NCBI RefSeq assembly: GCF_002572525.1
Contig: NZ_PDBS01000008.1
Span: 372,001 to 436,000 of the forward strand
Direction: 5' to 3'
Length of the DNA stretch: 64,000 nt
DNA from: Natrinema sp. CBA1119
Lineage (GTDB): Archaea > Halobacteriota > Halobacteria > Halobacteriales > Natrialbaceae
Shown here: positions 1 to 64,000 of the stretch, in pieces
How the letters are laid out: every line of letters begins with the position of its first letter
Position numbering within the stretch: position 1 is the first letter of the stretch
Position numbers and translations under genes: made by a program
Notes under the pieces: generated by a model
Database searches by the model: none
Seen by the model: only the letters and a program-made list of their open reading frames with translations
What the model was told of the DNA's origin: nothing

Positions 1-166
1 CGACGTCGTCGGTGAAGAAGCCGGTCCCGCTGCCGAGGTCGGCGACGGTGTCGTCCGGTGAGAGCGAAAGCGCCCACAGTAGTTCCTCGGCCGAGAGGAA
101 GCGATATCGCTTCCCGGCCTCCTCTAACTTGTCAGCCCGCGACGCGTCGAAGGTGTGGTATCCCAT
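1..166 (-). CDS. Class I SAM-dependent methyltransferase, N-terminal part (runs off the window edge)
   Basis: Reading the minus strand from the ATG at 166 gives about 55 residues before the window ends. The segment VADLGSGTGFF is the glycine-rich motif I of class I methyltransferases, which binds S-adenosylmethionine; the substrate cannot be inferred. The start lies 2 bases after the stop of the DUF302 gene, so the two form an operon with DUF302 first. A second DUF302/methyltransferase pair lies at 12.4-13.6 kb, which suggests a real functional link. The C-terminal catalytic part is not in the window. Confidence 0.8.
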   Translation of the reverse strand, partial: MGYHTFDASRADKLEEAGKRYRFLSAEELLWALSLSPDDTVADLGSGTGFFTDDV

Positions 167-168
167 GG

Positions 169-609
169 TTACAGATTCTCGAACGCAGTATCGACCAGTT
201 CGCCCGTCTCCGCCACGATGTCTGCCATCTCGTCGTCGTCCGGTGCCATTCCGACAAGTCGCGCGATCCGCATGATCGAAACGTGGTAGATGCGCTGTCG
301 ACCGGGTTCTTCCTCCCAGACGACGACGTTACATGGGAACAGCGCGCCGAGTTTACCGTCGGTCGCCTCGAGTGCCCGGTCGGCCACCGTCGGGTTACAC
401 GCGCCGAGCACGTAGTAGGGGTCGCGGTCGGCATTGACCTTTTCGTTGAGCAGTTCCGACGGGGAGAACTCGACGGGAATGCCGAACCCCGCGTCGGTGA
501 ACACCTCACGAACGTGTTCGATGGCGTCCTCGTGGTCCATCTCGAGCGTCGTCTGTTTCCCACCGATGTCGTCCGGATCGATCCGGGTGGGGTCGATTGG
601 CAGCGTCAT
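169..609 (-). CDS. DUF302 family protein
   Basis: The protein has 146 residues if it starts at MTLPID (609); an in-frame ATG at 636 is possible but less likely. The DUF302 pattern is clear: an amphipathic N-terminal half with a GFGI turn, then YYVLGACNP and GALFPCNVVVW. The conserved CNP and PCN cysteines sit close together. DUF302 proteins are small soluble alpha/beta proteins of unknown biochemical role, often found near metal-resistance or redox genes. The gene is followed after 2 bases by a methyltransferase on the same strand. Two paralogues are in this window (12458-12841 and 38475-38891). Confidence 0.85.
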   Translation of the reverse strand: MTLPIDPTRIDPDDIGGKQTTLEMDHEDAIEHVREVFTDAGFGIPVEFSPSELLNEKVNADRDPYYVLGACNPTVADRALEATDGKLGALFPCNVVVWEEEPGRQRIYHVSIMRIARLVGMAPDDDEMADIVAETGELVDTAFENL

Positions 610-876
610 TCGTGGAGAGTATTGGGCCCACCACAAAAATCAGTTCTGGATTTTACCGTCGACCGCTACGAGATCGCCACCGACTCGTGGAAGTACATCA
701 CCGAACGCTGCGCCAGCGAAGACCGGGAAACGAATCGCGTGCAAGAGCCTCCTGCATTGTTCGACACGAGAATGGGAACGTCGCGGGTGGGATCGACGAG
801 CGGTCAGTTCGAGACCGCAATCGCTGACTCGGAAAATCGGCCGAACGCATATTACCTTCTGCCTGCAAGTTCACGT

Positions 877-1143
877 ATGGGTTCGGACGTCTCCAGTCAA
901 TCGCTGCTCGGGCTGGCAGGGCTCGCGAGTCTCTGTTGTGTCGGACCGGGGACCGCCGCCATCGCCGGCGGAACGTCAGTCGGGATGATCGTTGGGATCG
1001 CACAGGGTGTGGTGATCTTCGCAGTGCTCGGTATCATCGGGCTCCTGATCCGACTTCACTCGAGTTGCTCGTGTTCGGCCCGTAACGCTGACCGGGAGAC
1101 GCAGCGATCCGCGGGCGTGAAGCGAAACGCGGACCTCGAGTGA
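877..1143 (+). CDS. Small membrane protein with a vicinal CC pair
   Basis: This 88-residue ORF starts at ATG 877, inside a longer open frame whose upstream part looks non-coding. Two hydrophobic stretches (about residues 10-33 and 36-58) follow a short polar N-terminus. A vicinal cysteine pair (LASLCCVGPG, residues 20-21) lies in the first and a CSC motif follows the second. The layout resembles small mercury or metal transport membrane proteins of the MerT type, but I cannot assign it to that family. It is separate from the next gene by 177 bases. Function is inferred only as membrane-located and possibly metal- or thiol-related. Confidence 0.55.
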   Translation: MGSDVSSQSLLGLAGLASLCCVGPGTAAIAGGTSVGMIVGIAQGVVIFAVLGIIGLLIRLHSSCSCSARNADRETQRSAGVKRNADLE

Positions 1144-1320
1144 TCCGTCGACCTGAGTGATGAACGCTTCCACACAGATCATGACGCTGCGGACCGTACC
1201 GAACTCGTCGAGCAGAGACTCGTGACGACAGATACTGCACCGAAGCAATAGCCGTAGTTGATTGTATAGTATTGGGAATTTCCAGAAATACTTTTTGCGC
1301 TGCCGTCCTACCTCTCACGT

Positions 1321-2667
1321 ATGACCGAGACGTTCGTCGTTATCGGCGGTGACGCCGCGGGAATGAGCGCCGCGAGCAAGGCGAAACGAGAGGATCCCGA
1401 GCGAGAGGTGATCGTCTTCGAAAAGGGCGAGTGGGTCTCCTACGCCGCCTGCGGGATGCCCTATTACGTCAAGGGGGCGGTCGACGAACTGGACGACCTC
1501 GTCACCGTGACGCCCGAGGAGTTCCGGGAGGAACGGGACGTCGACCTGCGGACGGGTGCGGAGGTCGTCGACATCGATCCGGAGGCGCGAACGGTCACGG
1601 TCGAGACCGAGGACGAGACCCACAAGCAGCCCTACGACGACCTCCTCGTCGCGACCGGCGCGAGCGCGATCGAACCGCCGTTCGAGGGACTCGGACTCGA
1701 GGGCGTGTTCACCATCCACGACATGGACGAGGCCGACGCCATCGAGGAGTACGTCACCGACTACGGACCCGAGACGGCCGCGATCGTCGGCGGCGGCTAC
1801 GTGGGGATTGAGATGGCCGAAGCGCTGTCGGCCCGCGGCGTCGACGTCCACCTCTACGAGATGCTTCCCCACGTCCTCCAGCCGTTCGGTGAGGCCGTCG
1901 CCAAGGTCGTCGAGGACCACCTGCGCGAGCAGGGGGTCGAACTCCACCTCGATACCGCTGTGTCGGGCTTCGTCGGCGACGAGCGGGTTGACGGCGTTGC
2001 ACTCGAGGACGAGACAGTCGCCGCCGATATCGCGATCGTCGGCGTCGGGGTGAGACCGAACGCCGAACTTGCCGAGACGGCCGGTATCGAACTGGGGCCG
2101 ACCGGGGCCATCGCGACCGACGAGTACGGACGCACGAATTACGAGAACGTCTACGCAGCGGGCGACAACGCCGAGGCGATGCACGTCGTAACCGGCGAAC
2201 CGGACCACGTCCCGCTGGCCCTCACGGCCAACCGCGCGGGACGGGCGATCGGACAGACGGTCACCGGCGACCCGACGCCGGTCGGCGAGATCGCGGGCAC
2301 CGCCATCGTGAAGGCGTTCGACCTCGGGGCCGCCCGAACGGGGATCGTCGACGAGGAACGGGCTCGCGAGGCCGGCTTCGATCCGATTTCGATCACGATT
2401 TCGGCGTCGTCGCGCGCCCACTACTATCCCGACGGCGCGGAACTTACGGTCACGCTGGTCGCCGACCGCGAGAGCGGCGAACTGCTCGGCGGCACCGTCG
2501 TCGGCCGCGAGGGCGCAAAGCGCATCGACACTGTCGCGACGGCGCTGACGGCCGGAATGACCGTCACCGAACTGCAGAACGCGGATCTGGCGTACGCGCC
2601 GCCGTTCAGCCCCGTCTGGGATCCGATCCTCACCGCGGCGAAGGTTCTCGCCGGGAAGCTCGAGTGA
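1321..2667 (+). CDS. CoA-disulfide reductase / NADH oxidase-like flavoprotein
   Basis: The protein has 448 residues, typical of this subgroup of the pyridine nucleotide-disulfide oxidoreductases. Visible are an N-terminal FAD motif (VIGGDAAGMS), a single active-site cysteine in SYAACGMPYY (Cys44) in place of a CxxxxC disulfide, a central NAD(P)H-binding motif (AIVGGGYVGIEMAE), a second FAD motif (NVYAAGDNAE) and a C-terminal dimerisation domain. The single cysteine is the hallmark of CoA-disulfide reductases and NADH oxidases. In haloarchaea such enzymes may act on low-molecular-weight disulfides or polysulfide; the substrate is not fixed by sequence. It is followed 7 bases later by an M20 peptidase, so co-transcription is likely. 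Confidence 0.85.
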   Translation: MTETFVVIGGDAAGMSAASKAKREDPEREVIVFEKGEWVSYAACGMPYYVKGAVDELDDLVTVTPEEFREERDVDLRTGAEVVDIDPEARTVTVETEDETHKQPYDDLLVATGASAIEPPFEGLGLEGVFTIHDMDEADAIEEYVTDYGPETAAIVGGGYVGIEMAEALSARGVDVHLYEMLPHVLQPFGEAVAKVVEDHLREQGVELHLDTAVSGFVGDERVDGVALEDETVAADIAIVGVGVRPNAELAETAGIELGPTGAIATDEYGRTNYENVYAAGDNAEAMHVVTGEPDHVPLALTANRAGRAIGQTVTGDPTPVGEIAGTAIVKAFDLGAARTGIVDEERAREAGFDPISITISASSRAHYYPDGAELTVTLVADRESGELLGGTVVGREGAKRIDTVATALTAGMTVTELQNADLAYAPPFSPVWDPILTAAKVLAGKLE

Positions 2668-2674
2668 GATCACG

Positions 2675-3949
2675 ATGACGACCGGCGAATCCGGCGAACT
2701 GGAAGCCTACGTCGCCGACCGTCGCTCGGACCTGATCGACCTCGCGCTCGATCTGCTCTCGGTCGACACGGCGAATCCGCCCGGCGACACGCGCGAGATC
2801 GCCGCCTTGCTCGAGGAGTACCTCTCGCAGTTTCCGGTCGACGTCGAGCGGTTCGCCGTCGATCCGGCGAAGCCGAATCTCCTCGTGACGCTTCCGGGCG
2901 CGAGCGATCGAACGCTCCTGTACAACGGGCACCTCGATACGGTGCCGTTCGACGCCGACGTGTGGTCGTTCGATCCCCTCGGGGAGCGCGTCGACGACCG
3001 CCTCTACGGCCGCGGCGCGACCGACATGAAGGGAGCCGTCGCCGCGATGCTGTTCGCGATCCGCGCGTTCACCGAGACGGACGTCGAACCGCCCGTCGAC
3101 CTCGCGTTCGCGTTCGTCAGCGACGAGGAGGTCGGCGGCGACGCCGGCCTCCCCGCGTTGCTCGAGGCCGACCGCCTCGAGGCCGACGCCTGCGTCATCG
3201 GCGAACCGACCTGCGAGGTGGGGCGTCACTCCGTGACGGTCGCCGATCGGGGGAGCATCTGGCTGACGCTCGAGGCGACCGGCGAGGCCGCACACGGCTC
3301 GCGGCCGGTGCTCGGCGAGAACGCGATCGACCGACTCTACGACGCGGTAACGACGCTGCGGGAGCGGTTCGGGACGCGACGGCTCGAGGTCGATCCCGCC
3401 ATCGAGCCGATCATCGACGAATCGATCGCCTTCTACGAACCGACGATGGGCGCCGAGACCGCCCGCGAACTGTTCGAGACCCCGACGATCAACCTCGGCG
3501 TCCTCGAGGGCGGGGAGGCGATCAACAGCGTCCCCGGGTCCGCCCGCGCGGAGGTCGATATTCGGTTGACGGCCGGCGTCCGGACGCCCGACGTCCTCTC
3601 GGAGATCCGGGACTGCGTCGCCGACTGCGAGGGGATCACAGTCGCCGACGTCTCCTGGAGCGTCGGCACCGCCGAACCGGTCGAGAGTCCGCTCGTCGAG
3701 GCCGTGTCCTCAAGCGCCGAGGAAACGACCGGCGAGCGAGTGTACCGACGGAGCGCCACCGGCGGCGGCGACGCGAAGACGCTGCGAAACGCCGGGATTC
3801 CGACGGTCGAGTTCGCGCTCGGAACCGACACCGTCCACGCCGTCGACGAGTACACGACCGTCGAGGCGCTCGTCGGGAACGCGACGAGCTATGCGCGCCT
3901 CCCCGAACTATGGGCGGCCGCGGTCGACGAGACGGACGCGTCTGGGTGA
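2675..3949 (+). CDS. M20 family peptidase/deacylase (ArgE/DapE-like)
   Basis: This 424-residue cytoplasmic metallohydrolase carries the usual M20 landmarks: YNGHLDTVPF (metal ligand His and the following Asp), GATDMKGAVAAM (bridging Asp), SDEEVGGD (catalytic Glu pair) and GEPT. A dimerisation or lid domain lies in the middle, and the C-terminal GTDTVHAVDE supplies the last His ligand. Family members remove acyl groups from amino acids (acetylornithine, succinyl-diaminopimelate) or cleave dipeptides with two zinc ions. It is not next to arginine or lysine biosynthesis genes, so a catabolic role is as likely as a biosynthetic one. It starts 7 bases after the flavoprotein gene. Confidence 0.88.
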   Translation: MTTGESGELEAYVADRRSDLIDLALDLLSVDTANPPGDTREIAALLEEYLSQFPVDVERFAVDPAKPNLLVTLPGASDRTLLYNGHLDTVPFDADVWSFDPLGERVDDRLYGRGATDMKGAVAAMLFAIRAFTETDVEPPVDLAFAFVSDEEVGGDAGLPALLEADRLEADACVIGEPTCEVGRHSVTVADRGSIWLTLEATGEAAHGSRPVLGENAIDRLYDAVTTLRERFGTRRLEVDPAIEPIIDESIAFYEPTMGAETARELFETPTINLGVLEGGEAINSVPGSARAEVDIRLTAGVRTPDVLSEIRDCVADCEGITVADVSWSVGTAEPVESPLVEAVSSSAEETTGERVYRRSATGGGDAKTLRNAGIPTVEFALGTDTVHAVDEYTTVEALVGNATSYARLPELWAAAVDETDASG

Positions 3950-3972
3950 CTCCCCGATACGGGATTGGTTGA

Positions 3973-4326
3973 CTAACCCACGTCCGAGATGTAGGAACCG
4001 AAACGGACGACATCGATGACGTTCTCGGTATCGTCGTGTTCGGAAGCGTCGCTCGAGGCGATGCTGACCGGCAGAGCGACATCGATCTGTTCGTCGTCGT
4101 CGACGGTGATCGGACGAGCGCCCGACGCGTCGTTACGGATGTCGTCGCCGACCTCAGCGAGCAGCGATTCGACGGCGATCGATTCGATTTCGAACCGTAC
4201 GTCGAATCTGCGGAGAGTGCACGACGAGCGGGTCCGAAACTCCGTGAAATCTTCACGGAGGGCGTGACGATATACGGCAGTGATCGACTCCAATCCATCC
4301 GGAAAGCGGTGATCACCGATGAGTAG
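3973..4326 (+). pseudogene. Nucleotidyltransferase (MNT antitoxin-type), 5'-truncated
   Basis: The open frame begins right after a stop at 3970-3972 and encodes the catalytic core VVFGSVARGDADRQSDIDLF, the GSx10DxD motif of minimal nucleotidyltransferases. It ends with the same C-terminus and the same 8-base GATGAGTAG overlap with a HEPN gene as the full-length paralogue at 19770-20465. It lacks the roughly 100-residue N-terminal winged-helix region of that paralogue. No ATG precedes the motif; a GTG at 4036 would cut into it. I read it as a 5'-deleted remnant. In intact MNT/HEPN pairs the nucleotidyltransferase modifies the HEPN RNase and neutralises it. Confidence 0.7.
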
Positions 4327-4864
4327 TACACGAATCGAAAAGCTGGTTGACAACGCACAGGCGGCGTTCGAACGGCGACCGGCAGAAGTCGAGCCCGGAC
4401 TCGACGTAGAAGACGCAGCGCTCCTCCAGTTGCGGAAGGCCTGTCGGTTGCTCGCTGGTGCTGAAGCCCTGTACGATGCTGCATACTATACGCTCGTCAT
4501 CGAAGCCTCGTTCGTCGCAATCAAACGGACGATCGAGTTCCGACTCCTCGAGCGGGGCACGATGGAACCGGACGATCTTCCCGGAACGCATCCGGGCGTA
4601 TACCGAGAGGCAGCCGCAGTCGGTATTGTTGTCGAATCTATGGCCGCGGATCTCGCCGACCTCTGGCGCGATCATCGGGCGAAAACGTACTATCAAGACG
4701 GTCTCGCCTCGACGGAACGGGCGCGGGCGGTGCGGAGAGCGCCCGCACGCCAGGAATGGGCGGTCGCGAGCGACGCGGAGGGCGGCAGCGGCGAGCGGGG
4801 CGGGCCGGGACGTACACACCTGTCCAGCCGGCCACGTCGCTCGGTGGGCCATCTACAGTCCTGA
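4319..4864 (+). pseudogene. HEPN domain toxin-like protein with foreign C-terminus
   Basis: Residues 1-132 match a HEPN-type helical protein: KACRLLAGAEALYDAAYYTLVIEA is followed by LADLWRDHRAKTYYQDG. They align with the HEPN protein of the second pair (20458-20953), including the YY after the basic motif. After about position 4720 the similarity stops. The paralogue continues through a helix containing AMTELAIAVHQF, whereas here the frame runs into very GC-rich DNA giving Arg/Gly/Pro-rich sequence that does not look coding. I therefore read the HEPN gene as 3'-truncated and joined to unrelated DNA. Together with the 5'-truncated partner, this toxin-antitoxin pair is probably dead. Confidence 0.65.
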
Positions 4865-5000
4865 CGGACTCAGAAAGGGCGAGGCCGCCTCGGTCGTCCC
4901 CCGGCCCCGCAAGCACCGCAGGTACGAGGCGCGCAGCGGCGATCGCGGGACATCGAGCGGTCGAGGGCTTTCGAGTGTCCTCTCCACCGAAACAGACCAA
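4722..5000 (+). other. GC-rich stretch with several hairpins, not convincingly coding
   Basis: This stretch of about 280 bases is richer in G and C than its neighbours. All six frames give Arg/Pro/Ala/Ser-rich translations. It can fold locally: CGAGG-CCG-CCTCG near 4880, CTGA-CGGAC-TCAG near 4862, and a GCCGGGAC / GTCCAGCCGGC pairing near 4805-4835. It may be a structured non-coding RNA or a degenerate mobile element. It does not show the conserved blocks I would expect of SRP RNA or RNase P RNA. The strand is uncertain. Confidence 0.3.
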
Positions 5001-5007
5001 AATCCCG

Positions 5008-5517
5008 TCAGCTGTCTCCGGTGACCAAGTCCTCGATGAACCGGAAGCCGTTCACGAACGTCACCGAGTCACCGTACCCCTCACTCGCGAGCACGGTCTC
5101 GGCCCCTTCGCCGGCCGCGATATCGGTCGTGTAGATGGAGACCTCGGCCGCCGTCCCCGCACGGAGGTGCTGGGCAGCTAGCGCAGCGAGGGCGACGTCC
5201 GCGCGTTCGACCTCGTCGGCGGGTCGGTCATCGGCGTTCGCGATGTACCGCTGGACCCCGTCCATCACCCGCGAGACGACAGGCTCGGAGAACTCGAGTG
5301 GCGACGCAACCGTCGTCCAGCCCTCGTCGATCGCGGCGTCGACGGGCGGTGCCTTGACGTCGGGGTCGTCGACGGTCAGCTCCTCGTACACCCGTTCCGG
5401 GAGGACGAAGGTGATGTCGTTCCGGCGAGCGAATCGCCGAACAGCCTGGTAACGGCTGTTTGACGGCTGCCCCATCGCGACGAACAGGCCGGTGTCGGCG
5501 ATATGAAGCGTGCTCAC
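5008..5517 (-). CDS. PIN-domain-like protein (possible toxin nuclease)
   Basis: The protein has 169 residues and a GTG start at 5517. It shows a spaced set of acidic residues fitting a PIN/VapC-like nuclease: Asp in LHIADTGLFVAM, Glu in LPERVYEEL, Asp in ERADVALAALAAQ and Asp in IYTTDIAAGEGAE. PIN proteins are Mg-dependent RNases. The start overlaps the stop of the upstream HTH gene by four bases (GTGA), so the pair is translationally coupled. The HTH protein would be the DNA-binding partner and this the effector, resembling a toxin-antitoxin arrangement, although neither belongs to the classic VapB/VapC families. Confidence 0.7.
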   Translation of the reverse strand: MSTLHIADTGLFVAMGQPSNSRYQAVRRFARRNDITFVLPERVYEELTVDDPDVKAPPVDAAIDEGWTTVASPLEFSEPVVSRVMDGVQRYIANADDRPADEVERADVALAALAAQHLRAGTAAEVSIYTTDIAAGEGAETVLASEGYGDSVTFVNGFRFIEDLVTGDS

Positions 5518-6113
5518 GCGTCGTCAGCCACGTCGCCGTCGTCGATGTCCAACTCGTCGAGTCCCGCTCCTCCTTTCTCGATGTCGTAGTGCTCGTGGAC
5601 GACGGGCCGGAGCGCCTGGAGGATCAGCTCCGCAGCCAGCGGGGAGATATCGAGATCTTCAGCCATTAGCCGGTGGGTCACCTCGCCGCGTTCGCGGGCG
5701 ACGGCGTAGGTGAGCGCCGTCGCGAGGCCGGCGACGCCGTGGCGGTCGATGTAGGTATCGATGTCGGCGTTCGTCTCGCGCCGGCCGACGGCATCGATGA
5801 GCGCCGGCGTGATCGTGTATTCCCGGTCCCCCACGGTCGTCGTCACGGTCAGGTCGATCTCGCGGGCGGCGTACCGCCGAGGCTGCTCGTCGTGGGTGAC
5901 TTCGACGACGCCGGCGTCGACGAGCCGGTTGACGTAGCTGTAGGCCGTCCCCTGGGCGAGCTCGAGGTCGTCCATCACGTCCTGGACGGTCGCCTCCCCC
6001 TCCCGAGCGAGATACGCGTACAGCTGGGCCAGCTGTGGCTCCTCGAGCAGGTCTGCAACCGAGAGGAAGTCGCGGACGATGTCGCCGTCGGCGCGGTTTG
6101 AGGTGCGTGACAC
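5514..6113 (-). CDS. Winged-helix regulator, DUF7437-like
   Basis: I chose the GTG at 6113, giving 199 residues (start VSRTSNRADG); the longer open frame to 6245 has no homology-like content. Residues about 15-70 form a winged helix: LEEPQLAQLYAYLAREGEA, then LAQGTAYSYVNRLVDAGVVE as recognition helix and wing. The C-terminal half is a helical domain. It precedes and overlaps the PIN-like gene. A truncated relative lies at 19513-19704. Upstream (6125-6150) the repeated element TTTACAGT/TACAGT overlaps the likely promoter and could be its own operator. The DUF number is from memory. Confidence 0.75.
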   Translation of the reverse strand: MSRTSNRADGDIVRDFLSVADLLEEPQLAQLYAYLAREGEATVQDVMDDLELAQGTAYSYVNRLVDAGVVEVTHDEQPRRYAAREIDLTVTTTVGDREYTITPALIDAVGRRETNADIDTYIDRHGVAGLATALTYAVARERGEVTHRLMAEDLDISPLAAELILQALRPVVHEHYDIEKGGAGLDELDIDDGDVADDA

Positions 6114-6162
6114 GGGTTGTTCTTGATTACAGTTTACAGTGAACCAGTAAAGAGTGTTTGGG

Positions 6163-6496
6163 TCACTCTGCTGGCGTCGCGACGAGGTGTTCTTCGAGGT
6201 CGCGCGTCCAGTACGTCTCAAGGCCACCGGGGTTAGCGGGCACAAAGCTGGAGCGCCCCTTCGAGATGCTCGAGTTCAACGCGGAACCCCGTCAGTGCCG
6301 CGAGCGTGTCGACGACGAGCCCACACCCGTCACAGGCGACGTGATCGCACTCTTCGGGATCCGGCTCCGCTCGGATGGCACAGTCGACACAGATCGGGTG
6401 GGTGACCCGCTCGTCCTGTTCCCAGGTGTGCGCCTCGCCAGTCTTGGTGCCGGGCAGGGCGTCGCAGAAGGCGCAGTCAACGAGCGTTTGCTGCAT
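6163..6496 (-). pseudogene. Small Cys-rich zinc-binding protein (DUF7558-like), 2-base deletion
   Basis: From ATG 6496 the frame encodes MQQTLVDCAFCDALPGT, then ICVDCAIR, DHVACDGCGLV and a C-terminal LCAR, where it meets a TAA. These CxxC pairs suggest a zinc-ribbon-like fold. Beyond the stop, a second frame continues PGGLETYWTRDLEEHLVATPAE to a TGA at 6163, the ending I expect for this family. Inserting two bases after CGCT near 6233 (giving CGC TGC AAC CCC) restores one frame of about 112 codons with a fourth CxxC. So the gene has lost two bases or the assembly has. A leftover of an upstream gene overlaps its start (TGATG). Confidence 0.7.
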
Positions 6497-6576
6497 CACT
6501 CTGCCTCCTCTTCGTCGGTGTCGTACGCGGCCGTCCAGCTACGATGGTAGACGGCTACTATAGCTTCAGCTCTCAC
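6496..6576 (-). pseudogene. 3' remnant of a gene upstream of the zinc-binding protein
   Basis: A 26-codon frame (VRAEAIVAVYHRSW, then TAAYDTDEEEAE) ends in a TGA that overlaps the ATG of the next gene as TGATG, the pattern of translational coupling. It has the acidic tail usual for haloarchaeal proteins. No body of a gene is found upstream. The sequence GGCTACTATA inside it resembles the ends of MITE/IS elements elsewhere in the window, so the 5' part may have been removed by a mobile element. Family unknown. Confidence 0.3.
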
Positions 6577-6898
6577 ACCAGTTGGGAAGTACCGATAATA
6601 GCTGCCTATTGTATCTATTGTATCAGCGACGGCTCTTGGTCGCGGATTCCCTCGAAGCTATCCGAAACCCACGATAGCACGTTCTTGAGATGAGACAGAG
6701 ATGTCGATACCGGCGACAGTTGTTGTCCTCGGACAGACTCAGCACGAGTGTCGTCGAACCCGACCGGCGACGAGCACACGAGAAACGGACCTACTGCTAT
6801 CCGACCCCGTCGAGCAACCGCGGGCAGCTGGAATGGCGATGTCTAAACGAGAGTTGTGCCTCTCTCGAGAGGGCAGCCGAGCGCGTGAACAGGACTAG
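6577..6898. other. Intergenic, no gene recognised
   Basis: I see no convincing coding frame in these 320 bases. The open frames present give Arg/Ser/Thr-rich sequence without domains. The stretch has no strong hairpin or repeat. It lies between two gene remnants and is probably decayed DNA. Confidence 0.4.
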
Positions 6899-7087
6899 CC
6901 GTGGACGTCAGCCGTCGCCGGACCCGCCGGTGCGGTCACGTCAGTCGACGCGACTCGAACCGATCGCGAGCTCGGCGTACTCGACGAGAGGCTCATCGAC
7001 GAGGTCGTCAGACGGCTCGGTTCGTATATCGGTCTCGAAGCGACGGTGACGACCGACTCCGATCGACTGTTCGTCCGTAGCGGGTAG
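6899..7087 (+). pseudogene. C-terminal fragment of an unknown haloarchaeal protein
   Basis: Directly after a TAG, a frame reads SVDATRTDRELGVLDERLID followed by EVVRRLGSYIGLEATVTTDS and ends at TAG 7085. Composition and codon use fit a real haloarchaeal protein (acidic, amphipathic helices, a short beta end), but there is no start codon. I read it as the 3' end of a deleted gene. No family recognised. Confidence 0.35.
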
Positions 7088-7276
7088 CGACGGTCTGCGC
7101 CGAGCGACGCGACGTCCGAATACACAGCCGAAAGCTACATTCCGCGATGTCGATCAGTTCGTAGCCGTCAAGCGTGATCGCCGTCACTCGTCGACGAACC
7201 GCTCGTTCAGGGCAGCCAGTCTCAGTATTTCACAGTTTTCCCAAGATTATTATCTACTGGGTTCGTCGGATACCGT

Positions 7277-8410
7277 ATGCAACCGAATACGACGATGACG
7301 CCGACCGAACTCAGGGCGGACATTCCCGCTTTCAAGGAGGGTGTTTACCTCAATTTTGGCGCCCACGGACCGAGCCCGGAGTACGTCGTCGACGCCGCCG
7401 ACGAGTTCGTCCGCACCCACGAGTATGAATCGCCGGTCGGGGACGACCCCTACGAAACTGCGTTTCAGGCGTTCGACCGCACTCGAGAGCGGGTCGCGAC
7501 GTTCGTCGGCGCCGAACCGAACGAGATCGCACTCACTGAAAGCACCACGGCCGGGATCAACGCGATCGCCAATGCGATCGACTGGCAGTCCGGCGACCTC
7601 GTCGTCCGGACGGATCTCGAGCATCCAGCTGGAGTCCTCCCGTGGCAGCGCCTCGAACGAGAGGGTGTCGAGGTTCGCGTCGTCGAGACGAAGGGCGGCC
7701 GAATCGATCCGGATCGGTTCGCCGAGGCCGTCGCCGACGCCAGGCTCGCCTGTTTCAGCGCGGTCACGTGGACCCATGGGACGCAGCTTCCGGTAGCGGA
7801 GCTGGTCGATATCGCCCACGATTCCGGTGCGCTCGCCCTCGTCGACGCCGTCCAGGTCCCTGGACAGCTCCCGATGGACGTCGCGGAGTGGGGCGCTGAC
7901 GCTGTCGCCGCCGCCGGCCACAAGTGGCTGCTCGGGCTGTGGGGCGGCGGCTTCCTCTACGTCGACCGTGACGTTGCCGAGGGCCTCGAGCCGCGGACGG
8001 TCGGCTATCGGAGCGTCGAGACACCGTCCGCCGACCCCTACGAGTACGCTGCCGGTGCGCGGCGGTTCGAGGTCGGATCGGCGAACCCGGCACCGCACGT
8101 CGCGCTCCGGGAAGCGATCGACGCGATCGAAGAAGTCGGGACCGACCGGATCGAAGGCCGGGTCCGCCAGCTTGCCAATCGACTGATAGCTGGTATCCCA
8201 GCTGACCGCCTTCTCAGTCCCTCGGCGCCGGAATCGGGGCTCGTAACGATCGATGTCGACGATCCGGCGGCGACGGTCGAACGGCTGGCCGCCGACGGAA
8301 TTGTTGTTCGAGAACTGCCATCTCCGAACGCCGTTCGGGCGTCCGTCCACGCGGTCAATACTGCAACCGATGTCGATCGGCTGCTCGACGGACTGGAACG
8401 GGAATGGTAG
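7277..8410 (+). CDS. Class V aminotransferase (cysteine desulfurase-like), PLP-dependent
   Basis: The protein has 377 residues; MQPNTT (7277) and MTPTEL (7295) are both possible starts. Fold type I landmarks are clear: YLNFGAHGPSP near the N-terminus, TESTTAGINAIANAI (phosphate-binding loop), DLEHPAGVLPW, ALVDAVQVPGQLP (cofactor-ring Asp) and AAGHKWLLGLWGGGFLYV with the Schiff-base lysine. The family includes SufS/NifS desulfurases, isopenicillin N epimerase-like enzymes and kynureninase. Without the conserved active-site Cys loop of SufS I would keep to an aminotransferase or epimerase-like enzyme. It stands alone, and the promoter lies in the 190 bases upstream. Confidence 0.8.
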   Translation: MQPNTTMTPTELRADIPAFKEGVYLNFGAHGPSPEYVVDAADEFVRTHEYESPVGDDPYETAFQAFDRTRERVATFVGAEPNEIALTESTTAGINAIANAIDWQSGDLVVRTDLEHPAGVLPWQRLEREGVEVRVVETKGGRIDPDRFAEAVADARLACFSAVTWTHGTQLPVAELVDIAHDSGALALVDAVQVPGQLPMDVAEWGADAVAAAGHKWLLGLWGGGFLYVDRDVAEGLEPRTVGYRSVETPSADPYEYAAGARRFEVGSANPAPHVALREAIDAIEEVGTDRIEGRVRQLANRLIAGIPADRLLSPSAPESGLVTIDVDDPAATVERLAADGIVVRELPSPNAVRASVHAVNTATDVDRLLDGLEREW

Positions 8411-8527
8411 GACCGCTGTCGGAGGGCAGACGAGTCGCTCACGGTTATCGATACGTACCCCGAAGGTGACATCCTCCTCGCCGTAAACGGCGAGGCTTCC
8501 CGTACCGCGGGTGGGATATTTGCCGGT

Positions 8528-9837
8528 CTACGATACGACCTGTTCTCTCGTGTTGAACGTCCCGCTCTCGCGGTCGAACAGGTGTACCGATGGCTGTGTC
8601 GTTCGAAAGGCGCATAGCGCCTTTCGTGATGACGAGAGACCTCCGGTCTCTCGAACCACCACACAGCCGTTACTCCTATCCTCGCCGTGAGGACTCGGAG
8701 TTATCTTCTGTCGCATATTTTCCGCCCCATTACAATCCGCGTTGGCTACCAATTCACACGACGAGCAGATGTACAAGCCACGGTGCTTACGGTTAGACAT
8801 CGTGTCGTCGCCACACCGTGAGCAGGTCTTCGACGTGTCCCACTCGTTCTCTTTCAACACATCAACACCGCGTATCTCTCCCTTGTAATCGAGGTACTGG
8901 TAGATGCGATCGAACGCCCACGAGTGCAACTTCTTGTTCCCCTTTTGCCCCAGTCCGAGTCTCGCACATCTTCAGGCCAACTCACTGTGAGTATGCCAAC
9001 ACCCCGTTCGACGCATTCAGTGATGATGGCATCCGTAAGAACGTGGTAGTAGTGTGTCTCACGGTTTGCGAGTTTTCGACGCGCCCACATTGACTTCTCA
9101 GACGGATCGCTCTCGCCTTCAGTGTCGTACTCTGCACGAGTGAAGTAGTGCTTGTCTTGCTTGAGCGAGTTGCCGGGATACAGAACATATTCATCAGGGA
9201 ATGCGACCGTGGCGATATTTGTGATGCCGAGGTCGATGCCTGCTACTCCGTCGCCTGTTGAGTCAGTAGTTTCGAGTTCAACTTTGCAGACGAAGTGTAG
9301 TTCCCACTCGTCGCCATTCCAAACCACTCGAACGTTCTGTACTTTGTTGATTTCTGAGAGATAAATATCTGGACATGTATGATATTCGCAAAGAATGAAA
9401 TCTGAACGGTGTTCTTTCAGGTTCCTCCCCTTTGAGAGCCGTACGCGATTGTTCTTGGGGTCGTGTTTGAACCCGTCTGCTTTGAACGTGACCGTACTAC
9501 GCGGGCGTTCATCGCTGTGTTTGCGGTAGCCGGGCGGATTCGCCTCGTCGTCCGTCTGTCGCAGGTTGAACCATGACTGGAAAGCGTCGGAAAGTTCTTC
9601 GATGACTTTCTGACTGGATTGTGCATTCAGGTCTTTCCAGCACGCTTGGTTCTTCATGTACGATTTTAGCGGGGCTTCGTTGGGGATCTCACCGATTGCA
9701 TCCCACACACGGCCTGCCGTCCATCGTGCGACGTTCCAAATTTTTGAGGCGGAATCGACGAGCGAGTCAAGGTCATCGCAGACCTGTCGCTGGTTTTGAA
9801 TGGAACCAACGTAGGTACGAGTGACCTGAATCGCCAT
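8528..9837 (-). pseudogene. tnpB: tnpB, RNA-guided nuclease of IS605 group, one-base frameshift
   Basis: The first frame (9837 to 8854) gives the N-terminal two thirds: MAIQVTRTYVGSIQNQRQ, then GVAGIDLGITNIATVAFPDE with the RuvC-I Asp. The second frame resumes at LHSWAFDRIYQYLDYKGEI and carries the zinc finger CSRCGDD...CSSC and NADCNGAENM with the RuvC-III Asp. The break lies in GGCAAAAGGGGAAC near 8945. Adding one base (AAA ACG GGG AAC) would restore WGKTGNKKLHSW, so one base has been lost. At the RuvC-II position there is TVSW instead of the usual VEDL. TnpB uses an RNA from the element's right end as guide; this copy cannot make full-length protein. Confidence 0.8.
8604..8653. repeat. Hairpin doublet in the 3' part of tnpB copy 1
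   Basis: Two perfect hairpins stand side by side: CGAAAGGCGC-ATA-GCGCCTTTCG (8604-8626) and CGAGAGACC-TCC-GGTCTCTCG (8633-8653). They are separated by TGATGA. They lie within the C-terminal codons of tnpB, about 140-185 bases from the element's right end. The same two-hairpin layout with different arm sequences occurs at 16295, 62199 and 63763. Confidence 0.75.
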
Positions 9838-10122
9838 ACATAGCCTATGTTGGTTTGGTTACTTAATGATGGGATTCACAGTGAATATCCAGTCTGCTAT
9901 CGACGGTGGAGAGTGTAGCCGAGTGATGCGATTCACGCCCGCCGTGAACGGCGGGATTCTCTCGCTGTTTATAGATAGGTGCGAGAAGTGGTAAATTCAC
10001 GGTGCGGAGAGCGTTTCGTTCAGTCCATACGTCGAGTCTGAGGCGACAGCCCTCGAGCGGGAGCCGAACAACTGCGCGCCCTGGTTTCGCGCGGTCGGAC
10101 TCGAATCGGGACCTGCGGTCGA

Positions 10123-10869
10123 TTATCGGTCCTGCGACTCGTCCTCCGTGTCCGAATCCTTCCAATCGCCCTCCGTTTCTTTTCCGTTGCGAAATTCGCC
10201 CTTCGCCTGGCGCTCTCGTGGCCACAGCGCGATCACGAGCAACGCGACGTAGAACACGACGACAACCGCGATCACGACCGGTCCCTGGATTCGAGCGATC
10301 GCGGCGGTTTCGATCCAGTCTTCCCTCGCCGCGAACGCGGTCACTCTGAAGAGCCACGCGACGAGGAGGATGCCGAGCAGCGCGAGATACACGCGCCGCA
10401 GGCGATTCGCGAGGGCCTCCTGCATCGATACTTTCACCGCGGGCTCGCGGTAGTCCTGACTCAGTTCTACTCGCCAGTCGGTGCGTTCGACGTCCCGTGA
10501 CGGGTCCAGGGCAGTTGCGAGCAGATTCTCCTGAAGCATCCGAACGCGCGCCCGAAAGACATCGTAGTCCCGGTACCGCCGCGCCTCGATGCCGAGGAAG
10601 ACCGTGACGACTATGATTCCGATCAACAGGATGTAGTGAGGGTTGTCGGAACTCGAGAACGCCCACGTCAGGATCGCCGCCATCACGGTCACCGCCCACG
10701 TCGTCGTCTGATCGAGGCGCTGTCGCCACGTATCTACCCGGCCGAGTTCCCCCCGGTACGCGTGAGCCATCACCGAGCCGAGGCCCGTACTCTCGTCGAC
10801 CATTTCGCGGCCGATCTCCCGCTGTTCGGGCGTCGTGGGGTCGAAGTCGTCATCGTTCGGATCCGCCAT
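10123..10869 (-). CDS. DUF2270 family membrane protein
   Basis: I chose ATG 10869 (MADPNDDDFDP, 248 residues); the open frame upstream is a non-coding extension. A soluble acidic N-terminus (residues 1-50) precedes two membrane segments (TTTWAVTVMAAILTWAF, then YILLIGIIVVTVFLGIEA). A cytoplasmic helical stretch with RRYRDYDVFRARVRMLQEN follows, then two more segments (VYLALLGILLVAWLF and PVVIAVVVVFYVALLVIALW). The C-terminus is charged. This matches DUF2270 as I know it, a widespread prokaryotic membrane family without assigned function. It stands alone between two tnpB elements and appears intact. Confidence 0.75.
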   Translation of the reverse strand: MADPNDDDFDPTTPEQREIGREMVDESTGLGSVMAHAYRGELGRVDTWRQRLDQTTTWAVTVMAAILTWAFSSSDNPHYILLIGIIVVTVFLGIEARRYRDYDVFRARVRMLQENLLATALDPSRDVERTDWRVELSQDYREPAVKVSMQEALANRLRRVYLALLGILLVAWLFRVTAFAAREDWIETAAIARIQGPVVIAVVVVFYVALLVIALWPRERQAKGEFRNGKETEGDWKDSDTEDESQDR

Positions 10870-10919
10870 GCATGACGGACACCGCCACGTTTCATAAGCG
10901 AATGCGGTGCCGACGTGAA

Positions 10920-12091
10920 CTACCCCGCCCTGCTCGGCCTGACGGCCTCGCTGAGGACGGGGCTTCCTGTTTCTAAGACGCGCTTTGCAGGAACCGAATC
11001 GGTTCCCGTAGGGAGCGCAGTCTCCGCAGGCATTGAATCGGGGTGAACCACCCCTACTTCGGTGAGTCCGCGAGAAAGGATGTTGTAGGCGGCGTTGAGG
11101 TCGCGGTCCGCCTCGAATCCGCATGAGGGACACGAGTGTTCGCGTACCCACAGCGGTTTGTCGGTCGCAACGCCACAGTTGGAACATTCTTTGGTCGTTC
11201 CAGCCGGTTCGACGGCCACGAAGTGCGTGCCTTCGCGGTCGCACTTGTATTCGAGCATCCGAAGGAACGTTCCCCACGCCGCTCCGGCGCGGTTGCGGCT
11301 GTTCGAGGGGAGTTCCATCAACCCCTTCGCGTCGAGGTCTTCGACCGCTACGAGGTCGTATTCCCGGGCGTAGTAGTTCGAGAGTTTGTGCAGGAAGTCC
11401 CGACGCTTCCGCTTCAGGTCGGCGTGGCGTCGGGCGACGATGCGCTGTTGCGTGCGGTAGTTCGCCGAGCCGTGTTCCTTCCGCGAGAGCTTGCGTTGTT
11501 CGCGTTCTAACCGCTCGCGTTCGTCGGTTAGGTCGGGACCTTCGACGGCGGTCCCGTCGCTGTCGTGGGCGTACTTCAGGATCCCCACGTCGATTCCGAT
11601 GTATTTCTCGGGATTCTCGGGCTTCGGTGCCGCGTCGTTCTCGGTTTCGATTCCGAGGACGGCGAACCACTCACCGGTCGGTTCCTGCTTGACGACGACC
11701 TCCTTGATCGTGGCGTCGTCCGGGACCTCGCGGTGGGAGACCATCGGAACGTCGCCGATCTTGGAAAGGGAGAGTACAGGCCGACCGCTCGTGTTGTTGA
11801 GCTTGAAGCCGGTTTGACTGTACTTGATCGAACGGTATTCCTGCGGGGCTTTCCACCGAAGCTCTCCGACGCGGTAGCCGTTGTCCTTCCGCCCCTTCAG
11901 TGTCGAAAGGTTGTCATACAGACGTTGTACGACTTTCTGAAGCACCTTCGAGTGGACGTCCTGCAGGTCTGTCCACTCGCGTTTGAGGTCCGGGAGGAGC
12001 TTCTGCTCGGAGTAGGCAGAGGTTCTGTCCACGCTAACCGCTCGTGGAGTTCGTCGGTCGGTTTGAGCCTGTACCGGTAGTTGTAGCGCAT
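10920..12091 (-). pseudogene. tnpB: tnpB with internal N-terminal deletion and frameshift
   Basis: Translation starts at ATG 12091 as MRYNYRYRLKPTDELHERLAW, then the frame is lost near 12030. The remainder, in another frame, begins RTSAYSEQKLLPDLKREW and runs intact to 10920. About 20 residues normally found between these blocks are missing, so there was a deletion. The rest is canonical: KYIGIDVGILKYAHD (RuvC-I Asp), LVAVEDLDAKGL (RuvC-II Glu present, unlike the other tnpB copies here), CSNCG...CPSCG (zinc finger) and ADRDLNAAYNIL (RuvC-III Asp). The C-terminal codons overlap the right-end palindrome. Confidence 0.8.
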
Positions 12092-12094
12092 GGT

Positions 12095-12244
12095 CTACTC
12101 GTCTTCGTCGGATGGATCGGTGACGCGGACCACTTTGACGGTCGCGCCGGCCCACGTTTTCGGAACGTAAACGTGCGCTCCGTTGCCGGATCGTTTGGCT
12201 TGTGCTTCGAGAACTTCGTGTCCTTCGACCTCGTACCGATCCAT
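12095..12244 (-). CDS. Transposon-encoded small protein, DUF2080-like
   Basis: The product has 49 residues, starting MDRYEVEGHEVLEAQAKRSG and continuing NGAHVYVPKTWAGATVKVVR. This is the typical short basic/beta protein placed just upstream of tnpB in many haloarchaeal IS1341-type elements (DUF2080 in my memory). It ends 3 bases before the tnpB start. A fold resembling AbrB/MazE or a ribbon DNA-binding protein is likely; its role in the element is unknown. It looks intact although the adjacent tnpB is broken. Confidence 0.7.
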   Translation of the reverse strand: MDRYEVEGHEVLEAQAKRSGNGAHVYVPKTWAGATVKVVRVTDPSDEDE

Positions 12245-12457
12245 TGAGTGTATATACGAGGTAGATACGCATAAAGTTACCGATAGCGTGGGCCTGCGGG
12301 CCAGCAGTATCGTATTGATGAAAGATGATGACGGCGCTGTATCCCCTCCCTACTCGCTCCCTCCGGTCGCTCGTTGAGGAAAGGGCCTTAGCGCCTGCAA
12401 TTAGGTGAAACGTATGACAGGGCGAGACCGACTCCGAATTGCCGCTCCAAACTCGAG

Positions 12458-12841
12458 TTATAGCGACTCGAGAACCCGTTCGAAGCGCTCGTACGCGTCG
12501 TCACCGATCGGGTCGAGGTCGTCGTTTTCGGCGACGCCGATCAGACGTTGCGGGTCGACCGCGCTGACGACGACGCCGTCGTCATCGTCGTAGACGACGA
12601 TGTTGCACGGGAGCAACGTTCCGAGTTCGAGATCGTCCTCGAGTCCCTGATGGGCCAACTGCGGGTTGCATGCACCCAGGATTCTGTACTGTCTGAAGTC
12701 CTCGTCGAGTTTCTTCTCGAGCGTTTCCCGGACGTCGATATCACAGAGCACGCCGAACCCCTCGTCCTCGAGGGCGTCGGTCGTTTCCGCGACGACGTCG
12801 TCGAACTCGCCGTCGACCTGCGTGCGAAGCGTATAGGACAT
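12458..12841 (-). CDS. DUF302 family protein
   Basis: The protein has 127 residues starting at MSYTLRTQVDGEFDDVV. DUF302 hallmarks are DEGFGVLCDIDVRETLEKKL, YRILGACNPQLAHQGLE and TLLPCNIVVYDDD. It is much closer to the copy at 38475 than to the copy at 169. It is divergently transcribed from a membrane-anchored methyltransferase (start 12951), with 109 bases between the starts containing both promoters. This repeats the DUF302/methyltransferase association seen at 1-609. Confidence 0.88.
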   Translation of the reverse strand: MSYTLRTQVDGEFDDVVAETTDALEDEGFGVLCDIDVRETLEKKLDEDFRQYRILGACNPQLAHQGLEDDLELGTLLPCNIVVYDDDDGVVVSAVDPQRLIGVAENDDLDPIGDDAYERFERVLESL

Positions 12842-12950
12842 ACTACACGATCGGTTTCGAGAGGGATTGTGATTGGGGCAGCAACGGCAAGCCCGCGGCG
12901 TCCGCGTCGGTCGGGAAAGACTGTAGACCGTCCGCGGTGACGGTATCCGT

Positions 12951-13613
12951 ATGCTTTCTCGTCGCACCTCGCGAGCGATCGCCGCCCTACTCGGACTCGC
13001 GCTGCTCGCCGGGTTCGGATACGCCCTCCGGTGGCGGTCGAATCCGTCACCGTGTCCGTACGCCCAGCGCCACGCGATCGACCTCCCGCGCCCGGTCATC
13101 ACTCGCTCGAGGCTGCGCGACGTGCTCGAGCCCCAGCCCGGGGAACGTATTCTCGAGGTCGGACCAGGAACCGGCTACTACACGGGGACGGTCGCGCGGG
13201 CGATCGGACCGTCGGGGACGCTGCACGCCGCGGACGTCCAATCGGAGATGGTCGAGCACCTCCGAACGCGAATGCGACAGGAGGGAGAGTCGAACGTTGA
13301 CGCGATCCGCAGCGACGCGCGCTCGCTTCCGTATCCGGACGACACGTTCGACGCCGCGTATCTGGTCCTGGTCCTCGGCGAGATACCCGATCAGGAGCGG
13401 GCTCTCGACGAACTCGAGCGGGTCCTGAAACCCGACGGCCGGCTCGTCGTCGGCGAATCGCTCCCCGACCCGCACTTCGTCGGGTTCGAACGGCTGCGAC
13501 GCCGCGTCGAACGGCGTGGACTGGCGTTCGAAGCGCGCGTCGGAACGCGAGCCGGGTATTTCGCCCGCTTCAACGCGGATCCCTCGGAGGAGTCGACCGA
13601 CTCCGTCGAATAA
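12951..13613 (+). CDS. Class I SAM-dependent methyltransferase, membrane-anchored
   Basis: In this 220-residue protein, residues about 8-25 form one hydrophobic segment (AIAALLGLALLAGFGYAL), which should anchor it. The catalytic domain begins with LRDVLEPQPGERILEVGPGTG (motif I) and continues with LHAADVQSEMVEHL (motif II acidic residue), DARSLPYPDDTFDAAYLVLV and LERVLKPDGRLVVGES. This is the UbiE/Coq5-like methyltransferase layout; the substrate is unknown, possibly lipid or arsenic/metalloid. It is divergent to a DUF302 gene. A membrane anchor on this type of enzyme is uncommon and points to a lipophilic substrate. Confidence 0.82.
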   Translation: MLSRRTSRAIAALLGLALLAGFGYALRWRSNPSPCPYAQRHAIDLPRPVITRSRLRDVLEPQPGERILEVGPGTGYYTGTVARAIGPSGTLHAADVQSEMVEHLRTRMRQEGESNVDAIRSDARSLPYPDDTFDAAYLVLVLGEIPDQERALDELERVLKPDGRLVVGESLPDPHFVGFERLRRRVERRGLAFEARVGTRAGYFARFNADPSEESTDSVE

Positions 13614-13811
13614 CCGGTTGTTAGATATCTGCACAAAACCGACCAGGCCGATTCGTGAAGTGCGTAAAACCATTCGAGCCGATTCAATCATCAAAAGCGT
13701 CGTCATATCCCTTTATCCGCTCTGAATCGGCAATTTATTGATTTTTGCAGATTTGGACGTTCATCGTAGTGTACGCGGTACGGAGGTGATTCAAACGTGT
13801 CTGTGCTTATA

Positions 13812-13828
13812 TTGTGCAATTCGCACAA
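13812..13828 (+). promoter_or_regulatory. Inverted repeat TTGTGC-N5-GCACAA over the trx promoter
   Basis: Perfect 6-base arms lie immediately upstream of a TATA-like CTTTAAAC (13832-13839). That box is about 26 bases before the thioredoxin ATG at 13864, which fits a leaderless transcript. The repeat covers the BRE position, so a bound protein would likely block transcription. Half-site-like TGCACAAAA occurs again at 13629. Confidence 0.55.
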
Positions 13829-13863
13829 AACCTTTAAACGCTATCAGTCCATACGTAGTGGTG

Positions 13864-14220
13864 ATGGCAACTGATGCACGCGATGCCTCCGGAGAATCGC
13901 TCGACGAACCGATCTACATCGACGGGAGAAGTCACCTCGAGGACGTCACGACGGAGTATGACGTCGTTCTCGTGGACTTCTACGCTGACTGGTGTGGCCC
14001 CTGTCAGATGCTCAATCCCGTCCTCGAGCAGCTGGCGAGTACGACCGAGGCCGTGATCGCCAAGGTCGATGTCGACGACCACCAGCAACTCGCGGGTTCG
14101 TTCGGCGTTCGCGGCGTGCCGACGCTCGCCCTCTTCGCGGACGGTGAGCAGGTCGAACAGCACTCCGGCGTGCTGCCGGAAGACCGACTCCGTACCCTGA
14201 TCGAGGGATACACCGAATGA
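13864..14220 (+). CDS. trxA: Thioredoxin
   Basis: In this 118-residue protein the active site WCGPC sits in LVDFYADWCGPCQMLNP and the cis-proline loop is VRGVPTLALF. I chose ATG 13864 over upstream in-frame starts because of the TATA box at 13832-13839. An N-terminal extension of about 25 residues precedes the thioredoxin fold. It reduces protein disulfides using electrons from the thioredoxin reductase encoded next, which overlaps it by four bases (ATGA). Confidence 0.93.
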   Translation: MATDARDASGESLDEPIYIDGRSHLEDVTTEYDVVLVDFYADWCGPCQMLNPVLEQLASTTEAVIAKVDVDDHQQLAGSFGVRGVPTLALFADGEQVEQHSGVLPEDRLRTLIEGYTE

Positions 14221-15254
14221 ACGAGGAAACTGAAACGACTGCGGACGTTCACAACGTAGTGATCGTCGGCTCCGGCGTCGCCGGCCTTTCGGCGGCCGTC
14301 TACGCCGCGCGGGCCGACCTCGAGCCCCTGGTGCTCGAGGGACCCGAACCGGGCGGTCAGCTGACACTGACGACCGACGTCGAGAACTACCTCGGCTTCT
14401 CCGAGGGTATCGGTGGAATGGAACTGATCCAGAACGGCAAGGACCAGGCGACCCGCTTCGGCGCCGAATTCACGCACGGAACCGTCGAGAACGCGACACT
14501 CGAAGAGCGCCCGTTCGAACTCGAACGCTCGAACGGCGACGTTCTGCAAACGCGTGCGCTGATCGTCGCGAGCGGCGCGAGCGCTCGCTGGGTCGGTGCC
14601 GAGAACGAGGACGAACTGATGGGATACGGACTCTCGACGTGTGCGACCTGCGACGGCGCGTTCCACCGCGGCGACGACGTCCTCGTGATCGGCGGCGGCG
14701 ATTCGGCGATGGAAGAAGCGCTCTTCCTCGCGAAGTTCGCCGACAGCGTGACAATCGTTCACCGCCGCGAGGAACTGCGCGCATCCGAGATCATGGCCGA
14801 CCGAGCCCGTGACAACGAGGACATCGAGTTCCGCTGGAACACCGAACTCGAGGCGATCCACGGTTCACAGGAGGAGGGCGTCACCGGCGCGACGCTCGTC
14901 TCCCATCCCGACGGCTATCCCGCGGAGAAGGCCGAGACCAGCGTCGACCGGGAAACCGCCGATGTCGGCGGCGTGTTCTACGCGATCGGTCATACGCCCA
15001 ACACCGAGTTCCTCGAGGGGACCGCCGTCGATCGAGACGAGAGCGGGTACCTCTCCACTCGAACCGACGACGCCGGCCGCGCGACGACTGAGACGATGGT
15101 CGAGGGCGTCTTCGCCGCCGGCGACGTCGCCGATCCGCACTATCAACAGGCGATCACCGCCGCTGGCACCGGCAGCATGGCAGCGCTTGACGCCGAAGCC
15201 TACCTCGAGACGCTTGAACGGACGGAAGAGACTGCGCTCGAGGTTGCTCCATAG
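14217..15254 (+). CDS. trxB: Thioredoxin-disulfide reductase (NADPH/FAD)
   Basis: In this 345-residue protein the FAD motif is VVIVGSGVAGLSAAVYAARA, the redox-active disulfide is STCATCDGAF (CxxC), the NAD(P)H motif is VLVIGGGDSAMEEALFLAKF, and the C-terminal FAD motif is GVFAAGDVADP. Domain order FAD-NADPH-FAD is that of low-molecular-weight thioredoxin reductases. It overlaps trxA by 4 bases, so the pair is one operon controlled from the promoter before trxA. The C-terminus is slightly extended and acidic. Confidence 0.92.
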   Translation: MNEETETTADVHNVVIVGSGVAGLSAAVYAARADLEPLVLEGPEPGGQLTLTTDVENYLGFSEGIGGMELIQNGKDQATRFGAEFTHGTVENATLEERPFELERSNGDVLQTRALIVASGASARWVGAENEDELMGYGLSTCATCDGAFHRGDDVLVIGGGDSAMEEALFLAKFADSVTIVHRREELRASEIMADRARDNEDIEFRWNTELEAIHGSQEEGVTGATLVSHPDGYPAEKAETSVDRETADVGGVFYAIGHTPNTEFLEGTAVDRDESGYLSTRTDDAGRATTETMVEGVFAAGDVADPHYQQAITAAGTGSMAALDAEAYLETLERTEETALEVAP

Positions 15255-15366
15255 TCGTCCCTGCAGTCTGCTAGTCGATCGGATCGGTGAGATGATTTAG
15301 TATTAGATCTCAAATAACTAGCAATCATACGGAAAGCATTGTACAGATCGTGGACAATGGCTGGAT

Positions 15367-15576
15367 TCAAGAGTGATCCACTAACTTCGTATACTGTGCC
15401 GAAAACAAGGCTAACGCAAACGATAACAGCGGAACCTGAATGATCTCTGAGATGGTTCCAGTATAATTAAGATGGTGTAATGAACCGAACATGAGGCTCG
15501 CTGCGACGAGTATACTCCAGAATAGTTTCTCTCGCTGTGGGTTCGTCAGAAAGAGACACCCGTTTCTCGCGCACAT
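15367..15576 (-). CDS. Possible small membrane protein
   Basis: A 69-codon frame on the minus strand encodes two hydrophobic stretches, EKLFWSILVAASLMFGSL and IIQVPLLSFALALFSAQY. No family is recognised and the base composition is AT-richer than the surroundings. It lies in the 390-base gap between trxB and the PadR-like gene. It may be a fragment; the rest of the gap shows nothing else. Confidence 0.3.
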   Translation of the reverse strand: MCARNGCLFLTNPQREKLFWSILVAASLMFGSLHHLNYTGTISEIIQVPLLSFALALFSAQYTKLVDHS

Positions 15577-15647
15577 GCTGCCCCTGAAGTGTGTTTTCGT
15601 TCACCAGTTCTCGGAACGCTTATAGCACTATACTCAATAATTTCGAT

Positions 15648-15950
15648 ATGTACGATTTAACTTCATTTCAGCGTGATGTCTTGTATGTGATCGCCGGCCA
15701 AGACGAGCCGCATGGTCTTGCGATTAAAGACGAACTCGAGAACTACTACGAGACGGAGGTCCATCACGGCCGGCTGTATCCCAATCTCGACGAGGTCGTC
15801 AACAAGGGCCTCGTCGAGAAAGGCGAACTCGACAAGCGAACGAACTACTACACAATCACTGCTCGCGGCCAGCGCGAGCTCGAGGCCCGGCGCGAGTGGG
15901 AAGACCAGTACGTCGATGGATTCAATTCAAGTGCGAAATTAAACCGCTGA
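15648..15950 (+). CDS. PadR-family winged-helix regulator
   Basis: The protein has 100 residues starting MYDLTSFQRDVLYVIAG. PadR features are GLAIKDELENYYETEVHHGRLYPNLDEVVNKGLVEKG (helices 2-3 and wing start) and RTNYYTITARGQRELEARR (wing and dimer helix). The start is ATG 15648, with AT-rich promoter sequence before it. Short haloarchaeal PadR proteins of this size bind DNA as dimers; their ligand is unknown. A 14-base inverted repeat (15943-15992) overlaps its stop codon. Confidence 0.85.
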   Translation: MYDLTSFQRDVLYVIAGQDEPHGLAIKDELENYYETEVHHGRLYPNLDEVVNKGLVEKGELDKRTNYYTITARGQRELEARREWEDQYVDGFNSSAKLNR

Positions 15951-15992
15951 AACAGAAAAAATTTTGCGCTTCCGCCGCTGTTTCAGCGGTTG
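15943..15992. terminator. 14-base inverted repeat overlapping the padR stop codon
   Basis: Arms AACCGCTGAAACAG and CTGTTTCAGCGGTT pair perfectly around a 22-base loop containing an A-run and TTTT. The left arm contains the TGA stop. It could terminate transcription or stabilise the 3' end; it could also be a leftover inverted-repeat end of an IS. Confidence 0.4.
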
Positions 15993-16629
15993 GCTCGGAT
16001 ATTGGGGTTGCCAGGTTTCCCTCCGATAGTGCCTCAAAGGGGAGAGGGCAATTGCGCGGCGCACAGAGCGCGCGCCGCGCTGGTGAAGACTAAACTAGCC
16101 GATTCGAGACGGGACAACGGTGCTGCTCCAGCAGTAGGAGAGGATGGGACATCGATAACGAGTATTGTCGAGTCCGCTTAGGAGGGAAGAGATGAGACTA
16201 TGACCGAGCGGTAAGTACAGCAACCTCTTTTACCGGGGGCATCGGCGACGTCGGAGACGCTCGCCTCACCCCCTGGCAAAACCCGTTGATGCTGTCAGAA
16301 CGCAATGCGTTCTGACTGCTAATCAGAACCGCTTTGCGGTTCTGATGATGCCAAAAGGCCGCCGTCGCGGGGTGTTACCCTGCTCCGGCGGTGAACCGCT
16401 CGCTTCGCTCGCGGATGCTCAAGTCCTCCAGCAGCGTACCATACGCAATGTGTTAATCGCTGCTGGGAATTACACCAATGAAATCGATGGTTCACGACCG
16501 TCGTTCTTAATTTCGACGGCGGACAGATGTGCCGGTACCCACTGATAGAAGCCCTATTACGGGAGTCAAAACTGACCGGCTGGATCATCGCTTCATCACA
16601 TTCATGTGACTGTCTCTTAATTTGAGAGT
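15993..16629. other. Non-coding stretch with palindromes (possible non-autonomous element)
   Basis: No coding frame is convincing across about 630 bases. The centre holds two perfect hairpins (see 16295-16346), flanked on the left by CACCCCCTGGCAAAAC and on the right by GCCAAAAGGC...GGGGTG. These flanks can pair in part, so a larger cruciform is possible. The layout resembles palindrome-associated non-autonomous elements of haloarchaea. The remainder, up to the lipoprotein start at 16630, shows nothing recognisable. Confidence 0.4.
16295..16346. repeat. Hairpin doublet in intergenic DNA
   Basis: TCAGAACGCA-A-TGCGTTCTGA (16295-16315) is followed after CTGCTA by ATCAGAACCGC-TTT-GCGGTTCTGAT (16322-16346), then GATG. 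Arms are perfect. The outer bases (TCAGAAC) match the hairpin at 63763, while the inner bases differ. Here there is no tnpB nearby, unlike the other three doublets. Confidence 0.7.
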
Positions 16630-17853
16630 ATGGAACGGAGTCGACGACGAGTCCTCGCCACGACAGCGAGTCTCGGGCTCGGATGTCTCGCGGGCTGTGC
16701 GGGAAGCGATGGGGGAAACGGCGACGATAACGAAACCGGAAATGGCGACGATAACGGAAATGGAACTGAAAGCGGATCCAGCGAACCCGTCCCGGAACTC
16801 TCGGCGGACGCCGAGGAGGTTGCCACACTGTTCGTGGAGGACTCGGAAATGGGGGGTTTCGGCGAGTCGGTCGCGCTCGACGGCGACACCGCTGTCGTCG
16901 GTTCGATGGGAACCCGGTCAGTAGACGGCTCGGCGTACGTCTTCGAGCGATCCGACGGCTCGTGGGAGCAGCGGACGACGCTCGAGGCGGCGAACGGCGA
17001 CGAGGTCGTGATCGACGGTGAAACGATCATGGTCGCAGCCGATAACAACACTGTCGTCGTCTACGAACGCGACGGCGATTCGTGGGACAGCGGGCCGGAA
17101 CTATCGGTCACCGGCGACGGCGTCAACTACCCGATCGTGATCGACGGCGACACGGCGCTGGTCGGATCCGACGACGGGTTCTATGACGGCCGGCCGGTCG
17201 ACGTTTTCGAGCGGGTCGACGGCACCTGGGAGGAGTCGACGACGTTGACCCCTGAATCGGGGCTCGGAAGCGGTAAGTTCGGGAACGGGGTTGCGCTGTC
17301 GGACGGGACTGCCCTCGTGGCGGCCGACAACGCCGACCCGACCGACTCCGGGACCGATGGGGGCGCGGTGTACGTCTTCGACCGCGAGGAAGGGGCGTGG
17401 ACTCAGCGGGAGCCGATCACCCGGGGTGGACTCGGACAGTACGACGCGTTCGGCCGCTCGGTTACCCTCGAGGGAGACCGCGCACTCGTCATGCAGTACA
17501 ACAGTGGCGAACACGAGGGGAGTTCGGTCTTCGTCTACGGCCGATCCGGGGATGTCTGGGAAGAACAGGGACGGCTGACCCAGACCGGTGACAGCGCTGA
17601 TTTCGGCGAGACGCTCGCACTGGTCGGCTCGACGACGCTGGTTGGCTCTCCCAGCGCGATCAACGTAACGGCTGAGGCGTACGTTTTCAAGGAAACGGAT
17701 GGCTCATGGGAACGCGAGATCCGGTTCGTCAAGGGCGGCGAGGGGAAGGGGTTCGCCGATGCCGTCGCGATGAGCGGCGACACCGCACTCGTCGGCCGCC
17801 CCTACGATGACGAGAACGGCGAGGACGCGGGCGCGGTTTACGTCTACGAGTGA
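16630..17853 (+). CDS. Tat-exported lipoprotein with FG-GAP/beta-propeller-like repeats
   Basis: In this 407-residue protein the N-terminus has a twin-arginine motif (SRRRVLATTAS) and a lipobox LAGCAG, so it should be exported by Tat and lipid-anchored outside the cell. A Gly/Asn/Asp-rich linker of about 35 residues follows. The rest is about six repeats of roughly 50 residues with the pattern FGESVALDGDTAVVGS...GSAYVFERSDGSWEQ, typical of FG-GAP-like blades that fold as a beta-propeller. The role is probably binding of a surface partner or polysaccharide; no enzyme motif is seen. It stands alone. Confidence 0.85.
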   Translation: MERSRRRVLATTASLGLGCLAGCAGSDGGNGDDNETGNGDDNGNGTESGSSEPVPELSADAEEVATLFVEDSEMGGFGESVALDGDTAVVGSMGTRSVDGSAYVFERSDGSWEQRTTLEAANGDEVVIDGETIMVAADNNTVVVYERDGDSWDSGPELSVTGDGVNYPIVIDGDTALVGSDDGFYDGRPVDVFERVDGTWEESTTLTPESGLGSGKFGNGVALSDGTALVAADNADPTDSGTDGGAVYVFDREEGAWTQREPITRGGLGQYDAFGRSVTLEGDRALVMQYNSGEHEGSSVFVYGRSGDVWEEQGRLTQTGDSADFGETLALVGSTTLVGSPSAINVTAEAYVFKETDGSWEREIRFVKGGEGKGFADAVAMSGDTALVGRPYDDENGEDAGAVYVYE

Positions 17854-18056
17854 GCCGCGATACGAGCGATCGCTTGAACATTGGACGGCACAAGATCCCC
17901 CTCATGAACTGACCAATCAACAGGTGATGTCGACGGGGAAAATAGTGGTGTGAACGGTGATTTCGATCGTTGACTGGTCAGTTGCATCCGCTGTGTGTTT
18001 AGTACGACTCTGCCAATATCACTGATGGCGTATAGATGACCCAGCGTTAAGTTCGC

Positions 18057-18308
18057 ATGTGTGCTTACCATCATTTCTCAAACTCCTCAGAGATAACTGA
18101 CTCAGACCGCCACTCCGCCGTTCGGATCTACGGGTGCCCGTCGCTTGACGACTACGACTTCACGGCCGGCGGTACGGCCGAACGCCTCGAGCACGTCAAC
18201 ACCGAACATGCTGAAGAGTATCAACGGGAGGACTGGCCGGCTACCGACGTCGCCCAGAAAGAACGGCACCTGGACGAGGACGACAGCGCCGAGTCGGCCG
18301 ACGAGTAA
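18057..18308 (+). CDS. Small acidic protein of unknown function
   Basis: This 83-residue frame starts at ATG 18057. The central part AVRIYGCPSLDDYDFTAGGT and the acidic tail DEDDSAESADE look like a genuine haloarchaeal protein. I recognise no family. A single Cys and a His-rich N-terminus (YHHF) are the only notable residues. It could also be a fragment. Confidence 0.4.
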   Translation: MCAYHHFSNSSEITDSDRHSAVRIYGCPSLDDYDFTAGGTAERLEHVNTEHAEEYQREDWPATDVAQKERHLDEDDSAESADE

Positions 18309-18638
18309 ACGGGACTTGCCTTCAGCCGCTGGTAACATCATTGTTACCAACGTATCTGGCCAATAGAGTTATTCGAAAACGGACTCGATATGATGATGAC
18401 GAGGGGGAATGGGTTCTAGTCGTTGCCCGACAGAATCCGCCCGACCCGAGACATACGGTCCCTCGTCTTCCGAAATCGAGTCACGTTCCGACGTGAAGCC
18501 AATAGCCAAATTGTCAAACCCGATTTCGGACCCACCCAAGTCGATACCCATTGATATTGGATGGGGCTCAACGCTGGCCTCTGGCCGGCGTTTCTATGAC
18601 GGAAGAGTTTATACGAGAAGCCGCGGCTAACGCCGGCG
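18309..18638. other. Intergenic, nothing convincing
   Basis: This stretch of 330 bases has only one open frame of note: a 60-codon acidic minus-strand frame (18369-18551) without domains. I consider it unproven. No repeat or RNA is recognised. Confidence 0.35.
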
Positions 18639-18814
18639 ATGTCTCTCACCGAGAGACGCAAAAACCTCTTGCTCGCCGTCGCTCTGACCGAGTTCAGCGT
18701 TCACTACGAGCAAGTTGATCCCGAACTCGCGGAAAGGCATGGCATCTCACAGCGAGCTCCCTCGTCGATCACGACGTCGGGCCTACCGAGGCCGTCGCAC
18801 TCGAGATCGGATAG
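18639..18814 (+). pseudogene. Small conserved-type haloarchaeal protein, one-base frameshift
   Basis: The frame MSLTERRKNLLLAVALTEFS...YEQVDPELAER is lost at CATGGCATC near 18740. The next frame continues WHLTASSLVDHDVGPTEAVA to a TAG at 18812. Adding one base after AGG rejoins them into a helical protein of about 58 residues with an uninterrupted amphipathic pattern. The family is unnamed to me. A MITE begins one base after the stop codon. Confidence 0.5.
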
Positions 18815-18815
18815 C

Positions 18816-18899
18816 TATAGTAGCCACTGAAACGATTTACACACTGATCGCAACGTGGTCATGCGATTAGATGTACAGTGACTTTCAGTGGGTACTATA
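18816..18899. mobile_element. 84-bp MITE with 17-base terminal inverted repeats
   Basis: The left end TATAGTAGCCACTGAAA and the right end TTTCAGTGGGTACTATA are inverted repeats with one mismatch in 17. The internal 50 bases code for nothing. The TATAGTA start is shared with the IS630-type element at 21290, but the rest of the repeat differs, so it was probably mobilised by another transposase that is not in this window. The target duplication is not obvious. Confidence 0.65.
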
Positions 18900-18901
18900 A
18901 T

Positions 18902-19126
18902 TCACGTGGCGATTCCGAGCACGGTAGTCGTTTGGCGCAGTCCCGAGTTGGCCTGTCTATCTCGAACTCCGTTCGCTGAGGCAAGCAGCGCCACCCGGTA
19001 GACGTCACCAGTTGTGAGTGAGCTTTCGTCGACGAACGCCTTCGGGATCGATACCGTGTACTGGTCCCCGCGCTTTTCGAGTGGCGTCTCGTAGAGAAGG
19101 CGTAACGAATCCGGAGTCTCTACCAT
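18902..19126 (-). CDS. Small TRAM-like / beta-barrel protein
   Basis: This 74-residue frame starts at MVETPDSLRLLYETPLEKRG and has TTGDVYRVALLASAN. The pattern of IPDSLR...V-P...GDxYRVALL is the one I know from small haloarchaeal TRAM-domain-like proteins, which bind RNA. The first two thirds fit well and the C-terminus is atypical. The longer open frame to 19336 is not supported. It lies next to the MITE; its stop is close to the MITE's right end. Confidence 0.5.
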   Translation of the reverse strand: MVETPDSLRLLYETPLEKRGDQYTVSIPKAFVDESSLTTGDVYRVALLASANGVRDRQANSGLRQTTTVLGIAT

Positions 19127-19481
19127 TATCGACTGTATGGCGGGCTGACTAAAGGGAATTTGGTCATCCAGCGGGATCAACCGGCTTCGCAAGTTCCCCG
19201 ACAATTCAATATTGTGTATACAGTTTAGAACTGTTTCACTATCGTCTATCGGCGGGTAGGCGTCTGGAAACTCCCAAAACCGATGGGTTCCTTCGGTTTG
19301 CTTGCTGGTCGTGATTATCAGAGTAATCACGATCAAATTGAAGTACCCCGACGCTGTCGGTGAAGCACGAATGCTGCAACCGCCTCACGACGGCGCTTTC
19401 TCCGGGGTAGAGACGCTGAGAGTGGGGGTCTTTCTGCAGTTACCGAGTGGGTTTCGAATTTACCTCCCCAGCCGGAAGCCT
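19127..19481. other. Intergenic, no gene recognised
   Basis: About 350 bases lie between a small minus-strand gene and a truncated HTH gene. Open frames exist on both strands but none shows a domain or persuasive composition. The only clear signal is the palindrome at its right edge (19482-19509). Confidence 0.35.
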
Positions 19482-19509
19482 GATCACGAATTATCGATAA
19501 TTCGTGATC
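19482..19509. promoter_or_regulatory. Perfect 28-base palindrome at the start of a truncated HTH gene
   Basis: GATCACGAATTAT and its exact complement meet at a central CG, giving 14-base arms without a loop. It covers the GTG at 19504 and ends 3 bases before ATG 19513. A dimeric regulator encoded by the adjacent DUF7437-like gene would be the natural candidate to bind it. The palindrome could also fold as a cruciform. Confidence 0.55.
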
Positions 19510-19512
19510 GGG

Positions 19513-19704
19513 ATGGCGAACTCACCTCCCCGGGCGGGCCAGCCACCCATTCAGCAGCTTCAGACGGTCGTCGACCTTCTTGAGACGTCAATACTCGCTC
19601 AGATTTATGCCCCCATTTTGCAGCACGGTCCCGTCACTGTTTCCGAGATCGTCGACGAACTCGGTATCCGAATGTCTTTCTCCGCAAGCACGTTGATCCG
19701 ATAG
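19513..19704 (+). pseudogene. Truncated winged-helix regulator (DUF7437-like)
   Basis: The frame MANSPPRAGQPPIQQLQTVV...LETSILAQIYAPILQHGPVT...SEIVDELGI aligns with the N-terminal winged helix of the regulator at 5514-6113. After GI the similarity ends and the frame runs 11 codons to a stop. The recognition helix and whole C-terminal domain are gone. I read it as a 3'-deleted gene joined to the DNA before the second MNT/HEPN pair. Confidence 0.6.
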
Positions 19705-19769
19705 TGAGTATTTAAGCAGAATCTGAACCACATATAATGTTTTTATAGTAGTAGTCCGTGTCACGGCAT

Positions 19770-20465
19770 ATGAACCGCGAGACGGAAAGTACGGATTCGC
19801 CCGGAGCATATATTTCGCTTTCTATACCCCCTTCAGATCCGGAATTATTTAAACATAAGGCGACGAGTGATGTCCTTTTATTTTTAACAAACCATCGATT
19901 CAGTGACTTTTCCCTGCGAGAACTTGCGACGCAGATCGGCCATTCACACCAGTCCGTTCGACGGGCTGTGAATGTTCTCAGTTCGAATGATCTGGTCACA
20001 GAATCTCCCAAAAGCAACCAGCGCCTTATTCAGATCAACAGACAGCGCCTTTCTATCCCAGACGATCCGATTCTTCGGATTCCCCAATCGGAGTATCACC
20101 AGCCGGTCAAAACTGCTGTAACGAAGCTCCGTGAGAACATTAGTGACGTCGTCGGCATCATCCTGTATGGGAGTGTTGCCCGGGGAGATGCTGACCGACG
20201 AAGCGATATCGATCTCTGGGTGCTGGCTCGCTCTGGGCGGGCCGAAAGCCAACGAGAAGCGAACGCCATCGCACGCGACCTCGAAGAGATGGAATTCGAT
20301 GGTGACCGGTACGCGTACGATATCGACGTCGAGGCCGTCCAAGCGATTCCGGCCTACACCGATGACATTCGGGAAATCATCGTCTCGGGAATTCCAGTCT
20401 ACAAGACGAGTGACTTCGAAACTGTCGAAAACCTCCTTCTGGAGGAAGGAGCTGCCGATGAGTAG
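19770..20465 (+). CDS. Nucleotidyltransferase with N-terminal HTH (MNT-type antitoxin)
   Basis: I chose ATG 19770 (231 residues); a TATA-like TTTTATAG lies about 27 bases before it. Residues about 20-95 form a winged helix (DVLLFLTNHRFSDFSLRELA, GHSHQSVRRAVNVL). Residues 110-231 are the nucleotidyltransferase, with VVGIILYGSVARGDADRRSD and DIDLWVL (the GSx10DxD motif). Enzymes of this class (MntA) add AMP to a HEPN RNase toxin and silence it. The C-terminus overlaps the HEPN gene by 8 bases. The HTH may autoregulate the operon. It appears intact, although its partner is frameshifted. Confidence 0.8.
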   Translation: MNRETESTDSPGAYISLSIPPSDPELFKHKATSDVLLFLTNHRFSDFSLRELATQIGHSHQSVRRAVNVLSSNDLVTESPKSNQRLIQINRQRLSIPDDPILRIPQSEYHQPVKTAVTKLRENISDVVGIILYGSVARGDADRRSDIDLWVLARSGRAESQREANAIARDLEEMEFDGDRYAYDIDVEAVQAIPAYTDDIREIIVSGIPVYKTSDFETVENLLLEEGAADE

Positions 20466-20953
20466 CGGCTCAGACCCGTCATCTGTGCTCGCAGCACTTG
20501 AGCGTGCGCAGGACGCCTTCGAGATGGTTGGACGAGGTCGGACGGATTAGTGCTGATGCAGACTGGAAGACACAGCTGACGAAAGCGTGTCGCCTTCTCG
20601 AAGTTGTCGACACACTCCAAGCACAAGACGGGTACTACACTGCCGTCATCGAGGTCTGTTTCGGGGCCATTGAACGGTCCATCGAGGCGTATGCCCTCTC
20701 GATGACGACCGATACACTCCAAGATTTCCAGGACCATCAGTTCAGCTACGAACGTGCCCATCAGATCGGGCTATTCGAGAGGCAGACTGCAGAGGAGATG
20801 AGGAACCTCTACAATGAGAACCGGACTGAGAGTTATTACGGTGGCGGTCGTCCAACCGAAGAACAAGCGGACGCAATGACCGAACTCGCAATCGCTGTCC
20901 ATCAGTTCGCGGTGAGTCAGATCCGGGAGGGCAGCGTCTGTCTGTGTGACTGA
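20458..20953 (+). pseudogene. HEPN-domain toxin, frameshifted near the N-terminus
   Basis: ATG 20458 begins MSSGSDPSSVLAALERAQDA, and this frame hits TAG at 20550. Another frame carries LDEVGRISADADWKTQLTKA and continues through KACRLLEVVDTL, MRNLYNENRTESYYGGGRPT and AIAVHQFAVSQI to 20953. Removing one G at ATGGTTGG near 20530 joins them into a normal 164-residue HEPN protein. The basic motif NRTESYY lacks the histidine of the usual RxxxxHY site, so either this subgroup uses another residue or the toxin is inactive. Confidence 0.75.
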
Positions 20954-21289
20954 CTCCATTAGGCACTTAGAGAGAACACTATGGACCGGAATACATCCAC
21001 AGGAGGAACGCAATTGACCCCATTTATCGACTCGTTCGAGCGCTACCTCCAAGACAAGGGGGAAAGGCCGCGGTGGGGACGGCGGGAACTACCGACGAAA
21101 CGCAGCACGCGAGCTCGAGCGGTTCGCTGAGTGGGCCGACGGCGACCGCGACGACGACTGGACCGGGATCGTCCCCGACGATGTTGACTGAGAGCCCACC
21201 TTCGAGGATCTCGACGAACGCGTCTTTCGGGAGTATGCCCGACACCTCGCCGGTGATCGAGGGCTCAAACAGAACACTGTACAAACCTA

Positions 21290-22345
21290 TAGTAGACGTT
21301 AGAAATAATTGCTCAGACTATGGATAGAGAGTTGATCAAGAGCGGTATCGATCGCTGTTGTCAGCTCAGAAAGCGAGTCGAAGAATCGGTTGCTAAGTGC
21401 TGATTGCAGCTGTCTCCAGCACTCTTCCACTGGGTTGAGTTCCGGGGAATTGCTGGTAACGTGACGAAGACGAGGTCGTCACGGGTCGCCAGATCCGTGA
21501 CGGCTGATGCCTGTAAATACGGCGCTCCATCGAGTACAACGATCAAATCTTCTTCGAATTCTTTGCATAACGGGAGGATAAAATGTTTTGCGTGATCGGC
21601 GGTGACGTACTCGGTGAATCGTGAGAAGAAGCACTCGCCGTCTTCGGTAATCGCGCCGAGCAGACACGTCCAGTCGCGTTGGCCAGAAAGTTCGACGGTC
21701 GGCCGCGTGCCGCGCGGAAACCATGCGGCACGCGGCTCAACCTGGACGGATTCCTTGGTCTGATCGATGCAGACTACTGTGGCGTCCATCTCCGCTCGCT
21801 TTTTTTTTGAGTTCGTCGCGGAACTCTTCTGTGTCTGATTCCTCGGCTTCGGCGGCTGTACGGCGCGGTTTTTGGTAGCTCAGTCCAGCTTCTTTGAGCA
21901 ACCGACGGCAACTCGGATAGGAGTACTCGACGCCGTAGGTTTCTTCAAGAAACTCCTGGACGAGCGCCGGCGTCCACGCCGGCGCGTCGATACCGACTTC
22001 CTTGGGAGGTTCGTGAACGGTTTGTTCAAACTCATCTTGCTGTGTTTCTGAGAGCTTTCGTTTTCTCCCGGATCGATGGGCATCAGGGACAGCTTGCTCA
22101 AGCGGTTTGTCCGTATCGAGTCGCATGAGCCAACTGTAGATAGTTCTTCGACCAGTGTCGTGCCACTCTGCAAGTTCAGTCTGCGTCAGGCCGTTCTTGT
22201 ACGCAATCGCTGCTAACAACCGTTGTGTCGGCTTGTTTCCCTCAACCTTGCCAAGGGCGTCTTGGAGTTCTTCGACGGAGATTTCGTCGAGATGGTCCAT
22301 TGTCTACAGTGACAATCTGCGGGCGGGAAATTCTAACGGTTACTA
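21290..22345 (-). mobile_element. IS630/Tc1-type insertion sequence, 1056 bp, with TA target duplication
   Basis: Terminal inverted repeats are TAGTAGACGTTAGAA (21290) and TTCTAACGGTTACTA (22331-22345), 13 of 15 matching. The TA dinucleotide is present on both sides (21288-21289 and 22346-22347). Removing the element plus one TA restores the integrase codons CAA ACC TAT TAC CGC. The stop codon of the transposase lies inside the left repeat. Confidence 0.85.
21299..22300 (-). pseudogene. IS630-type transposase (two-frame, plus a disabling frameshift)
   Basis: The first frame (22300-21737) encodes an N-terminal HTH, LTQTELAEWHDTGRRTIYSW, and the second HTH domain up to DTEEFRDELKKK. At a run of nine A residues (codons AAA AAA AAA) the frame must shift to continue as KRAEMDATVVCIDQTKESVQ. 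This is the usual slippage point in such transposases. The DDE domain shows CIDQ (first Asp) and VVLDGAPYL (second Asp). A further one-base deletion after VTLP moves SPELNPVEECWRQLQ, which holds the catalytic Glu, into a third frame ending at 21299. The enzyme is therefore inactive as it stands. Confidence 0.8.
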
Positions 22346-23322
22346 TATTACCGCTATATCTCTGCGTGGTGTGGCTGGTGCATCAACGAGGGGTACCTCG
22401 AGGCGCACTACGCCCAGCAGGCGAGTGCAATGGCCCCCCGCTGCCGGAGGACGACGGCCGCAAGCCCGGCGACCAGCAGGCCTGGACGTCGGAACAGCGC
22501 CACGCCCTCACCCGCTACGTCGACGAACGGGCCCGCGACGCCGCCGAGGCGTACATGACACTTCCGGAGGGTACTGATCCGGTCGACAAGCAGCGAGCGC
22601 ACTACGCGGCGCTGAAGGCGGCTCGTGACCGGGCCCTGGTGTTCGTTCTCGCGTACACCGCCGTTCGCGTCGGGGAACTACTCCGGGACCCGAACGACCC
22701 GCGCCGGCGCGGCGTCCGATGGGAGGACCTCTCGATCGACGGCGGGAGTATGGACGTCTACCGGGAGAAACAGCAGTGGGACGCAGCCAGTCTCCCCGAC
22801 CCGGTAATTTCGCCGCTGCGGAGCTACCGCCAGCTGATGGACCCACCGACCGAACGGTGGGCGGTGTTTCCGACGTTCGACCAACGAACACTTGCGGGGC
22901 TCGTCCAGGAGGAACTCGCTGACCGAGGGGAACAGCCGGATGCAATCGATGAGCGACGTAACGAGTATGCTCGGGATCTTCTGTTGGCGCTCGACGAGGA
23001 TGTGCGGCCCCCGTCGATCACGACTGATGGTGCTCGGTCCATTCTCCAGCGACTCTCGGACGCTGCAGAAATCGACATCGACCATCCGAAACACGACTAT
23101 CTGGCTCCCCACGGCGGCCGGCGTGGGATGGGTGAAGTTCTCGTTCGAGCATTCGGATACACGGTTGCCGCCCGGTATCTCGACAATTCGGAGGAGATGG
23201 TGAGAGAGCGGTATTCACATATCGAGGCCGGAGAACTCGGTGATGTCGCTACTGAGGCGCTCGAGGAGATTGATAGTATACCGCAGTAACTTATTTCGAG
23301 TGTGAGGGGTAGACCGACACGT

Positions 23323-23976
23323 TCACACCGCTTCAACGGTGAACAGCGAGTCGTCGCTGAGGACGACCTGTACCCGGCGGTGCCAGGCGTCAGCGAAGGC
23401 CTCCCGTTGCTCCTCGCTCGCGGACCCATCCAGAATCCTCTGAAGATTCCCGATTGCGGGCCCACCGTCAGGAACGTCGCTGACGTGGTAGGTCACTTCG
23501 ATGGTCTCGTCCGTGTCGGCTCGCCGGAACCGGAACGTCGGCTCCGCCGTGTCCGGGTCGAACACGTCGAAGCGCAGGAGATTACGGCGGCCGCCGTAGC
23601 CGCCGGCGAGCCCGCTGAATCCGTCGTCGTCGGTCGCGCCAGTCACGTACGAGATGATACGGCTCATCACGCCGTACGCAGCATCGTCCTGCGGGCCGGC
23701 CGCCTGAACCTCGATTTCGCTCCGGACTGGATAGCCGTCGGGGTAGAGGGCGTCAAGCCCGAGCTGGACGATCCGGTAGGCGCCCGAGGCAGTCGGACAG
23801 GAGTGTCCCGCCTCTTTCACCGCGTCTCTATAGGTGATGACGAACGGGTCGCCCGGTTCGAGGACGCCGAGGGCCTCCGCGACGGGGTCGCGGATTTCGA
23901 TCGGATCGACGTCGTAGTCTACCTGCCAATTGGTTCTAGCCTGGGTCGCGTCAGTCGCAGTGGAATTCGATGTCAT
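23323..23976 (-). CDS. FmdE-like protein
   Basis: The protein has 217 residues starting MTSNSTATDATQ. The core DPFVITYRDAVKEAGHSCPT followed by ASGAYRIVQLGLDALYPDG matches the FmdE (formylmethanofuran dehydrogenase subunit E-like) domain with its GHxCP metal-site motif. GLAGGYGGRRNLLRFDVFD follows. Haloarchaea lack methanogenesis; such proteins are found near metal or molybdenum genes and probably bind a metal. It lies just downstream of the P1B ATPase, 31 bases from its stop on the same strand, so it may be the last gene of the metal-efflux operon. Confidence 0.72.
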   Translation of the reverse strand: MTSNSTATDATQARTNWQVDYDVDPIEIRDPVAEALGVLEPGDPFVITYRDAVKEAGHSCPTASGAYRIVQLGLDALYPDGYPVRSEIEVQAAGPQDDAAYGVMSRIISYVTGATDDDGFSGLAGGYGGRRNLLRFDVFDPDTAEPTFRFRRADTDETIEVTYHVSDVPDGGPAIGNLQRILDGSASEEQREAFADAWHRRVQVVLSDDSLFTVEAV

Positions 23977-24007
23977 GAGTTGTGGTGGTGGTGATCGTGT
24001 CTCGTGG

Positions 24008-25927
24008 TCAGTAGCGGAGCAGTCGCATCCCGTTGAGGATGACGAGGAGGACGCTGGCCTCGTGGACCAGCATTCCCGACGCAAGGGTGACGTAGCTGGT
24101 AAGTACGCCCGCGAGGAGGACGGTCACGGTCAGCACCGCGAGCCCGACGTTCTCGAGGACGTTCCAGCGCGTCGCTTTGCTCAGTGTGACCGCGTACGGG
24201 ATGCGTTCGAGGTCGTCGGCCATCAGTGCCATGTCAGCCGTCTCGATGGCGGTGTCCGTCCCCGCGGCACCCATCGCGATGCCGACGTCGGCGGTCGCCA
24301 GCGATGGCGCGTCGTTGATGCCGTCGCCGACCATCGCGACGACGTGGCCGTCGGACTGGTAGGCCTCGATGACGGACTGCTTGTCCTCGGGGAGAAGTTC
24401 GGCGCGGTACTCGTCGATACCGACCTCCCCGGCAACGGCAGCGGCCGTTCGCTCGTTGTCGCCGGTGAGCATCACCGTCTCGATGCCGGCGTCTTGGAGT
24501 GCCGCGACGACGCCGGGGGCGGACTCCCGGAGTTCGTCCCGCAGCGCGATTGCGCCGATGATGTCCCTATCCCGGATGACGTGGACGACCGTTTCGCCAC
24601 GTTCCTCACGCTCGCGGACGTATTCGGCGACCCGACTGGGGATGTCGATGTCGCGGTCGTCCAGCAGTGCCCGGTTGCCGACGACGACTTCGTGGCCGTC
24701 GGCGTGGGCGATGACGCCCTTGCCGGCGACCACGTCGAAGTCGTCCGGATCGGGGATCGACTGGCGCCCCGCGTCCGTATCGTCCGCCTGGGCGACTGTG
24801 GCCCCACCGTCCGTCGCAGCCGTCGGTTGCTCGCGCGCCGCGTCGACGATGGCGTCGGCGAGGTGGTGTTCGCTCTTCTTCTCGGCGGTCGCCGCGAGCG
24901 AGAGGACCTCGTCATCAGCAACGCCGAATCCCTCGACGTCGGTGACGGTGGTCTCGCCCTTCGTGAGGGTGCCGGTCTTGTCGAAGGCGACGAGGTCGAT
25001 CTTGCCGGCGCGTTCGAGGTGTTCACCGCCCTTCATCAGCACGCCCGACCGGGCGGCGTTCCCGATAGCGGAGACGATGCTGACCGGCGGCCCGATGACC
25101 AGCGCGCCCGGACAGCCGATGACCAACAGCGTCAGCGACAGGATCGCGTTCTGCGTGACTGCATACGCGCCGATAGCCAGGGCAATGACGGCCGGCGTGT
25201 AGTACTTCGCGAACCGGTCGATGAGACTCTCGGTCGGCGACTGGGCCTCCTGGGCTTCCTCGACGCGGCGGATGATATGTTCGAGCGTCGTGTCCGAACC
25301 CGCGCCCGTCGTCCGAATCTCCAGTGCACCTTCTTGGTTGACAGTCCCGGCGTAGACCTCGTCGCCGTCGGCCTTGTGGACGGGCGCGCTCTCGCCGGTG
25401 ACTGGCGCCTGATTGACGGCGCTCTCACCGTCGACGACAGACCCGTCGACCGGAATCTTCCCGCCCGGTTTGACGATAACTATCTCACCCTCCTTGACCT
25501 CGCGGGCGGGCACCTCCTGAAGCTCCCCGTCGCGACGGACAGTCGCGGTGTCGGGCGTCATCTCCAGCAGTTCCTGGAGGGCCGTCCGGGTCTTCCGCAT
25601 CGTCCGCCCCTCGAGGTAGCTGCCGAGGCTGAACAGGAAGACCACTGCCGCGGCCTCCCAGTACTCCCCGATGACGATGGCACCGATAGCGGCCAGCGTC
25701 ACCAACGTCTTGATACCGAGCGTCCGGTTGGTGACCTCGTAGTAGGCGGTCTTGGCGATGTCGTAGCCGCCGACGACCGTCGCTAGGATGAGGACCGCGG
25801 CGCTTGCCGTGTCGAAACTCGTGAGATAGCCCAGGCTCCAGCCGCCCCCGTAGAGGAGGCCGCTCGTTGCCGTGACGATGGCCTTCCGGTGTTTCCGGTA
25901 GTACTGCGTGATCGATTGTTTGTTCAT
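24008..25927 (-). CDS. Heavy-metal-translocating P1B-type ATPase with CPG motif
   Basis: The start at ATG 25927 (MNKQSITQYY) gives 639 residues; the longer frame upstream overlaps the HMA gene and is not used. Motifs are NQAPVTGESAPVHKADGDE (actuator TGES), [12 protein letters not shown] (phosphorylated Asp), the HP-type segment SEHHLADAIV, MLTGDNERTAAA and VGDGINDAPSLATADVGIAM. The metal-binding membrane helix reads VIGCPGALV: CPG rather than the usual CPC or SPC. The last helix has VHEASVLLVILNGMRLL, similar to the HEGG(S/T) signature of P1B-4 pumps. Zinc, cadmium, cobalt or iron are all possible substrates. There is no fused HMA domain; one is encoded separately four bases upstream. Confidence 0.88.
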   Translation of the reverse strand: MNKQSITQYYRKHRKAIVTATSGLLYGGGWSLGYLTSFDTASAAVLILATVVGGYDIAKTAYYEVTNRTLGIKTLVTLAAIGAIVIGEYWEAAAVVFLFSLGSYLEGRTMRKTRTALQELLEMTPDTATVRRDGELQEVPAREVKEGEIVIVKPGGKIPVDGSVVDGESAVNQAPVTGESAPVHKADGDEVYAGTVNQEGALEIRTTGAGSDTTLEHIIRRVEEAQEAQSPTESLIDRFAKYYTPAVIALAIGAYAVTQNAILSLTLLVIGCPGALVIGPPVSIVSAIGNAARSGVLMKGGEHLERAGKIDLVAFDKTGTLTKGETTVTDVEGFGVADDEVLSLAATAEKKSEHHLADAIVDAAREQPTAATDGGATVAQADDTDAGRQSIPDPDDFDVVAGKGVIAHADGHEVVVGNRALLDDRDIDIPSRVAEYVREREERGETVVHVIRDRDIIGAIALRDELRESAPGVVAALQDAGIETVMLTGDNERTAAAVAGEVGIDEYRAELLPEDKQSVIEAYQSDGHVVAMVGDGINDAPSLATADVGIAMGAAGTDTAIETADMALMADDLERIPYAVTLSKATRWNVLENVGLAVLTVTVLLAGVLTSYVTLASGMLVHEASVLLVILNGMRLLRY

Positions 25928-25931
25928 GGTG

Positions 25932-26147
25932 TTAGGCGGGCTGGGGCGTGTAGCCCTGGTTTTCGATGGTCTGTGCGAAGGCGTCGGGGTCAGCGACGCT
26001 ATCGTCGTACTCGATCTCGACGCGGCCGGTCGCGTAGTGGACTTCGACGTGCTGGACGCCGTCGACGTTCGAGAGGGCGCGTTCGACGGTACTCGCACAG
26101 GTCGGGCAGTCGAAGTCGAGGACGCGGAACTGGGTTGTGTCGCTCAT
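25932..26147 (-). CDS. Heavy-metal-associated (HMA) domain chaperone
   Basis: The protein has 71 residues, a single ferredoxin-like HMA domain: VLDFDCPTCASTVERALSNV with the CxxC metal site, then a VEVHYATGRVEIEYDD strand pair. It ends 4 bases before the ATPase start, so both are one transcription unit. The likely job is to bind the metal in the cytosol and pass it to the pump. It is divergent from the ArsR-like regulator at 26347. Confidence 0.88.
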   Translation of the reverse strand: MSDTTQFRVLDFDCPTCASTVERALSNVDGVQHVEVHYATGRVEIEYDDSVADPDAFAQTIENQGYTPQPA

Positions 26148-26346
26148 TACAGTTTGAGATAGTGCCCCTACCCCAATAAATATTTTTTAAATGATATGTT
26201 TGGATACTTGAATGGGTCGTTGGAACAGTCAAACAAGTCGTCTAGGGCTTTCGCCCTCGTGGCTTCGTTCGAGACTCGTTCTTCGGTGGGCGTCTCTTCG
26301 CTGGCATCCCGCTACCTTTTCCCTCGTGCTCACTCTCAGTTCCTGT

Positions 26347-26871
26347 ATGAGTGATTCTGATACCGACCACGGTCTCGACGACATCGCGGTGCGGGATCCC
26401 CGGGTTTCGGACGCGATCGACGAACCGATGCGGGCGATGATCCTCGACATCCTGTCCGAGGAAGCCTTGACCGCGACCGAGGTCCACGCACGCCTCGACA
26501 ATCGTGGTGTCGACCGCACGGAGAACACGGTTCGCCACCACATCAACGAGTTACGGGACGCCGCCCTCGTCGACGTCGTCCGCTTCGAGGAGGGTCGGGG
26601 TGGAACGACGAAGTACTATCACGCGAACACGATCGTCCTTTCGTATTCCCTGCCGAACTCTGCTGACGCTGCCGTCGAAGAGATGATCGACGCCGTTCAG
26701 CCCCAGATTACGGACGCGCTCGCTACGCTCACCGACGAGTACGATGGTGCGATCGAGGAGATTGTCGCGGACATGCAGCCCTGCGAGCACTGCCGGACCC
26801 AGAAGTACGAGACGTACGTTCTTCTGACAGTCCTGCGACGTGCGTTCGTTCGCGCCCACAGAGATTCCTGA
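26347..26871 (+). CDS. ArsR-like winged-helix regulator with CEHC motif
   Basis: I chose ATG 26347 (MSDSDTDHGLDDIAVRDPRV; 174 residues). The winged helix spans about residues 18-90: PMRAMILDILSEEALTATEV, TENTVRHHINELRDAALVDV and GRGGTTKYYHAN. A helical middle leads to VADMQPCEHCRTQKYET near the C-terminus, where two Cys and a His could bind the effector metal. It is divergent from the HMA/P1B-ATPase operon with 199 bases between the starts, so it is likely the metal-responsive repressor of that operon. Confidence 0.8.
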   Translation: MSDSDTDHGLDDIAVRDPRVSDAIDEPMRAMILDILSEEALTATEVHARLDNRGVDRTENTVRHHINELRDAALVDVVRFEEGRGGTTKYYHANTIVLSYSLPNSADAAVEEMIDAVQPQITDALATLTDEYDGAIEEIVADMQPCEHCRTQKYETYVLLTVLRRAFVRAHRDS

Positions 26872-27031
26872 GGGAGACACCTCGAGATTGTTGGGATTTC
26901 ATTAGATACGACACGGCACGAAACAACCGATCGCTGAAGACTGCGTATCGATTACTCACTAATATGCGAAAGCTTGGTACCTAAACTTCCTGACTGCTAA
27001 CTCCAAAAGCGAGTTTCCATCGCCTGCAAGG

Positions 27032-28162
27032 CTATTGTCCGGATCGATCCACCTTCGAGATTGACCGTAGCGTTTGGAAGAGAAACATCATGCTCTTCCG
27101 CATATACGACCACTGGTTGAATGTCCCGATCAGGTAGACATCAATAGTGGGATTATACACCATGAATGCACTACTCGCCCCGAGTCCACCCCACGAGTGG
27201 AATCGTTTGAGAAACGGCAACGGACGGATACGGACGACGCCGTAGCCGTAGTCGATTCCTTGCCACAATTTGTTCCACTGTAGCATCTCCTGTAGCGTCT
27301 CCTCGGATACGAGGTTACCCTCGACCAAGGCTTGATGGAACCGGAACAGCTCTTCTGCGGTGTTCACCGTCTGTCCACCGGCATAGAAAGCGCTCAACGA
27401 GGGTACATCATCCACCTCGATTTTCTTTTCGTCGATATAAAACGGGGCTGTAGGAAGCGCGCTGTCTACTGCGGGTTCCGAGAACGGCGGTAAGTACGAG
27501 TGCTCCATCTCCAACGGATCAAAGAGGAACTCCTCCAGAGCCTCGTGATACGGTTGGCCGGTCACGCTTTCGATAATCAATCCGAGCAGATTGTATCCGA
27601 ACTCCGAATAGTAGCAGTCCTCTCCGGGCGGGAAGTGGGGTTCCAGATTTTGTTTTGCCCATTCGATCGTTTCCTCCGGTTCCCACGTCCGGTTCGGTTC
27701 TTCCAACATTTCGTCGAACAGCGTCTTCCCTTCGGGGGATTCTTCTAATCGCGTGTTCAAGAACATTTTTCCGCCTTCGGGGAGGGAATGAGGAAGCCCA
27801 GAGGTGTGACCGAGGAGATGACGGATGCGGATATCGCCGGTGTAGTCTGTCCCGTCGATAGTGTGAAGATTATCGAGAATCGACTCCGATAGATACTCCG
27901 AGATCGGATCGTCAAAACTGAGCTGGCCGCCGTCGGAGAGCATGGCCACGAGCGTCGAGGTGAAGGTCTTGCCGATGCTGGCTGCGTAGTATGGTTGCTC
28001 TGGAGCGGCCTCGACGTCTCCCGTCTGCCCGGTAGCCATATTCCAATGTAAGTCACGGCTATCAGAATGTACCAACAAGTACGCAGAGTGGAGGTCGGAG
28101 TTGTCTTCGACGGCAGATTGTAACCTGGATTCCAGACGAGATTTGGCCCTTTGGCGCTCCAT
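27032..28162 (-). CDS. Serine hydrolase of the beta-lactamase/class C family
   Basis: In this 376-residue protein the SxxK nucleophile motif is YYAASIGKTFTSTLVAML, and the second motif appears as YYSEFGYNLLGLIIE (YSE where class C enzymes have YxN). HSWGGLGASSAFM near the C-terminus takes the place of the KTG/HxG motif. Such enzymes include esterases, D-aminopeptidases and penicillin-binding-like proteins. I see no signal peptide, so it is probably cytoplasmic. It is not obviously in an operon. The 323 bases upstream (28163-28485) hold only its promoter and nothing else I can name. Confidence 0.8.
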   Translation of the reverse strand: MERQRAKSRLESRLQSAVEDNSDLHSAYLLVHSDSRDLHWNMATGQTGDVEAAPEQPYYAASIGKTFTSTLVAMLSDGGQLSFDDPISEYLSESILDNLHTIDGTDYTGDIRIRHLLGHTSGLPHSLPEGGKMFLNTRLEESPEGKTLFDEMLEEPNRTWEPEETIEWAKQNLEPHFPPGEDCYYSEFGYNLLGLIIESVTGQPYHEALEEFLFDPLEMEHSYLPPFSEPAVDSALPTAPFYIDEKKIEVDDVPSLSAFYAGGQTVNTAEELFRFHQALVEGNLVSEETLQEMLQWNKLWQGIDYGYGVVRIRPLPFLKRFHSWGGLGASSAFMVYNPTIDVYLIGTFNQWSYMRKSMMFLFQTLRSISKVDRSGQ

Positions 28163-28485
28163 AACGCCCGAATGTACGGTTTTAGGGCTATTAAATGGCG
28201 GTATCGTTCCCGACTCCTAAGAACGTCTTCTACAAGAAATCGCACTTCGAGAGGTTCTCAGGAATGTCGGGATAGGAGTGATGGATTGGACAGTGATCGG
28301 TGTCGCCGAGAACGAGGTGATCTCGGAACTCTGCTTGGGTCTGCCTAATTGAATGATAGTATCCGACAGGATATGTTATTTAGATCGAACGATAGGTAAC
28401 CACTCTAAATTTCCCACACTTGAGTCAGAATAATCACTCACCACTGTTATCAACAGGGCTGAAACCAACCACTGATCACAGTCCC

Positions 28486-29130
28486 TCAGGTCGCCGTTCG
28501 CGTCGTCCGTCGATATCCCTCGTACAGAGCTGGTAATCCGAGGGGAAGTGCGAGGAGTCCAAATCCGAGAAGGGCATACTCATCTGCGTCCTGGTGTCGC
28601 AGGGCAAGGAGCGTCGCGACGATGCCGAATAGCGCAATTACATAGGCTGTGTTGCTCCAGAGCACGTCGTACGAGGAGCAGTACAGCCAGCAGATGAGCG
28701 TGTAGGAAGGGGCATTCCAAGTCGGTGGGTGGAGTTTCGGCCAGAAGAACCGACAGTAGGTCGTCCAGCCGAGCATCGCTAGCGTGGGAAGCCCCGCGAG
28801 CCACGTTGTTGAGCCGAACGGTGTCCGAGTACCGAACCGTCTGTAACCACTGAGGAACAACGCTGGAAACCCAACGATCCAAAGCCAGATACCGATAGTG
28901 TATGTCACAGGCCAGTGCTCGATTCGTGGTTGCTCGAAGGGAAGACGGAGCGATTCCGGCAGCGTCGCCCATGGGAATGAGGGATCAGGGACTGGATTCG
29001 TAACGAATGCGATCAGACAGAGTCCCGTCCCGACGAGTAGTCCATAGAGGCCCAACGTTGTATATCGGTCGAGCCAGGCCGGGAGCGAGGGGTGGGCCGT
29101 TGTGGGATGGTGATCGGATGTCCCCGTCAT
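28486..29130 (-). CDS. Multi-pass membrane protein of unknown function
   Basis: This 214-residue protein has about six hydrophobic segments, among them TTLGLYGLLVGTGLCLIAFV, VTYTIGIWLWIVGFPALFLS and AYVIALFGIVATLLALRHQD. Tryptophans and tyrosines are frequent at segment ends. A loop contains CRFFWPKLHPPTW and TLICWLYCSS. No family is recognised. It lies 14 bases downstream of a SHOCT-type gene on the same strand and may share its transcript. Confidence 0.6.
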   Translation of the reverse strand: MTGTSDHHPTTAHPSLPAWLDRYTTLGLYGLLVGTGLCLIAFVTNPVPDPSFPWATLPESLRLPFEQPRIEHWPVTYTIGIWLWIVGFPALFLSGYRRFGTRTPFGSTTWLAGLPTLAMLGWTTYCRFFWPKLHPPTWNAPSYTLICWLYCSSYDVLWSNTAYVIALFGIVATLLALRHQDADEYALLGFGLLALPLGLPALYEGYRRTTRTAT

Positions 29131-29144
29131 TCCTCGAATCAGTC

Positions 29145-29524
29145 TTACTGCGACTCCGTGTCGCGTTCAAGCGCCTCTCGTCGTTGTTCGTATTCGTCGT
29201 CGGTCAATTCGCCACGAGCGTACGCGAGTCGGAGTTCTTCGAGTGCCTGGTCCGAGTTGCTCTCATTCCCCGCTATTGCCTGGTAGATGAGGTAGCCACC
29301 ACCGATGATGGCTGCCAAGAACAGGATCTGCATCACGATTCCAGTGATAACCATCCAGGTTGGTATCGTCCCGTCGCCCCACAGATGGCCGCCCCACGTG
29401 ACACCCATCATCGGGCCAACTCCATCATCCCGAAGCCCATAAAGAACATCGGGAAGAGGACGAACGCACCGATGATAATGAGGACAGTCGTAATGCGTCG
29501 TGTATCATCTGTTTTGTCAGGCAT
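29145..29524 (-). pseudogene. SHOCT-domain membrane protein, one-base frameshift
   Basis: ATG 29524 starts MPDKTDDTRRITTVLIIIGA with membrane segment FVLFPMFFMGFGMMEL, which ends at TGA 29408. The next frame, from ATG 29411, has MMGVTWGGHLWGDG, a second membrane segment and the SHOCT helix pair EELRLAYARGELTDDEYEQR. Compared with the intact paralogue at 38897, adding one G to GAGTTGGCCC gives MMELGPMMGV and a single 126-codon gene. Two separately translated pieces with overlapping ATGATG remain possible. SHOCT is a short C-terminal oligomerisation domain. Confidence 0.65.
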
Positions 29525-29856
29525 AGTTTCCCCTCCGTGAGATTCGTCTCCAGTACTCAATACGGGTTCGCTATTCAATGCGATTGTGTCTTCCCTTCTT
29601 GTTATCTACCCTGCAAATACTTTTGATATCCCGGCTTTGCACCAGTTCTACGTTCGAATCCAATCTCATTCTGGTAGACTTCGCGCTGTCACGCTGACTC
29701 ACCGGAGTGGATCGTGCGATGATAGAGATTCAGTAATGGATCAAAGCCGTGACGTGGTGCCTTTCTGTCTTCATATTGCGGCTGGTAGCAGTTCGATGTA
29801 GCCGGTTTCGAATCGTATCCACAACCTCAGTGAATTACCCGCTCGTAGTGTTCCTT
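29525..29856. other. Intergenic, no gene recognised
   Basis: These 330 bases lie between divergent genes. No frame longer than 70 codons has plausible composition, and I see no hairpin or repeat of note. The promoters of both neighbours must lie here. Confidence 0.4.
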
Positions 29857-30168
29857 ATGAGTACACCACCTGATCGAAACGGCGTTCGTGAAACCCCGGG
29901 CTCCAGCCGGGTATCACCGCGTCTCGGTCCACTTCCACTTGCTGTGGCAGCAGCTACGGTCGCAGCTGTGATCATGCTTTTACTCGGCCTCTTCGGGATG
30001 ATTGGAGTCTACGAAAGCGGGGTCGAGATGATGGATCGGTGGCACTTGTTCTTCACACCGATACCCGCTGGTACGTTTGCTGGGATCCTTGAATCGGTGA
30101 TCATTACAGGTGTATACACCTATATGGTTGCTAAGTTGCACAACTACTTTCCAGGTTCGCTCTCATGA
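29857..30168 (+). CDS. Small two-segment membrane protein
   Basis: I chose ATG 29857 (MSTPPDRNGVRETPGSSRVS; 103 residues). Membrane segments are VAAATVAAVIMLLLGLFGMI and AGILESVIITGVYTYMVAKL. Between them lies ESGVEMMDRWHLFFTPIPAG. The pattern W-H-x-x-F-x-x-x-P-x-x-G-x-x-x-G-x-x-E-S is reminiscent of DUF5676-like membrane proteins; I am not sure of that family. It overlaps the next gene (NmrA-type) by 4 bases (ATGA), so they form an operon. Confidence 0.6.
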   Translation: MSTPPDRNGVRETPGSSRVSPRLGPLPLAVAAATVAAVIMLLLGLFGMIGVYESGVEMMDRWHLFFTPIPAGTFAGILESVIITGVYTYMVAKLHNYFPGSLS

Positions 30169-30587
30169 AACTGGCTGTGTTCGGGGCGACTGGCGGGACA
30201 GGACGACATCTGATAACGCAGGCGCTCGCAGCTAATTATGACGTTCGGGCACTCACACGATCCCAGACTAAACTCCCGCCAAGTGAACAGATCACAGCTA
30301 TCGAGGGAAATGTCTTGGATCCAGAGACTGTCTCTGAAACAGTCGAGAATACAGACGCTGTGGTTTGTCTCCTCGGACGGACGCCGAACAACCCACCGGA
30401 TGTCGTGTCGCTGGGGACTCGGAACATTATCGAGGCGATGAATGACCGGCCAGTCAGCCGATTACTCGTGTTAACGTCGATGGGGCTCGGTTCGAGCTCT
30501 GAAACCGTTCCGTGGTATGTCCGAATTGCAAACGCAACCGTTCTCCACGATCTGATGGCAGACAAGGCGCGGCAAGAAGAACTTGTT

Positions 30588-32109
30588 ATGGGATGAGCAG
30601 GCGCAAAACCTCGCCGTTTACGGCGGGGATACGCGCCGTCACTGGATGGCGCTACCCACCGATGACTGCACGGCTAGATATTCACTTAGAAATCCAAATG
30701 TTTACAATAAAACGTACCATAACCAGTTATGGAGACGTTTCACGAATGCACATTCACCGCACGTACCGGGCGAAAATCCTCAACCACAGTCAAGTGGCTG
30801 AGATGCTCGACGTACACGGGTGGAGTGCATCAAAACTGTGGAACGTTGCAAACTATCACTCCCGCCAAGTGTGGGAGGATACGGGCGAGATTCCCGACGA
30901 CTCGGAGTTGAAGCGCGAGTTGAAAGGTCATGACAACTACAAAGGACTCCATTCTCAGTCCAGTCAGCGCGTTCTGGAGGAACTCGCTGAAGCATTTAAC
31001 TCGTGGTACGGCAAACGCAAGAACGACTCTCGTGCGAATCCTCCCGGCTACCGCAAGAAAAACTACTACGACGACAACGGCAATCGCGTCCATGAAGAAC
31101 ACCCACGCAGTACGGTGACGTGGAAGCAGAAAGGTATCCGTCACGACTCGAAACACAACCGCATTCGACTCTCGAAAGGCGCGAACCACAAAGACCACCC
31201 ACGCGACCGCGACTACATCCTCGTCGAATATGAGACACGTCCCGAGGTCACGGTAGAAAACCTGCAACAAGTCCGCGCCGTATACGATAAGGCGAAGGGG
31301 CGATGGGAACTGCACCTCGTCTGCAAACACGAAGTGGAGACACCCGACTCCCCTGGCACTGAGACGGCGGGTATCGACCTTGGAATCTGTAACTTCGCCG
31401 CCGTTGCATACAGCACCGAGGAAGCCGACCTGTACCCCAGCAACCGCTTGAAACAGGACGGCTACTACCTCCCGAAAGAAATCGCCAAGTGCGACGACTC
31501 TGGGGGTGAGGAAGCCACCCGCCTTCATCACAAGTGGTCGGAGCGCCGCACCCACTTCTTCCACAGCCTCGCCAAACACATCGTTGAACGGTGTATTGAG
31601 CGAGAAGTGGGTCGCATCAACATCGGGAAACTCGACGGCGTCCGTGAAGACGAGAACGGTGAGTCGAAAAACTGGGGTCGGCACGGCAACCTCGACTTGC
31701 ACGGGTGGGCGTTCGCCCGCTTCACGAAGATACTCACCTACAAAGCAAAAGTCGAGGGCATCAAGGTCGTAGAAGTTTCAGAGCGTGGCACGAGCAAGAC
31801 GTGTTGCGTCTGCGGTAGGGAAGATGAGAGTCAGCGCGTTGAACGCGGTTTGTACGTGTGCGATGAACACGATGATGCGTTTAACGCTGACGTGAACGGG
31901 GCGGAGAACATTCGTCTCGACATCAACGAAAGTAACTCCGAGTCTTCCGGGCAGTTGTCCGGAGATAGGAGTACCGGCTGGTTGGCACAGCCCGGAGTCT
32001 ACCTTCACGACTTGTCCCACGGATTCTCACCGAGGGGCCAAGTGGTGGACTGCAAACCCTAATATCCCAACGCTCGGGAATCCTCGCCCTTCAGGGCGGG
32101 GAGGATGTC
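30588..32109 (+). mobile_element. tnpB-only IS200/IS605-group element, copy 3, inserted in an NmrA-type gene
   Basis: The host gene defines the borders precisely. The left end holds hairpin CCTCGCCGT-TT-ACGGCGGGG near 30609. The right end holds CCTCGCCCT-TC-AGGGCGGGG and finishes GAGGATGTC at 32109. No target duplication is seen, as expected for this group. It contains one intact tnpB and no tnpA. Confidence 0.85.
30746..32062 (+). CDS. tnpB: TnpB, RNA-guided nuclease (full-length, atypical RuvC-II)
   Basis: The start at MHIHRTYRAKILN (30746) gives 438 residues. The N-terminal region has WSASKLWNVANYHSRQVWED and PRSTVTWKQKGIRHDSKHNR. The RuvC-I Asp lies in TAGIDLGICNFAAVAYS. The RuvC-II position reads RINIGKLDGVREDE, with Gly where most TnpB have Glu (VVEDL). 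An alternative Glu about 49 residues on (KVVEVSERGTS) may replace it. The zinc finger is CCVCG...CDEHDD, and the RuvC-III Asp lies in FNADVNGAENIRLD. It is the only unbroken tnpB in the window. Its guide RNA should end at 32109. Confidence 0.88.
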   Translation: MHIHRTYRAKILNHSQVAEMLDVHGWSASKLWNVANYHSRQVWEDTGEIPDDSELKRELKGHDNYKGLHSQSSQRVLEELAEAFNSWYGKRKNDSRANPPGYRKKNYYDDNGNRVHEEHPRSTVTWKQKGIRHDSKHNRIRLSKGANHKDHPRDRDYILVEYETRPEVTVENLQQVRAVYDKAKGRWELHLVCKHEVETPDSPGTETAGIDLGICNFAAVAYSTEEADLYPSNRLKQDGYYLPKEIAKCDDSGGEEATRLHHKWSERRTHFFHSLAKHIVERCIEREVGRINIGKLDGVREDENGESKNWGRHGNLDLHGWAFARFTKILTYKAKVEGIKVVEVSERGTSKTCCVCGREDESQRVERGLYVCDEHDDAFNADVNGAENIRLDINESNSESSGQLSGDRSTGWLAQPGVYLHDLSHGFSPRGQVVDCKP

Positions 32110-32433
32110 AAGCAAAGCGACCTCGACTGGACGATCGTACGGCCCGGTGGATTGACGGACACACCGCGAACCGGCGAATACGTCCACGGAGTTGATCTGG
32201 ATGTGAATGCACGGCCGATTTCACGGGCTGATGTCGCCGATTTTCTGCTTCAAATTGTTAAAGAGGACCGATACGTTCGAGAGACGCCGATAGTCACCAG
32301 CCAAGAGAACGCCGATCTCGGATTTTTTCTGGATCAGATTGCGACGATAGCGAAGCGACTCAGAACTAACTGAGACAACAGCTGTGCGAGTCCCGCGACT
32401 GATTGCGCAAATGCGAGTTGATCCCCGGGCGAA

Positions 32434-32649
32434 TTACCTAAAAAGAACATCACGGTACTGCCACCCCATGACAATCACGACCAGAAGTGCTACTACGCCC
32501 CCAATCAGGAAGCTAAAGCCACGTCCATCATATCCGTAGGGAACCGGTAGGTCGGTGGTCTGATCCAACACCAGCAACACCACAGCGAGACCGGCAACAA
32601 CGAGACCAATCACCCGACCGAGTGGGGAATCACTCCGTTTACCGGGCAT
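32434..32649 (-). CDS. Small two-segment membrane protein
   Basis: The protein has 71 residues starting MPGKRSDSPLGRVIG. Hydrophobic segments are LVVAGLAVVLLVLDQ and FLIGGVVALLVVIVMGWQYR. No family is recognised. It is convergent with the split NmrA-type gene and lies about 100 bases downstream of an amidohydrolase on the same strand. Confidence 0.55.
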   Translation of the reverse strand: MPGKRSDSPLGRVIGLVVAGLAVVLLVLDQTTDLPVPYGYDGRGFSFLIGGVVALLVVIVMGWQYRDVLFR

Positions 32650-32746
32650 AGCTGTACATAGCTGGCGTCTCCTTGAAGAGTGTGCTGCAAGACGGCTGCT
32701 CCGTATATTGCGCTGAAGGGTGAGCGGACTGGTCTTTGCCACCCGC

Positions 32747-34213
32747 TTAGAAGGGGAACCGATCACGCGCCGATTGAATTGCGAGGCGAGTCAGGAGTCG
32801 CGCAGGGCCACGCTTTGGAAGGTTCCGGACAGTCTCGATGCTGGTCGGCGGTTCACTGCCACCAACGTGTAGCTCCCAACCCGTCTCGTCTACGAAGCGT
32901 TCGACAGCCTGATTTGCTCGCTGTCGCACGTCGTCTGAATCCATCGTCTCGGGTGCACCGTCCCGAAGAACGATGTCGCCATCGACGATTACTGTCTCGA
33001 CATCGGCCGGGACCGCATTGTTCACGACGTGTGCGGGAACGTTAGTCAGTGGCGTGAATTTCGGTTTGTCGACATCAAGGAGGATAATATCCGCGCGCTT
33101 TCCCGCTTCGATACTGCCAATCTCGTCGCCAACTCCCAGCGCGCGTGCGCCCTCAATAGTGAGCATTCGTATCAGTTCCATCGAGTCGAACTGCCCGGCA
33201 GAACGCGTGAGATTTGCCGCCAGACGAGCTTGCCGCGCTTCTCCAAACATACTGTACGAGTCGTGCCAGTAGTGGTCGTCAATCCCTACCCCAACGTCGA
33301 CGCCTGCAGCTCGAAGCTCGGGAACGGGCGTCCATTGCGTCTCCCCGTCCGGATTCCAGTAACAGAAGACGGACGGGCAGTGCGCAACGGCTGCGTCCGC
33401 CTCGGCGGTTCGCTGGACGTCCTCTTCGTCGGCGAGGCGGAAGTGAGCGGCAATCAGTCGGTCGTCCAGAAGTCCAACGTCGTCCAGCAGTCCTACCGAG
33501 TCCTCGCCGCCGTTCGATCGTGCCATCGTGTTACTCTCCTCGAGTTCGAGCAAGTGCGTGTGGACGAGCAGGTCCGGATACTCTGCGGCGAGGGACGCGG
33601 TCCGTTCCCACAACTGCCGGGTACACGACCAGTCGTCGTGCGGGCAGATCGTCGCCCTGATTCGGCCGTCGTACGTGTCGTGGTACGTTTCGACGAACTC
33701 GCGAGCACGGGCGAACTGCTGATCGACTGGTTGGTCCCAGAAGAGATCCGAAATCGCCGGGCCGAAAAACCCGCGGAGCCCCGCTTCGCCGAACGCCTCC
33801 GCACCTGCGGCAGGCCGTGCGTCCATGGAGTTCACGGTCGTGACACCGCCCAAGAGGAAATTGAGCGCTGCGAGCTCGACACCTGCCTCGATAAGGTACT
33901 CGAAGTCGCCGTTCCCCAATCTATTGAACAGGGCTGTCCCGCTCCCGAGCATCTCCGTCAGATCGAGTTCGCTAAACGCACCGATGAGCGGTGTCATTTC
34001 CAGGTGTGTGTGGGCATTAACCAATCCCGGCATCACCAGTTTCCCGTTCCCGTCAATAACGGTGGGTGCTTCTATTTCTCCGTCTCCTTCGCGTGACGGC
34101 CGGACTTCTTCGATGTGGCCATCGGTAATGGATATTGTTCCGCGCTCATACAGCCGGTTCCGCTCGTCGGCTGTGAGAATGAGTGCATCTTGGATTACCA
34201 AATCGACACTCAT
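32747..34213 (-). CDS. Amidohydrolase superfamily deaminase (ATZ/TRZ-like)
   Basis: In this 488-residue protein the metal-site motifs are in order: MPGLVNAHTHLEM (HxH), LLVHTHLLELEE (third His), LIAAHFRLAD (fourth His) and VGVGIDDHYWHD (Asp). A beta-sandwich is formed by the N- and C-terminal strands (LVIQDALILTAD; GKRADIILLDVDKP). The closest known groups are S-adenosylhomocysteine/methylthioadenosine, guanine and triazine deaminases. The substrate cannot be fixed. Its upstream region (34214-34540, 327 bases) is otherwise empty and separates it from the metal island. Confidence 0.85.
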   Translation of the reverse strand: MSVDLVIQDALILTADERNRLYERGTISITDGHIEEVRPSREGDGEIEAPTVIDGNGKLVMPGLVNAHTHLEMTPLIGAFSELDLTEMLGSGTALFNRLGNGDFEYLIEAGVELAALNFLLGGVTTVNSMDARPAAGAEAFGEAGLRGFFGPAISDLFWDQPVDQQFARAREFVETYHDTYDGRIRATICPHDDWSCTRQLWERTASLAAEYPDLLVHTHLLELEESNTMARSNGGEDSVGLLDDVGLLDDRLIAAHFRLADEEDVQRTAEADAAVAHCPSVFCYWNPDGETQWTPVPELRAAGVDVGVGIDDHYWHDSYSMFGEARQARLAANLTRSAGQFDSMELIRMLTIEGARALGVGDEIGSIEAGKRADIILLDVDKPKFTPLTNVPAHVVNNAVPADVETVIVDGDIVLRDGAPETMDSDDVRQRANQAVERFVDETGWELHVGGSEPPTSIETVRNLPKRGPARLLTRLAIQSARDRFPF

Positions 34214-34540
34214 TGTGAATTAGGAGGTGGATGTGCAAGCTACTATACCAGACGGACGAACAGGCTGGCGAACACTGTTTGTACAAGTGGTGTTCTCCAT
34301 ATTTGGGATGTCTTTGGTCTTTACTGGTCCCATTAGCATCTGATACGTCGGCATGATTTAATCCGATTCTCCTTTTGAATCTGAAGTCGGATTCCGCGGC
34401 GCTTGTGGAGGTTTGCAAGGTTATTCCTCTTCGTGATAGATCATCTATGGCCAACGGTTACGATACCATAGTATAGACACCCTCATAGGCAGCATATTTT
34501 AATCAAAACCGCAATAGATGATCCCTACAATAATACACCT

Positions 34541-35929
34541 ATGCAGGCGACGATAATTGATGGTGTCCTCGAGTCTCTCCGTATCGGGGTCGGGTTTCTC
34601 TGGACGGCGGCGTGGGCGATCATCATGGGCCTCACGATTACGAGTCTGGTCCAGGTCTACGTCTCGAAGGAGCGGATGGCACAGGTGCTGGGTGAGGGCG
34701 ATCTAACTGGACTTACCAAGGCGACTGTGTTCGGAGCAGCGAGTAGTGGCTGTAGTTTCGGGGCCGTCGCCATTGGGAAGGGCCTGTTCAAGAAGGGCGC
34801 CCACGCGGTGAACTTCCTCGCGTTCATGTTCGCCTCGACGAACCTCATCGTCGAACTTGGGTTGATGATCCTGATCCTGCTCGGGTGGGAGTTCCTTCTC
34901 GCAGAGCTGCTCGGCGGCCTCATCCTTATCGCCGTCATGGCGGTCATCGTTCACCTCACGCTTCCTGAAAACCTGTTTAGCGAAGTTCGAGAAACGCTCA
35001 ACGAGCGCGATCACGCATCGGGCATCACGGAGGACCCCACCTGCGGGATGGAGGGGAAAGACGAGTACACCCTCACGACTGACGGCGGTGAGACACTCAA
35101 ATTCTGCTCGGAGGGCTGCATTGAGACCTACCGCCAGGAGACATCGAGTAGCGGCGGGTGGCGCGAGGAGCTGCTGTCGTGGGGTGGCTGGTACAAGGTC
35201 GGGAACCAGTACCGCAAGGAGTGGTCGATGATCTGGAAGGACGTCGTTGCGGGCTTTCTCATCTCCGGGTTTGTCATCGTCTTCGTTCCGCAGTGGGTCT
35301 GGAACACGCTGTTCATCCAGGGCGACGGCCTGCTCGTGACCGCCGAGAACGCGATCATGGGCGTCGCCATCGCCGTCATCAGCTTCGTCGGCAGTATGGG
35401 TAACGTCCCGTTCGCCGTCGCGCTCTGGGGCGGTGGCATCAGCTTCGCCGGCGTCATCGCATTCGTCTACGCCGACCTCATCACGATCCCCGTGTTGAAC
35501 GTCTACCGGAAGTACTACGGCTGGAAGATTATGCTGTACATCCTCGGCGTCTTCTTCGTCACGATGGCGTTCACGGGCTTCCTCATGGAACTGCTATTCG
35601 ACGCGCTCGGCATCGTTCCGGATCTAGCCGGCGGCGAAACCGCGACCGAGCAGACGTACTTCGAACTGAACTACACGTTCTACCTCAATATTATCGCCTT
35701 CGCGCTCTCTGGATTCCTTCTCTACGTTTACCGGCGGGGACTCGGCGCGCCGGGTCAGTATCGTGATCCGGTGTGTGGGATGCGAACCGACGATGAGGGT
35801 CCGAGTGCGTCCCATGATGGGACGACGTACTATTTTTGCTCGAAGACCTGCAAGCGAACGTTCGAGGAAGAGCCCACGGAATTTGCTGATCAAAGCCCGC
35901 AGATATCAAGCCACGATCACGACCACTGA
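34541..35929 (+). CDS. Permease (UPF0718/DUF318-type) with two YHS/TRASH metal domains
   Basis: The protein has 462 residues. The first membrane half (residues about 10-145) contains AASSGCSFGAVAIGKGLFKK, typical of ArsP/DUF318 permeases with the SGC site. A cytoplasmic YHS domain follows (EDPTCGMEGKDEYTLTTDGG, LKFCSEGCIETY). The second half (about 230-405) has SFVGSMGNVPFAVALWGGGI. The C-terminus carries a second YHS domain (DPVCGMRTDDEG, YYFCSKTCKRTFEEEP) and a DHDH tail. YHS domains bind copper and related metals through paired Cys. This suggests a metal or metalloid efflux permease with built-in metal sensing or delivery. It is the first gene of the metal island. Confidence 0.85.
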   Translation: MQATIIDGVLESLRIGVGFLWTAAWAIIMGLTITSLVQVYVSKERMAQVLGEGDLTGLTKATVFGAASSGCSFGAVAIGKGLFKKGAHAVNFLAFMFASTNLIVELGLMILILLGWEFLLAELLGGLILIAVMAVIVHLTLPENLFSEVRETLNERDHASGITEDPTCGMEGKDEYTLTTDGGETLKFCSEGCIETYRQETSSSGGWREELLSWGGWYKVGNQYRKEWSMIWKDVVAGFLISGFVIVFVPQWVWNTLFIQGDGLLVTAENAIMGVAIAVISFVGSMGNVPFAVALWGGGISFAGVIAFVYADLITIPVLNVYRKYYGWKIMLYILGVFFVTMAFTGFLMELLFDALGIVPDLAGGETATEQTYFELNYTFYLNIIAFALSGFLLYVYRRGLGAPGQYRDPVCGMRTDDEGPSASHDGTTYYFCSKTCKRTFEEEPTEFADQSPQISSHDHDH

Positions 35930-36054
35930 TAAATGTCCCGTGGTTCATCCGCTGTGAAGGACTTCACCACCGTAGTTGTGATCCGCAATTGTCACACCCG
36001 TCGCCCCCAAATTGACTGTATGAGCAGTCAGATCTCGAAACGAGGGGACGTAAT

Positions 36055-36651
36055 ATGAACCAACGTCGAGCAGATTCTGTCGTCGGTATTCTCCTCGGGT
36101 TCGTTCTCCTAGCCGGCGGGGCACTCAGTTGGCGGGCCTATCAACAGCGTCGCGCTATCGAGCAATCGATGGGGTCGATGATGGATTCTTCCGTGGGGGC
36201 GATGCACGGCCCAGACCCTCTCTGGTACGTGGTTGGAACCCTGCTAGTCGCAGGCGTTATCGGTGGCGTCTATTACGTGGTCCGGGGAGAACTCACCGAT
36301 TCGGAAGTGGCCGACACGACGGACTATATCGGTTCCGATCAAACATCGGCAGCAACGCCTACGTCGGTGGACGATGGAGCCTCGCAAGCGAAGTCTCTCA
36401 ATCCCGAATCGGCCCCGAAGGCGCGCGTTCTCGATCTCTTACCGGACGATGAACGACGCGTCCTCGAACCCGTCCTGAGCTCTCCCGGAATCACGCAGAT
36501 CGAACTTCGGGATCGATCTGGATTCTCGAAGAGCAAAGTGAGCCAGACCGTGAGTTCACTCGAAGAGCGCGGTCTGCTGTACCGAGAACGACAAGGCCGG
36601 ACGTATCGTGTTTACCCGAGTGACGACCTACAAAATCAAGAGACACAGTAA
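36055..36651 (+). CDS. Membrane-anchored winged-helix regulator
   Basis: This 198-residue protein has two membrane segments (SVVGILLGFVLLAGGALSW, residues 8-26, and LWYVVGTLLVAGVIGGVYYV, about 62-81). These flank a Met-rich outer loop QSMGSMMDSSVGAMHGPDP. A linker leads to a C-terminal winged helix (LPDDERRVLEPVLSSPGITQ, SGFSKSKVSQTVSSLEERGL). Met-rich loops bind copper(I)/silver, so it may sense extracellular metal and act on DNA directly. A decayed paralogue is at 52181-52591. It is followed 13 bases later by a DUF7546-like gene, likely co-transcribed. Confidence 0.75.
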   Translation: MNQRRADSVVGILLGFVLLAGGALSWRAYQQRRAIEQSMGSMMDSSVGAMHGPDPLWYVVGTLLVAGVIGGVYYVVRGELTDSEVADTTDYIGSDQTSAATPTSVDDGASQAKSLNPESAPKARVLDLLPDDERRVLEPVLSSPGITQIELRDRSGFSKSKVSQTVSSLEERGLLYRERQGRTYRVYPSDDLQNQETQ

Positions 36652-36664
36652 CCTCATACAAACC

Positions 36665-37369
36665 ATGTCACAAACGACACGAGAAAGCGATCGTATTAGC
36701 CGACTTCTCAAATCAAGCACGTGGCTCAATTTCCTCCTCGCTGTGCAGTTGGTTGTCGGGCTGGCGTACGCATATATCACAGGGGATATGGGGAGTCGAT
36801 TGACCCATTTCGTCTTGCCATTCATTTGGTTCACCGCCTCTGTCTGGGTGATCTGGCACACTCGACCCGCGAAGACACGTCGCGTGTATCATATCGGTGC
36901 CGCACTTGTCGTTGCTCTATACCTCCTCATTATGTTCTATTTCTCGGGATTACTCGGACCGAGTACCTCTCATCTCGGGCAACTTACTGGGTCAAGCGGT
37001 CTCGGAATAACATGGGGTCGGTCTTTGGGGTGGAGTCCGGTCTTCCTCTATACAGGTGACCTGATCACGGTTACGCTCATTCCGTACCAAGCAGTTGGCT
37101 TGTTCGCGCTAGCGTATCTCGTCTACGATGCGCTGCTTGATTTCTCGCGGTCGGCAATCGGAGGGATTGTCGGGATCGTAGCGTGTCCTGCCTGCGTCAG
37201 TCCGTTGTTTGCAGTATTACTTGCAGGCGGGCTGAGTGGTTCCTCAACGGTGCTATTGTTTGGTGCGTATGGCTACGAGATTGCGACGGTTCTGTTTCTC
37301 GTGACTGTTGGAATCCTGTATCATCGCAAAGCGCTCACCAGACAGTACCACCAGCTCCGAATGGATTGA
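36665..37369 (+). CDS. DUF7546-like multi-pass membrane protein
   Basis: I chose ATG 36665 (MSQTTRESDRISRLLKSSTW; 234 residues). About seven membrane segments are visible, beginning STWLNFLLAVQLVVGLAYAY. The most conserved region between this and the paralogue at 50501 is GGIVGIVACPACVSPLFAVL: a Cys-Pro-Ala-Cys in a membrane segment, a plausible metal or redox site. The family name is from memory; function unknown. It is downstream of the membrane-anchored regulator. A GACATCCTCC string right at its stop codon resembles a tnpB-element right end but is too short to call. Confidence 0.72.
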   Translation: MSQTTRESDRISRLLKSSTWLNFLLAVQLVVGLAYAYITGDMGSRLTHFVLPFIWFTASVWVIWHTRPAKTRRVYHIGAALVVALYLLIMFYFSGLLGPSTSHLGQLTGSSGLGITWGRSLGWSPVFLYTGDLITVTLIPYQAVGLFALAYLVYDALLDFSRSAIGGIVGIVACPACVSPLFAVLLAGGLSGSSTVLLFGAYGYEIATVLFLVTVGILYHRKALTRQYHQLRMD

Positions 37370-37641
37370 CATCCTCCATACTCGTTTAGTGATCGTCGAC
37401 CCTCACTCGCGCTGCGAACCGTAGTCTCCGACTGGATCGACGCAAGTGAGGGTACCGGTCTCCTGGTATCTCCTTTGCCCTCACTATATCTCAGATCCCT
37501 CGAATTCGGTAAGTATGAACGACCTCATCGAAAGAAAACGTTTAGATAGGGTTATAGACGTTCTCGAACGGTCTGCTGTTTGGATTTACACCCACGAAGA
37601 TAACCCCGAACCCACCGTATCACTACGTGAGGCGAAAGATA

Positions 37642-37959
37642 ATGACCAATCGAAACCTCGGACGATGGCTGCTCGTGGCGCTCGCGATCGTCGGACTCGC
37701 GTTCGCCGCCCCGCTAGTTAGCGCACACGGTGACGAACCGAACCAGGGGAACGAGACGGCAGCTGAAGGGACGCCAACCGATGGTGATACAGCGGACTGG
37801 GCGGCCTGGATGGAAGGTCACATGACCGATCACATGGGACCGGATGCCGATGACGAGATGGAAGCGCACATGGGCGTGACCGTCGACGAAATGGCCCAAG
37901 ACATGGGGGATGACAATCACACCGCCGCCGGGATGAACGGACAGGGACACGGTTGCTAA
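37642..37959 (+). CDS. Secreted Met/His-rich protein
   Basis: I chose ATG 37642 (MTNRNLGRWLLVALAIVGLA; 105 residues). The N-terminus is a signal peptide ending near PLVSAHG. The mature part is acidic with clustered Met and His: WMEGHMTDHMGPDADDEMEA, HMGVTVDEMAQDMGD and GMNGQGHGC at the end. Such Met/His clusters bind copper or silver outside the cell. It is followed 64 bases later by a SHOCT-type gene on the same strand. Function is inferred from composition only. Confidence 0.7.
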   Translation: MTNRNLGRWLLVALAIVGLAFAAPLVSAHGDEPNQGNETAAEGTPTDGDTADWAAWMEGHMTDHMGPDADDEMEAHMGVTVDEMAQDMGDDNHTAAGMNGQGHGC

Positions 37960-38023
37960 CGATCCCTGTCCGGGGCCTCTCGTCTAGAACGGAGACACTC
38001 GAACTGTCAAATATACGATCGCA

Positions 38024-38370
38024 ATGACACACTACACCAACACCCTCGGACGAACGGCTCGTCGAATTGCGGTGCTCACCATTCCGCTGCTGGTTGCTGT
38101 AACAGGTACCGCTGCTGCTCACGGTGGTGGAGGCTACGACGGCGGGATGATGGGCGGTAGCGGTTGGGGGCTCTTCGGTGGTGGAATGGGCCTTTGGGGG
38201 CTCCTTTGGATGGGGCTCTTAATTGCCGTGCCGCTCTACCTCGGCTACTCGCTTCTCAACAGCGATTCTGGGGGGACGATAGCCGGCCGCTTTCGGTTTT
38301 CCGTGAGCGCTATGCCCGCGGTGAACTCTCCGATGAGGAGTTCGAACGACGACGAAAACAGCTTGAATAG
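38024..38370 (+). pseudogene. SHOCT-domain membrane protein, frameshift at a G6 run
   Basis: The first frame starts MTHYTNTLGRTARRIAVLTI with a signal-like segment, a Gly/Met-rich stretch (GGGGYDGGMMGGSGWG) and a membrane segment GLLWMGLLIAVPLYLGYSL. The SHOCT part is in another frame: DDSRPLSVFRERYARGELSD and EEFERRRKQLE, stop 38368. The frames meet at GGGGGG (38270-38275); seven Gs would join them into a 115-residue protein. It is thus either a recent inactivation or a homopolymer error in the assembly. Confidence 0.7.
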
Positions 38371-38474
38371 ACCAAATGAAAGGAATAGAAGGAGTATCGT
38401 TCAAAACTACTCCCGTCCGACGGCTGTCGCGGTGGGACCAAACTATTAACTCCGTTACCGGAGTATGGGTTTTC

Positions 38475-38891
38475 ATGGAATACACAATACAGATCACAAC
38501 TGCTGGTGAGTTCGACGATGTCGTCGACGCAACGAACGCTGCACTCAAAGATGAGGGATTCGGGGTCCTCTGTGACATTGACATTCAGGCGACACTCGAG
38601 GAGAAACTCGGCGAAGAGTTCCGACAGTATCGGATCCTCGGTGCGTGCAATCCACCGGTGGCATACGAAGGATTGAGTGCAGAAATCGAACTCGGCGCGC
38701 TTTTGCCCTGCAACGTCATCGTCTACGAGAATGATGACGGCGACATCGTGGTGAGTGCAGTCGACCCCGAACAGCTGGTCGGAATCGCTGACAACGACGC
38801 ACTTGACTCCATCGCAACTGAGGTCAACGAACGATTTGACCGTGTACTGGCAGCCGTTACAGATGAATTCGGATCCGCGTCGGAGGCCTGA
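38475..38891 (+). CDS. DUF302 family protein
   Basis: I chose ATG 38475 (MEYTIQITTAGEFDDVVDAT; 138 residues). DUF302 motifs are DEGFGVLCDIDIQATLEEKL, YRILGACNPPVAYEGLS and ALLPCNVIVYEND. It is close to the copy at 12458. In this island it sits between two SHOCT-type membrane proteins, with 5 bases to the next gene, so it belongs to the same operon. The location in a metal cluster supports a metal- or redox-related role for DUF302. Confidence 0.88.
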   Translation: MEYTIQITTAGEFDDVVDATNAALKDEGFGVLCDIDIQATLEEKLGEEFRQYRILGACNPPVAYEGLSAEIELGALLPCNVIVYENDDGDIVVSAVDPEQLVGIADNDALDSIATEVNERFDRVLAAVTDEFGSASEA

Positions 38892-38896
38892 TTCCG

Positions 38897-39244
38897 ATGG
38901 CTTCATCAGATCAACTGGACACGACGACGATACTGCTCCTCGTGCTCGGTGCGTTCATCCTCATTCCTATGCTCATGATGGGGTTCGGTGGGATGATGGA
39001 ATACGGGGGCATGATGGGCCAGTACGGTAGTACAGGTGGCTGGTGGCCCTTCATCGGAATGGTCGTACCGCTCGCCTTCCTCCTTGTGCTTCTGGGCGGA
39101 GGTTATCTCATTATCCGTCGAGTGCCCGACACACAATCGTCTCACAATCCTGCGATTGAAGAGATGCGTCTGGCGTACGCTCGTGGAGATCTCACCGACG
39201 AAGAGTTCGAAGCCCGACGTGAGAAACTCGAACAATCAGAGTAA
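38897..39244 (+). CDS. SHOCT-domain membrane protein (intact)
   Basis: This 115-residue protein has two membrane segments (TTILLLVLGAFILIPMLMMG and WPFIGMVVPLAFLLVLLGGG). They are separated by a Met/Gly-rich loop GGMMEYGGMMGQYGSTGGWW. A C-terminal SHOCT helix pair follows, EEMRLAYARGDLTDEEFEAR. It starts 5 bases after the DUF302 gene. It is the reference for repairing the two broken copies. The SHOCT tail probably mediates oligomerisation; the Met-rich loop suggests metal contact. Confidence 0.82.
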   Translation: MASSDQLDTTTILLLVLGAFILIPMLMMGFGGMMEYGGMMGQYGSTGGWWPFIGMVVPLAFLLVLLGGGYLIIRRVPDTQSSHNPAIEEMRLAYARGDLTDEEFEARREKLEQSE

Positions 39245-39478
39245 CTCCCTCTATACAGCTTAGTGCCTGCTCGGACAGCCTTTTCACAAACGAGGAGTAT
39301 CGAAGCCGGCTCTCTGAGCAGAGGAACCTTCGAACCGAAGACCCAACCCCTGTCTAACATTCGATTGTGAGTAGTAATGGAAGTAAACGACAAGCACGTG
39401 CTGTTCACCACGTCGGGAACCACACCCTTCGCGCCCATGTCGTGTGGAGCTACTCACTAAGAGACCGACCCAATCACT

Positions 39479-40235
39479 ATGACACCTTACAGTCGACGAC
39501 AATTCCTCGGTTTTGTTGGTGCCGGTGCAGTGGCCAGTACGAGCTTGGCTCAATCCGCGAATGCAAAGGAGATACCTGTCGTAGAGATGGGGAACAATTA
39601 CTTCGATCCAATCGGTCTGCGAGTCGATCTCGGGACAACCGTTCGGTTTGAACTTGCAGCCGGGACACATTCCGCCACGGCGTACCCGGATCGCGTTCCG
39701 GACGGTGCTTCCGCCTTCGATAGCGGCACGATCTCGCAGGGGCGTTTCGAACACACGTTCGACACGCCAGGGACGTACGATTACTACTGTATCCCCCCAC
39801 AAGTCGATTGGGATGGTCGGACGGATCGTTGTTGGGAGTCCTAGCGGGCCGGCGGAGGAGAGCTCGATCCCGAATGGTGAGGTCCCAGCGAGTGAGGCTA
39901 TCGTCGAGCAGGGCGTAATTGCCTACGGTTCGAACAGTGATGGGAGCGGAAATACTGGAGGCGGAATGATGGGGTCAGGCGGCCACGGGATGATGAACGG
40001 CCGCAATGGAGGTGGAATGGGGGGACTCCCAGTTGTTGGTGGGGTGCTTGGAAGTTCGGGCATTCTCGGTGGCGCCCTTTACTGGCTCGGAAATCGAACG
40101 TCTCCTCGTTCGAGTACTGATCACTCAGCCAGAGAAGTGCTTCAAGAGCGCTATGCTAGAGGTGAGATTGATGAGGAAGAATATAGACGCCGTCGTGAGC
40201 GACTGGACGCATCCGATGAGGACGTCTCCAATTAA
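39479..40235 (+). pseudogene. Tat-exported halocyanin-SHOCT fusion, frameshift at a C6 run
   Basis: The start MTPYSRRQFLGFVGAGAVAS has a twin-arginine signal. The blue-copper domain follows: GTHSATAYPDRVPDGASAFD (first His ligand) and TPGTYDYYCIP (Cys ligand). The frame is lost at CCCCCC (39793-39798). With five Cs it continues HKSIGMVGRIVVGSPSGPA, giving the second His and the Met ligand. A Gly/Met/Asn-rich linker (GGGMMGSGGHGMMNGRNGGG), a membrane segment and a SHOCT pair (EVLQERYARGEIDEEEYRRR) follow, to 40235. The repaired protein has about 251 residues. A halocyanin with a SHOCT tail is not an arrangement I know. Confidence 0.75.
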
Positions 40236-40372
40236 TTCCCACCGTAAAAGTGCGAACTGATCGGAGTCAAGCAATTTGCGGATTGGGGGGTCCCATCATC
40301 ATGGATATCTTCGAATTCCTAACGATCTCATACTACTGTCCCAGCTCGATTTGGGAACGATTTTTTCTGTAG

Positions 40373-41125
40373 TCATTTCCCCTGTGTGGCTCGGTAGTAC
40401 ACGCCGATTGTGAGCACAGCTACGAGGAGGAGATATCCAGTAGCCCACACTAACGAGAGAGCCGTATCTACGTCCGTCGTGAGTCCGGTATCGACCATCA
40501 CACGGACAGGCCAATAGCCGGGGAGTAGTTTCATCCACCATTCGGGCTCGGACTGGATGAACAGCGGATCCTGGAAGAGTCCGATATCGAGCATCGGGAG
40601 AATCAGCATTAGCCACATCCCGGCTAGGCGGTCGAAAACGGCCCCCACGAGCATCCCAATAAGACCATACGTGACCGAGACAACGAGCATCGCTGCGACG
40701 AACCACCAGAGATGCTCAGGCTGGAAATCGACGAGCATCACAGCGACTGAGACGCCGGTGACGATGAGAGTGATTGCTGCGAGGACCCCAAACCGGGCAG
40801 TGATTACCTGTCGTGCACGATAGCCGGCGACTGCCAGACGACCGTCTGTGTCTTTGGCTTCTCGCATCAGGAACAACCCAGCGAGTCCCGCGATGAGGGC
40901 GCTCGTAATCGGCGTCATGATCACTCCGTGGACCTCAGGCATCCCTCGCATGACCGTCACCGTCTCACCGTCGACGAGCGTCCGAACCGGCATCTTGACA
41001 TCCTGAGTGACTGCGAACGCCAACGTGATGAACGAGACCGGTAAGACGACCAGTAGAGCGACGAGGACGTAGTTTCGTGCCTGTTCTTTGATACCGATTG
41101 AGAACGCCGTTGTCGTACGGTTCAT
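40373..41125 (-). CDS. ABC-2 type permease
   Basis: The start MNRTTTAFSIGIKEQARNYV (41125) overlaps the stop of the previous permease gene by four bases. The product is 250 residues with six membrane segments (for example YVLVALLVVLPVSFITLAFA and LIAGLAGLFLMREAKDTDGR). The long extracytoplasmic loop between segments 1 and 2 is typical of ABC-2 exporters. It is the second membrane subunit of the exporter encoded with 41122-41860 and the ATPase at 41853-42584. The substrate is unknown; the surrounding genes suggest metal stress. Confidence 0.8.
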   Translation of the reverse strand: MNRTTTAFSIGIKEQARNYVLVALLVVLPVSFITLAFAVTQDVKMPVRTLVDGETVTVMRGMPEVHGVIMTPITSALIAGLAGLFLMREAKDTDGRLAVAGYRARQVITARFGVLAAITLIVTGVSVAVMLVDFQPEHLWWFVAAMLVVSVTYGLIGMLVGAVFDRLAGMWLMLILPMLDIGLFQDPLFIQSEPEWWMKLLPGYWPVRVMVDTGLTTDVDTALSLVWATGYLLLVAVLTIGVYYRATQGK

Positions 41126-41860
41126 GCGGACCACCCACCACTGGTGCGCATCGTCATTCCGAACACTGCGGTGACGAGCACGAGCAAGACTAGCAGGTAT
41201 CCGGCAACGAAGCCGAGATCACCCGTTGTATATGTACCTTGGAACATCGCCTCCTGAAGGAGTTCCTTCGGATGATAGAGCGGGAAGTACTCCACGAACT
41301 CGGGAACGTCGGCGGCCAGTGGGCTGTCGCCACTGAGGAACGCGTCCATCATCGCGAGGAACACCACGACGAGCGAGCCTTCGAACAGTCGCGGAAGGAG
41401 CGCCCCGACGAGTGCGCCGAGGAACGCATAGACCAGGCCAGCGAGTACGAGGAATACGAACGTCAGAACAGGGGCTTCCGGTGAAATCGTCAGCCAGAGA
41501 ACGCCGTAGTTTACGGCAGCCACGACAACGGTCACACCTCCGAGTGTCGCTAATCGAGTCGCAAGCAGTGTTCGGGGTGGATAGCCTGTCTGAACGAGTC
41601 GCCGATCGGCTGCACGCGCACTAATCATCTGGGCGAGTCCCATCAGGCCGGCGATGATGGCGACTCCGAATATCGCTCCGAGGAGGCGACCAAGATTGAT
41701 CGGAATCGCCTCGACCGTCGGCATGGTCGGCAGTCCTGCCATCGCTTGTCCCCAGCCTTCGATAACGACAACCGGAAGGAGGAGTGCCAGGACAACATTC
41801 AGGGGGGGGTCTGAGGAAGGTGGAAACATTCGCCTGGATCCCCGTCCAAACCCTATTCAT
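41122..41860 (-). pseudogene. ABC-2 type permease, frameshift at a C8 run
   Basis: The true start is MNRVWTGIQANVSTFLR at 41860, overlapping the ATPase stop (GATGAATAG). After 16 codons a run of eight Cs (plus-strand G, 41802-41809) shifts the frame. The remainder, PLNVVLALLLPVVVIEGWGQ and on, is intact to 41122. Seven Cs would give a 245-residue protein with six membrane segments. The frame can also be entered by an internal ATG at 41829 (MFPPSSDPP), but that start is not typical. It is either a pseudogene or a homopolymer sequencing error. Confidence 0.75.
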
Positions 41861-42584
41861 CAGTCTCTTCCCCCCGTTCACTGGCCGTTGCATCAGTCTC
41901 GCCTTCCTGGTCAGTCACGTCGTAGACTTGTCCATCACGAACCTCGTAGATGCGGTCGAGACGATTTTGCTCCTCGATCAGGTGTGAAATCATCGTGACA
42001 GCTGTTCCGTCGGCAGCGAGTTCCTCGGCGAGATCCCAGAACGTGAGATACGTCTCCCAGTCGAATCCGGTGTAGGGCTCGTCCAGCATGAGGACGTCCG
42101 GGTCGTGCATCAGGGCGATACTGAGATTGATTTTTTGACGGTTCCCGCCGCTGAGTTGGTCGATTCGATACTCAAGGTACTGTTCGAAGTCGAGTTTCGT
42201 TGCGAGTCGGTGTTTTGCCTCGTCAACCTCCTCGAGGGTCATCCCGTATCCGGCCCCGAACAGTCGGAACGTCTCTGCGACAGTCAAGCGGTCGTAGAGC
42301 AGCGGTTCCTGTGGACACCAACCAACTGTCCCCGCTCGTTGAACCGTTCCTGCATCCTGATCGAGTACGCCGACGAGGATATTCATGAGTGTGGATTTGC
42401 CAGACCCATTTTCGCCGACGATGCCGACGATCTCTCCCGCTTGAATGGCGATGTTAGCACCGGATAGGACGGGAACTGACCGTGTAAATGGGAATCTCGA
42501 TCCATACGTTTTCTCTATTTCTTCGGCGCGGACGAGTTCCCCATTGGTACTTAATGTCACGTCAACGTCTGTCGATGTCTCCAT
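41853..42584 (-). CDS. ABC transporter ATP-binding protein
   Basis: In this 243-residue protein the Walker A motif is GIVGENGSGKSTLMNILVG, the Q-loop GWCPQEPLLYDRLTV, the signature LSGGNRQKINLSIALMHDP, Walker B VLMLDEPYTGFDWE and the H-loop TMISHLIEE. It is the energising subunit of an ABC-2 exporter with the two downstream permeases; all three genes overlap and form one operon. A motif shared with the DoxX operon (TTAGAAATCCAAAGTC on the plus strand, 42623-42638) lies 39 bases before its start. Confidence 0.9.
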   Translation of the reverse strand: METSTDVDVTLSTNGELVRAEEIEKTYGSRFPFTRSVPVLSGANIAIQAGEIVGIVGENGSGKSTLMNILVGVLDQDAGTVQRAGTVGWCPQEPLLYDRLTVAETFRLFGAGYGMTLEEVDEAKHRLATKLDFEQYLEYRIDQLSGGNRQKINLSIALMHDPDVLMLDEPYTGFDWETYLTFWDLAEELAADGTAVTMISHLIEEQNRLDRIYEVRDGQVYDVTDQEGETDATASERGEETDE

Positions 42585-42673
42585 ACGTAGATTGATGCCC
42601 CGCTAGTTCAACTGGGTTACCGTTAGAAATCCAAAGTCGCGTCGGTGAGCTAGTTTCGGCCTGCCGTACTACT

Positions 42674-42970
42674 TTACTCTGCTTGACCGGTGCTTGTGTC
42701 TGACTGAGCGGTACCGAGAACGCGTTCTCCAGTAGCCACCTTGTAGATGGCGGACACACCCCAGATGAGGAGTCCCAAGAGGATGATGTAGGACCGTATT
42801 TCAAGCGGGACGAGGGCCTCGTGTACGATTTGACCCTCTCCGGATACGGGGTGGGGGCTTCCCAGAAGTATTTCCACGAAGCCGATACCGACTGTACCGA
42901 GAAGGACGAAGCTGCCTCCGACATACATTGCAACCTTGTCCGCCGTAGTGAGGGAACTCATATATGACAC
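42674..42970 (-). CDS. Small membrane protein in the DoxX operon
   Basis: The protein has 98 residues from MSYMSSLTTADKV (42970), or 95 from the internal ATG at 42961. Membrane segments are VAMYVGGSFVLLGTVGIGFV and SYIILLGLLIWGVSAIYKVA, with an outer loop EILLGSPHPVSGEGQIVHEA. No family is recognised. It starts 5 bases after the DoxX gene and is surely co-transcribed. It may be a partner subunit of the DoxX/DoxD-like protein. Confidence 0.62.
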   Translation of the reverse strand: MSYMSSLTTADKVAMYVGGSFVLLGTVGIGFVEILLGSPHPVSGEGQIVHEALVPLEIRSYIILLGLLIWGVSAIYKVATGERVLGTAQSDTSTGQAE

Positions 42971-42975
42971 CTCTA

Positions 42976-43521
42976 TTAGCCGATGAGGTACTGAAGCCGG
43001 GGGTGGTTCTGGACGAACTCAGTGCTTTGTAGGTACGCGTCAACGCCGAGGACGCGCCCGGCACCGAGCGTGGCAATCATCCCAAAGATTAGGAGGCCTA
43101 GCAATTCGCCCGTGACGACACCGTTGGCCCAGCCGCCAGTCTCGCCGTTGATGAAATAAAAGAACATCATCATGAATGCGCCGAAGAACGCCGCCGTGCG
43201 GGTGAGCGCTCCGAAGACCAAGCCCAAACCGATTAACAACTGGCCGACAGGCACCGCGACGTTTGTGAATGCCAAGCCGGCACCACTACTGAACAGAGTG
43301 ACGACGGGCCCAAGACTCGTTCCTTGGGCCGCACCGCCGACGAACCAACTTGCGTCGAACGGCCAATTAATGAGTTTGTCGAGTCCAGCATGCAACAGCC
43401 ACCAGCCAGCGATGAGGCGCATGATGACCAGCCAATAGGCCAGCCACGGCTGGGACACGCTGAACGTTACGTCTCGCCCGAGCATTCGGGTCTGAACAGT
43501 GGTGAGATCATTGGTTGCCAT
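42976..43521 (-). CDS. DoxX/DoxD family membrane protein
   Basis: In this 181-residue protein, four membrane segments and the pattern RLIAGWWLLHAGLDKLINWP, followed by FTNVAVPVGQLLIGLGLVFG and AAFFGAFMMMFFYFINGETG, match the DoxX family. Members include the small subunit of thiosulfate:quinone oxidoreductase and proteins linked to redox stress. Its paralogue is at 45317. The operon promoter region contains TTAGCAATCCAAAGTC (43573-43588), 52 bases upstream, shared with the ABC operon. Confidence 0.85.
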   Translation of the reverse strand: MATNDLTTVQTRMLGRDVTFSVSQPWLAYWLVIMRLIAGWWLLHAGLDKLINWPFDASWFVGGAAQGTSLGPVVTLFSSGAGLAFTNVAVPVGQLLIGLGLVFGALTRTAAFFGAFMMMFFYFINGETGGWANGVVTGELLGLLIFGMIATLGAGRVLGVDAYLQSTEFVQNHPRLQYLIG

Positions 43522-43572
43522 TCGGTTTCACCCCGCATCATATGATGGGGTCCTAAATCAAGCACTTTGCTT

Positions 43573-43588
43573 TTAGCAATCCAAAGTC
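43573..43588 (-). promoter_or_regulatory. Motif shared by the DoxX and ABC exporter promoters
   Basis: TTAGCAATCCAAAGTC here and TTAGAAATCCAAAGTC at 42623-42638 agree in 15 of 16 bases. Each lies 39-52 bases upstream of a minus-strand operon start. This is the right distance for a promoter-proximal operator or BRE-like element, and suggests common control of the two operons. Confidence 0.45.
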
Positions 43589-43973
43589 AAGATACCGAGC
43601 GATTTGGGCGGTGCTACACGGTTTACTCTTTCAGAACCCGGAATTGACAATCGGTGCCTCACAAATGCCAAATTATCGCTCGAGCATACTCCCGAATTCG
43701 TACTTTCGCCCACATAAATAATGGAGCACCGTACAACATCCAGTCCATGAGAAACCATCCAAAACATGACTGTTTTCAGGAGTTTTCGCCAAATACTCAC
43801 TCAGGAAAATCGTCTACAGGCTTCACAGGGCGAATATCCCGAGTTTGACCCCGTTCAGGTGGGGATCATTCGCGATCACATATCCGAGGTCGTAGAGGAA
43901 TCGTCGAATCATCGTTCAGGCTGTCAACTGCCGTCTCAAAGTATCTTGACCAGTTACTCACTCGAGTTGAATC
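43589..43973. other. Intergenic, no gene recognised
   Basis: This stretch of about 385 bases is AT-richer than average. A plus-strand frame at 43766-44014 contains EYPEFDPVQVGIIRDHISEV, which looks protein-like but has no family and runs into the DUF411 gene. It may be a remnant. Confidence 0.3.
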
Positions 43974-44468
43974 TTAAATTTCGGCGTACACATCACCAGT
44001 CTTTCCGCCGCTGAGTTCGTACACGGTGAACGAGCCGGACTTCGTTCCGCCCATTCCCGGCGAACCGGCTGGCATCCCGGGCAACGCGATGCCGTCGATT
44101 ATCGGCTTTTCATCAAGCATCGTCGCGATTACCTCAGCAGGAACGTGTCCCTCAACAACGTACTCGTCAAGTACGAGTGTGTGACAGCTCTGTAGTTCCG
44201 CTGGAATGTTGTTTCGGCTCTTGAGAGCCGTCACATCCTCGGTTTCGGTTTCCCTGAGTGTCGTGTCGAGATACTCGCGCAGATACGACGCATACTGTCC
44301 GCAACAGCTACAGTCCGGTGAATTGAATTGCTGAGCGTTCGTCACTGCCAGCGTTCCCGCGATGTCCCACTGGTCCTCACTTGATGACTCTAGGCAGCCG
44401 GCGACTCCGAGTGCGACCGTCGTCGCACCGACTCGTAGTAGTCCGCGACGAGTTGCGTCCCGTTCCAT
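43974..44468 (-). CDS. DUF411 metal-binding lipoprotein
   Basis: In this 164-residue protein the N-terminus RRGLLRVGATTVALGVAGCL is a Tat signal with lipobox, so the protein is anchored outside. The DUF411 domain shows NSPDCSCCGQYASYLREYLD (CSCC metal site), LQSCHTLVLDEYVVEGHVPA and IDGIALPGMPAGSPGMGGTK. DUF411 proteins occur in copper and silver resistance clusters and probably bind metal. It is divergent from an HMA chaperone (44624) and has a paralogue at 52794. Confidence 0.85.
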   Translation of the reverse strand: MERDATRRGLLRVGATTVALGVAGCLESSSEDQWDIAGTLAVTNAQQFNSPDCSCCGQYASYLREYLDTTLRETETEDVTALKSRNNIPAELQSCHTLVLDEYVVEGHVPAEVIATMLDEKPIIDGIALPGMPAGSPGMGGTKSGSFTVYELSGGKTGDVYAEI

Positions 44469-44568
44469 ATGATCTTCATTTTGCCCGGTGGTATCTATTG
44501 TATATTGCCATTCCTGCGTATTGAGAACGGACTCGAGTACGACGGGAAGAGATGTCGGTGGTAGAAAT

Positions 44569-44594
44569 ATGTGATTCTAAGCAGAAAATCACAT
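44569..44594. promoter_or_regulatory. Inverted repeat ATGTGATT-N10-AATCACAT between DUF411 and HMA genes
   Basis: Perfect 8-base arms lie 101 bases upstream of the DUF411 start and 30 bases upstream of the HMA chaperone ATG. The position fits an operator controlling one or both divergent genes, most directly the HMA gene. Confidence 0.45.
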
Positions 44595-44623
44595 GGAAGT
44601 CTAGCCCCTATTTGTAACTGGAT

Positions 44624-44821
44624 ATGGTCCAGACCATCACCATCGAAGGGATGGCCTGTGAACACTGTGAGCAAACCGTAGAGGAAGCACTTGAAGGAGT
44701 TGACGGAGTCACTACTGCAACTGCGGATCGGAACTCCGAGTCCGCGACAGTCGAGGGGTCTGCCGAACTGAATGAACTCGTTACTGTCGTCGAAGACGCC
44801 GGCTACGATGCGTCGACGTAA
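44624..44821 (+). CDS. HMA-domain copper chaperone (CopZ-like)
   Basis: This 65-residue protein is a single HMA domain: TITIEGMACEHCEQTVEEAL (GMxCxxC), then VEDAGYDAST. GMACEHC is the copper(I)-binding loop of CopZ-like chaperones. It probably delivers copper to the CopB-like ATPase encoded at 47187, or buffers it. An inverted repeat (44569-44594) lies before the start. Confidence 0.88.
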   Translation: MVQTITIEGMACEHCEQTVEEALEGVDGVTTATADRNSESATVEGSAELNELVTVVEDAGYDAST

Positions 44822-44890
44822 TCTAGAACGGCTTCAATTAAAGCTCCTATCGAGTATGCGTACAACGGGAATGAAGCCCCGAGCGAACGA

Positions 44891-45286
44891 TTAACGGCCG
44901 TCGTCAGGTGTAAGACGATCGCGACGGCGGTCGAACTCCTCATCGTCGATCTCACCTCGAGCGTACCGCTCCTGGAGGACGGCAAGCGCGCTATCTTCAG
45001 TGTGACCGTTTGTTTGTGACTGCGTTATTAGCCAGTAGACGAAATAGACAGGAAGGGCGAGGAGAAGTGCCATCCACAGCAGGCCGAACACCATCATTCC
45101 CCAGCCCCAGACGCCCCAACCAGCCATGTGGCCGTCGTTCCACATTCCCTCGTGCCACTCCCACATCATTGCGTCCGGAACGGTCGCGTGCGTTAGAGCC
45201 ATCCCGCCGACGACTGCCAGCGTGAGTGCTACGACGACGATGAGTCCCAGAGAACGAATCCCGCGTGATTGAATTGGATTTTGCAT
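44891..45286 (-). CDS. SHOCT-domain membrane protein
   Basis: This 131-residue protein has an N-terminal segment SLGLIVVVALTLAVVGGMAL. A Met/Trp/His-rich outer region follows (AMMWEWHEGMWNDGHMAGWG), then membrane segment GLLWMALLLALPVYFVYWLI and the SHOCT pair AVLQERYARGEIDDEEFDRR. It is intact. It follows a DoxX gene by 30 bases on the same strand. The Trp/Met/His-rich segment is a plausible metal-contact site. Confidence 0.82.
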   Translation of the reverse strand: MQNPIQSRGIRSLGLIVVVALTLAVVGGMALTHATVPDAMMWEWHEGMWNDGHMAGWGVWGWGMMVFGLLWMALLLALPVYFVYWLITQSQTNGHTEDSALAVLQERYARGEIDDEEFDRRRDRLTPDDGR

Positions 45287-45316
45287 AATTGTACTCCTGA
45301 AGAGAGTTTGGCGTGG

Positions 45317-45877
45317 TTAGCCGAGGATGTATTCGAGTCGGGGGTAGCGCTCGACGAGCGCCTGGCCGCCGACCTCGTACTGCTCGATGTACTGGTCGAG
45401 TCCCAGGATGCGGCCCGCAGCGAACGCGGCGACCGCGAGGAACACGAGCATGTACGCGAAGTCCCCGTTGATGAACCCGTGACCCATGTCCCAGTTGCCG
45501 AAGTAGAACATGAGCATCATGAGCGCGCCGAAGAACGCCGCGAGGCGAACGAACGCGCCGACGAGCAGGCCGAGGCCGATGAGCAGTTCGCCCCACGGCA
45601 CGGCGACGTTCGCGAACTCGACGAACCACGGCGTGCTCCCCATCCACGCGAACATCTCCGCGAGGGGGTTGCCGTTCGTCGCGGCGACGTTCGACAGGTA
45701 GCCGCCGGCCCCGAACTCACCGGTGATCTTCGTAAACCCGGAGTACGCGAACGCGTAGCCCATCATGAGGCGGAGCGCGAGCACGAACCACGCACTAAGG
45801 CTGTGGACTTTCCCGCCGACGGTCAGTCCGCCGATCTTGCTCTCGAGCTGGTTCATGCCGGTGTCGAGTGTAGACAT
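45317..45877 (-). CDS. DoxX family membrane protein
   Basis: In this 186-residue protein the DoxX pattern is ALRLMMGYAFAYSGFTKITG, then FANVAVPWGELLIGLGLLVG and AAFFGALMMLMFYFGNWDMG. It is related to the protein at 42976. It is the first gene of an operon with a SHOCT protein. The upstream region (45878-45985) contains TCACCT-N12-AGGTGA (45884-45907) and a 10-base direct repeat AGTAGGTGAG (45899 and 45981), shared with the divergent HTH gene. Confidence 0.85.
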   Translation of the reverse strand: MSTLDTGMNQLESKIGGLTVGGKVHSLSAWFVLALRLMMGYAFAYSGFTKITGEFGAGGYLSNVAATNGNPLAEMFAWMGSTPWFVEFANVAVPWGELLIGLGLLVGAFVRLAAFFGALMMLMFYFGNWDMGHGFINGDFAYMLVFLAVAAFAAGRILGLDQYIEQYEVGGQALVERYPRLEYILG

Positions 45878-45883
45878 AATTAT

Positions 45884-45990
45884 TTCACCTTCAACTATCA
45901 GTAGGTGAGGTGAGATGATATACTAGCAAGCCGGCGTTCTGAGTCAGAAAATCGGCGGGATATATTACGCTCCTGTCGCGAGTAGGTGAG
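45884..45990. promoter_or_regulatory. Repeats in the DoxX/HTH divergent promoter region
   Basis: TCACCT-N12-AGGTGA (45884-45907) and the direct repeat AGTAGGTGAG at 45899-45908 and 45981-45990 lie between the divergent starts at 45877 and 45986. They are candidate binding sites for the winged-helix protein encoded at 45986, whose start codon overlaps the second copy. Confidence 0.4.
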
Positions 45991-46342
45991 TGTGACTGAG
46001 GAGCCGAGTCCGCCGGAGGTCTTCGCCACCCTCGACGACGAGTACGCCCGCGACATCCTCGTGGCGACGAAGACCGAACGGCTGTCCGCGAAAGAACTCA
46101 GTGAGGAATGCGACATGTCACGACCGACTGTCTCGCGCCGCGTCGGCCGTCTCGTCGAGCAAGGCCTCCTCGAGGAGTACACGCACGTCGATCCCGGAGG
46201 ACGGCATTACAGCGAGTACGAGGCGCGACTCGAACGCATCGAAGTCCTCCTCCAGGCGGAGGGCTTCGACGTCCAGATCGACATCCGGCCGGATCCCGCC
46301 GATCGGATCACATCCATTTTCGAGAAGATGCGGGGGGACTGA
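45986..46342 (+). CDS. Winged-helix regulator (ArsR-like)
   Basis: The GTG start at 45986 gives 118 residues. The winged helix is PPEVFATLDDEYARDILVAT, SAKELSEECDMSRPTVSRRV and GLLEEYTHVDPGGRHYSEYE. A helical tail follows. It is followed 3 bases later by a small membrane protein in a pairing (HTH plus DUF7521-like) that recurs in haloarchaea. It is divergent from the DoxX-SHOCT operon and may regulate it. Confidence 0.8.
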   Translation: MSVTEEPSPPEVFATLDDEYARDILVATKTERLSAKELSEECDMSRPTVSRRVGRLVEQGLLEEYTHVDPGGRHYSEYEARLERIEVLLQAEGFDVQIDIRPDPADRITSIFEKMRGD

Positions 46343-46345
46343 CCC

Positions 46346-46621
46346 ATGGAACACACATTATTCATCATTGCGAAACTGTTCACGACCGCGTTAGCGCTGG
46401 TAATCGCCTATCAGGCCTATCGCGGGTACCAACGGCATCGCACGCAGTTACTCCTGTACGTCGCGATGGGCTTCGCGCTTGTCGGGCTCGGTGGCCTTCT
46501 CGAGGGCGTACTCTTCGAGGTCCTCCAAGTATCGATCTTCGAAGCTGGTTTCGTGGCAGCACTTGTCACTGCAGCAGGGATGCTGTCGATCCTGTACGCC
46601 CTCTACGCCCCCAATCCCTGA
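46346..46621 (+). CDS. DUF7521-like three-segment membrane protein
   Basis: This 91-residue protein has segments IIAKLFTTALALVIAYQAYR, YVAMGFALVGLGGLLEGVLF and FVAALVTAAGMLSILYALYA. It starts 3 bases after the HTH gene, so the two are co-expressed. The family name is from memory; it is a typical companion of small winged-helix proteins and may tether or modulate them at the membrane. Confidence 0.68.
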   Translation: MEHTLFIIAKLFTTALALVIAYQAYRGYQRHRTQLLLYVAMGFALVGLGGLLEGVLFEVLQVSIFEAGFVAALVTAAGMLSILYALYAPNP

Positions 46622-46673
46622 GTGCCAAGAATTTGTGAGGAACGTTAAACCCGAATAGGTTGTACAGTAGTGT

Positions 46674-47075
46674 ATGTTACGAATACTCCTCGGTGTCCTC
46701 GGAACCGTGACAGCACTGTTCCCGGACGAGATCGTTGGGCTCTTTGAGAAACTCGCTACCGCCAATCCCGATGAAGGGGCTCTTCGAGCATGGGTCAACC
46801 CAGCTATCCGATCGGAAGGGGTTCTAATAGCCGTGGTCTCCCTGCTTGGTGGACGCTCGTATGCGTGGATGATGAATCTCACCGGGGCGTTCGGTGCAGT
46901 TGTCCTCGTGTTCCCCGGCCTGTATCGCGAATTTGCGTCCACGTTCCTCTATGAGCGCCCAGATGCTATCGAATGGAACGAACGATTCACGACAGGTGTA
47001 CGGGGTATCGGCGCAGTATATGTCTTTCTGGCTGCCAAAACGTACAGAGACCGCCGCAAGGAGATGTCGGATTAG
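46674..47075 (+). CDS. Small membrane protein of unknown function
   Basis: This 133-residue protein has hydrophobic segments near the N-terminus (MLRILLGVLGTVTALF), the middle (GVLIAVVSLLGGRSYAWMMN and GAFGAVVLVFPGL) and the C-terminus (GVRGIGAVYVFLAAKTYRDR). No family is recognised. It lies between the HTH/DUF7521 pair and the CopB-like ATPase on the same strand, with gaps of 52 and 111 bases. Confidence 0.6.
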   Translation: MLRILLGVLGTVTALFPDEIVGLFEKLATANPDEGALRAWVNPAIRSEGVLIAVVSLLGGRSYAWMMNLTGAFGAVVLVFPGLYREFASTFLYERPDAIEWNERFTTGVRGIGAVYVFLAAKTYRDRRKEMSD

Positions 47076-47186
47076 TGTCGAGCGTCACGACCGCGTGAAC
47101 GTCCGGTAGAGGCTGGTCAGTTTAGAAGGCGTGTCAACTCACAGTACCCTCCATGTTGAAGCACCCTCGGAGTCAATTGCTCGGTA

Positions 47187-49412
47187 ATGGACGACGAACC
47201 CGAAAGGGGCGTTGACGAAACTGACCATACGCATCACGACGAGGACGCACATAGTTGGCACGACGAGTCACAGACTGAGGGGCAGAGTGAGCAATCGCTC
47301 CTCAAAACGGAGGCTGAACCTCAGTCCCCCGGCGAAGCAGACCACGGCGAACACAGTCAGCACGATGGGCACGACGGACACGACGGCCACGGTGGGATGC
47401 ACGAGGGCCACGAGCAGATGTTTCGGCGGCGCTTTTTCGTCTCGACGCTCCTGTCGATTCCAGTCCTCCTGTACAGCGAAATGCTGCAGGAGTGGCTCGG
47501 CTTCTCCGTCCCAGCGTTCCCGGGTAGCGAGTGGATCAACCCCGTCTTCGCGGTAGTCGTCTTCGCGTACGGTGGGGTTCCGTTCCTCCAGATGGCGGTG
47601 CCGGAACTGAAAGACCGGTCACCGGGGATGATGACACTGATTTCGATGGCGATCAGCGTCGCGTTCGTCTATAGCCTCGCGAGCGTGTTCTTCCCGACGG
47701 AGTCGGCGTTCTTCTGGGAGCTCGTGACACTGATAGACATCATGCTGCTCGGTCATTGGATCGAGATGCGGTCCGTACGACGGGCCTCGAGCGCGGTCGA
47801 CGAGCTGGCGAAACTGATGCCCGATACTGCCGAGCGGATTACCGACGACGGTGACACCGAGGAAGTCCCGGTGAGCGAACTCTCCGAGGGCGACCTCATG
47901 CTCGTCCGGCCGGGTGCGAGTGTCCCTGCTGACGGCATCGTTGAAAAAGGTGATTCAGACATCGAGGAGTCGATGATTACGGGTGAGTCGAAACCGGTCT
48001 CGAAAGAACCCGGCGATGAGGTCATCGGCGGGACGATCAATGGCGACGGCAGTCTCCGCGTGCGCGTCGGTGCGACAGGAGATGAGACGACGCTCGCGGG
48101 GATTATGCGACTCGTCGAGGAAGCCCAGCAGAGCAAGTCCCAAACCCAAGTGCTGGCCGACCGCGCGGCCGGCTGGCTGTTCTACGTCGCCCTCGGGGCG
48201 GCAGTCGTGACAGCAATCGCGTGGACAATCGCGGTATCGTTCAACGCAACAGTTATCGAGCGCGTTGTTACGGTGCTCGTCATCGCCTGTCCACACGCAC
48301 TCGGCCTCGCCATCCCACTGGTCGTCGCGATCAACACGTCACTCGCCGCTCGCAACGGGATGCTCGTGCGCGACCGCATCGCGATGGAGGACGCACGGAA
48401 ACTGGACGCCATCATCTTCGACAAGACGGGGACGCTCACCGAAGGCGAACACGGTGTCGTCGACATGGCGACCGTCAACAGCGTCGACGAAGACGACGCA
48501 CTCGCGCTGGCGGCGGCCGTCGAGAGCGACTCCGAGCACATGATTGCGCGTGCCATCCGCGAAGCCGCCGAGGAGCAAGACCTCACTGCACCCGACGCGA
48601 CCGACTTCGAGGCGATCAAGGGCAGGGGTGTCCGAGCGAACGTCGATGGAAACGAGGTGTACGTCGGCGGGCCGAATCTGCTGACCCAACTCGATCGCGA
48701 GGTCCCTGACCACCTCCGGCGTTTCGCTGACGAGGCCGGACAGAACGCACAGACTGTCGTGTATCTCGTTCGCGAAGGAGAATTGATCGCCGCGTTCGCG
48801 ATGGCCGACGTGATCCGCGAGGAGAGTTTCCGCGTCGTCGACGCCCTCCATGACTTGGGCATTGAGGTAGCGATGCTGACTGGTGACTCCCAAGACGTCG
48901 CCAACGCCGTCGCCGACGAACTGGGCATCGACACGGTGTTCGCTGAGGTTCTCCCTGAAGACAAGGACAAAAAAGTTCAGGAACTCCAAGACCAGGGCAA
49001 GCTCGTGGGGATGGTTGGCGACGGCGTGAACGACGCGCCGGCACTGACGCGAGCAGACGTCGGCATCGCTATCGGGAGCGGCACCGACGTCGCGGTCCAG
49101 TCGGCTGACGTTATCCTCGTCCAGAACAACCCGATGGACGTGGTTCGGCTCGTCAAACTGAGCAAGGCGAGCTACCGGAAGATGCAGGAGAATATCGTCT
49201 GGGCGGCCGGGTACAACATCTTCGCAATTCCGCTTGCAGCGGGCGTCCTTGCGCCGATAGGGATTCTGCTGTCGCCCGCTGTGGGCGCGCTGTTGATGTC
49301 GATGAGTACGGTTATCGTCGCGATCAACGCGCAACTGCTCCGGCGGATCGATCTTTCCATCCCGAGTTTGCCGGACGTGTCATCAGACAGAGGCGCACAA
49401 CCGGCCGACTAG
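47187..49412 (+). CDS. copB: CopB-like P1B-3 copper ATPase
   Basis: This 741-residue protein has a His-rich N-terminal tail ([20 protein letters not shown]), typical of CopB pumps, replacing HMA domains. Eight membrane segments are present. Motifs are [31 protein letters not shown] (CPH in helix 6), [13 protein letters not shown] and [35 protein letters not shown] and [15 protein letters not shown] mark helices 7 and 8. CPH plus the MSxST signature marks subgroup P1B-3, which exports copper(II), and also copper(I)/silver, out of the cell. It is the central efflux pump of the island. Confidence 0.92.
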
Positions 49413-49462
49413 AATGGACGACTATCGACAGCAAATTAGCCGTCACATCGCTCAGCAGTAAA

Positions 49463-50464
49463 ATGAACCCTATTTATCTCGCTCTTGGCATGATTCTTCT
49501 TGTCGGGGCCGTAATCGACCTTCTCTGGACAACGCTCTGGGTTGAGGGCGGGGCTGGTCCACTTACGTCTCGTTTGATGGTGTGGACGTGGCGATTACTA
49601 CGACAGATTAGTACCCAAAACTCACGGCTTCTCAGCCTCTCAGGACCGCTGATCTTCGTTTTGGGCCTCTCTGGATGGCTTCTGCTGCTCTGGATCGGAT
49701 GGACTCTCGTCTTCGCTGGGGCCGAGAATATCCTCATCGATACGCTCAACCGCGGCCCCGTGTCGTGGACCGATCGGATCTATTTCGCCGGGTACACGTT
49801 TTTCACGCTTGGCATCGGCGATTTTGCTCCTCGGGAAGGAATCTGGCAGCTTATCACGATACTCGCAACGGGAAGCGGGTTGCTCTTCGTGACGCTCAGC
49901 GTCACCTATACGCTGTCAGTTCTCGATGCAGTCACCCAGAAACGCGCGTTCGCCGCCAATGTAAGCGGATTCGGAACGCACAGCGAGGAAATCGTTCGAA
50001 CGGCTTGGAACGGAGAGAAATTTCAGGGACTCGATCTGCCATTAAATACCTTCGTAACCCAACTCACCGTCCTTACGGAGAACCACAAGGCCTACCCTGT
50101 TCTCCATTACTTTCACAGCGCTCGGGCTGACCGTTCCCCGGCCGTCGAAATCGTAGCCCTCGACGAGGCCTTGACGCTCATTCGGTTCGGCGTCTCGGAG
50201 AAACACCGACCGAACGAAATCGTCGTTCGAAACGCCTGCAAAAGCGTCGAAAACTACCTCGAAACGCTGCACGAGTCGTTCGTTGATCCGGCGGATAGCT
50301 CCCCTCCCCCGTTGGACCTCTGTCTCCTCCGCGAAGCGGATATCCCAACCGTTTCGGACGAGGAGTTCGAGACGTCACTTGACAAGATGAAGAAGCGCAG
50401 ACGGTTATTACTCGGGTTGGTCGAATCCGATGTGCGGCAGTGGCCTACGCAACGCACCGAGTAA
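49463..50464 (+). CDS. Potassium-channel-like protein (two-pore-helix ion channel)
   Basis: In this 333-residue protein, segments at the N-terminus (NPIYLALGMILLVGAVIDLL and SGPLIFVLGLSGWLLLLWIG) precede the pore loop YFAGYTFFTLGIGDFAPREG. TLGIGDF takes the place of the selectivity filter (usually TVGYGD). The inner helix is ITILATGSGLLFVTLSVTYT. A cytoplasmic domain of about 180 residues, mostly helical, follows. The altered filter suggests unusual ion selectivity. It stands 50 bases after copB; linkage to metal resistance could be through membrane potential. Confidence 0.8.
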   Translation: MNPIYLALGMILLVGAVIDLLWTTLWVEGGAGPLTSRLMVWTWRLLRQISTQNSRLLSLSGPLIFVLGLSGWLLLLWIGWTLVFAGAENILIDTLNRGPVSWTDRIYFAGYTFFTLGIGDFAPREGIWQLITILATGSGLLFVTLSVTYTLSVLDAVTQKRAFAANVSGFGTHSEEIVRTAWNGEKFQGLDLPLNTFVTQLTVLTENHKAYPVLHYFHSARADRSPAVEIVALDEALTLIRFGVSEKHRPNEIVVRNACKSVENYLETLHESFVDPADSSPPPLDLCLLREADIPTVSDEEFETSLDKMKKRRRLLLGLVESDVRQWPTQRTE

Positions 50465-50500
50465 CTTATCCTGTTTCTGAAAGATCATCCACCTCCAAAC

Positions 50501-51205
50501 TCACTCTGTTCGCAGTTGGTGGTACAGCCTCGTGAGTTGCTTTCGATGGTAGAGTATCCCGACAGCCACGATGAACAGGATGGTCGCAATCTCGTAACCG
50601 TAAACTCCCAGTAATATCATCGTTGAGGAACCACCGATCCCACCCGCGAGTAGCGGAGCAAATAATGGGCCGACACAGGCTGGACACGCTGCGATCCCGA
50701 CGATACCTCCGACCGCCGACTGTGAGAGATCGAGCAACGCATCGTAGACGAGATATGACAGCGCGACCAGACCAACCGCCTGGTACGGTATGATTGTGAC
50801 CGTGATCAAATCTCCAGTATAGAGCAGAACCGGACTCCAGCCCAGTGGCCGGCCCCACGTCATTCCGACACCGTACGAACCAGTGAGTGCCCCGAGATGA
50901 GAGGAACTCAGACCGAGCAACCCCGAGAGATAGAATACGAGGAGGAGGTAAACAACGGCAATGAGAGCAGAACCGATATGAAATAACCGTCGTGTCGGAG
51001 TGGGACGAGTGTGCCAGATAACCCACGCAGAGACGGTTAACCAAACGAACGGGATGACAAAATGTGTGAGTCGGCTTCCGATGTCACCCGTGACATACGC
51101 GTAAGCGAGTCCGACGACTAACTGTACGGCGAGAATCAGGTTGAGCCATGTGCTTGATTGGAGAAGTTCTCTAACTGGACCTCTCTCAAGTGTGGTTTGT
51201 GTCAT
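50501..51205 (-). CDS. DUF7546-like multi-pass membrane protein (paralogue)
   Basis: This 234-residue protein is highly similar along its whole length to 36665-37369 (for example STWLNLILAVQLVVGLAYAY and GGIVGIAACPACVGPLFAPL). The CPAC pair in a membrane segment is retained. It is convergent with the ion channel. The 286 bases upstream separate it from a divergent YHS-MaoC gene and show no further gene. Function unknown. Confidence 0.75.
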   Translation of the reverse strand: MTQTTLERGPVRELLQSSTWLNLILAVQLVVGLAYAYVTGDIGSRLTHFVIPFVWLTVSAWVIWHTRPTPTRRLFHIGSALIAVVYLLLVFYLSGLLGLSSSHLGALTGSYGVGMTWGRPLGWSPVLLYTGDLITVTIIPYQAVGLVALSYLVYDALLDLSQSAVGGIVGIAACPACVGPLFAPLLAGGIGGSSTMILLGVYGYEIATILFIVAVGILYHRKQLTRLYHQLRTE

Positions 51206-51491
51206 AGTCGTGTGAATCCGAAGCAGGTCGTTTACGCGAGGTCTTACAACGACCTGTAGGGCTGAATAACGAAAAGCGATTCGGACTATGTACGGATACC
51301 TCTCGCCGGTGAAAGCGCCGAGATCCGTCTCAGATCTGTTTCCATCTCGGAGAATGGCCAGGCTATATCTGAATAGAGGTCTTTTCTACTACTGCACCAA
51401 CTCAATCATATCCGACCGATTTCGAGAGAGACAGCCGTACACGATAGGCTGTAAACCAACCTGAAACCGTTCAGACAATCCACCCAATACA

Positions 51492-52130
51492 ATGCCCGTT
51501 GATCCCGTTTGTAGCATGGAGGTTACCGATACAGATCCGGGGACGACCGTCACACACGATGAAACGGAATATCACTTCTGTTCGCAAGCCTGCCGCGACC
51601 TATTCGAACAAAACCCGGACAGCTACTTGGACGAGCCGCATCCGCACCTTGAAGAGATCCAAGGGGTGGCCGTCCCCCGTCTTTCGCCGGGACGAGCGGA
51701 AGGACATTTCGAGATTGAGATCGCCGACCCAGGAGCGTTAGGCGTCGGCGATCGTGTCACGGTCACCAAAACGATCACCAACGAGGATGTTCAGCGATTC
51801 GCCGAAGCGACGAGCGACACGAATGCGCTCCACCTGAACGAGGACTTCGCCCGAAAAACGCGATTCGGCGGGCGAATCACCCACGGAACGCTCGTCTCCG
51901 GATTGATCAGTTCAGCGCTTGCCTGTTTTCCAGGCGTCACGATCTATCTCTCTCAGAACCTCGAATTCAAACGACCCGTTGATATCGGTGAGACGCTGAC
52001 CGCGAGCTGTGAAATTGTCGAGGTACTCGAAGATGACGAGTATCGACTTACGACGCGTATCGAGAACGAAGCCGAAAAGCTCGTGATACACGGCACAGCA
52101 ACCGTACTCGTCGATGAACTCCCCAAATGA
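51492..52130 (+). CDS. YHS-MaoC fusion protein
   Basis: In this 212-residue protein, residues 1-45 form a YHS metal domain (VDPVCSMEVTDTDPGTTVTH, YHFCSQACRDLFEQNPDSY). Residues about 80-212 form a MaoC-like hot-dog domain: VTVTKTITNEDVQRFAEATS, DTNALHLNEDFARKTRFGGR and ITHGTLVSGLISSAL carry the hydratase signature (D-x5-H with the following G). MaoC enzymes hydrate enoyl-CoA. Joining this to a copper/metal-binding YHS module is unusual and suggests a metal-regulated hydratase, or a non-enzymatic metal protein using the fold. Confidence 0.82.
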   Translation: MPVDPVCSMEVTDTDPGTTVTHDETEYHFCSQACRDLFEQNPDSYLDEPHPHLEEIQGVAVPRLSPGRAEGHFEIEIADPGALGVGDRVTVTKTITNEDVQRFAEATSDTNALHLNEDFARKTRFGGRITHGTLVSGLISSALACFPGVTIYLSQNLEFKRPVDIGETLTASCEIVEVLEDDEYRLTTRIENEAEKLVIHGTATVLVDELPK

Positions 52131-52180
52131 TCCACGAACGTCGTTTTACAATCTATATCGCATAAAATAACTACAAAATC

Positions 52181-52591
<411 letters not shown>

Positions 52592-52793
52592 GATATACTT
52601 CAGCTTCGTGGTCGTGATTTTGCAGTTAGTCATAGGACGTTTTTTATTCTGCTTACCACACGAGATCGTACGAAGGGAATTATATGTGAAATTATTGATC
52701 TTGATCTCGCGCTCCTTGATATCCAAACATCATTCACTGCCGCATCAAACTCACTGACTATTACACTCGTTAGGGAACCGGATTGTTAGCCAG

Positions 52794-53282
52794 TCACAAT
52801 TTTGTATATACTGTTGGGCTGTCTCCGGAGTGGATTTCGTATACCGTCCACGTTCCGCTTTTCTCTCCACCCATTCCTGGTGATCCCGGCGGCATCCCTG
52901 GTAACGCGATTCCAGAGATTTTGGGTTCGTCTTTGAACAGAGTGGTGACGATTTCAGCTGGAATGTGCCCTTCGATAAGGTAATCGTCCAGTTCGATTGT
53001 GTGGCAACTTCGAAGATTTGCGTCGATCCCATGATTGTTTTTCACTGCTGTAAGATCCTCGGTAACACTCGTCTCTAAGTCAGTTCTGAGAGAAGCATCG
53101 AGATGCTCGCCGTAGGAGTCACAACAGCTACAGTTTGGTCCTTTATACATCGTTGCGGAGGTTACCGGAATCGTTTCATCGGTTTCCCACTCATCAGTTC
53201 CGTCGGTTAGACAACCTGCGAAGGCAGCCCCGATTGTACTTGCGCCAGCCGTCAGAACCGCCCGTCTCGATGTGTTGATCAT
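52794..53282 (-). CDS. DUF411 metal-binding lipoprotein (paralogue)
   Basis: I chose the start MINTSRRAVLTAGASTIGAA (53282; 162 residues) because it gives a Tat signal with lipobox (AFAGCL). The DUF411 domain is YKGPNCSCCDSYGEHLDASL, LRSCHTIELDDYLIEGHIPA and ISGIALPGMPPGSPGMGGEK. It is closely related to the copy at 43974. It likely binds copper or a similar metal outside the membrane. The frame continues upstream to 53534 without a credible domain. Confidence 0.85.
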   Translation of the reverse strand: MINTSRRAVLTAGASTIGAAFAGCLTDGTDEWETDETIPVTSATMYKGPNCSCCDSYGEHLDASLRTDLETSVTEDLTAVKNNHGIDANLRSCHTIELDDYLIEGHIPAEIVTTLFKDEPKISGIALPGMPPGSPGMGGEKSGTWTVYEIHSGDSPTVYTKL

Positions 53283-53720
53283 AGGTATTACGACAATCTC
53301 TTTTGGGTTTGCATTTCTGTATCGGTGATTCCAAACGAACAGGAATCCCCCAACTGGCAGTGGTACAGTCGTCCGTTCACGGACAGCCGAACTGGCGCGA
53401 TACCAATCTGCATCCGTTCGAGTTCGATAACGTCGAGTGCCTCCGTTCGTACGAATCTTGACGGTATCCGGCACGTCAAATGGCATCCTCCTGTGGCCGT
53501 CCACCAGACCGGGGAAAGCAAACTCTGAGATCATCGTCGCCAGCCGTCATCGGCGACGTGGTCGAGAAATCGGATGAACAAGGAATAACTTGAGGTCGGA
53601 TCCCTTATTTACTGCCAAATATACGTAATATTTAAGACTGTGCCTCTGATTCCAGACCTGCTAAGCGCGTCTATTCGGTACAGCACTAGGTTCATATCAC
53701 TCGGAAGACTTCTTTTAGGT
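53283..53720. other. Intergenic with possible gene fragment
   Basis: About 440 bases. A minus-strand frame (53288-53521) reads ALDVIELERMQIGIAPVRLS then VNGRLYHCQLGDSCSFGITD, which looks protein-like. Its start region is shifted to another frame (MPFDVPDTVKIRTNGG). This may be a frameshifted small gene. I recognise no family. Confidence 0.3.
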
Positions 53721-54281
53721 GTGAGCCTCGAAGAGACAGTGGATTACCTTGCCGAGCAACTCGATCTCGCGAAGTGACCACGTCCGAGAGGTCAGTCAGG
53801 CGGTCGCCGAACTCCGCGACTGATCAAAACGATCCTCTGAAATCCCGTTCGACAAACCCTGACTCCATGATGAGTAATAGCGACGCGCTCTACGCGGTCC
53901 AAGACCAAATGGGGAACGCTGCCCATGCGTCGGTCGATGACGTCTGTAATTACGCCAACCGAATCTGTTCCCAGAACGAGCGAGTCGTCGACCAGTGCTA
54001 GCCGTGACGAATCGGAGCGGAATCGGAATCATGCAGATCTGGTTGAGAAAAATCGACTGTTGACCGATCGTGTCGACGAACTCGAGGCCACGCTCGAACA
54101 GAAAACTGAACGTATCGATCGCCTCGAGACAACGATCGAAAATCTCAGAACCGAACTTGCAGAGCGTAACCGAGAGATCGAGCAGACTCGAGAAGAACAA
54201 GACAGGACACCACCCGACTGTGAGACCGCTTCAGAGACATCCTCTCTGTGGGGACGATTATTCGGCGATGGGTCCAAGTAG
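53721..54281 (+). pseudogene. Coiled-coil protein, fragmented by frameshifts
   Basis: Pieces in different frames follow each other: VSLEETVDYLAEQLDLAK, then DHVREVSQAVAELRD (stop 53820), then MMSNSDALYAVQDQMGNAAH...VCNYANRICSQNERVVDQ, then RDESERNRNHADLVEKNRLL and a long heptad-rich coiled coil (EATLEQKTERIDRLETTIEN). It ends with SSLWGRLFGDGSK at 54281. At least two frameshifts separate them, and the first pair may be a different gene. No family is recognised. The C-terminal coiled coil of about 60 residues is the best preserved part. Confidence 0.45.
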
Positions 54282-54430
54282 CAGTCATTGGGAGGACCGT
54301 TTCTTCAATTCAGAATGAGGTATGATAGGGACACTCGATTCGGTAAGTAGGTCTGCGTATTGTTCGTCGCCCTCATTCCCTCAATGGAGTGGTCTGGTAC
54401 CAGACGAGAATGGAGAGCGGTTGATCGACA

Positions 54431-54790
54431 TTAGAGTTCGATCGGCGCTTCAAGTGAGGGATCATCATCAATGATCGTAGACACGGTCGGCTGTATCTGC
54501 TTGAACTGCTCGGTCGGTTCCACGAGCTGTCGGTCTGGATCATAGGTGATGATCCCTTCCGAGGCCAGCTTTGGGAGGTGGACGTGATAGAGTAAGAGGC
54601 GAATCTCGGTTAGTACGTCCTCAGAGACCTCTGTAATTGACGTCTGATGGTTGTACTTGAGGACGGTTTGCGTCAGGTCATTTAGCGTTAGCGACCGCTG
54701 TTCTGCTGCGAGTATCCCAAGTACGATCCGACGATGTTGGTGTTGACAGAGGTTGAGGACCGAGTCAAAGGTGGAGGAATCCTCACTCAT
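54431..54790 (-). CDS. DUF7344-like winged-helix protein
   Basis: The protein has 119 residues. FDSVLNLCQHQHRRIVLGIL, LTLNDLTQTVLKYNHQTSIT and LLLYHVHLPKLASEGIITYD match the haloarchaeal DUF7344 helix-turn-helix with its LxHxHLPKL motif. These proteins are presumed DNA-binding regulators. It lies just downstream of a Bat-type regulator on the same strand (71 bases apart). Target unknown. Confidence 0.78.
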   Translation of the reverse strand: MSEDSSTFDSVLNLCQHQHRRIVLGILAAEQRSLTLNDLTQTVLKYNHQTSITEVSEDVLTEIRLLLYHVHLPKLASEGIITYDPDRQLVEPTEQFKQIQPTVSTIIDDDPSLEAPIEL

Positions 54791-54861
54791 TATATGTAGT
54801 GCAGACGACTGACGCCAATCACGTTGGCTGTTTCAGATACAAACCGCTTTTACGTAGCCGA

Positions 54862-55518
54862 TCAGGATCGGTCTTCGACAGCGGAGAGCGTGCTCCCGAG
54901 GATGTGCTTGATCCCACCTCGGATACGGGATCCAACGGCCTGCTGTGAGATTCCAAACTCCTCACCGAGCACCTCCAGCGTGACCTCACGGGGAGACTCA
55001 AAGTAGCCACGCTCGTAGGCAAGTACCAGCGCCTCTTGCTGAGTGTCGGTGAGGGCGGCTTCGGTCCCCGTTTCGACCGGTGTGAGCGCGTGCAACTCTG
55101 TCAGCGTGGTCGAGATGTCCAGTTCTCGACAGCGCTGTTGAAATTCGGCGATGTCGCTTCGGTCGTCGCCGCGGATCTCGAAGGTCCACTGGTGGTTCGT
55201 ACCGGTGGCCTCGATGAGCGGTACCTCCGTCTTCGCTAATACGGTGAGCACGTCGTCGTAGTCCAGCGCCCACTCGACTCGTAACAGATACTCGTCTTCG
55301 ACGGAGTCTACGAGTCGAATCTCTTTCGTGCCGGGATGGTCGGTGAACGCGCTCTCAATGTTATCAACTTCGGTTCCCCGCACCCAGAAATAGGGAATCA
55401 CTACGTCCCGTGCGGGGATAATACGCTCAAGTTCGACCGTCACGTCCGGCAGTTGGTTGAATACTGTCCCCAGCGGGAACTGGTCGGATGGAACCGTGAA
55501 CGTCGCCTCGGTAGCCAT
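54862..55518 (-). CDS. Bat/bacterio-opsin-activator-type HTH_10 regulator
   Basis: In this 218-residue protein the C-terminal HTH_10 domain is clear: ALTDTQQEALVLAYERGYFE, SPREVTLEVLGEEFGISQQA and VGSRIRGGIKHILG. The N-terminal 150 residues form the usual sensor-like alpha/beta region of this family (TKEIRLVDSVEDEYLLRVEW). Such proteins activate or repress nearby genes in haloarchaea. It is on the same strand as the DUF7344 gene and may regulate it or the catabolic cluster that follows. Confidence 0.85.
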   Translation of the reverse strand: MATEATFTVPSDQFPLGTVFNQLPDVTVELERIIPARDVVIPYFWVRGTEVDNIESAFTDHPGTKEIRLVDSVEDEYLLRVEWALDYDDVLTVLAKTEVPLIEATGTNHQWTFEIRGDDRSDIAEFQQRCRELDISTTLTELHALTPVETGTEAALTDTQQEALVLAYERGYFESPREVTLEVLGEEFGISQQAVGSRIRGGIKHILGSTLSAVEDRS

Positions 55519-55733
55519 TGTCCGTGCCAGTGGCTCCCAGCAGGAAAGGTCTACGACCGAGTGCTCGTGACGCCGTTGTTCGTGGATACCTGCTTTCTTG
55601 GACTAGACCTTGATTGTAGGTAAGTTTCGACACCAACAGTGGAATCATTGATGAGGTCCCCGAGGTCGTTCTCTGCTTCCCCTATACTTAACCACCAATA
55701 ATCTATCCTATAGGTAGGGGTAACCGTGACGAA

Positions 55734-55907
55734 TTGTTTGCCAATTTCGACCACAGATGTGGGAAAGGGCACTCTCCAGTCCGAACCGAAGAGGGCGAAA
55801 AGCAACCAGACAACTCACTTATTCGATGGTATCAGTGTCCAGAGTGCGACCAAGTTTTCGACTCACCACTCGATAGCGCTCCGTATCTCGAAATCAGACT
55901 CTGGTGA
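55734..55907 (+). pseudogene. Zinc-ribbon fragment
   Basis: A plus-strand frame reads FANFDHRCGKGHSPVRTEEG, then IRWYQCPECDQVFDSPLDSA, ending at 55907. The CPEC pair, with an earlier C, suggests a zinc-ribbon. There is no ATG or GTG; a TTG at 55734 is possible. It overlaps the 3' end of the FAD oxidase gene on the other strand by 45 bases, which argues against a functional gene. Nothing else is seen in the 344-base gap from 55519 to 55862. Confidence 0.35.
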
Positions 55908-57005
55908 GGGAAATCGGTCCGGAGCAAATGCTTCGGCGTTGAATTCTGGTGTCGTCCCAGTAACAAAGTCTGCGATCAAATGTCCAGCAACGGCACTATA
56001 CATGATGCCTTCGCCATTAAAGCCGCAACACGCGTAGATATCGTTTGCATGGACCTTGCCGATAAGTGGATGGCGATCAGGAGTCGCGGAACAAAGCCCT
56101 GCCCATTTTCCGGTTACATCGCTGTTTCTGAGTTTTTCGGATATTAGTGGCGCTTTGTCTGCCACCTCATGAAGGAATTCTTCACGAACTGATGGGTCGA
56201 ACGACTTCGGATCGAGTTCTTTTTTGCCTGTCCCACCTCCGATTAGAACTTCTCCATTTGTTTCTGTCCGGTAATAGAGGAGGAGATCCGGATCGTTAAC
56301 CAATGGGAGATGAACATCAGACTCGGGATCTAACGTGATGATTTGGCTAACTCGTGGTTTTAATGGAAGTGAAACATCGATCTCCTGCGCGAGTAAACCA
56401 CTCCATGCTCCTGTAGCCAGAATCACTGTTGAAGCGGTATACGACCTGTCGGATGTCGTAACACGAGTTGTGCCCTGTGAGAGAGGGGTGAGTGATTCGA
56501 CCGACTCTGTCCGCACGTCCACACCGAGTGCTGTTGCGTTCTCCATTACTGTCATCGTACCAGTGTATGGGTCCAGCGAGAATCCATCTTCAAACATGAA
56601 TCCCATTTTGATATCACCAGTGGTGAGATCCGGAAGTCGCTCACCAATCTCAGGACTCGTCAGAAGTTGTGAGTTTATCGCCGTCTCTTTATGAAGTTGC
56701 TCGAGATACGAGACTGACTCCTCATTTCGAGCAAACGTATAGCCATCATCATAGTTGAGTTCGATCTTTGAATCCTGAGCCATCTCTTTCCAGAACTCGA
56801 GAATGTATTGGTGTTCTTCAGGGTGGGTTCCGGTACTGAGGAATTGATCAGGAGTTATGAACCCGGCTGCACGCCCGCTCGCTTTGCTAGCTGGCTGATC
56901 CTTTTCGAGCACTACCACATCTTCAACGCCAGCAGCAGCGAGATGGTACGCACAACTCATGCCAGCAACACCACCACCGATCACGATCACATTACGGTCA
57001 GCCAT
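55863..57005 (-). CDS. FAD-dependent amine/amino-acid oxidase (DadA/sarcosine oxidase-like)
   Basis: In this 380-residue protein the FAD dinucleotide-binding motif is VIVIGGGVAGMSCAYHLAAA with the following acidic VVVLEKD. ASKASGRAAGFITPDQFLST covers the flavin contact, STVILATGAWSG the second FAD motif, and RHPLIGKV...YACCGFNGEGIMYSAVAG the C-terminal part. This is the DAO family (glycine/D-amino acid/sarcosine oxidases). It starts 2 bases after hyuB and belongs to the hyu operon, so it may oxidise the N-methyl or amino-acid product released by the hydrolase. Confidence 0.83.
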   Translation of the reverse strand: MADRNVIVIGGGVAGMSCAYHLAAAGVEDVVVLEKDQPASKASGRAAGFITPDQFLSTGTHPEEHQYILEFWKEMAQDSKIELNYDDGYTFARNEESVSYLEQLHKETAINSQLLTSPEIGERLPDLTTGDIKMGFMFEDGFSLDPYTGTMTVMENATALGVDVRTESVESLTPLSQGTTRVTTSDRSYTASTVILATGAWSGLLAQEIDVSLPLKPRVSQIITLDPESDVHLPLVNDPDLLLYYRTETNGEVLIGGGTGKKELDPKSFDPSVREEFLHEVADKAPLISEKLRNSDVTGKWAGLCSATPDRHPLIGKVHANDIYACCGFNGEGIMYSAVAGHLIADFVTGTTPEFNAEAFAPDRFPSPESDFEIRSAIEW

Positions 57006-57007
57006 GA

Positions 57008-58756
57008 TTACTCTTGTTCGATATCGATATCGTACACTTTAGCTGCAACTTCGCGGCTGACCTTTTCATCACGGACGTCTTCACGGACCGCTTCAGCGTC
57101 ACGGTCAGTTGGATCGCCTCGCCCTCCGCCGCCTTGCGTTTCAATGGTGAATGATTCACCGGGTTGGAACGGTTCACTCCCAAGCAGACACATCTCCCAC
57201 TCATCGGAGTCGGTCTTCCAACCGCCGATCACTTCCTCACTGTCGGCCCCGTAATTCTTGATCAGCCGGCCTAGTCCCCCTGATTGTCCTCCGTTCACAC
57301 CAGGAGTCCCCTCTTTTGTTCGGCTTGTTTCGACGCTGAGTTCCGCGTATCCATGGAAGGTAAACGTCTCTCGAAGGCCCAGTCCACCACGGTACTTGCC
57401 ATCTCCACCGGAGTCGGGGATGAATTCCCGTCTGTCCACGGTTACCGGGAAGAGCAATTCGGCTCGTTCGACGGGAAGGTCCATACAGTTCCCAAGCGGA
57501 TCTGCCGTCGTCTCCATTCCATCACCAACGGGCGTTCCGCCCCAGCCACCGGGTGGGAGATCAGACCACACATAGGCGTCGTCTGTATCCGGATCCTCCT
57601 GCTGAACAGTAAACCAGTTACACTCGGAGTACGTCGGAGCGACGATATCCTCAGGGATCGCATCTGCGAGCGCTTGCCAGATCACCGCACAGATCTTTGA
57701 TGCCGCAAACGTCGTACAGCCGATTACGGGTCGCGGCCATTCGGGATTTACCCACGATCCCTCTGGGAGTTCGATGTCAATCGGCCTGTACATTCCGGCG
57801 TTAGCAGGCGCATCCGGATCGGTGAAGAACTTCAGCGCATAGTAGACTGCCGAATGTGTGTTTGCTTTCGGCGAATTTACTGACCCGGGAACGGCGTCGT
57901 CAGTTCCCTCGAAGTCAACCGTAATCTCATCATCCTCAACGATGAGGGTGACATCGAGATAGATCGAGTCCTCCGTTATTCCGTCACAATCCCCGTAGTC
58001 ACGGGCGCTGTACTCTCCGTCAGGGATCTCACGGATCGCTTCGCGTGTTCGCTCTTCGGTGTAGTCTAATACATCACCCATTCCCTGCCGTACCGTGTCT
58101 GCTCCATATTTCCTTTCGAGCCGGTGGAGTTCATCTTTCGCGGCTGTAAGTGCCGCTCGATGTGCCTGAACATCGCCTTCGATGTACTGTGGAACTCGAG
58201 TATTGCTTTTCAGAATCTCGAGAAGCGTTTCATTCATTTCGCCGTTTTCCACGATTTTTGAAGGTGGAATTCGGAGCCCCTCTTCGGCGAGGTGAGTACC
58301 CCATGATTGTCCGCCAGGTCCACCACCGCCGAGGTCAGTCCAATGACCACGGCTAACGCCGAACCCAAGGAGTTCATCCGAACTATCGTATATTGGCTGT
58401 GTCCACGTGACATCGTTGATATGGGTCCCGCCGTTGTACGGATCGTTGAGGAGGACGATGTCGTCTTTTCCGAGTTCGTCAACGCCATATTCCTCAAGGG
58501 ACGCTTCAGCGCTGAAGTGCATGGCGGCAAGGTGGACTGGACAGTTCGCTGTTTGGCCGACAAGATCGACATCAGGAGTGAAAATCGCGTTCGAGAAGTC
58601 CACCATATCGTAGATAATCGGTGAGAACGATGTCCGCTGGAGCACCGTACTCATCCGATCTGCGGTATGCTCGAACCCGCTTCGTAGTACTTCGAAGGTC
58701 ACTGCGTCGATTTCGGTCTTCCGTTCTGTTTGTTGGCTCATTTTTGGATCCTCCAT
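57008..58756 (-). CDS. hyuB: Hydantoinase B / 5-oxoprolinase-like subunit
   Basis: The protein has 582 residues. The ATG at 58756 overlaps the hyuA stop (TAATG), which implies translational coupling; MSQQTERKTE at 58741 is an alternative. HyuB features are VTFEVLRSGFEHTADRMSTV, LNDPYNGGTHINDVTWTQPI, RGHWTDLGGGGPGGQSWGTH and, near the end, ETQGGGGRGDPTDRDAEAVR. It forms the hydrolase complex with HyuA that opens hydantoin- or oxoproline-type rings using ATP, or acts in related carboxylases. The exact substrate is unknown. Confidence 0.9.
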   Translation of the reverse strand: MEDPKMSQQTERKTEIDAVTFEVLRSGFEHTADRMSTVLQRTSFSPIIYDMVDFSNAIFTPDVDLVGQTANCPVHLAAMHFSAEASLEEYGVDELGKDDIVLLNDPYNGGTHINDVTWTQPIYDSSDELLGFGVSRGHWTDLGGGGPGGQSWGTHLAEEGLRIPPSKIVENGEMNETLLEILKSNTRVPQYIEGDVQAHRAALTAAKDELHRLERKYGADTVRQGMGDVLDYTEERTREAIREIPDGEYSARDYGDCDGITEDSIYLDVTLIVEDDEITVDFEGTDDAVPGSVNSPKANTHSAVYYALKFFTDPDAPANAGMYRPIDIELPEGSWVNPEWPRPVIGCTTFAASKICAVIWQALADAIPEDIVAPTYSECNWFTVQQEDPDTDDAYVWSDLPPGGWGGTPVGDGMETTADPLGNCMDLPVERAELLFPVTVDRREFIPDSGGDGKYRGGLGLRETFTFHGYAELSVETSRTKEGTPGVNGGQSGGLGRLIKNYGADSEEVIGGWKTDSDEWEMCLLGSEPFQPGESFTIETQGGGGRGDPTDRDAEAVREDVRDEKVSREVAAKVYDIDIEQE

Positions 58757-60786
58757 TACTTGTTAGTGCTGATGATTACGTTCTCGTGCTCATCAACCGA
58801 TGCGTTCATCGATGGATTGAGCGTTATCGTTGAGTGGTCGCCTTCGACGATAGCCGGCCCTTCAATCTCCATTTCCTGATCGAGCGTTGCTCGAGGGTAG
58901 ATCGAAGTCTCGTGCCATTCGCTGTCAAAGTACACTTTGCGAGTATCGCCGTCCGCTGTTTCAGTGTCCGTGATACTGGGGCTCCGGAACTCTTGACTTG
59001 CTGTTTCCTTGCTTCCGACTGCACGCAGATTCACGAACGTGACTGGGAATTCGTCAGATGCAATTCCATACTCTTGTTCGTGCCTCTCGTGGAACTCCTC
59101 TGATAGGTGGTCTATAGAGTCCGCGCTGAGATCCTCATCAGAGACGGGAACATCAACCTCATACGTTTGCCCAACGTATCTCATTTCAGCAACTCGTTCT
59201 ACGTCTACAGCTGCAGGGTCGACGCCCTCTTCTTTGAAGAGTGACTGAATATCTTCTTCCAGTTCTTGGAATTCAGCCGCTAACTCAGCGGGGGTTACTC
59301 CCTCAGCGGGAGTGTAAAACGTTTTATCATCATTGTGCCGAATATCCATCATCGTCCCCCCGACCGCTGAGAGCACACCCGATGCACTTGGAACGACAAC
59401 AGAGCTTACATCCAAGCTCTCTGCAACCTCAGCAGCATGCATTGGCCCACAGCCACCGAATCCAATGAGATAATAGTCGCGTGGATCCTGGCCGCGCTCG
59501 ATTGTCGTCTCACGGACTGCAGCCGCCGTATTCTCGTTTGCAATCTCTAGGATTCCCTCGGCAGCTTCGAGAACATCCATTCCCAGTTGGTCAGCGAGCT
59601 TTTCGATTGCGCTATAGGCTGCGTCTTCGTTGAGCGTTCGTTTCCCACCCAAAAACGTCTCGGGATCGAGACGGCCGAGAACGAGGTGGACATCAGTAAT
59701 TGTGGGTTCGGTCCCGCCCCTATCGTAGCAAACTGGTCCGGGATCAGCGCCAGCACTCTGGGGCCCAACGCGTAGTGAGCCGCCATCGTCTATCCACGCT
59801 ATACTCCCTCCGCCCGAGCCGATCGTCGTCACATCGAGCATCGGCTTGACTAACGGAATATCGAATTTGACCTCATACTCCGTCGTGATGAGCGGCTCCC
59901 CGTCCTCAATCAGTGAGATGTCCGTCGACGTGCCTCCCATGTCCATCCCGATGACGTTCGGTTGATCGACGGCTTCGCCGATCGCCTGACTCCCTTTGAC
60001 CCCTGCAGCGGGGCCTGAGAGAATGGTTGATTCCGCCTGCCGTTTCGCTTTCTCCGTGCCGGCTACACCGCCATCCGAACGAATAACGTAAAACGAACCA
60101 CCGAATCCCTCGTCTGTGAGTTTCCGGTCGAGTGTGTCCAAGTATCCCGCCATAACCGGTTCTAAGGCGGCGTTCATGATCGTGCTGTTGAACCGTGCGA
60201 CCGATCCAAGTTTGCCGCTCACCTCCGAAGAAATAGCGACGTAGATCTCATCGACGGTGTCCTCCAAAATCTCTTTTACCCGTTGTTCGTGTTCAGGATT
60301 CACATACGAGTTGACGAATCCAATTGCGACACTCCGAACTTCGTTTTGGTGGAGTTGTTCGGCGAGGTCATACACTGCTTGTTCATCCAGCGGTTCCGTA
60401 ATCTCTCCCGCTTCATCGATCCGTTCAGGAACTGTGAATCGATGCCGTCGAGACGTAAGCGGTTCCGGCTTCGACTGGTATGGATTGTACAACTCCTCAC
60501 GGTGGTACCGGCCAATCTCGATAAGGTCCCGAAAACCATCCGTCGTGATGAACGGTGTGGCTGAATATTCGCCTTCGATTACTGCGTTCGTGGCGATCGT
60601 ACTGCCGTGCATGAACGTGTCGACCGATGTGAGATCCACATTCGCTGCCTGAAGCGCGTTCATCACGCCTTCTGTAGGATCTCCGGCTGTGGTCGGCACT
60701 TTCTCTTGGACCGTTTTATTCTCGCTACTGAGCCACCCGTACAGGTCGGTGTGTGTGCCACCGACATCCACTGCAATTGTGGACAT
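58756..60786 (-). CDS. hyuA: Hydantoinase A / 5-oxoprolinase-like ATP-binding subunit
   Basis: In this 676-residue protein the N-terminal actin-like ATP-binding fold is STIAVDVGGTHTDLYGW (DVGGTHTD) and NVIGMDMGGTSTDISLIEDG. The middle contains GGSIAWIDDGGSLRVGPQSA and GADPGPVCYDRGGTEPTITD. It continues with YYLIGFGGCGPMHAAEVAES and a C-terminal beta region. It supplies the ATPase half of the hydantoinase/oxoprolinase complex with HyuB. It is the first structural gene of the operon, 133 bases downstream of the iclR stop. Confidence 0.92.
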   Translation of the reverse strand: MSTIAVDVGGTHTDLYGWLSSENKTVQEKVPTTAGDPTEGVMNALQAANVDLTSVDTFMHGSTIATNAVIEGEYSATPFITTDGFRDLIEIGRYHREELYNPYQSKPEPLTSRRHRFTVPERIDEAGEITEPLDEQAVYDLAEQLHQNEVRSVAIGFVNSYVNPEHEQRVKEILEDTVDEIYVAISSEVSGKLGSVARFNSTIMNAALEPVMAGYLDTLDRKLTDEGFGGSFYVIRSDGGVAGTEKAKRQAESTILSGPAAGVKGSQAIGEAVDQPNVIGMDMGGTSTDISLIEDGEPLITTEYEVKFDIPLVKPMLDVTTIGSGGGSIAWIDDGGSLRVGPQSAGADPGPVCYDRGGTEPTITDVHLVLGRLDPETFLGGKRTLNEDAAYSAIEKLADQLGMDVLEAAEGILEIANENTAAAVRETTIERGQDPRDYYLIGFGGCGPMHAAEVAESLDVSSVVVPSASGVLSAVGGTMMDIRHNDDKTFYTPAEGVTPAELAAEFQELEEDIQSLFKEEGVDPAAVDVERVAEMRYVGQTYEVDVPVSDEDLSADSIDHLSEEFHERHEQEYGIASDEFPVTFVNLRAVGSKETASQEFRSPSITDTETADGDTRKVYFDSEWHETSIYPRATLDQEMEIEGPAIVEGDHSTITLNPSMNASVDEHENVIISTNK

Positions 60787-60918
60787 ACCTCATTCGACTG
60801 GTGATTAGAACTTATACAGAGAGGGTGCCCGAACAACTCTGTCGATCTCGCTTTGTCTTGAACTCCCCCTTGAAATCAATGGGAATAAAACAGAATTAAT
60901 GGAGGGATTCCGCTCTGA

Positions 60919-61680
60919 TTAATATTCTAGATTGAGTTCGATAGTATTTGCTGCCTCCCCGACGGCTTTTCGAATTTTCCGGTCGTACTCCTTGTCCTGG
61001 AGTCGCGCTGTCGGTCCTGGAACACTTATTCCAGCATACACTGTTCCGTTCTGCATAATCGGCGCTCCAATAGCACAGACGCCGCTGACCTCCTCTGCAT
61101 TGTTGTACGCGTATCCGCTTTCTCGTACACGCTGTAATTCCTCAAATAGCGCTTCTCTCTCGGTGATTGTATTTTCGGTTTGTGCAGGGAGTCCGTGCCG
61201 ATCAATAATCTGTGTTACTTCCTCCTCATCCATATTAGCTAAAATGCATTTACCCGCCGCGAGAAAGTGCAGATGTGTTCGAAGTCCGCGTCGGCCGCTT
61301 GTCTGGACCGCTTTCTCACCTTTTGCTCGATCTACGTATACGGCTCGACCGTGTTCTTCGACGATGAGCCAGACGACCTCTCCCGTCTCTTCTGCTGTTT
61401 GTTCGAGAGTAGGACGAGCAACTGATGCAACCTTATCATTCCGCAGTGTATACATTCCATGATCGAGAAACTTTAGACTAAGGTGATAAACGCTACCTTC
61501 TTTCCTCAAATACTCTTTTTGGACTAATGTTGAGAGGTATGTATGAGCGGTGCTCTTCGCGATATCAAGAGTACTTGCTAATTCCGTTACGGTGCATCCA
61601 TCTACTTCTTGAATCGCTTCAATGATGTCAAAGACAGTATCTGCTGTCTTGACAGTACGACCCATGTTGTGTTGTGACAT
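60919..61680 (-). CDS. IclR-family transcriptional regulator
   Basis: The start at MSQHNMGRTVKTADTVFDII (61680) gives 253 residues; MGRTVK at 61665 is also possible. The winged helix (residues 8-70) is VDGCTVTELASTLDIAKSTA and HTYLSTLVQKEYLRKEGSVY. The effector domain shows GEVVWLIVEEHGRAVYVDRA and SGYAYNNAEEVSGVCAIGAP. IclR proteins bind small carboxylates and control adjacent catabolic genes. It is on the same strand, just upstream of hyuA-hyuB-oxidase. Candidate operators lie upstream (61753-61773 and 61882-61893). Confidence 0.88.
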   Translation of the reverse strand: MSQHNMGRTVKTADTVFDIIEAIQEVDGCTVTELASTLDIAKSTAHTYLSTLVQKEYLRKEGSVYHLSLKFLDHGMYTLRNDKVASVARPTLEQTAEETGEVVWLIVEEHGRAVYVDRAKGEKAVQTSGRRGLRTHLHFLAAGKCILANMDEEEVTQIIDRHGLPAQTENTITEREALFEELQRVRESGYAYNNAEEVSGVCAIGAPIMQNGTVYAGISVPGPTARLQDKEYDRKIRKAVGEAANTIELNLEY

Positions 61681-61752
61681 ACCCATGGTATCAATGGGCG
61701 CCCTATTAAAGGCCACTAATTCCAGGACTATTATATCTAATGTTATATGAAG

Positions 61753-61893
61753 CTGTTCGGTATTTTCGAACAGTATCTCCTCTCCGTTGAATCGTAACTC
61801 TGGCTTTACGTGTGCTGAGAGATGAGGATGACATACTCCCATCAAATTTCTTCATTATCTATACTAGAAACTACGAATATTTGTTCGGTATTT
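61753..61893. promoter_or_regulatory. Repeated TGTTCGGTATTT element upstream of iclR
   Basis: CTGTTCG-N7-CGAACAG forms an inverted repeat at 61753-61773. Its left part TGTTCGGTATTT (61754-61765) recurs as a direct repeat at 61882-61893. Both are within 215 bases of the IclR start, the usual place for autoregulatory sites of this family. The remaining sequence from 61894 to 62131 shows no gene. Confidence 0.5.
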
Positions 61894-62177
61894 GCTAACT
61901 AGGTTCGTAGCTTTCGGGTCTATTACTGGTGTTCTGATTCGGATCCTGTCGCTTTTTGCTTTCAAATTGTGTGGCTCAGACTTCGATAGATATCCCACTC
62001 AAGGCAAGCACAACACGGATATTCTGGGTTCGCACGGCTTCGAGGAGTTGGAGGGGGTGTCAGTATTAATCAGCGGTCAGAACCGAGCGCGACGTGGGAC
62101 TAGTTTTCAGTCTACCAGATAACCTCTTCATGACATCCTCCCCGGCGTGAACGCCGGGGTTTCCTCGCGCTGGGAGT

Positions 62178-62245
62178 CTCGGCTATGCCGAGTTGCTTCG
62201 AGAGAGCAAGCTCTCTCGTCATCACGAGACGACTTCGTCGTCTCG
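62178..62245. repeat. Hairpin doublet (plus a third hairpin) at the 3' end of tnpB copy 4
   Basis: Perfect hairpins are CTCGGC-TAT-GCCGAG (62178-62192), CGAGAGAGC-AA-GCTCTCTCG (62199-62218) and CGAGACGAC-TTC-GTCGTCTCG (62225-62245). The last two are separated by TCATCA, which is the complement of the TGATGA spacer at 8627. The tnpB stop codon (62222-62224) lies in this spacer. They lie 45-115 bases from the element's right end, where the guide RNA scaffold is expected. Confidence 0.75.
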
Positions 62246-63523
62246 AACGACCACGGAGGCAACTTGCGGGTTCGTGTGCTCCTCGTTGGGACGGGGAGAG
62301 CGTGGTGACTCCAGCCATTCGTGACTGTCCCACTTGAGGCACACAGGCCGTGCCATCGGCCGTGCTACGTCTGTTTCGTGCCGCTTCAGGAACGTCTCGC
62401 TTGCCGAAAGGTCCGCGTGGCCCTCGAAGCCGCAGGTACAGGTCACCGTGTCCTGGTGCCGCGTCGTGTCCTCGGTCGAACCGCAGTTCGGACACGTTTG
62501 CGAGGTCCATTCTTCCGTTCGAACCTCGACGGTGATACCGTACTCCTCGCCGGTGCAACTGAGTCGCTTGATGAACCGCCGGAACGCCCAGAAGTTGTGC
62601 AACTTGGCGTTCGTCCGAACCGACCAGTGCGTCTCGAGTACGTCGGTGAGATCGCCGACATATACTGTCGAAACGCCCTCGTCGTACAGCCGTTCGATCA
62701 CGTCGCGAGCGATCGCGTCCATTGCGTGGTTGCGCCGTCGCGTCCGGCGTCGATACAGTGAGTCGATTCGCTTCGAACTGTACTGGCCTTCCCGAAGCTT
62801 CGACTGAAGTTCGGCAATCCGTTGCGTGGTCTTGCGGAACTGTTCGAACAGGTCGCGGCCTTCGTACAGGTACTGCTCGCCAGTCGAAACCGTACAAGCG
62901 ACGATATTGTTTGCGCCGATGTCCAGAGCGGCGGTTTCGTCCGCCAGTGGGTGTGCCAGTCTAGAATTGTCGATTGTGACTGGCTGAAAGGCCCTGAACG
63001 TCTCGCTCACATCGTCGTAATACAGTTCCAACCGGCCCTGTTTGTCGTACTCCTTCCAGTTCGGATCGCCCTGAACCTCGAGCCGAAGCCGTTCTTGGTA
63101 TCCAAGACCGTACTCCTCTTTCAGGTCTTGGCCAACAAGAATTTCGAGCCGGGAGTGTTCGCCCCATTCGACCGAGTACGACGTATTGCGTATATACGTC
63201 CGCAGTTCGCGACCCTCGTCTTGGTTGCCCCAGAAGCCGGGCTTGCCGTTAGCTTCGCCCTTCTCTCGGAGTGCGAAGAACGAGCGCCACGCTTCGCGGT
63301 TCTTGCGCTCGATCTGTTGAACGGTCGACGCGCCAAGCATACCGCCGTACCGACCGCGGTACTCGTCGATTTCCCAAACGTCGCCGTCCGGGTCGTCGAA
63401 GTTGGTTCAGCGCTGATAATTGATCTCGTTCCAGAGAGCGGCTGAAGCGTCCAACAGTCGACGAAGCAACTCCCCGTCCTCGTCGGACTGGGGAACTACT
63501 TCGAACTCGTTGGTACGCTTCAT
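62222..63523 (-). pseudogene. tnpB: tnpB with an in-frame stop at codon 39
   Basis: From ATG 63523 the frame reads [20 protein letters not shown] and [14 protein letters not shown], meets TGA at 63407-63409, and continues in the same frame [20 protein letters not shown]. The frame is then open to 62222. A restart at MLGASTVQQ (63340) would lack the N-terminal RNA-binding region. The RuvC-I Asp lies in [16 protein letters not shown]. The RuvC-II position is [14 protein letters not shown], with Gly for Glu; [12 protein letters not shown] about 43 residues on may supply an alternative acid. The zinc finger is CPNCG...CTCG, and the RuvC-III Asp lies in [13 protein letters not shown]. Confidence 0.78.
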
Positions 63524-63579
63524 CGCTACTTCTGTGTACGAGCAAAACTAACATAAATCTACGGATTATCGTAGGTACT

Positions 63580-63720
63580 GTGTCGAACCACGTTAACATC
63601 GAAGTCCCTGACGACGAACAGTACGAGCGCATCAAACGTGTGAAAAACGAACACGGCCTGACATGGCGTGGGATGTTGATCCACGCCGCCGACGACTTGG
63701 AGACACCGGCCGAGGAGTAA
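63580..63720 (+). CDS. Small element-encoded protein, ribbon-helix-helix-like
   Basis: The GTG start at 63580 gives 46 residues: VSNHVNIEVPDDEQYERIKR, VKNEHGLTWRGMLIHAADDL. The beta-strand followed by two helices resembles ribbon-helix-helix or AbrB-like small DNA-binding proteins common in haloarchaeal mobile elements. It is divergent from tnpB, inside the element, with 56 bases between the starts. It may control tnpB expression. It appears intact. Confidence 0.6.
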   Translation: MSNHVNIEVPDDEQYERIKRVKNEHGLTWRGMLIHAADDLETPAEE

Positions 63721-63762
63721 TCGGTGGTTTGCGTAGTCGAGTGGCGCGATTCACTCCCGTCC

Positions 63763-63811
63763 TCAGAACGCGAAGCGTTCTGATGTGCGAACGAGACGCT
63801 TCGCGTCTCGT
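63763..63811. repeat. Hairpin doublet near the left end of tnpB element copy 4
   Basis: TCAGAACGC-GAA-GCGTTCTGA (63763-63783) and ACGAGACGC-TTC-GCGTCTCGT (63791-63811) are perfect hairpins separated by TGTGCGA. They are set between CTCCCGTCC and GCCGTAAACGGCGGGA, as if inserted into the terminal hairpin of the element (compare the simple CCCGCCGTGAACGGCGGG at 9938). Confidence 0.72.
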
Positions 63812-63858
63812 CAACGCCGTAAACGGCGGGACTCTCTCGCTGAATTAGGTAGTCTAGG

Positions 63859-64000
63859 CGGGCTGGGGGTCAGTTTCTGATATCGCCACTCCAGACGATC
63901 CCGAAGATGGGCCTGAGATGACCGAGTTCTATGAAAGCACCCGCACAGCGAACGACCGGTTCGGCAGTGAGGATATCGATGACTGGCTACCCCACGCTGT
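63859..64000 (+). CDS. Partial protein running off the right edge, family unknown
   Basis: After a TAG at 63856 an open frame continues to the window end with SDIATPDDPEDGPEMTEFYE, then STRTANDRFGSEDIDDWLPH. The acidic composition is typical of a real haloarchaeal protein. The first ATG is at 63919. Because the element's left end lies only 16 bases before the open frame, the 5' end of this gene may have been removed or displaced by it. Confidence 0.45.

Follow-up and report, generated by a model that had tools for sequence, protein, structure and literature searches.

Pseudoazurin, plastocyanin and halocyanin, all blue-copper proteins of the Pfam family PF00127, share a common fold and the ligand pattern His...Cys-x2-His-x4-Met, and are either soluble or anchored by various means. 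CopI of Rubrivivax gelatinosus is a copper-induced periplasmic plastocyanin-like protein whose gene clusters with copA and whose loss leads to copper sensitivity (PMC7558416). In Haloferax alexandrinus, silver induces two genes of the plastocyanin/azurin family, possible homologues of the family described below, along with a SHOCT membrane gene, copA and copZ (PMC10694973).

The locus described here encodes a protein with the same fold and ligand pattern, to which a Met-rich linker, a C-terminal helix and a SHOCT tail are added. Within the 64-kb stretch of Natrinema sp. CBA1119 that was analysed as a whole (hereafter the window), the fusion gene lies at 39479-40235 on the plus strand, as two overlapping frames split by one surplus C. 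The first open reading frame runs from the ATG at 39479 to a stop at 39842-39844 (121 aa) and carries the twin-arginine start MTPYSRRQFLG, His64 (39668-39670) and Cys104 (39788-39790). The second frame, one on from the first, stays open to 40235 and carries His107, Met112, the GGGMM linker, the hydrophobic helix and SHOCT. The frameshift strips His107, Met112, anchor and tail from the first frame and, as sequenced, the whole protein cannot be made. The initial annotation held that correcting one C would restore a single protein, and the orthologues agree. Intact, single-frame orthologues of 80-85% identity (L089/L013, L099 and L090) align end to end with both window frames, and every orthologue aligned at the DNA level has one base fewer at the C6 run of 39793-39798, which marks the frameshift point. 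A Pfam search likewise finds Copper-bind (PF00127) and SHOCT (PF09851) both above cut-off in the orthologue L089, and one in each half of the window copy. Two separate genes are ruled out, since the orthologues are single frames.

Read in frame, the protein starts with a Tat signal and a pseudoazurin-like blue-copper domain; a linker rich in Gly, Met and Asn connects these to a single membrane helix, and a SHOCT tail closes the chain. Apart from the likeness to pseudoazurin, the initial annotation had anticipated each of these parts. The Tat-type signal (39479-39574, SRRQFLG...) has a probable cleavage site near A-x-A/KE and carries no lipobox. A twin-arginine motif of the form S/T-R-R-x-F-L-x is present near the N-terminus, with R6, R7 and L10 invariant and F9 nearly so among 31 distinct intact fused proteins; by profile the signal is borderline (TAT_signal_seq TIGR01409, 16.6 bits vs a cut-off of 16.7 in one orthologue). 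The first part of the blue-copper domain (39575-39844; Pfam Copper-bind 23.7 bits, cut-off 21.2) holds His64 and Cys104, and the remainder, in the next frame (39795-39920), holds His107 (39798-39800), Met112 (39813-39815) and a conserved GPAEE..IP.GEVP.SEAI segment. Next comes the linker NTGGGMMGSGGHGMMNGRNGGG (39921-40019), whose length differs among orthologues and whose Met and Gly content is kept. A single hydrophobic segment, predicted to form a membrane helix, follows at 40026-40091 and leads into a charged tail. The SHOCT domain itself (40128-40205, again on the plus strand) scores 36.2 bits in the own-genome search and 33.6 bits in the Pfam search against a cut-off of 27; the match is short and C-terminal, reaches 29.9 bits in L089, and covers a motif that is in large part invariant or nearly so in the same 31 proteins.

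Structural prediction for L089 gives a cupredoxin with pLDDT of about 95-98 (residues about 30-150) and two SHOCT helices at about 92 (AlphaFold2), with the linker below 50 and the membrane helix placed without confidence. The Kyte-Doolittle 19-residue peak in L089 is 1.64, for segments starting at residues 178-180, and ranges from 1.4 to 2.6 across all fused proteins. A Tat signal combined with a C-terminal helix and charged tail is most simply explained by a copper domain at the cell surface and a tail inside, as first suggested.

The class of the copper domain requires a more cautious label than the one originally given. All four ligands (H64, C104, H107 and M112) are invariant in 39 aligned proteins; the invariance holds for the 31 intact fused proteins and extends to ten unfused relatives. 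PF00127 reaches 45 bits in L089 (cut-off 21.2). The blue-copper assignment stands, but the name halocyanin is loose: TIGR03102 gives 51.5 and 47.5 bits, below its curated cut-off of 93.8, which rules out a halocyanin in the strict sense. The best PDB matches of the modelled domain are pseudoazurins (E 6.9e-10, and about 1e-17 by sequence profile), though the pseudoazurin model TIGR02375, at 50.1 bits, also stays below its curated cut-off of 109.85. The CopI copper-resistance cupredoxin model NF051440 yields 17.3 bits, far under its curated cut-off of 280, and the cut-off of the specific plastocyanin model is likewise not reached. It is safest to call it a 'blue-copper protein, pseudoazurin-like'.

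Unfused haloarchaeal relatives, found in Haladaptatus (L049, L051-L053) and in the same genome as the window (L083, contig C2), are 42-51% identical to the fusion, keep all four ligands and belong to the same cupredoxin subfamily. They stop after the copper domain, and an N-terminal lipobox takes the place of the C-terminal helix and tail, so that anchoring seems to rely on an N-terminal lipid in one subfamily and on a C-terminal helix in the other. Two further unfused proteins (L048 and L065) show a C-terminal hydrophobic segment and no evident SHOCT tail, possibly an intermediate architecture.

A scan that covered 84,980 species, each represented by one genome, gave many homologues encoded as one frame. 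Those of full length belong to Halobacteria, and matches to bacterial relatives are confined to the copper-domain end of the query. Of 391 Halobacteria genomes searched, 100 contain a relative at E<=1e-30, and 69 fused copies were counted; by hand assignment from match tables and retrieved sequences, 57 of these are intact single frames of about 235-261 aa and 12 are broken. The fusion is therefore a real haloarchaeal family, not two domains that always lie in separate genes. One intact example, WP_004594613.1 (248 aa), is encoded on plasmid pNG600 of Haloarcula marismortui. Our literature search returned no paper describing a cupredoxin-helix-SHOCT architecture and, for pNG600, nothing about the fusion gene. 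The architecture is apparently undescribed in the papers searched, and databases already annotate such proteins, WP_004594613.1 included, as 'plastocyanin/azurin family copper-binding protein'. The tree does not resolve whether the fusion arose once or several times. Identical or nearly identical copies are spread over many genera, and in ten species (L003-L012) the fused protein is the same, which suggests that the copper island has recently moved among haloarchaea. Elsewhere in Halobacteria, broken copies display frameshifts, N-terminal truncation or stop codons (L037, L043, L044, L047, L123-L124 and L126-L129).

The status of the window copy itself can be read in two ways. Compared with L089, its nearest orthologue, the copper part has a dN/dS of 0.17 and the part beyond the frameshift one of 0.12, close to the values of about 0.10-0.23 for intact pairs where dS could be estimated. 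Both halves are under purifying selection, and because dN/dS is as low in each as in intact pairs, the lesion must be either recent or an error. Phase variation at the C run is held unlikely, as most orthologues have CCCAC, CCCCCAC or CCGCAC; because they lack a common long C run, there is no conserved switch. Programmed frameshifting is rejected on the same ground, the slippery run not being conserved.

A sequencing or assembly error would leave the cellular gene intact, and we consider this an even call. The extra base lies in a run of six C, and a second frameshifted gene of the window, at 38024-38373, lacks one base beside a G6 run at 38270 when compared with its intact Salarchaeum orthologue. 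Such runs are rare in the intact genes; slippage mutation and sequencing error both fit frameshifts at six-base sites. The low dN/dS of both halves also agrees with an error. A third frameshifted gene (29154-29524, minus strand) argues in the other direction, as its single-base deletion relative to Salarchaeum lies outside any homopolymer; none of the 17 further island genes that have full-length matches carries a frameshift, and truly broken fusion copies exist in other species. The alternative is a genuine recent pseudogene, part of a general wear of SHOCT-tailed island genes, to which we would assign a probability just short of even. Frameshifts affect three of the five SHOCT-tailed genes in the window and none of the 17 neighbours, a post hoc comparison (Fisher about 0.007, calculated by hand; the value of 0.005 obtained with 19 neighbours is an overcount). 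Across Halobacteria, broken copies make up 12 of the 69 fusions while the ABC permeases are intact in 33 of 33 cases, a contrast that is suggestive only, since broken copies of common ancestry do not count as independent cases and the thresholds of the search are biased towards intact neighbours. Against a pseudogene, the window copy shows no decay beyond the one base, and its dN/dS is low.

The surroundings of the gene point to metal handling. In window order, a permease, a MarR-like regulator, a DUF7546 membrane protein and a secreted Met/His-rich protein precede the frameshifted SHOCT protein of 38024-38373 (plus strand), a secreted Gly/Met-rich membrane protein; a DUF302 protein (38475-38891, plus strand; PF03625, 89.7 bits) and an intact two-helix membrane protein with a Met-rich loop and SHOCT tail (38897-39244, plus strand; 26.6 bits in the Pfam search and 28.6 bits, above cut-off, in the own-genome search) then lead to the fusion. 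Downstream on the opposite strand lie two ABC permeases and an ABC ATPase (40373-42584, minus strand), convergent with the fusion gene, followed by DoxX and DUF411; the permeases are 95-98% identical to those of other islands. Further away, a His-rich ATPase with a CPH motif is encoded at about 47.3-49.35 kb of the window, which we take, by its motif among P1B ATPases, to be of the CopB type. A second heavy-metal ATPase and an HMA protein occupy 24.0-26.1 kb; this P-type ATPase (24011-25927) has CPG where CPC or CPH is usual, and the HMA-domain protein adjoins it as a separate gene. Comparable gene orders are found on plasmids of Salarchaeum, Haloarcula and Halorarius. In two of these three plasmid islands a thioredoxin-family gene, absent from the window, stands immediately before the fusion, between it and the SHOCT gene (L120, 12540-12848; L121, 10249-10590). 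DUF302 lies within 5 kb of 54 of the 69 fused copies.

In line with this island context, with its CopB-like ATPase, second ATPase and HMA protein, DUF302, DUF411, MarR and ABC transporter, we favour a role in copper handling. The family would consist of extracytoplasmic, membrane-anchored blue-copper proteins of copper-handling islands, most likely acting as a copper or silver buffer or shuttle, a proposal we put forward with moderate confidence. The Tat system would export the folded pseudoazurin-like domain, as the conserved motif and predicted fold suggest, and the C-terminal helix would then keep the cupredoxin on the outer side, with the SHOCT tail reaching into the cytoplasm. His64, Cys104, His107 and Met112, whose ligand pattern is observed, would hold copper, and the domain together with the Met-rich linker would most likely act on the outer face, close to the P-type ATPases of the island, by buffering or shuttling copper or silver. 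A similar role has been proposed for CopI; the fusion is not a member of the CopI family, and no anchor or SHOCT domain is mentioned for CopI (PMC7558416). Three points weigh against a buffer or shuttle. The membrane helix shows no more than moderate hydrophobicity and is modelled without confidence, and 15 of the 69 fused copies lie outside any DUF302-linked island, one of them adjoining apparently unrelated genes. Furthermore, electron carriage is commoner among blue-copper proteins than copper storage.

It is accordingly worth asking whether the protein is mainly an electron carrier, that is, a membrane-tethered pseudoazurin or halocyanin that feeds an oxidase, reductase or multicopper oxidase and uses copper as a cofactor only. 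Pseudoazurins, the closest solved relatives, are known electron carriers, and related islands contain DoxX-like and FAD oxidoreductase genes and, in one case, a multicopper oxidase. The conserved neighbours are, however, metal transport and stress genes (DUF302, ATPases, DUF411 and the ABC transporter) rather than respiratory complexes, and electron transfer has no need for a Met-rich linker, so that we regard this function as unlikely.

The SHOCT tail raises further questions. Five of the eight above-cut-off SHOCT matches of the genome, as found by the own-genome search, fall in the 64-kb window (binomial p about 2e-8). The other SHOCT-tailed small membrane proteins of the island combine a Met/Gly-rich segment, a helix and a SHOCT tail as the fusion does, and differ from it in having no cupredoxin domain; the tail of the fusion is 50-55% identical to those of two of these proteins. 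The initial annotation proposed that this tail would link copper binding with oligomerisation in a novel manner, an idea for which we find no support. In the founding SHOCT paper, a representative domain placed in an artificial fusion gave no multimerisation by size-exclusion chromatography (PMC3581485), and the sequence of the fusion reveals no oligomer formation; as that test covered one domain only, the idea is unsupported rather than excluded. Oligomerisation would be one form of a broader scheme of transmembrane copper sensing or scaffolding, in which copper binding outside alters the SHOCT tail inside and thereby recruits an ATPase, chaperone or regulator. The clustering of SHOCT tails fits this scheme insofar as several island membrane proteins share a tail and may share a partner. 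Apart from the negative multimerisation test, a linker that is variable in length and modelled with low confidence seems ill suited to conformational signalling, and we find the scheme very doubtful. Docking or placement of the protein at the membrane, and nothing more, is the most likely task of the tail in the buffer or shuttle that we prefer. We also speculate, as a long shot, that the Met/Gly-rich segment, helix and SHOCT domain form a movable anchor module common to island proteins, whose tails might dock on a single partner in the cytoplasm and thereby collect copper binders of the outer face, among them the cupredoxin fusion, around the copper pumps.

Altogether, the fusion is a modest variant of a known protein type, but it is real and conserved. 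The database record of the window copy is frameshifted, which calls for caution on the part of its users. The family documents a conserved haloarchaeal architecture that would place a cupredoxin outside the cell and a SHOCT domain inside, and it connects copper islands with SHOCT, a domain whose function is unknown, thereby offering a concrete setting for studying what that domain does.
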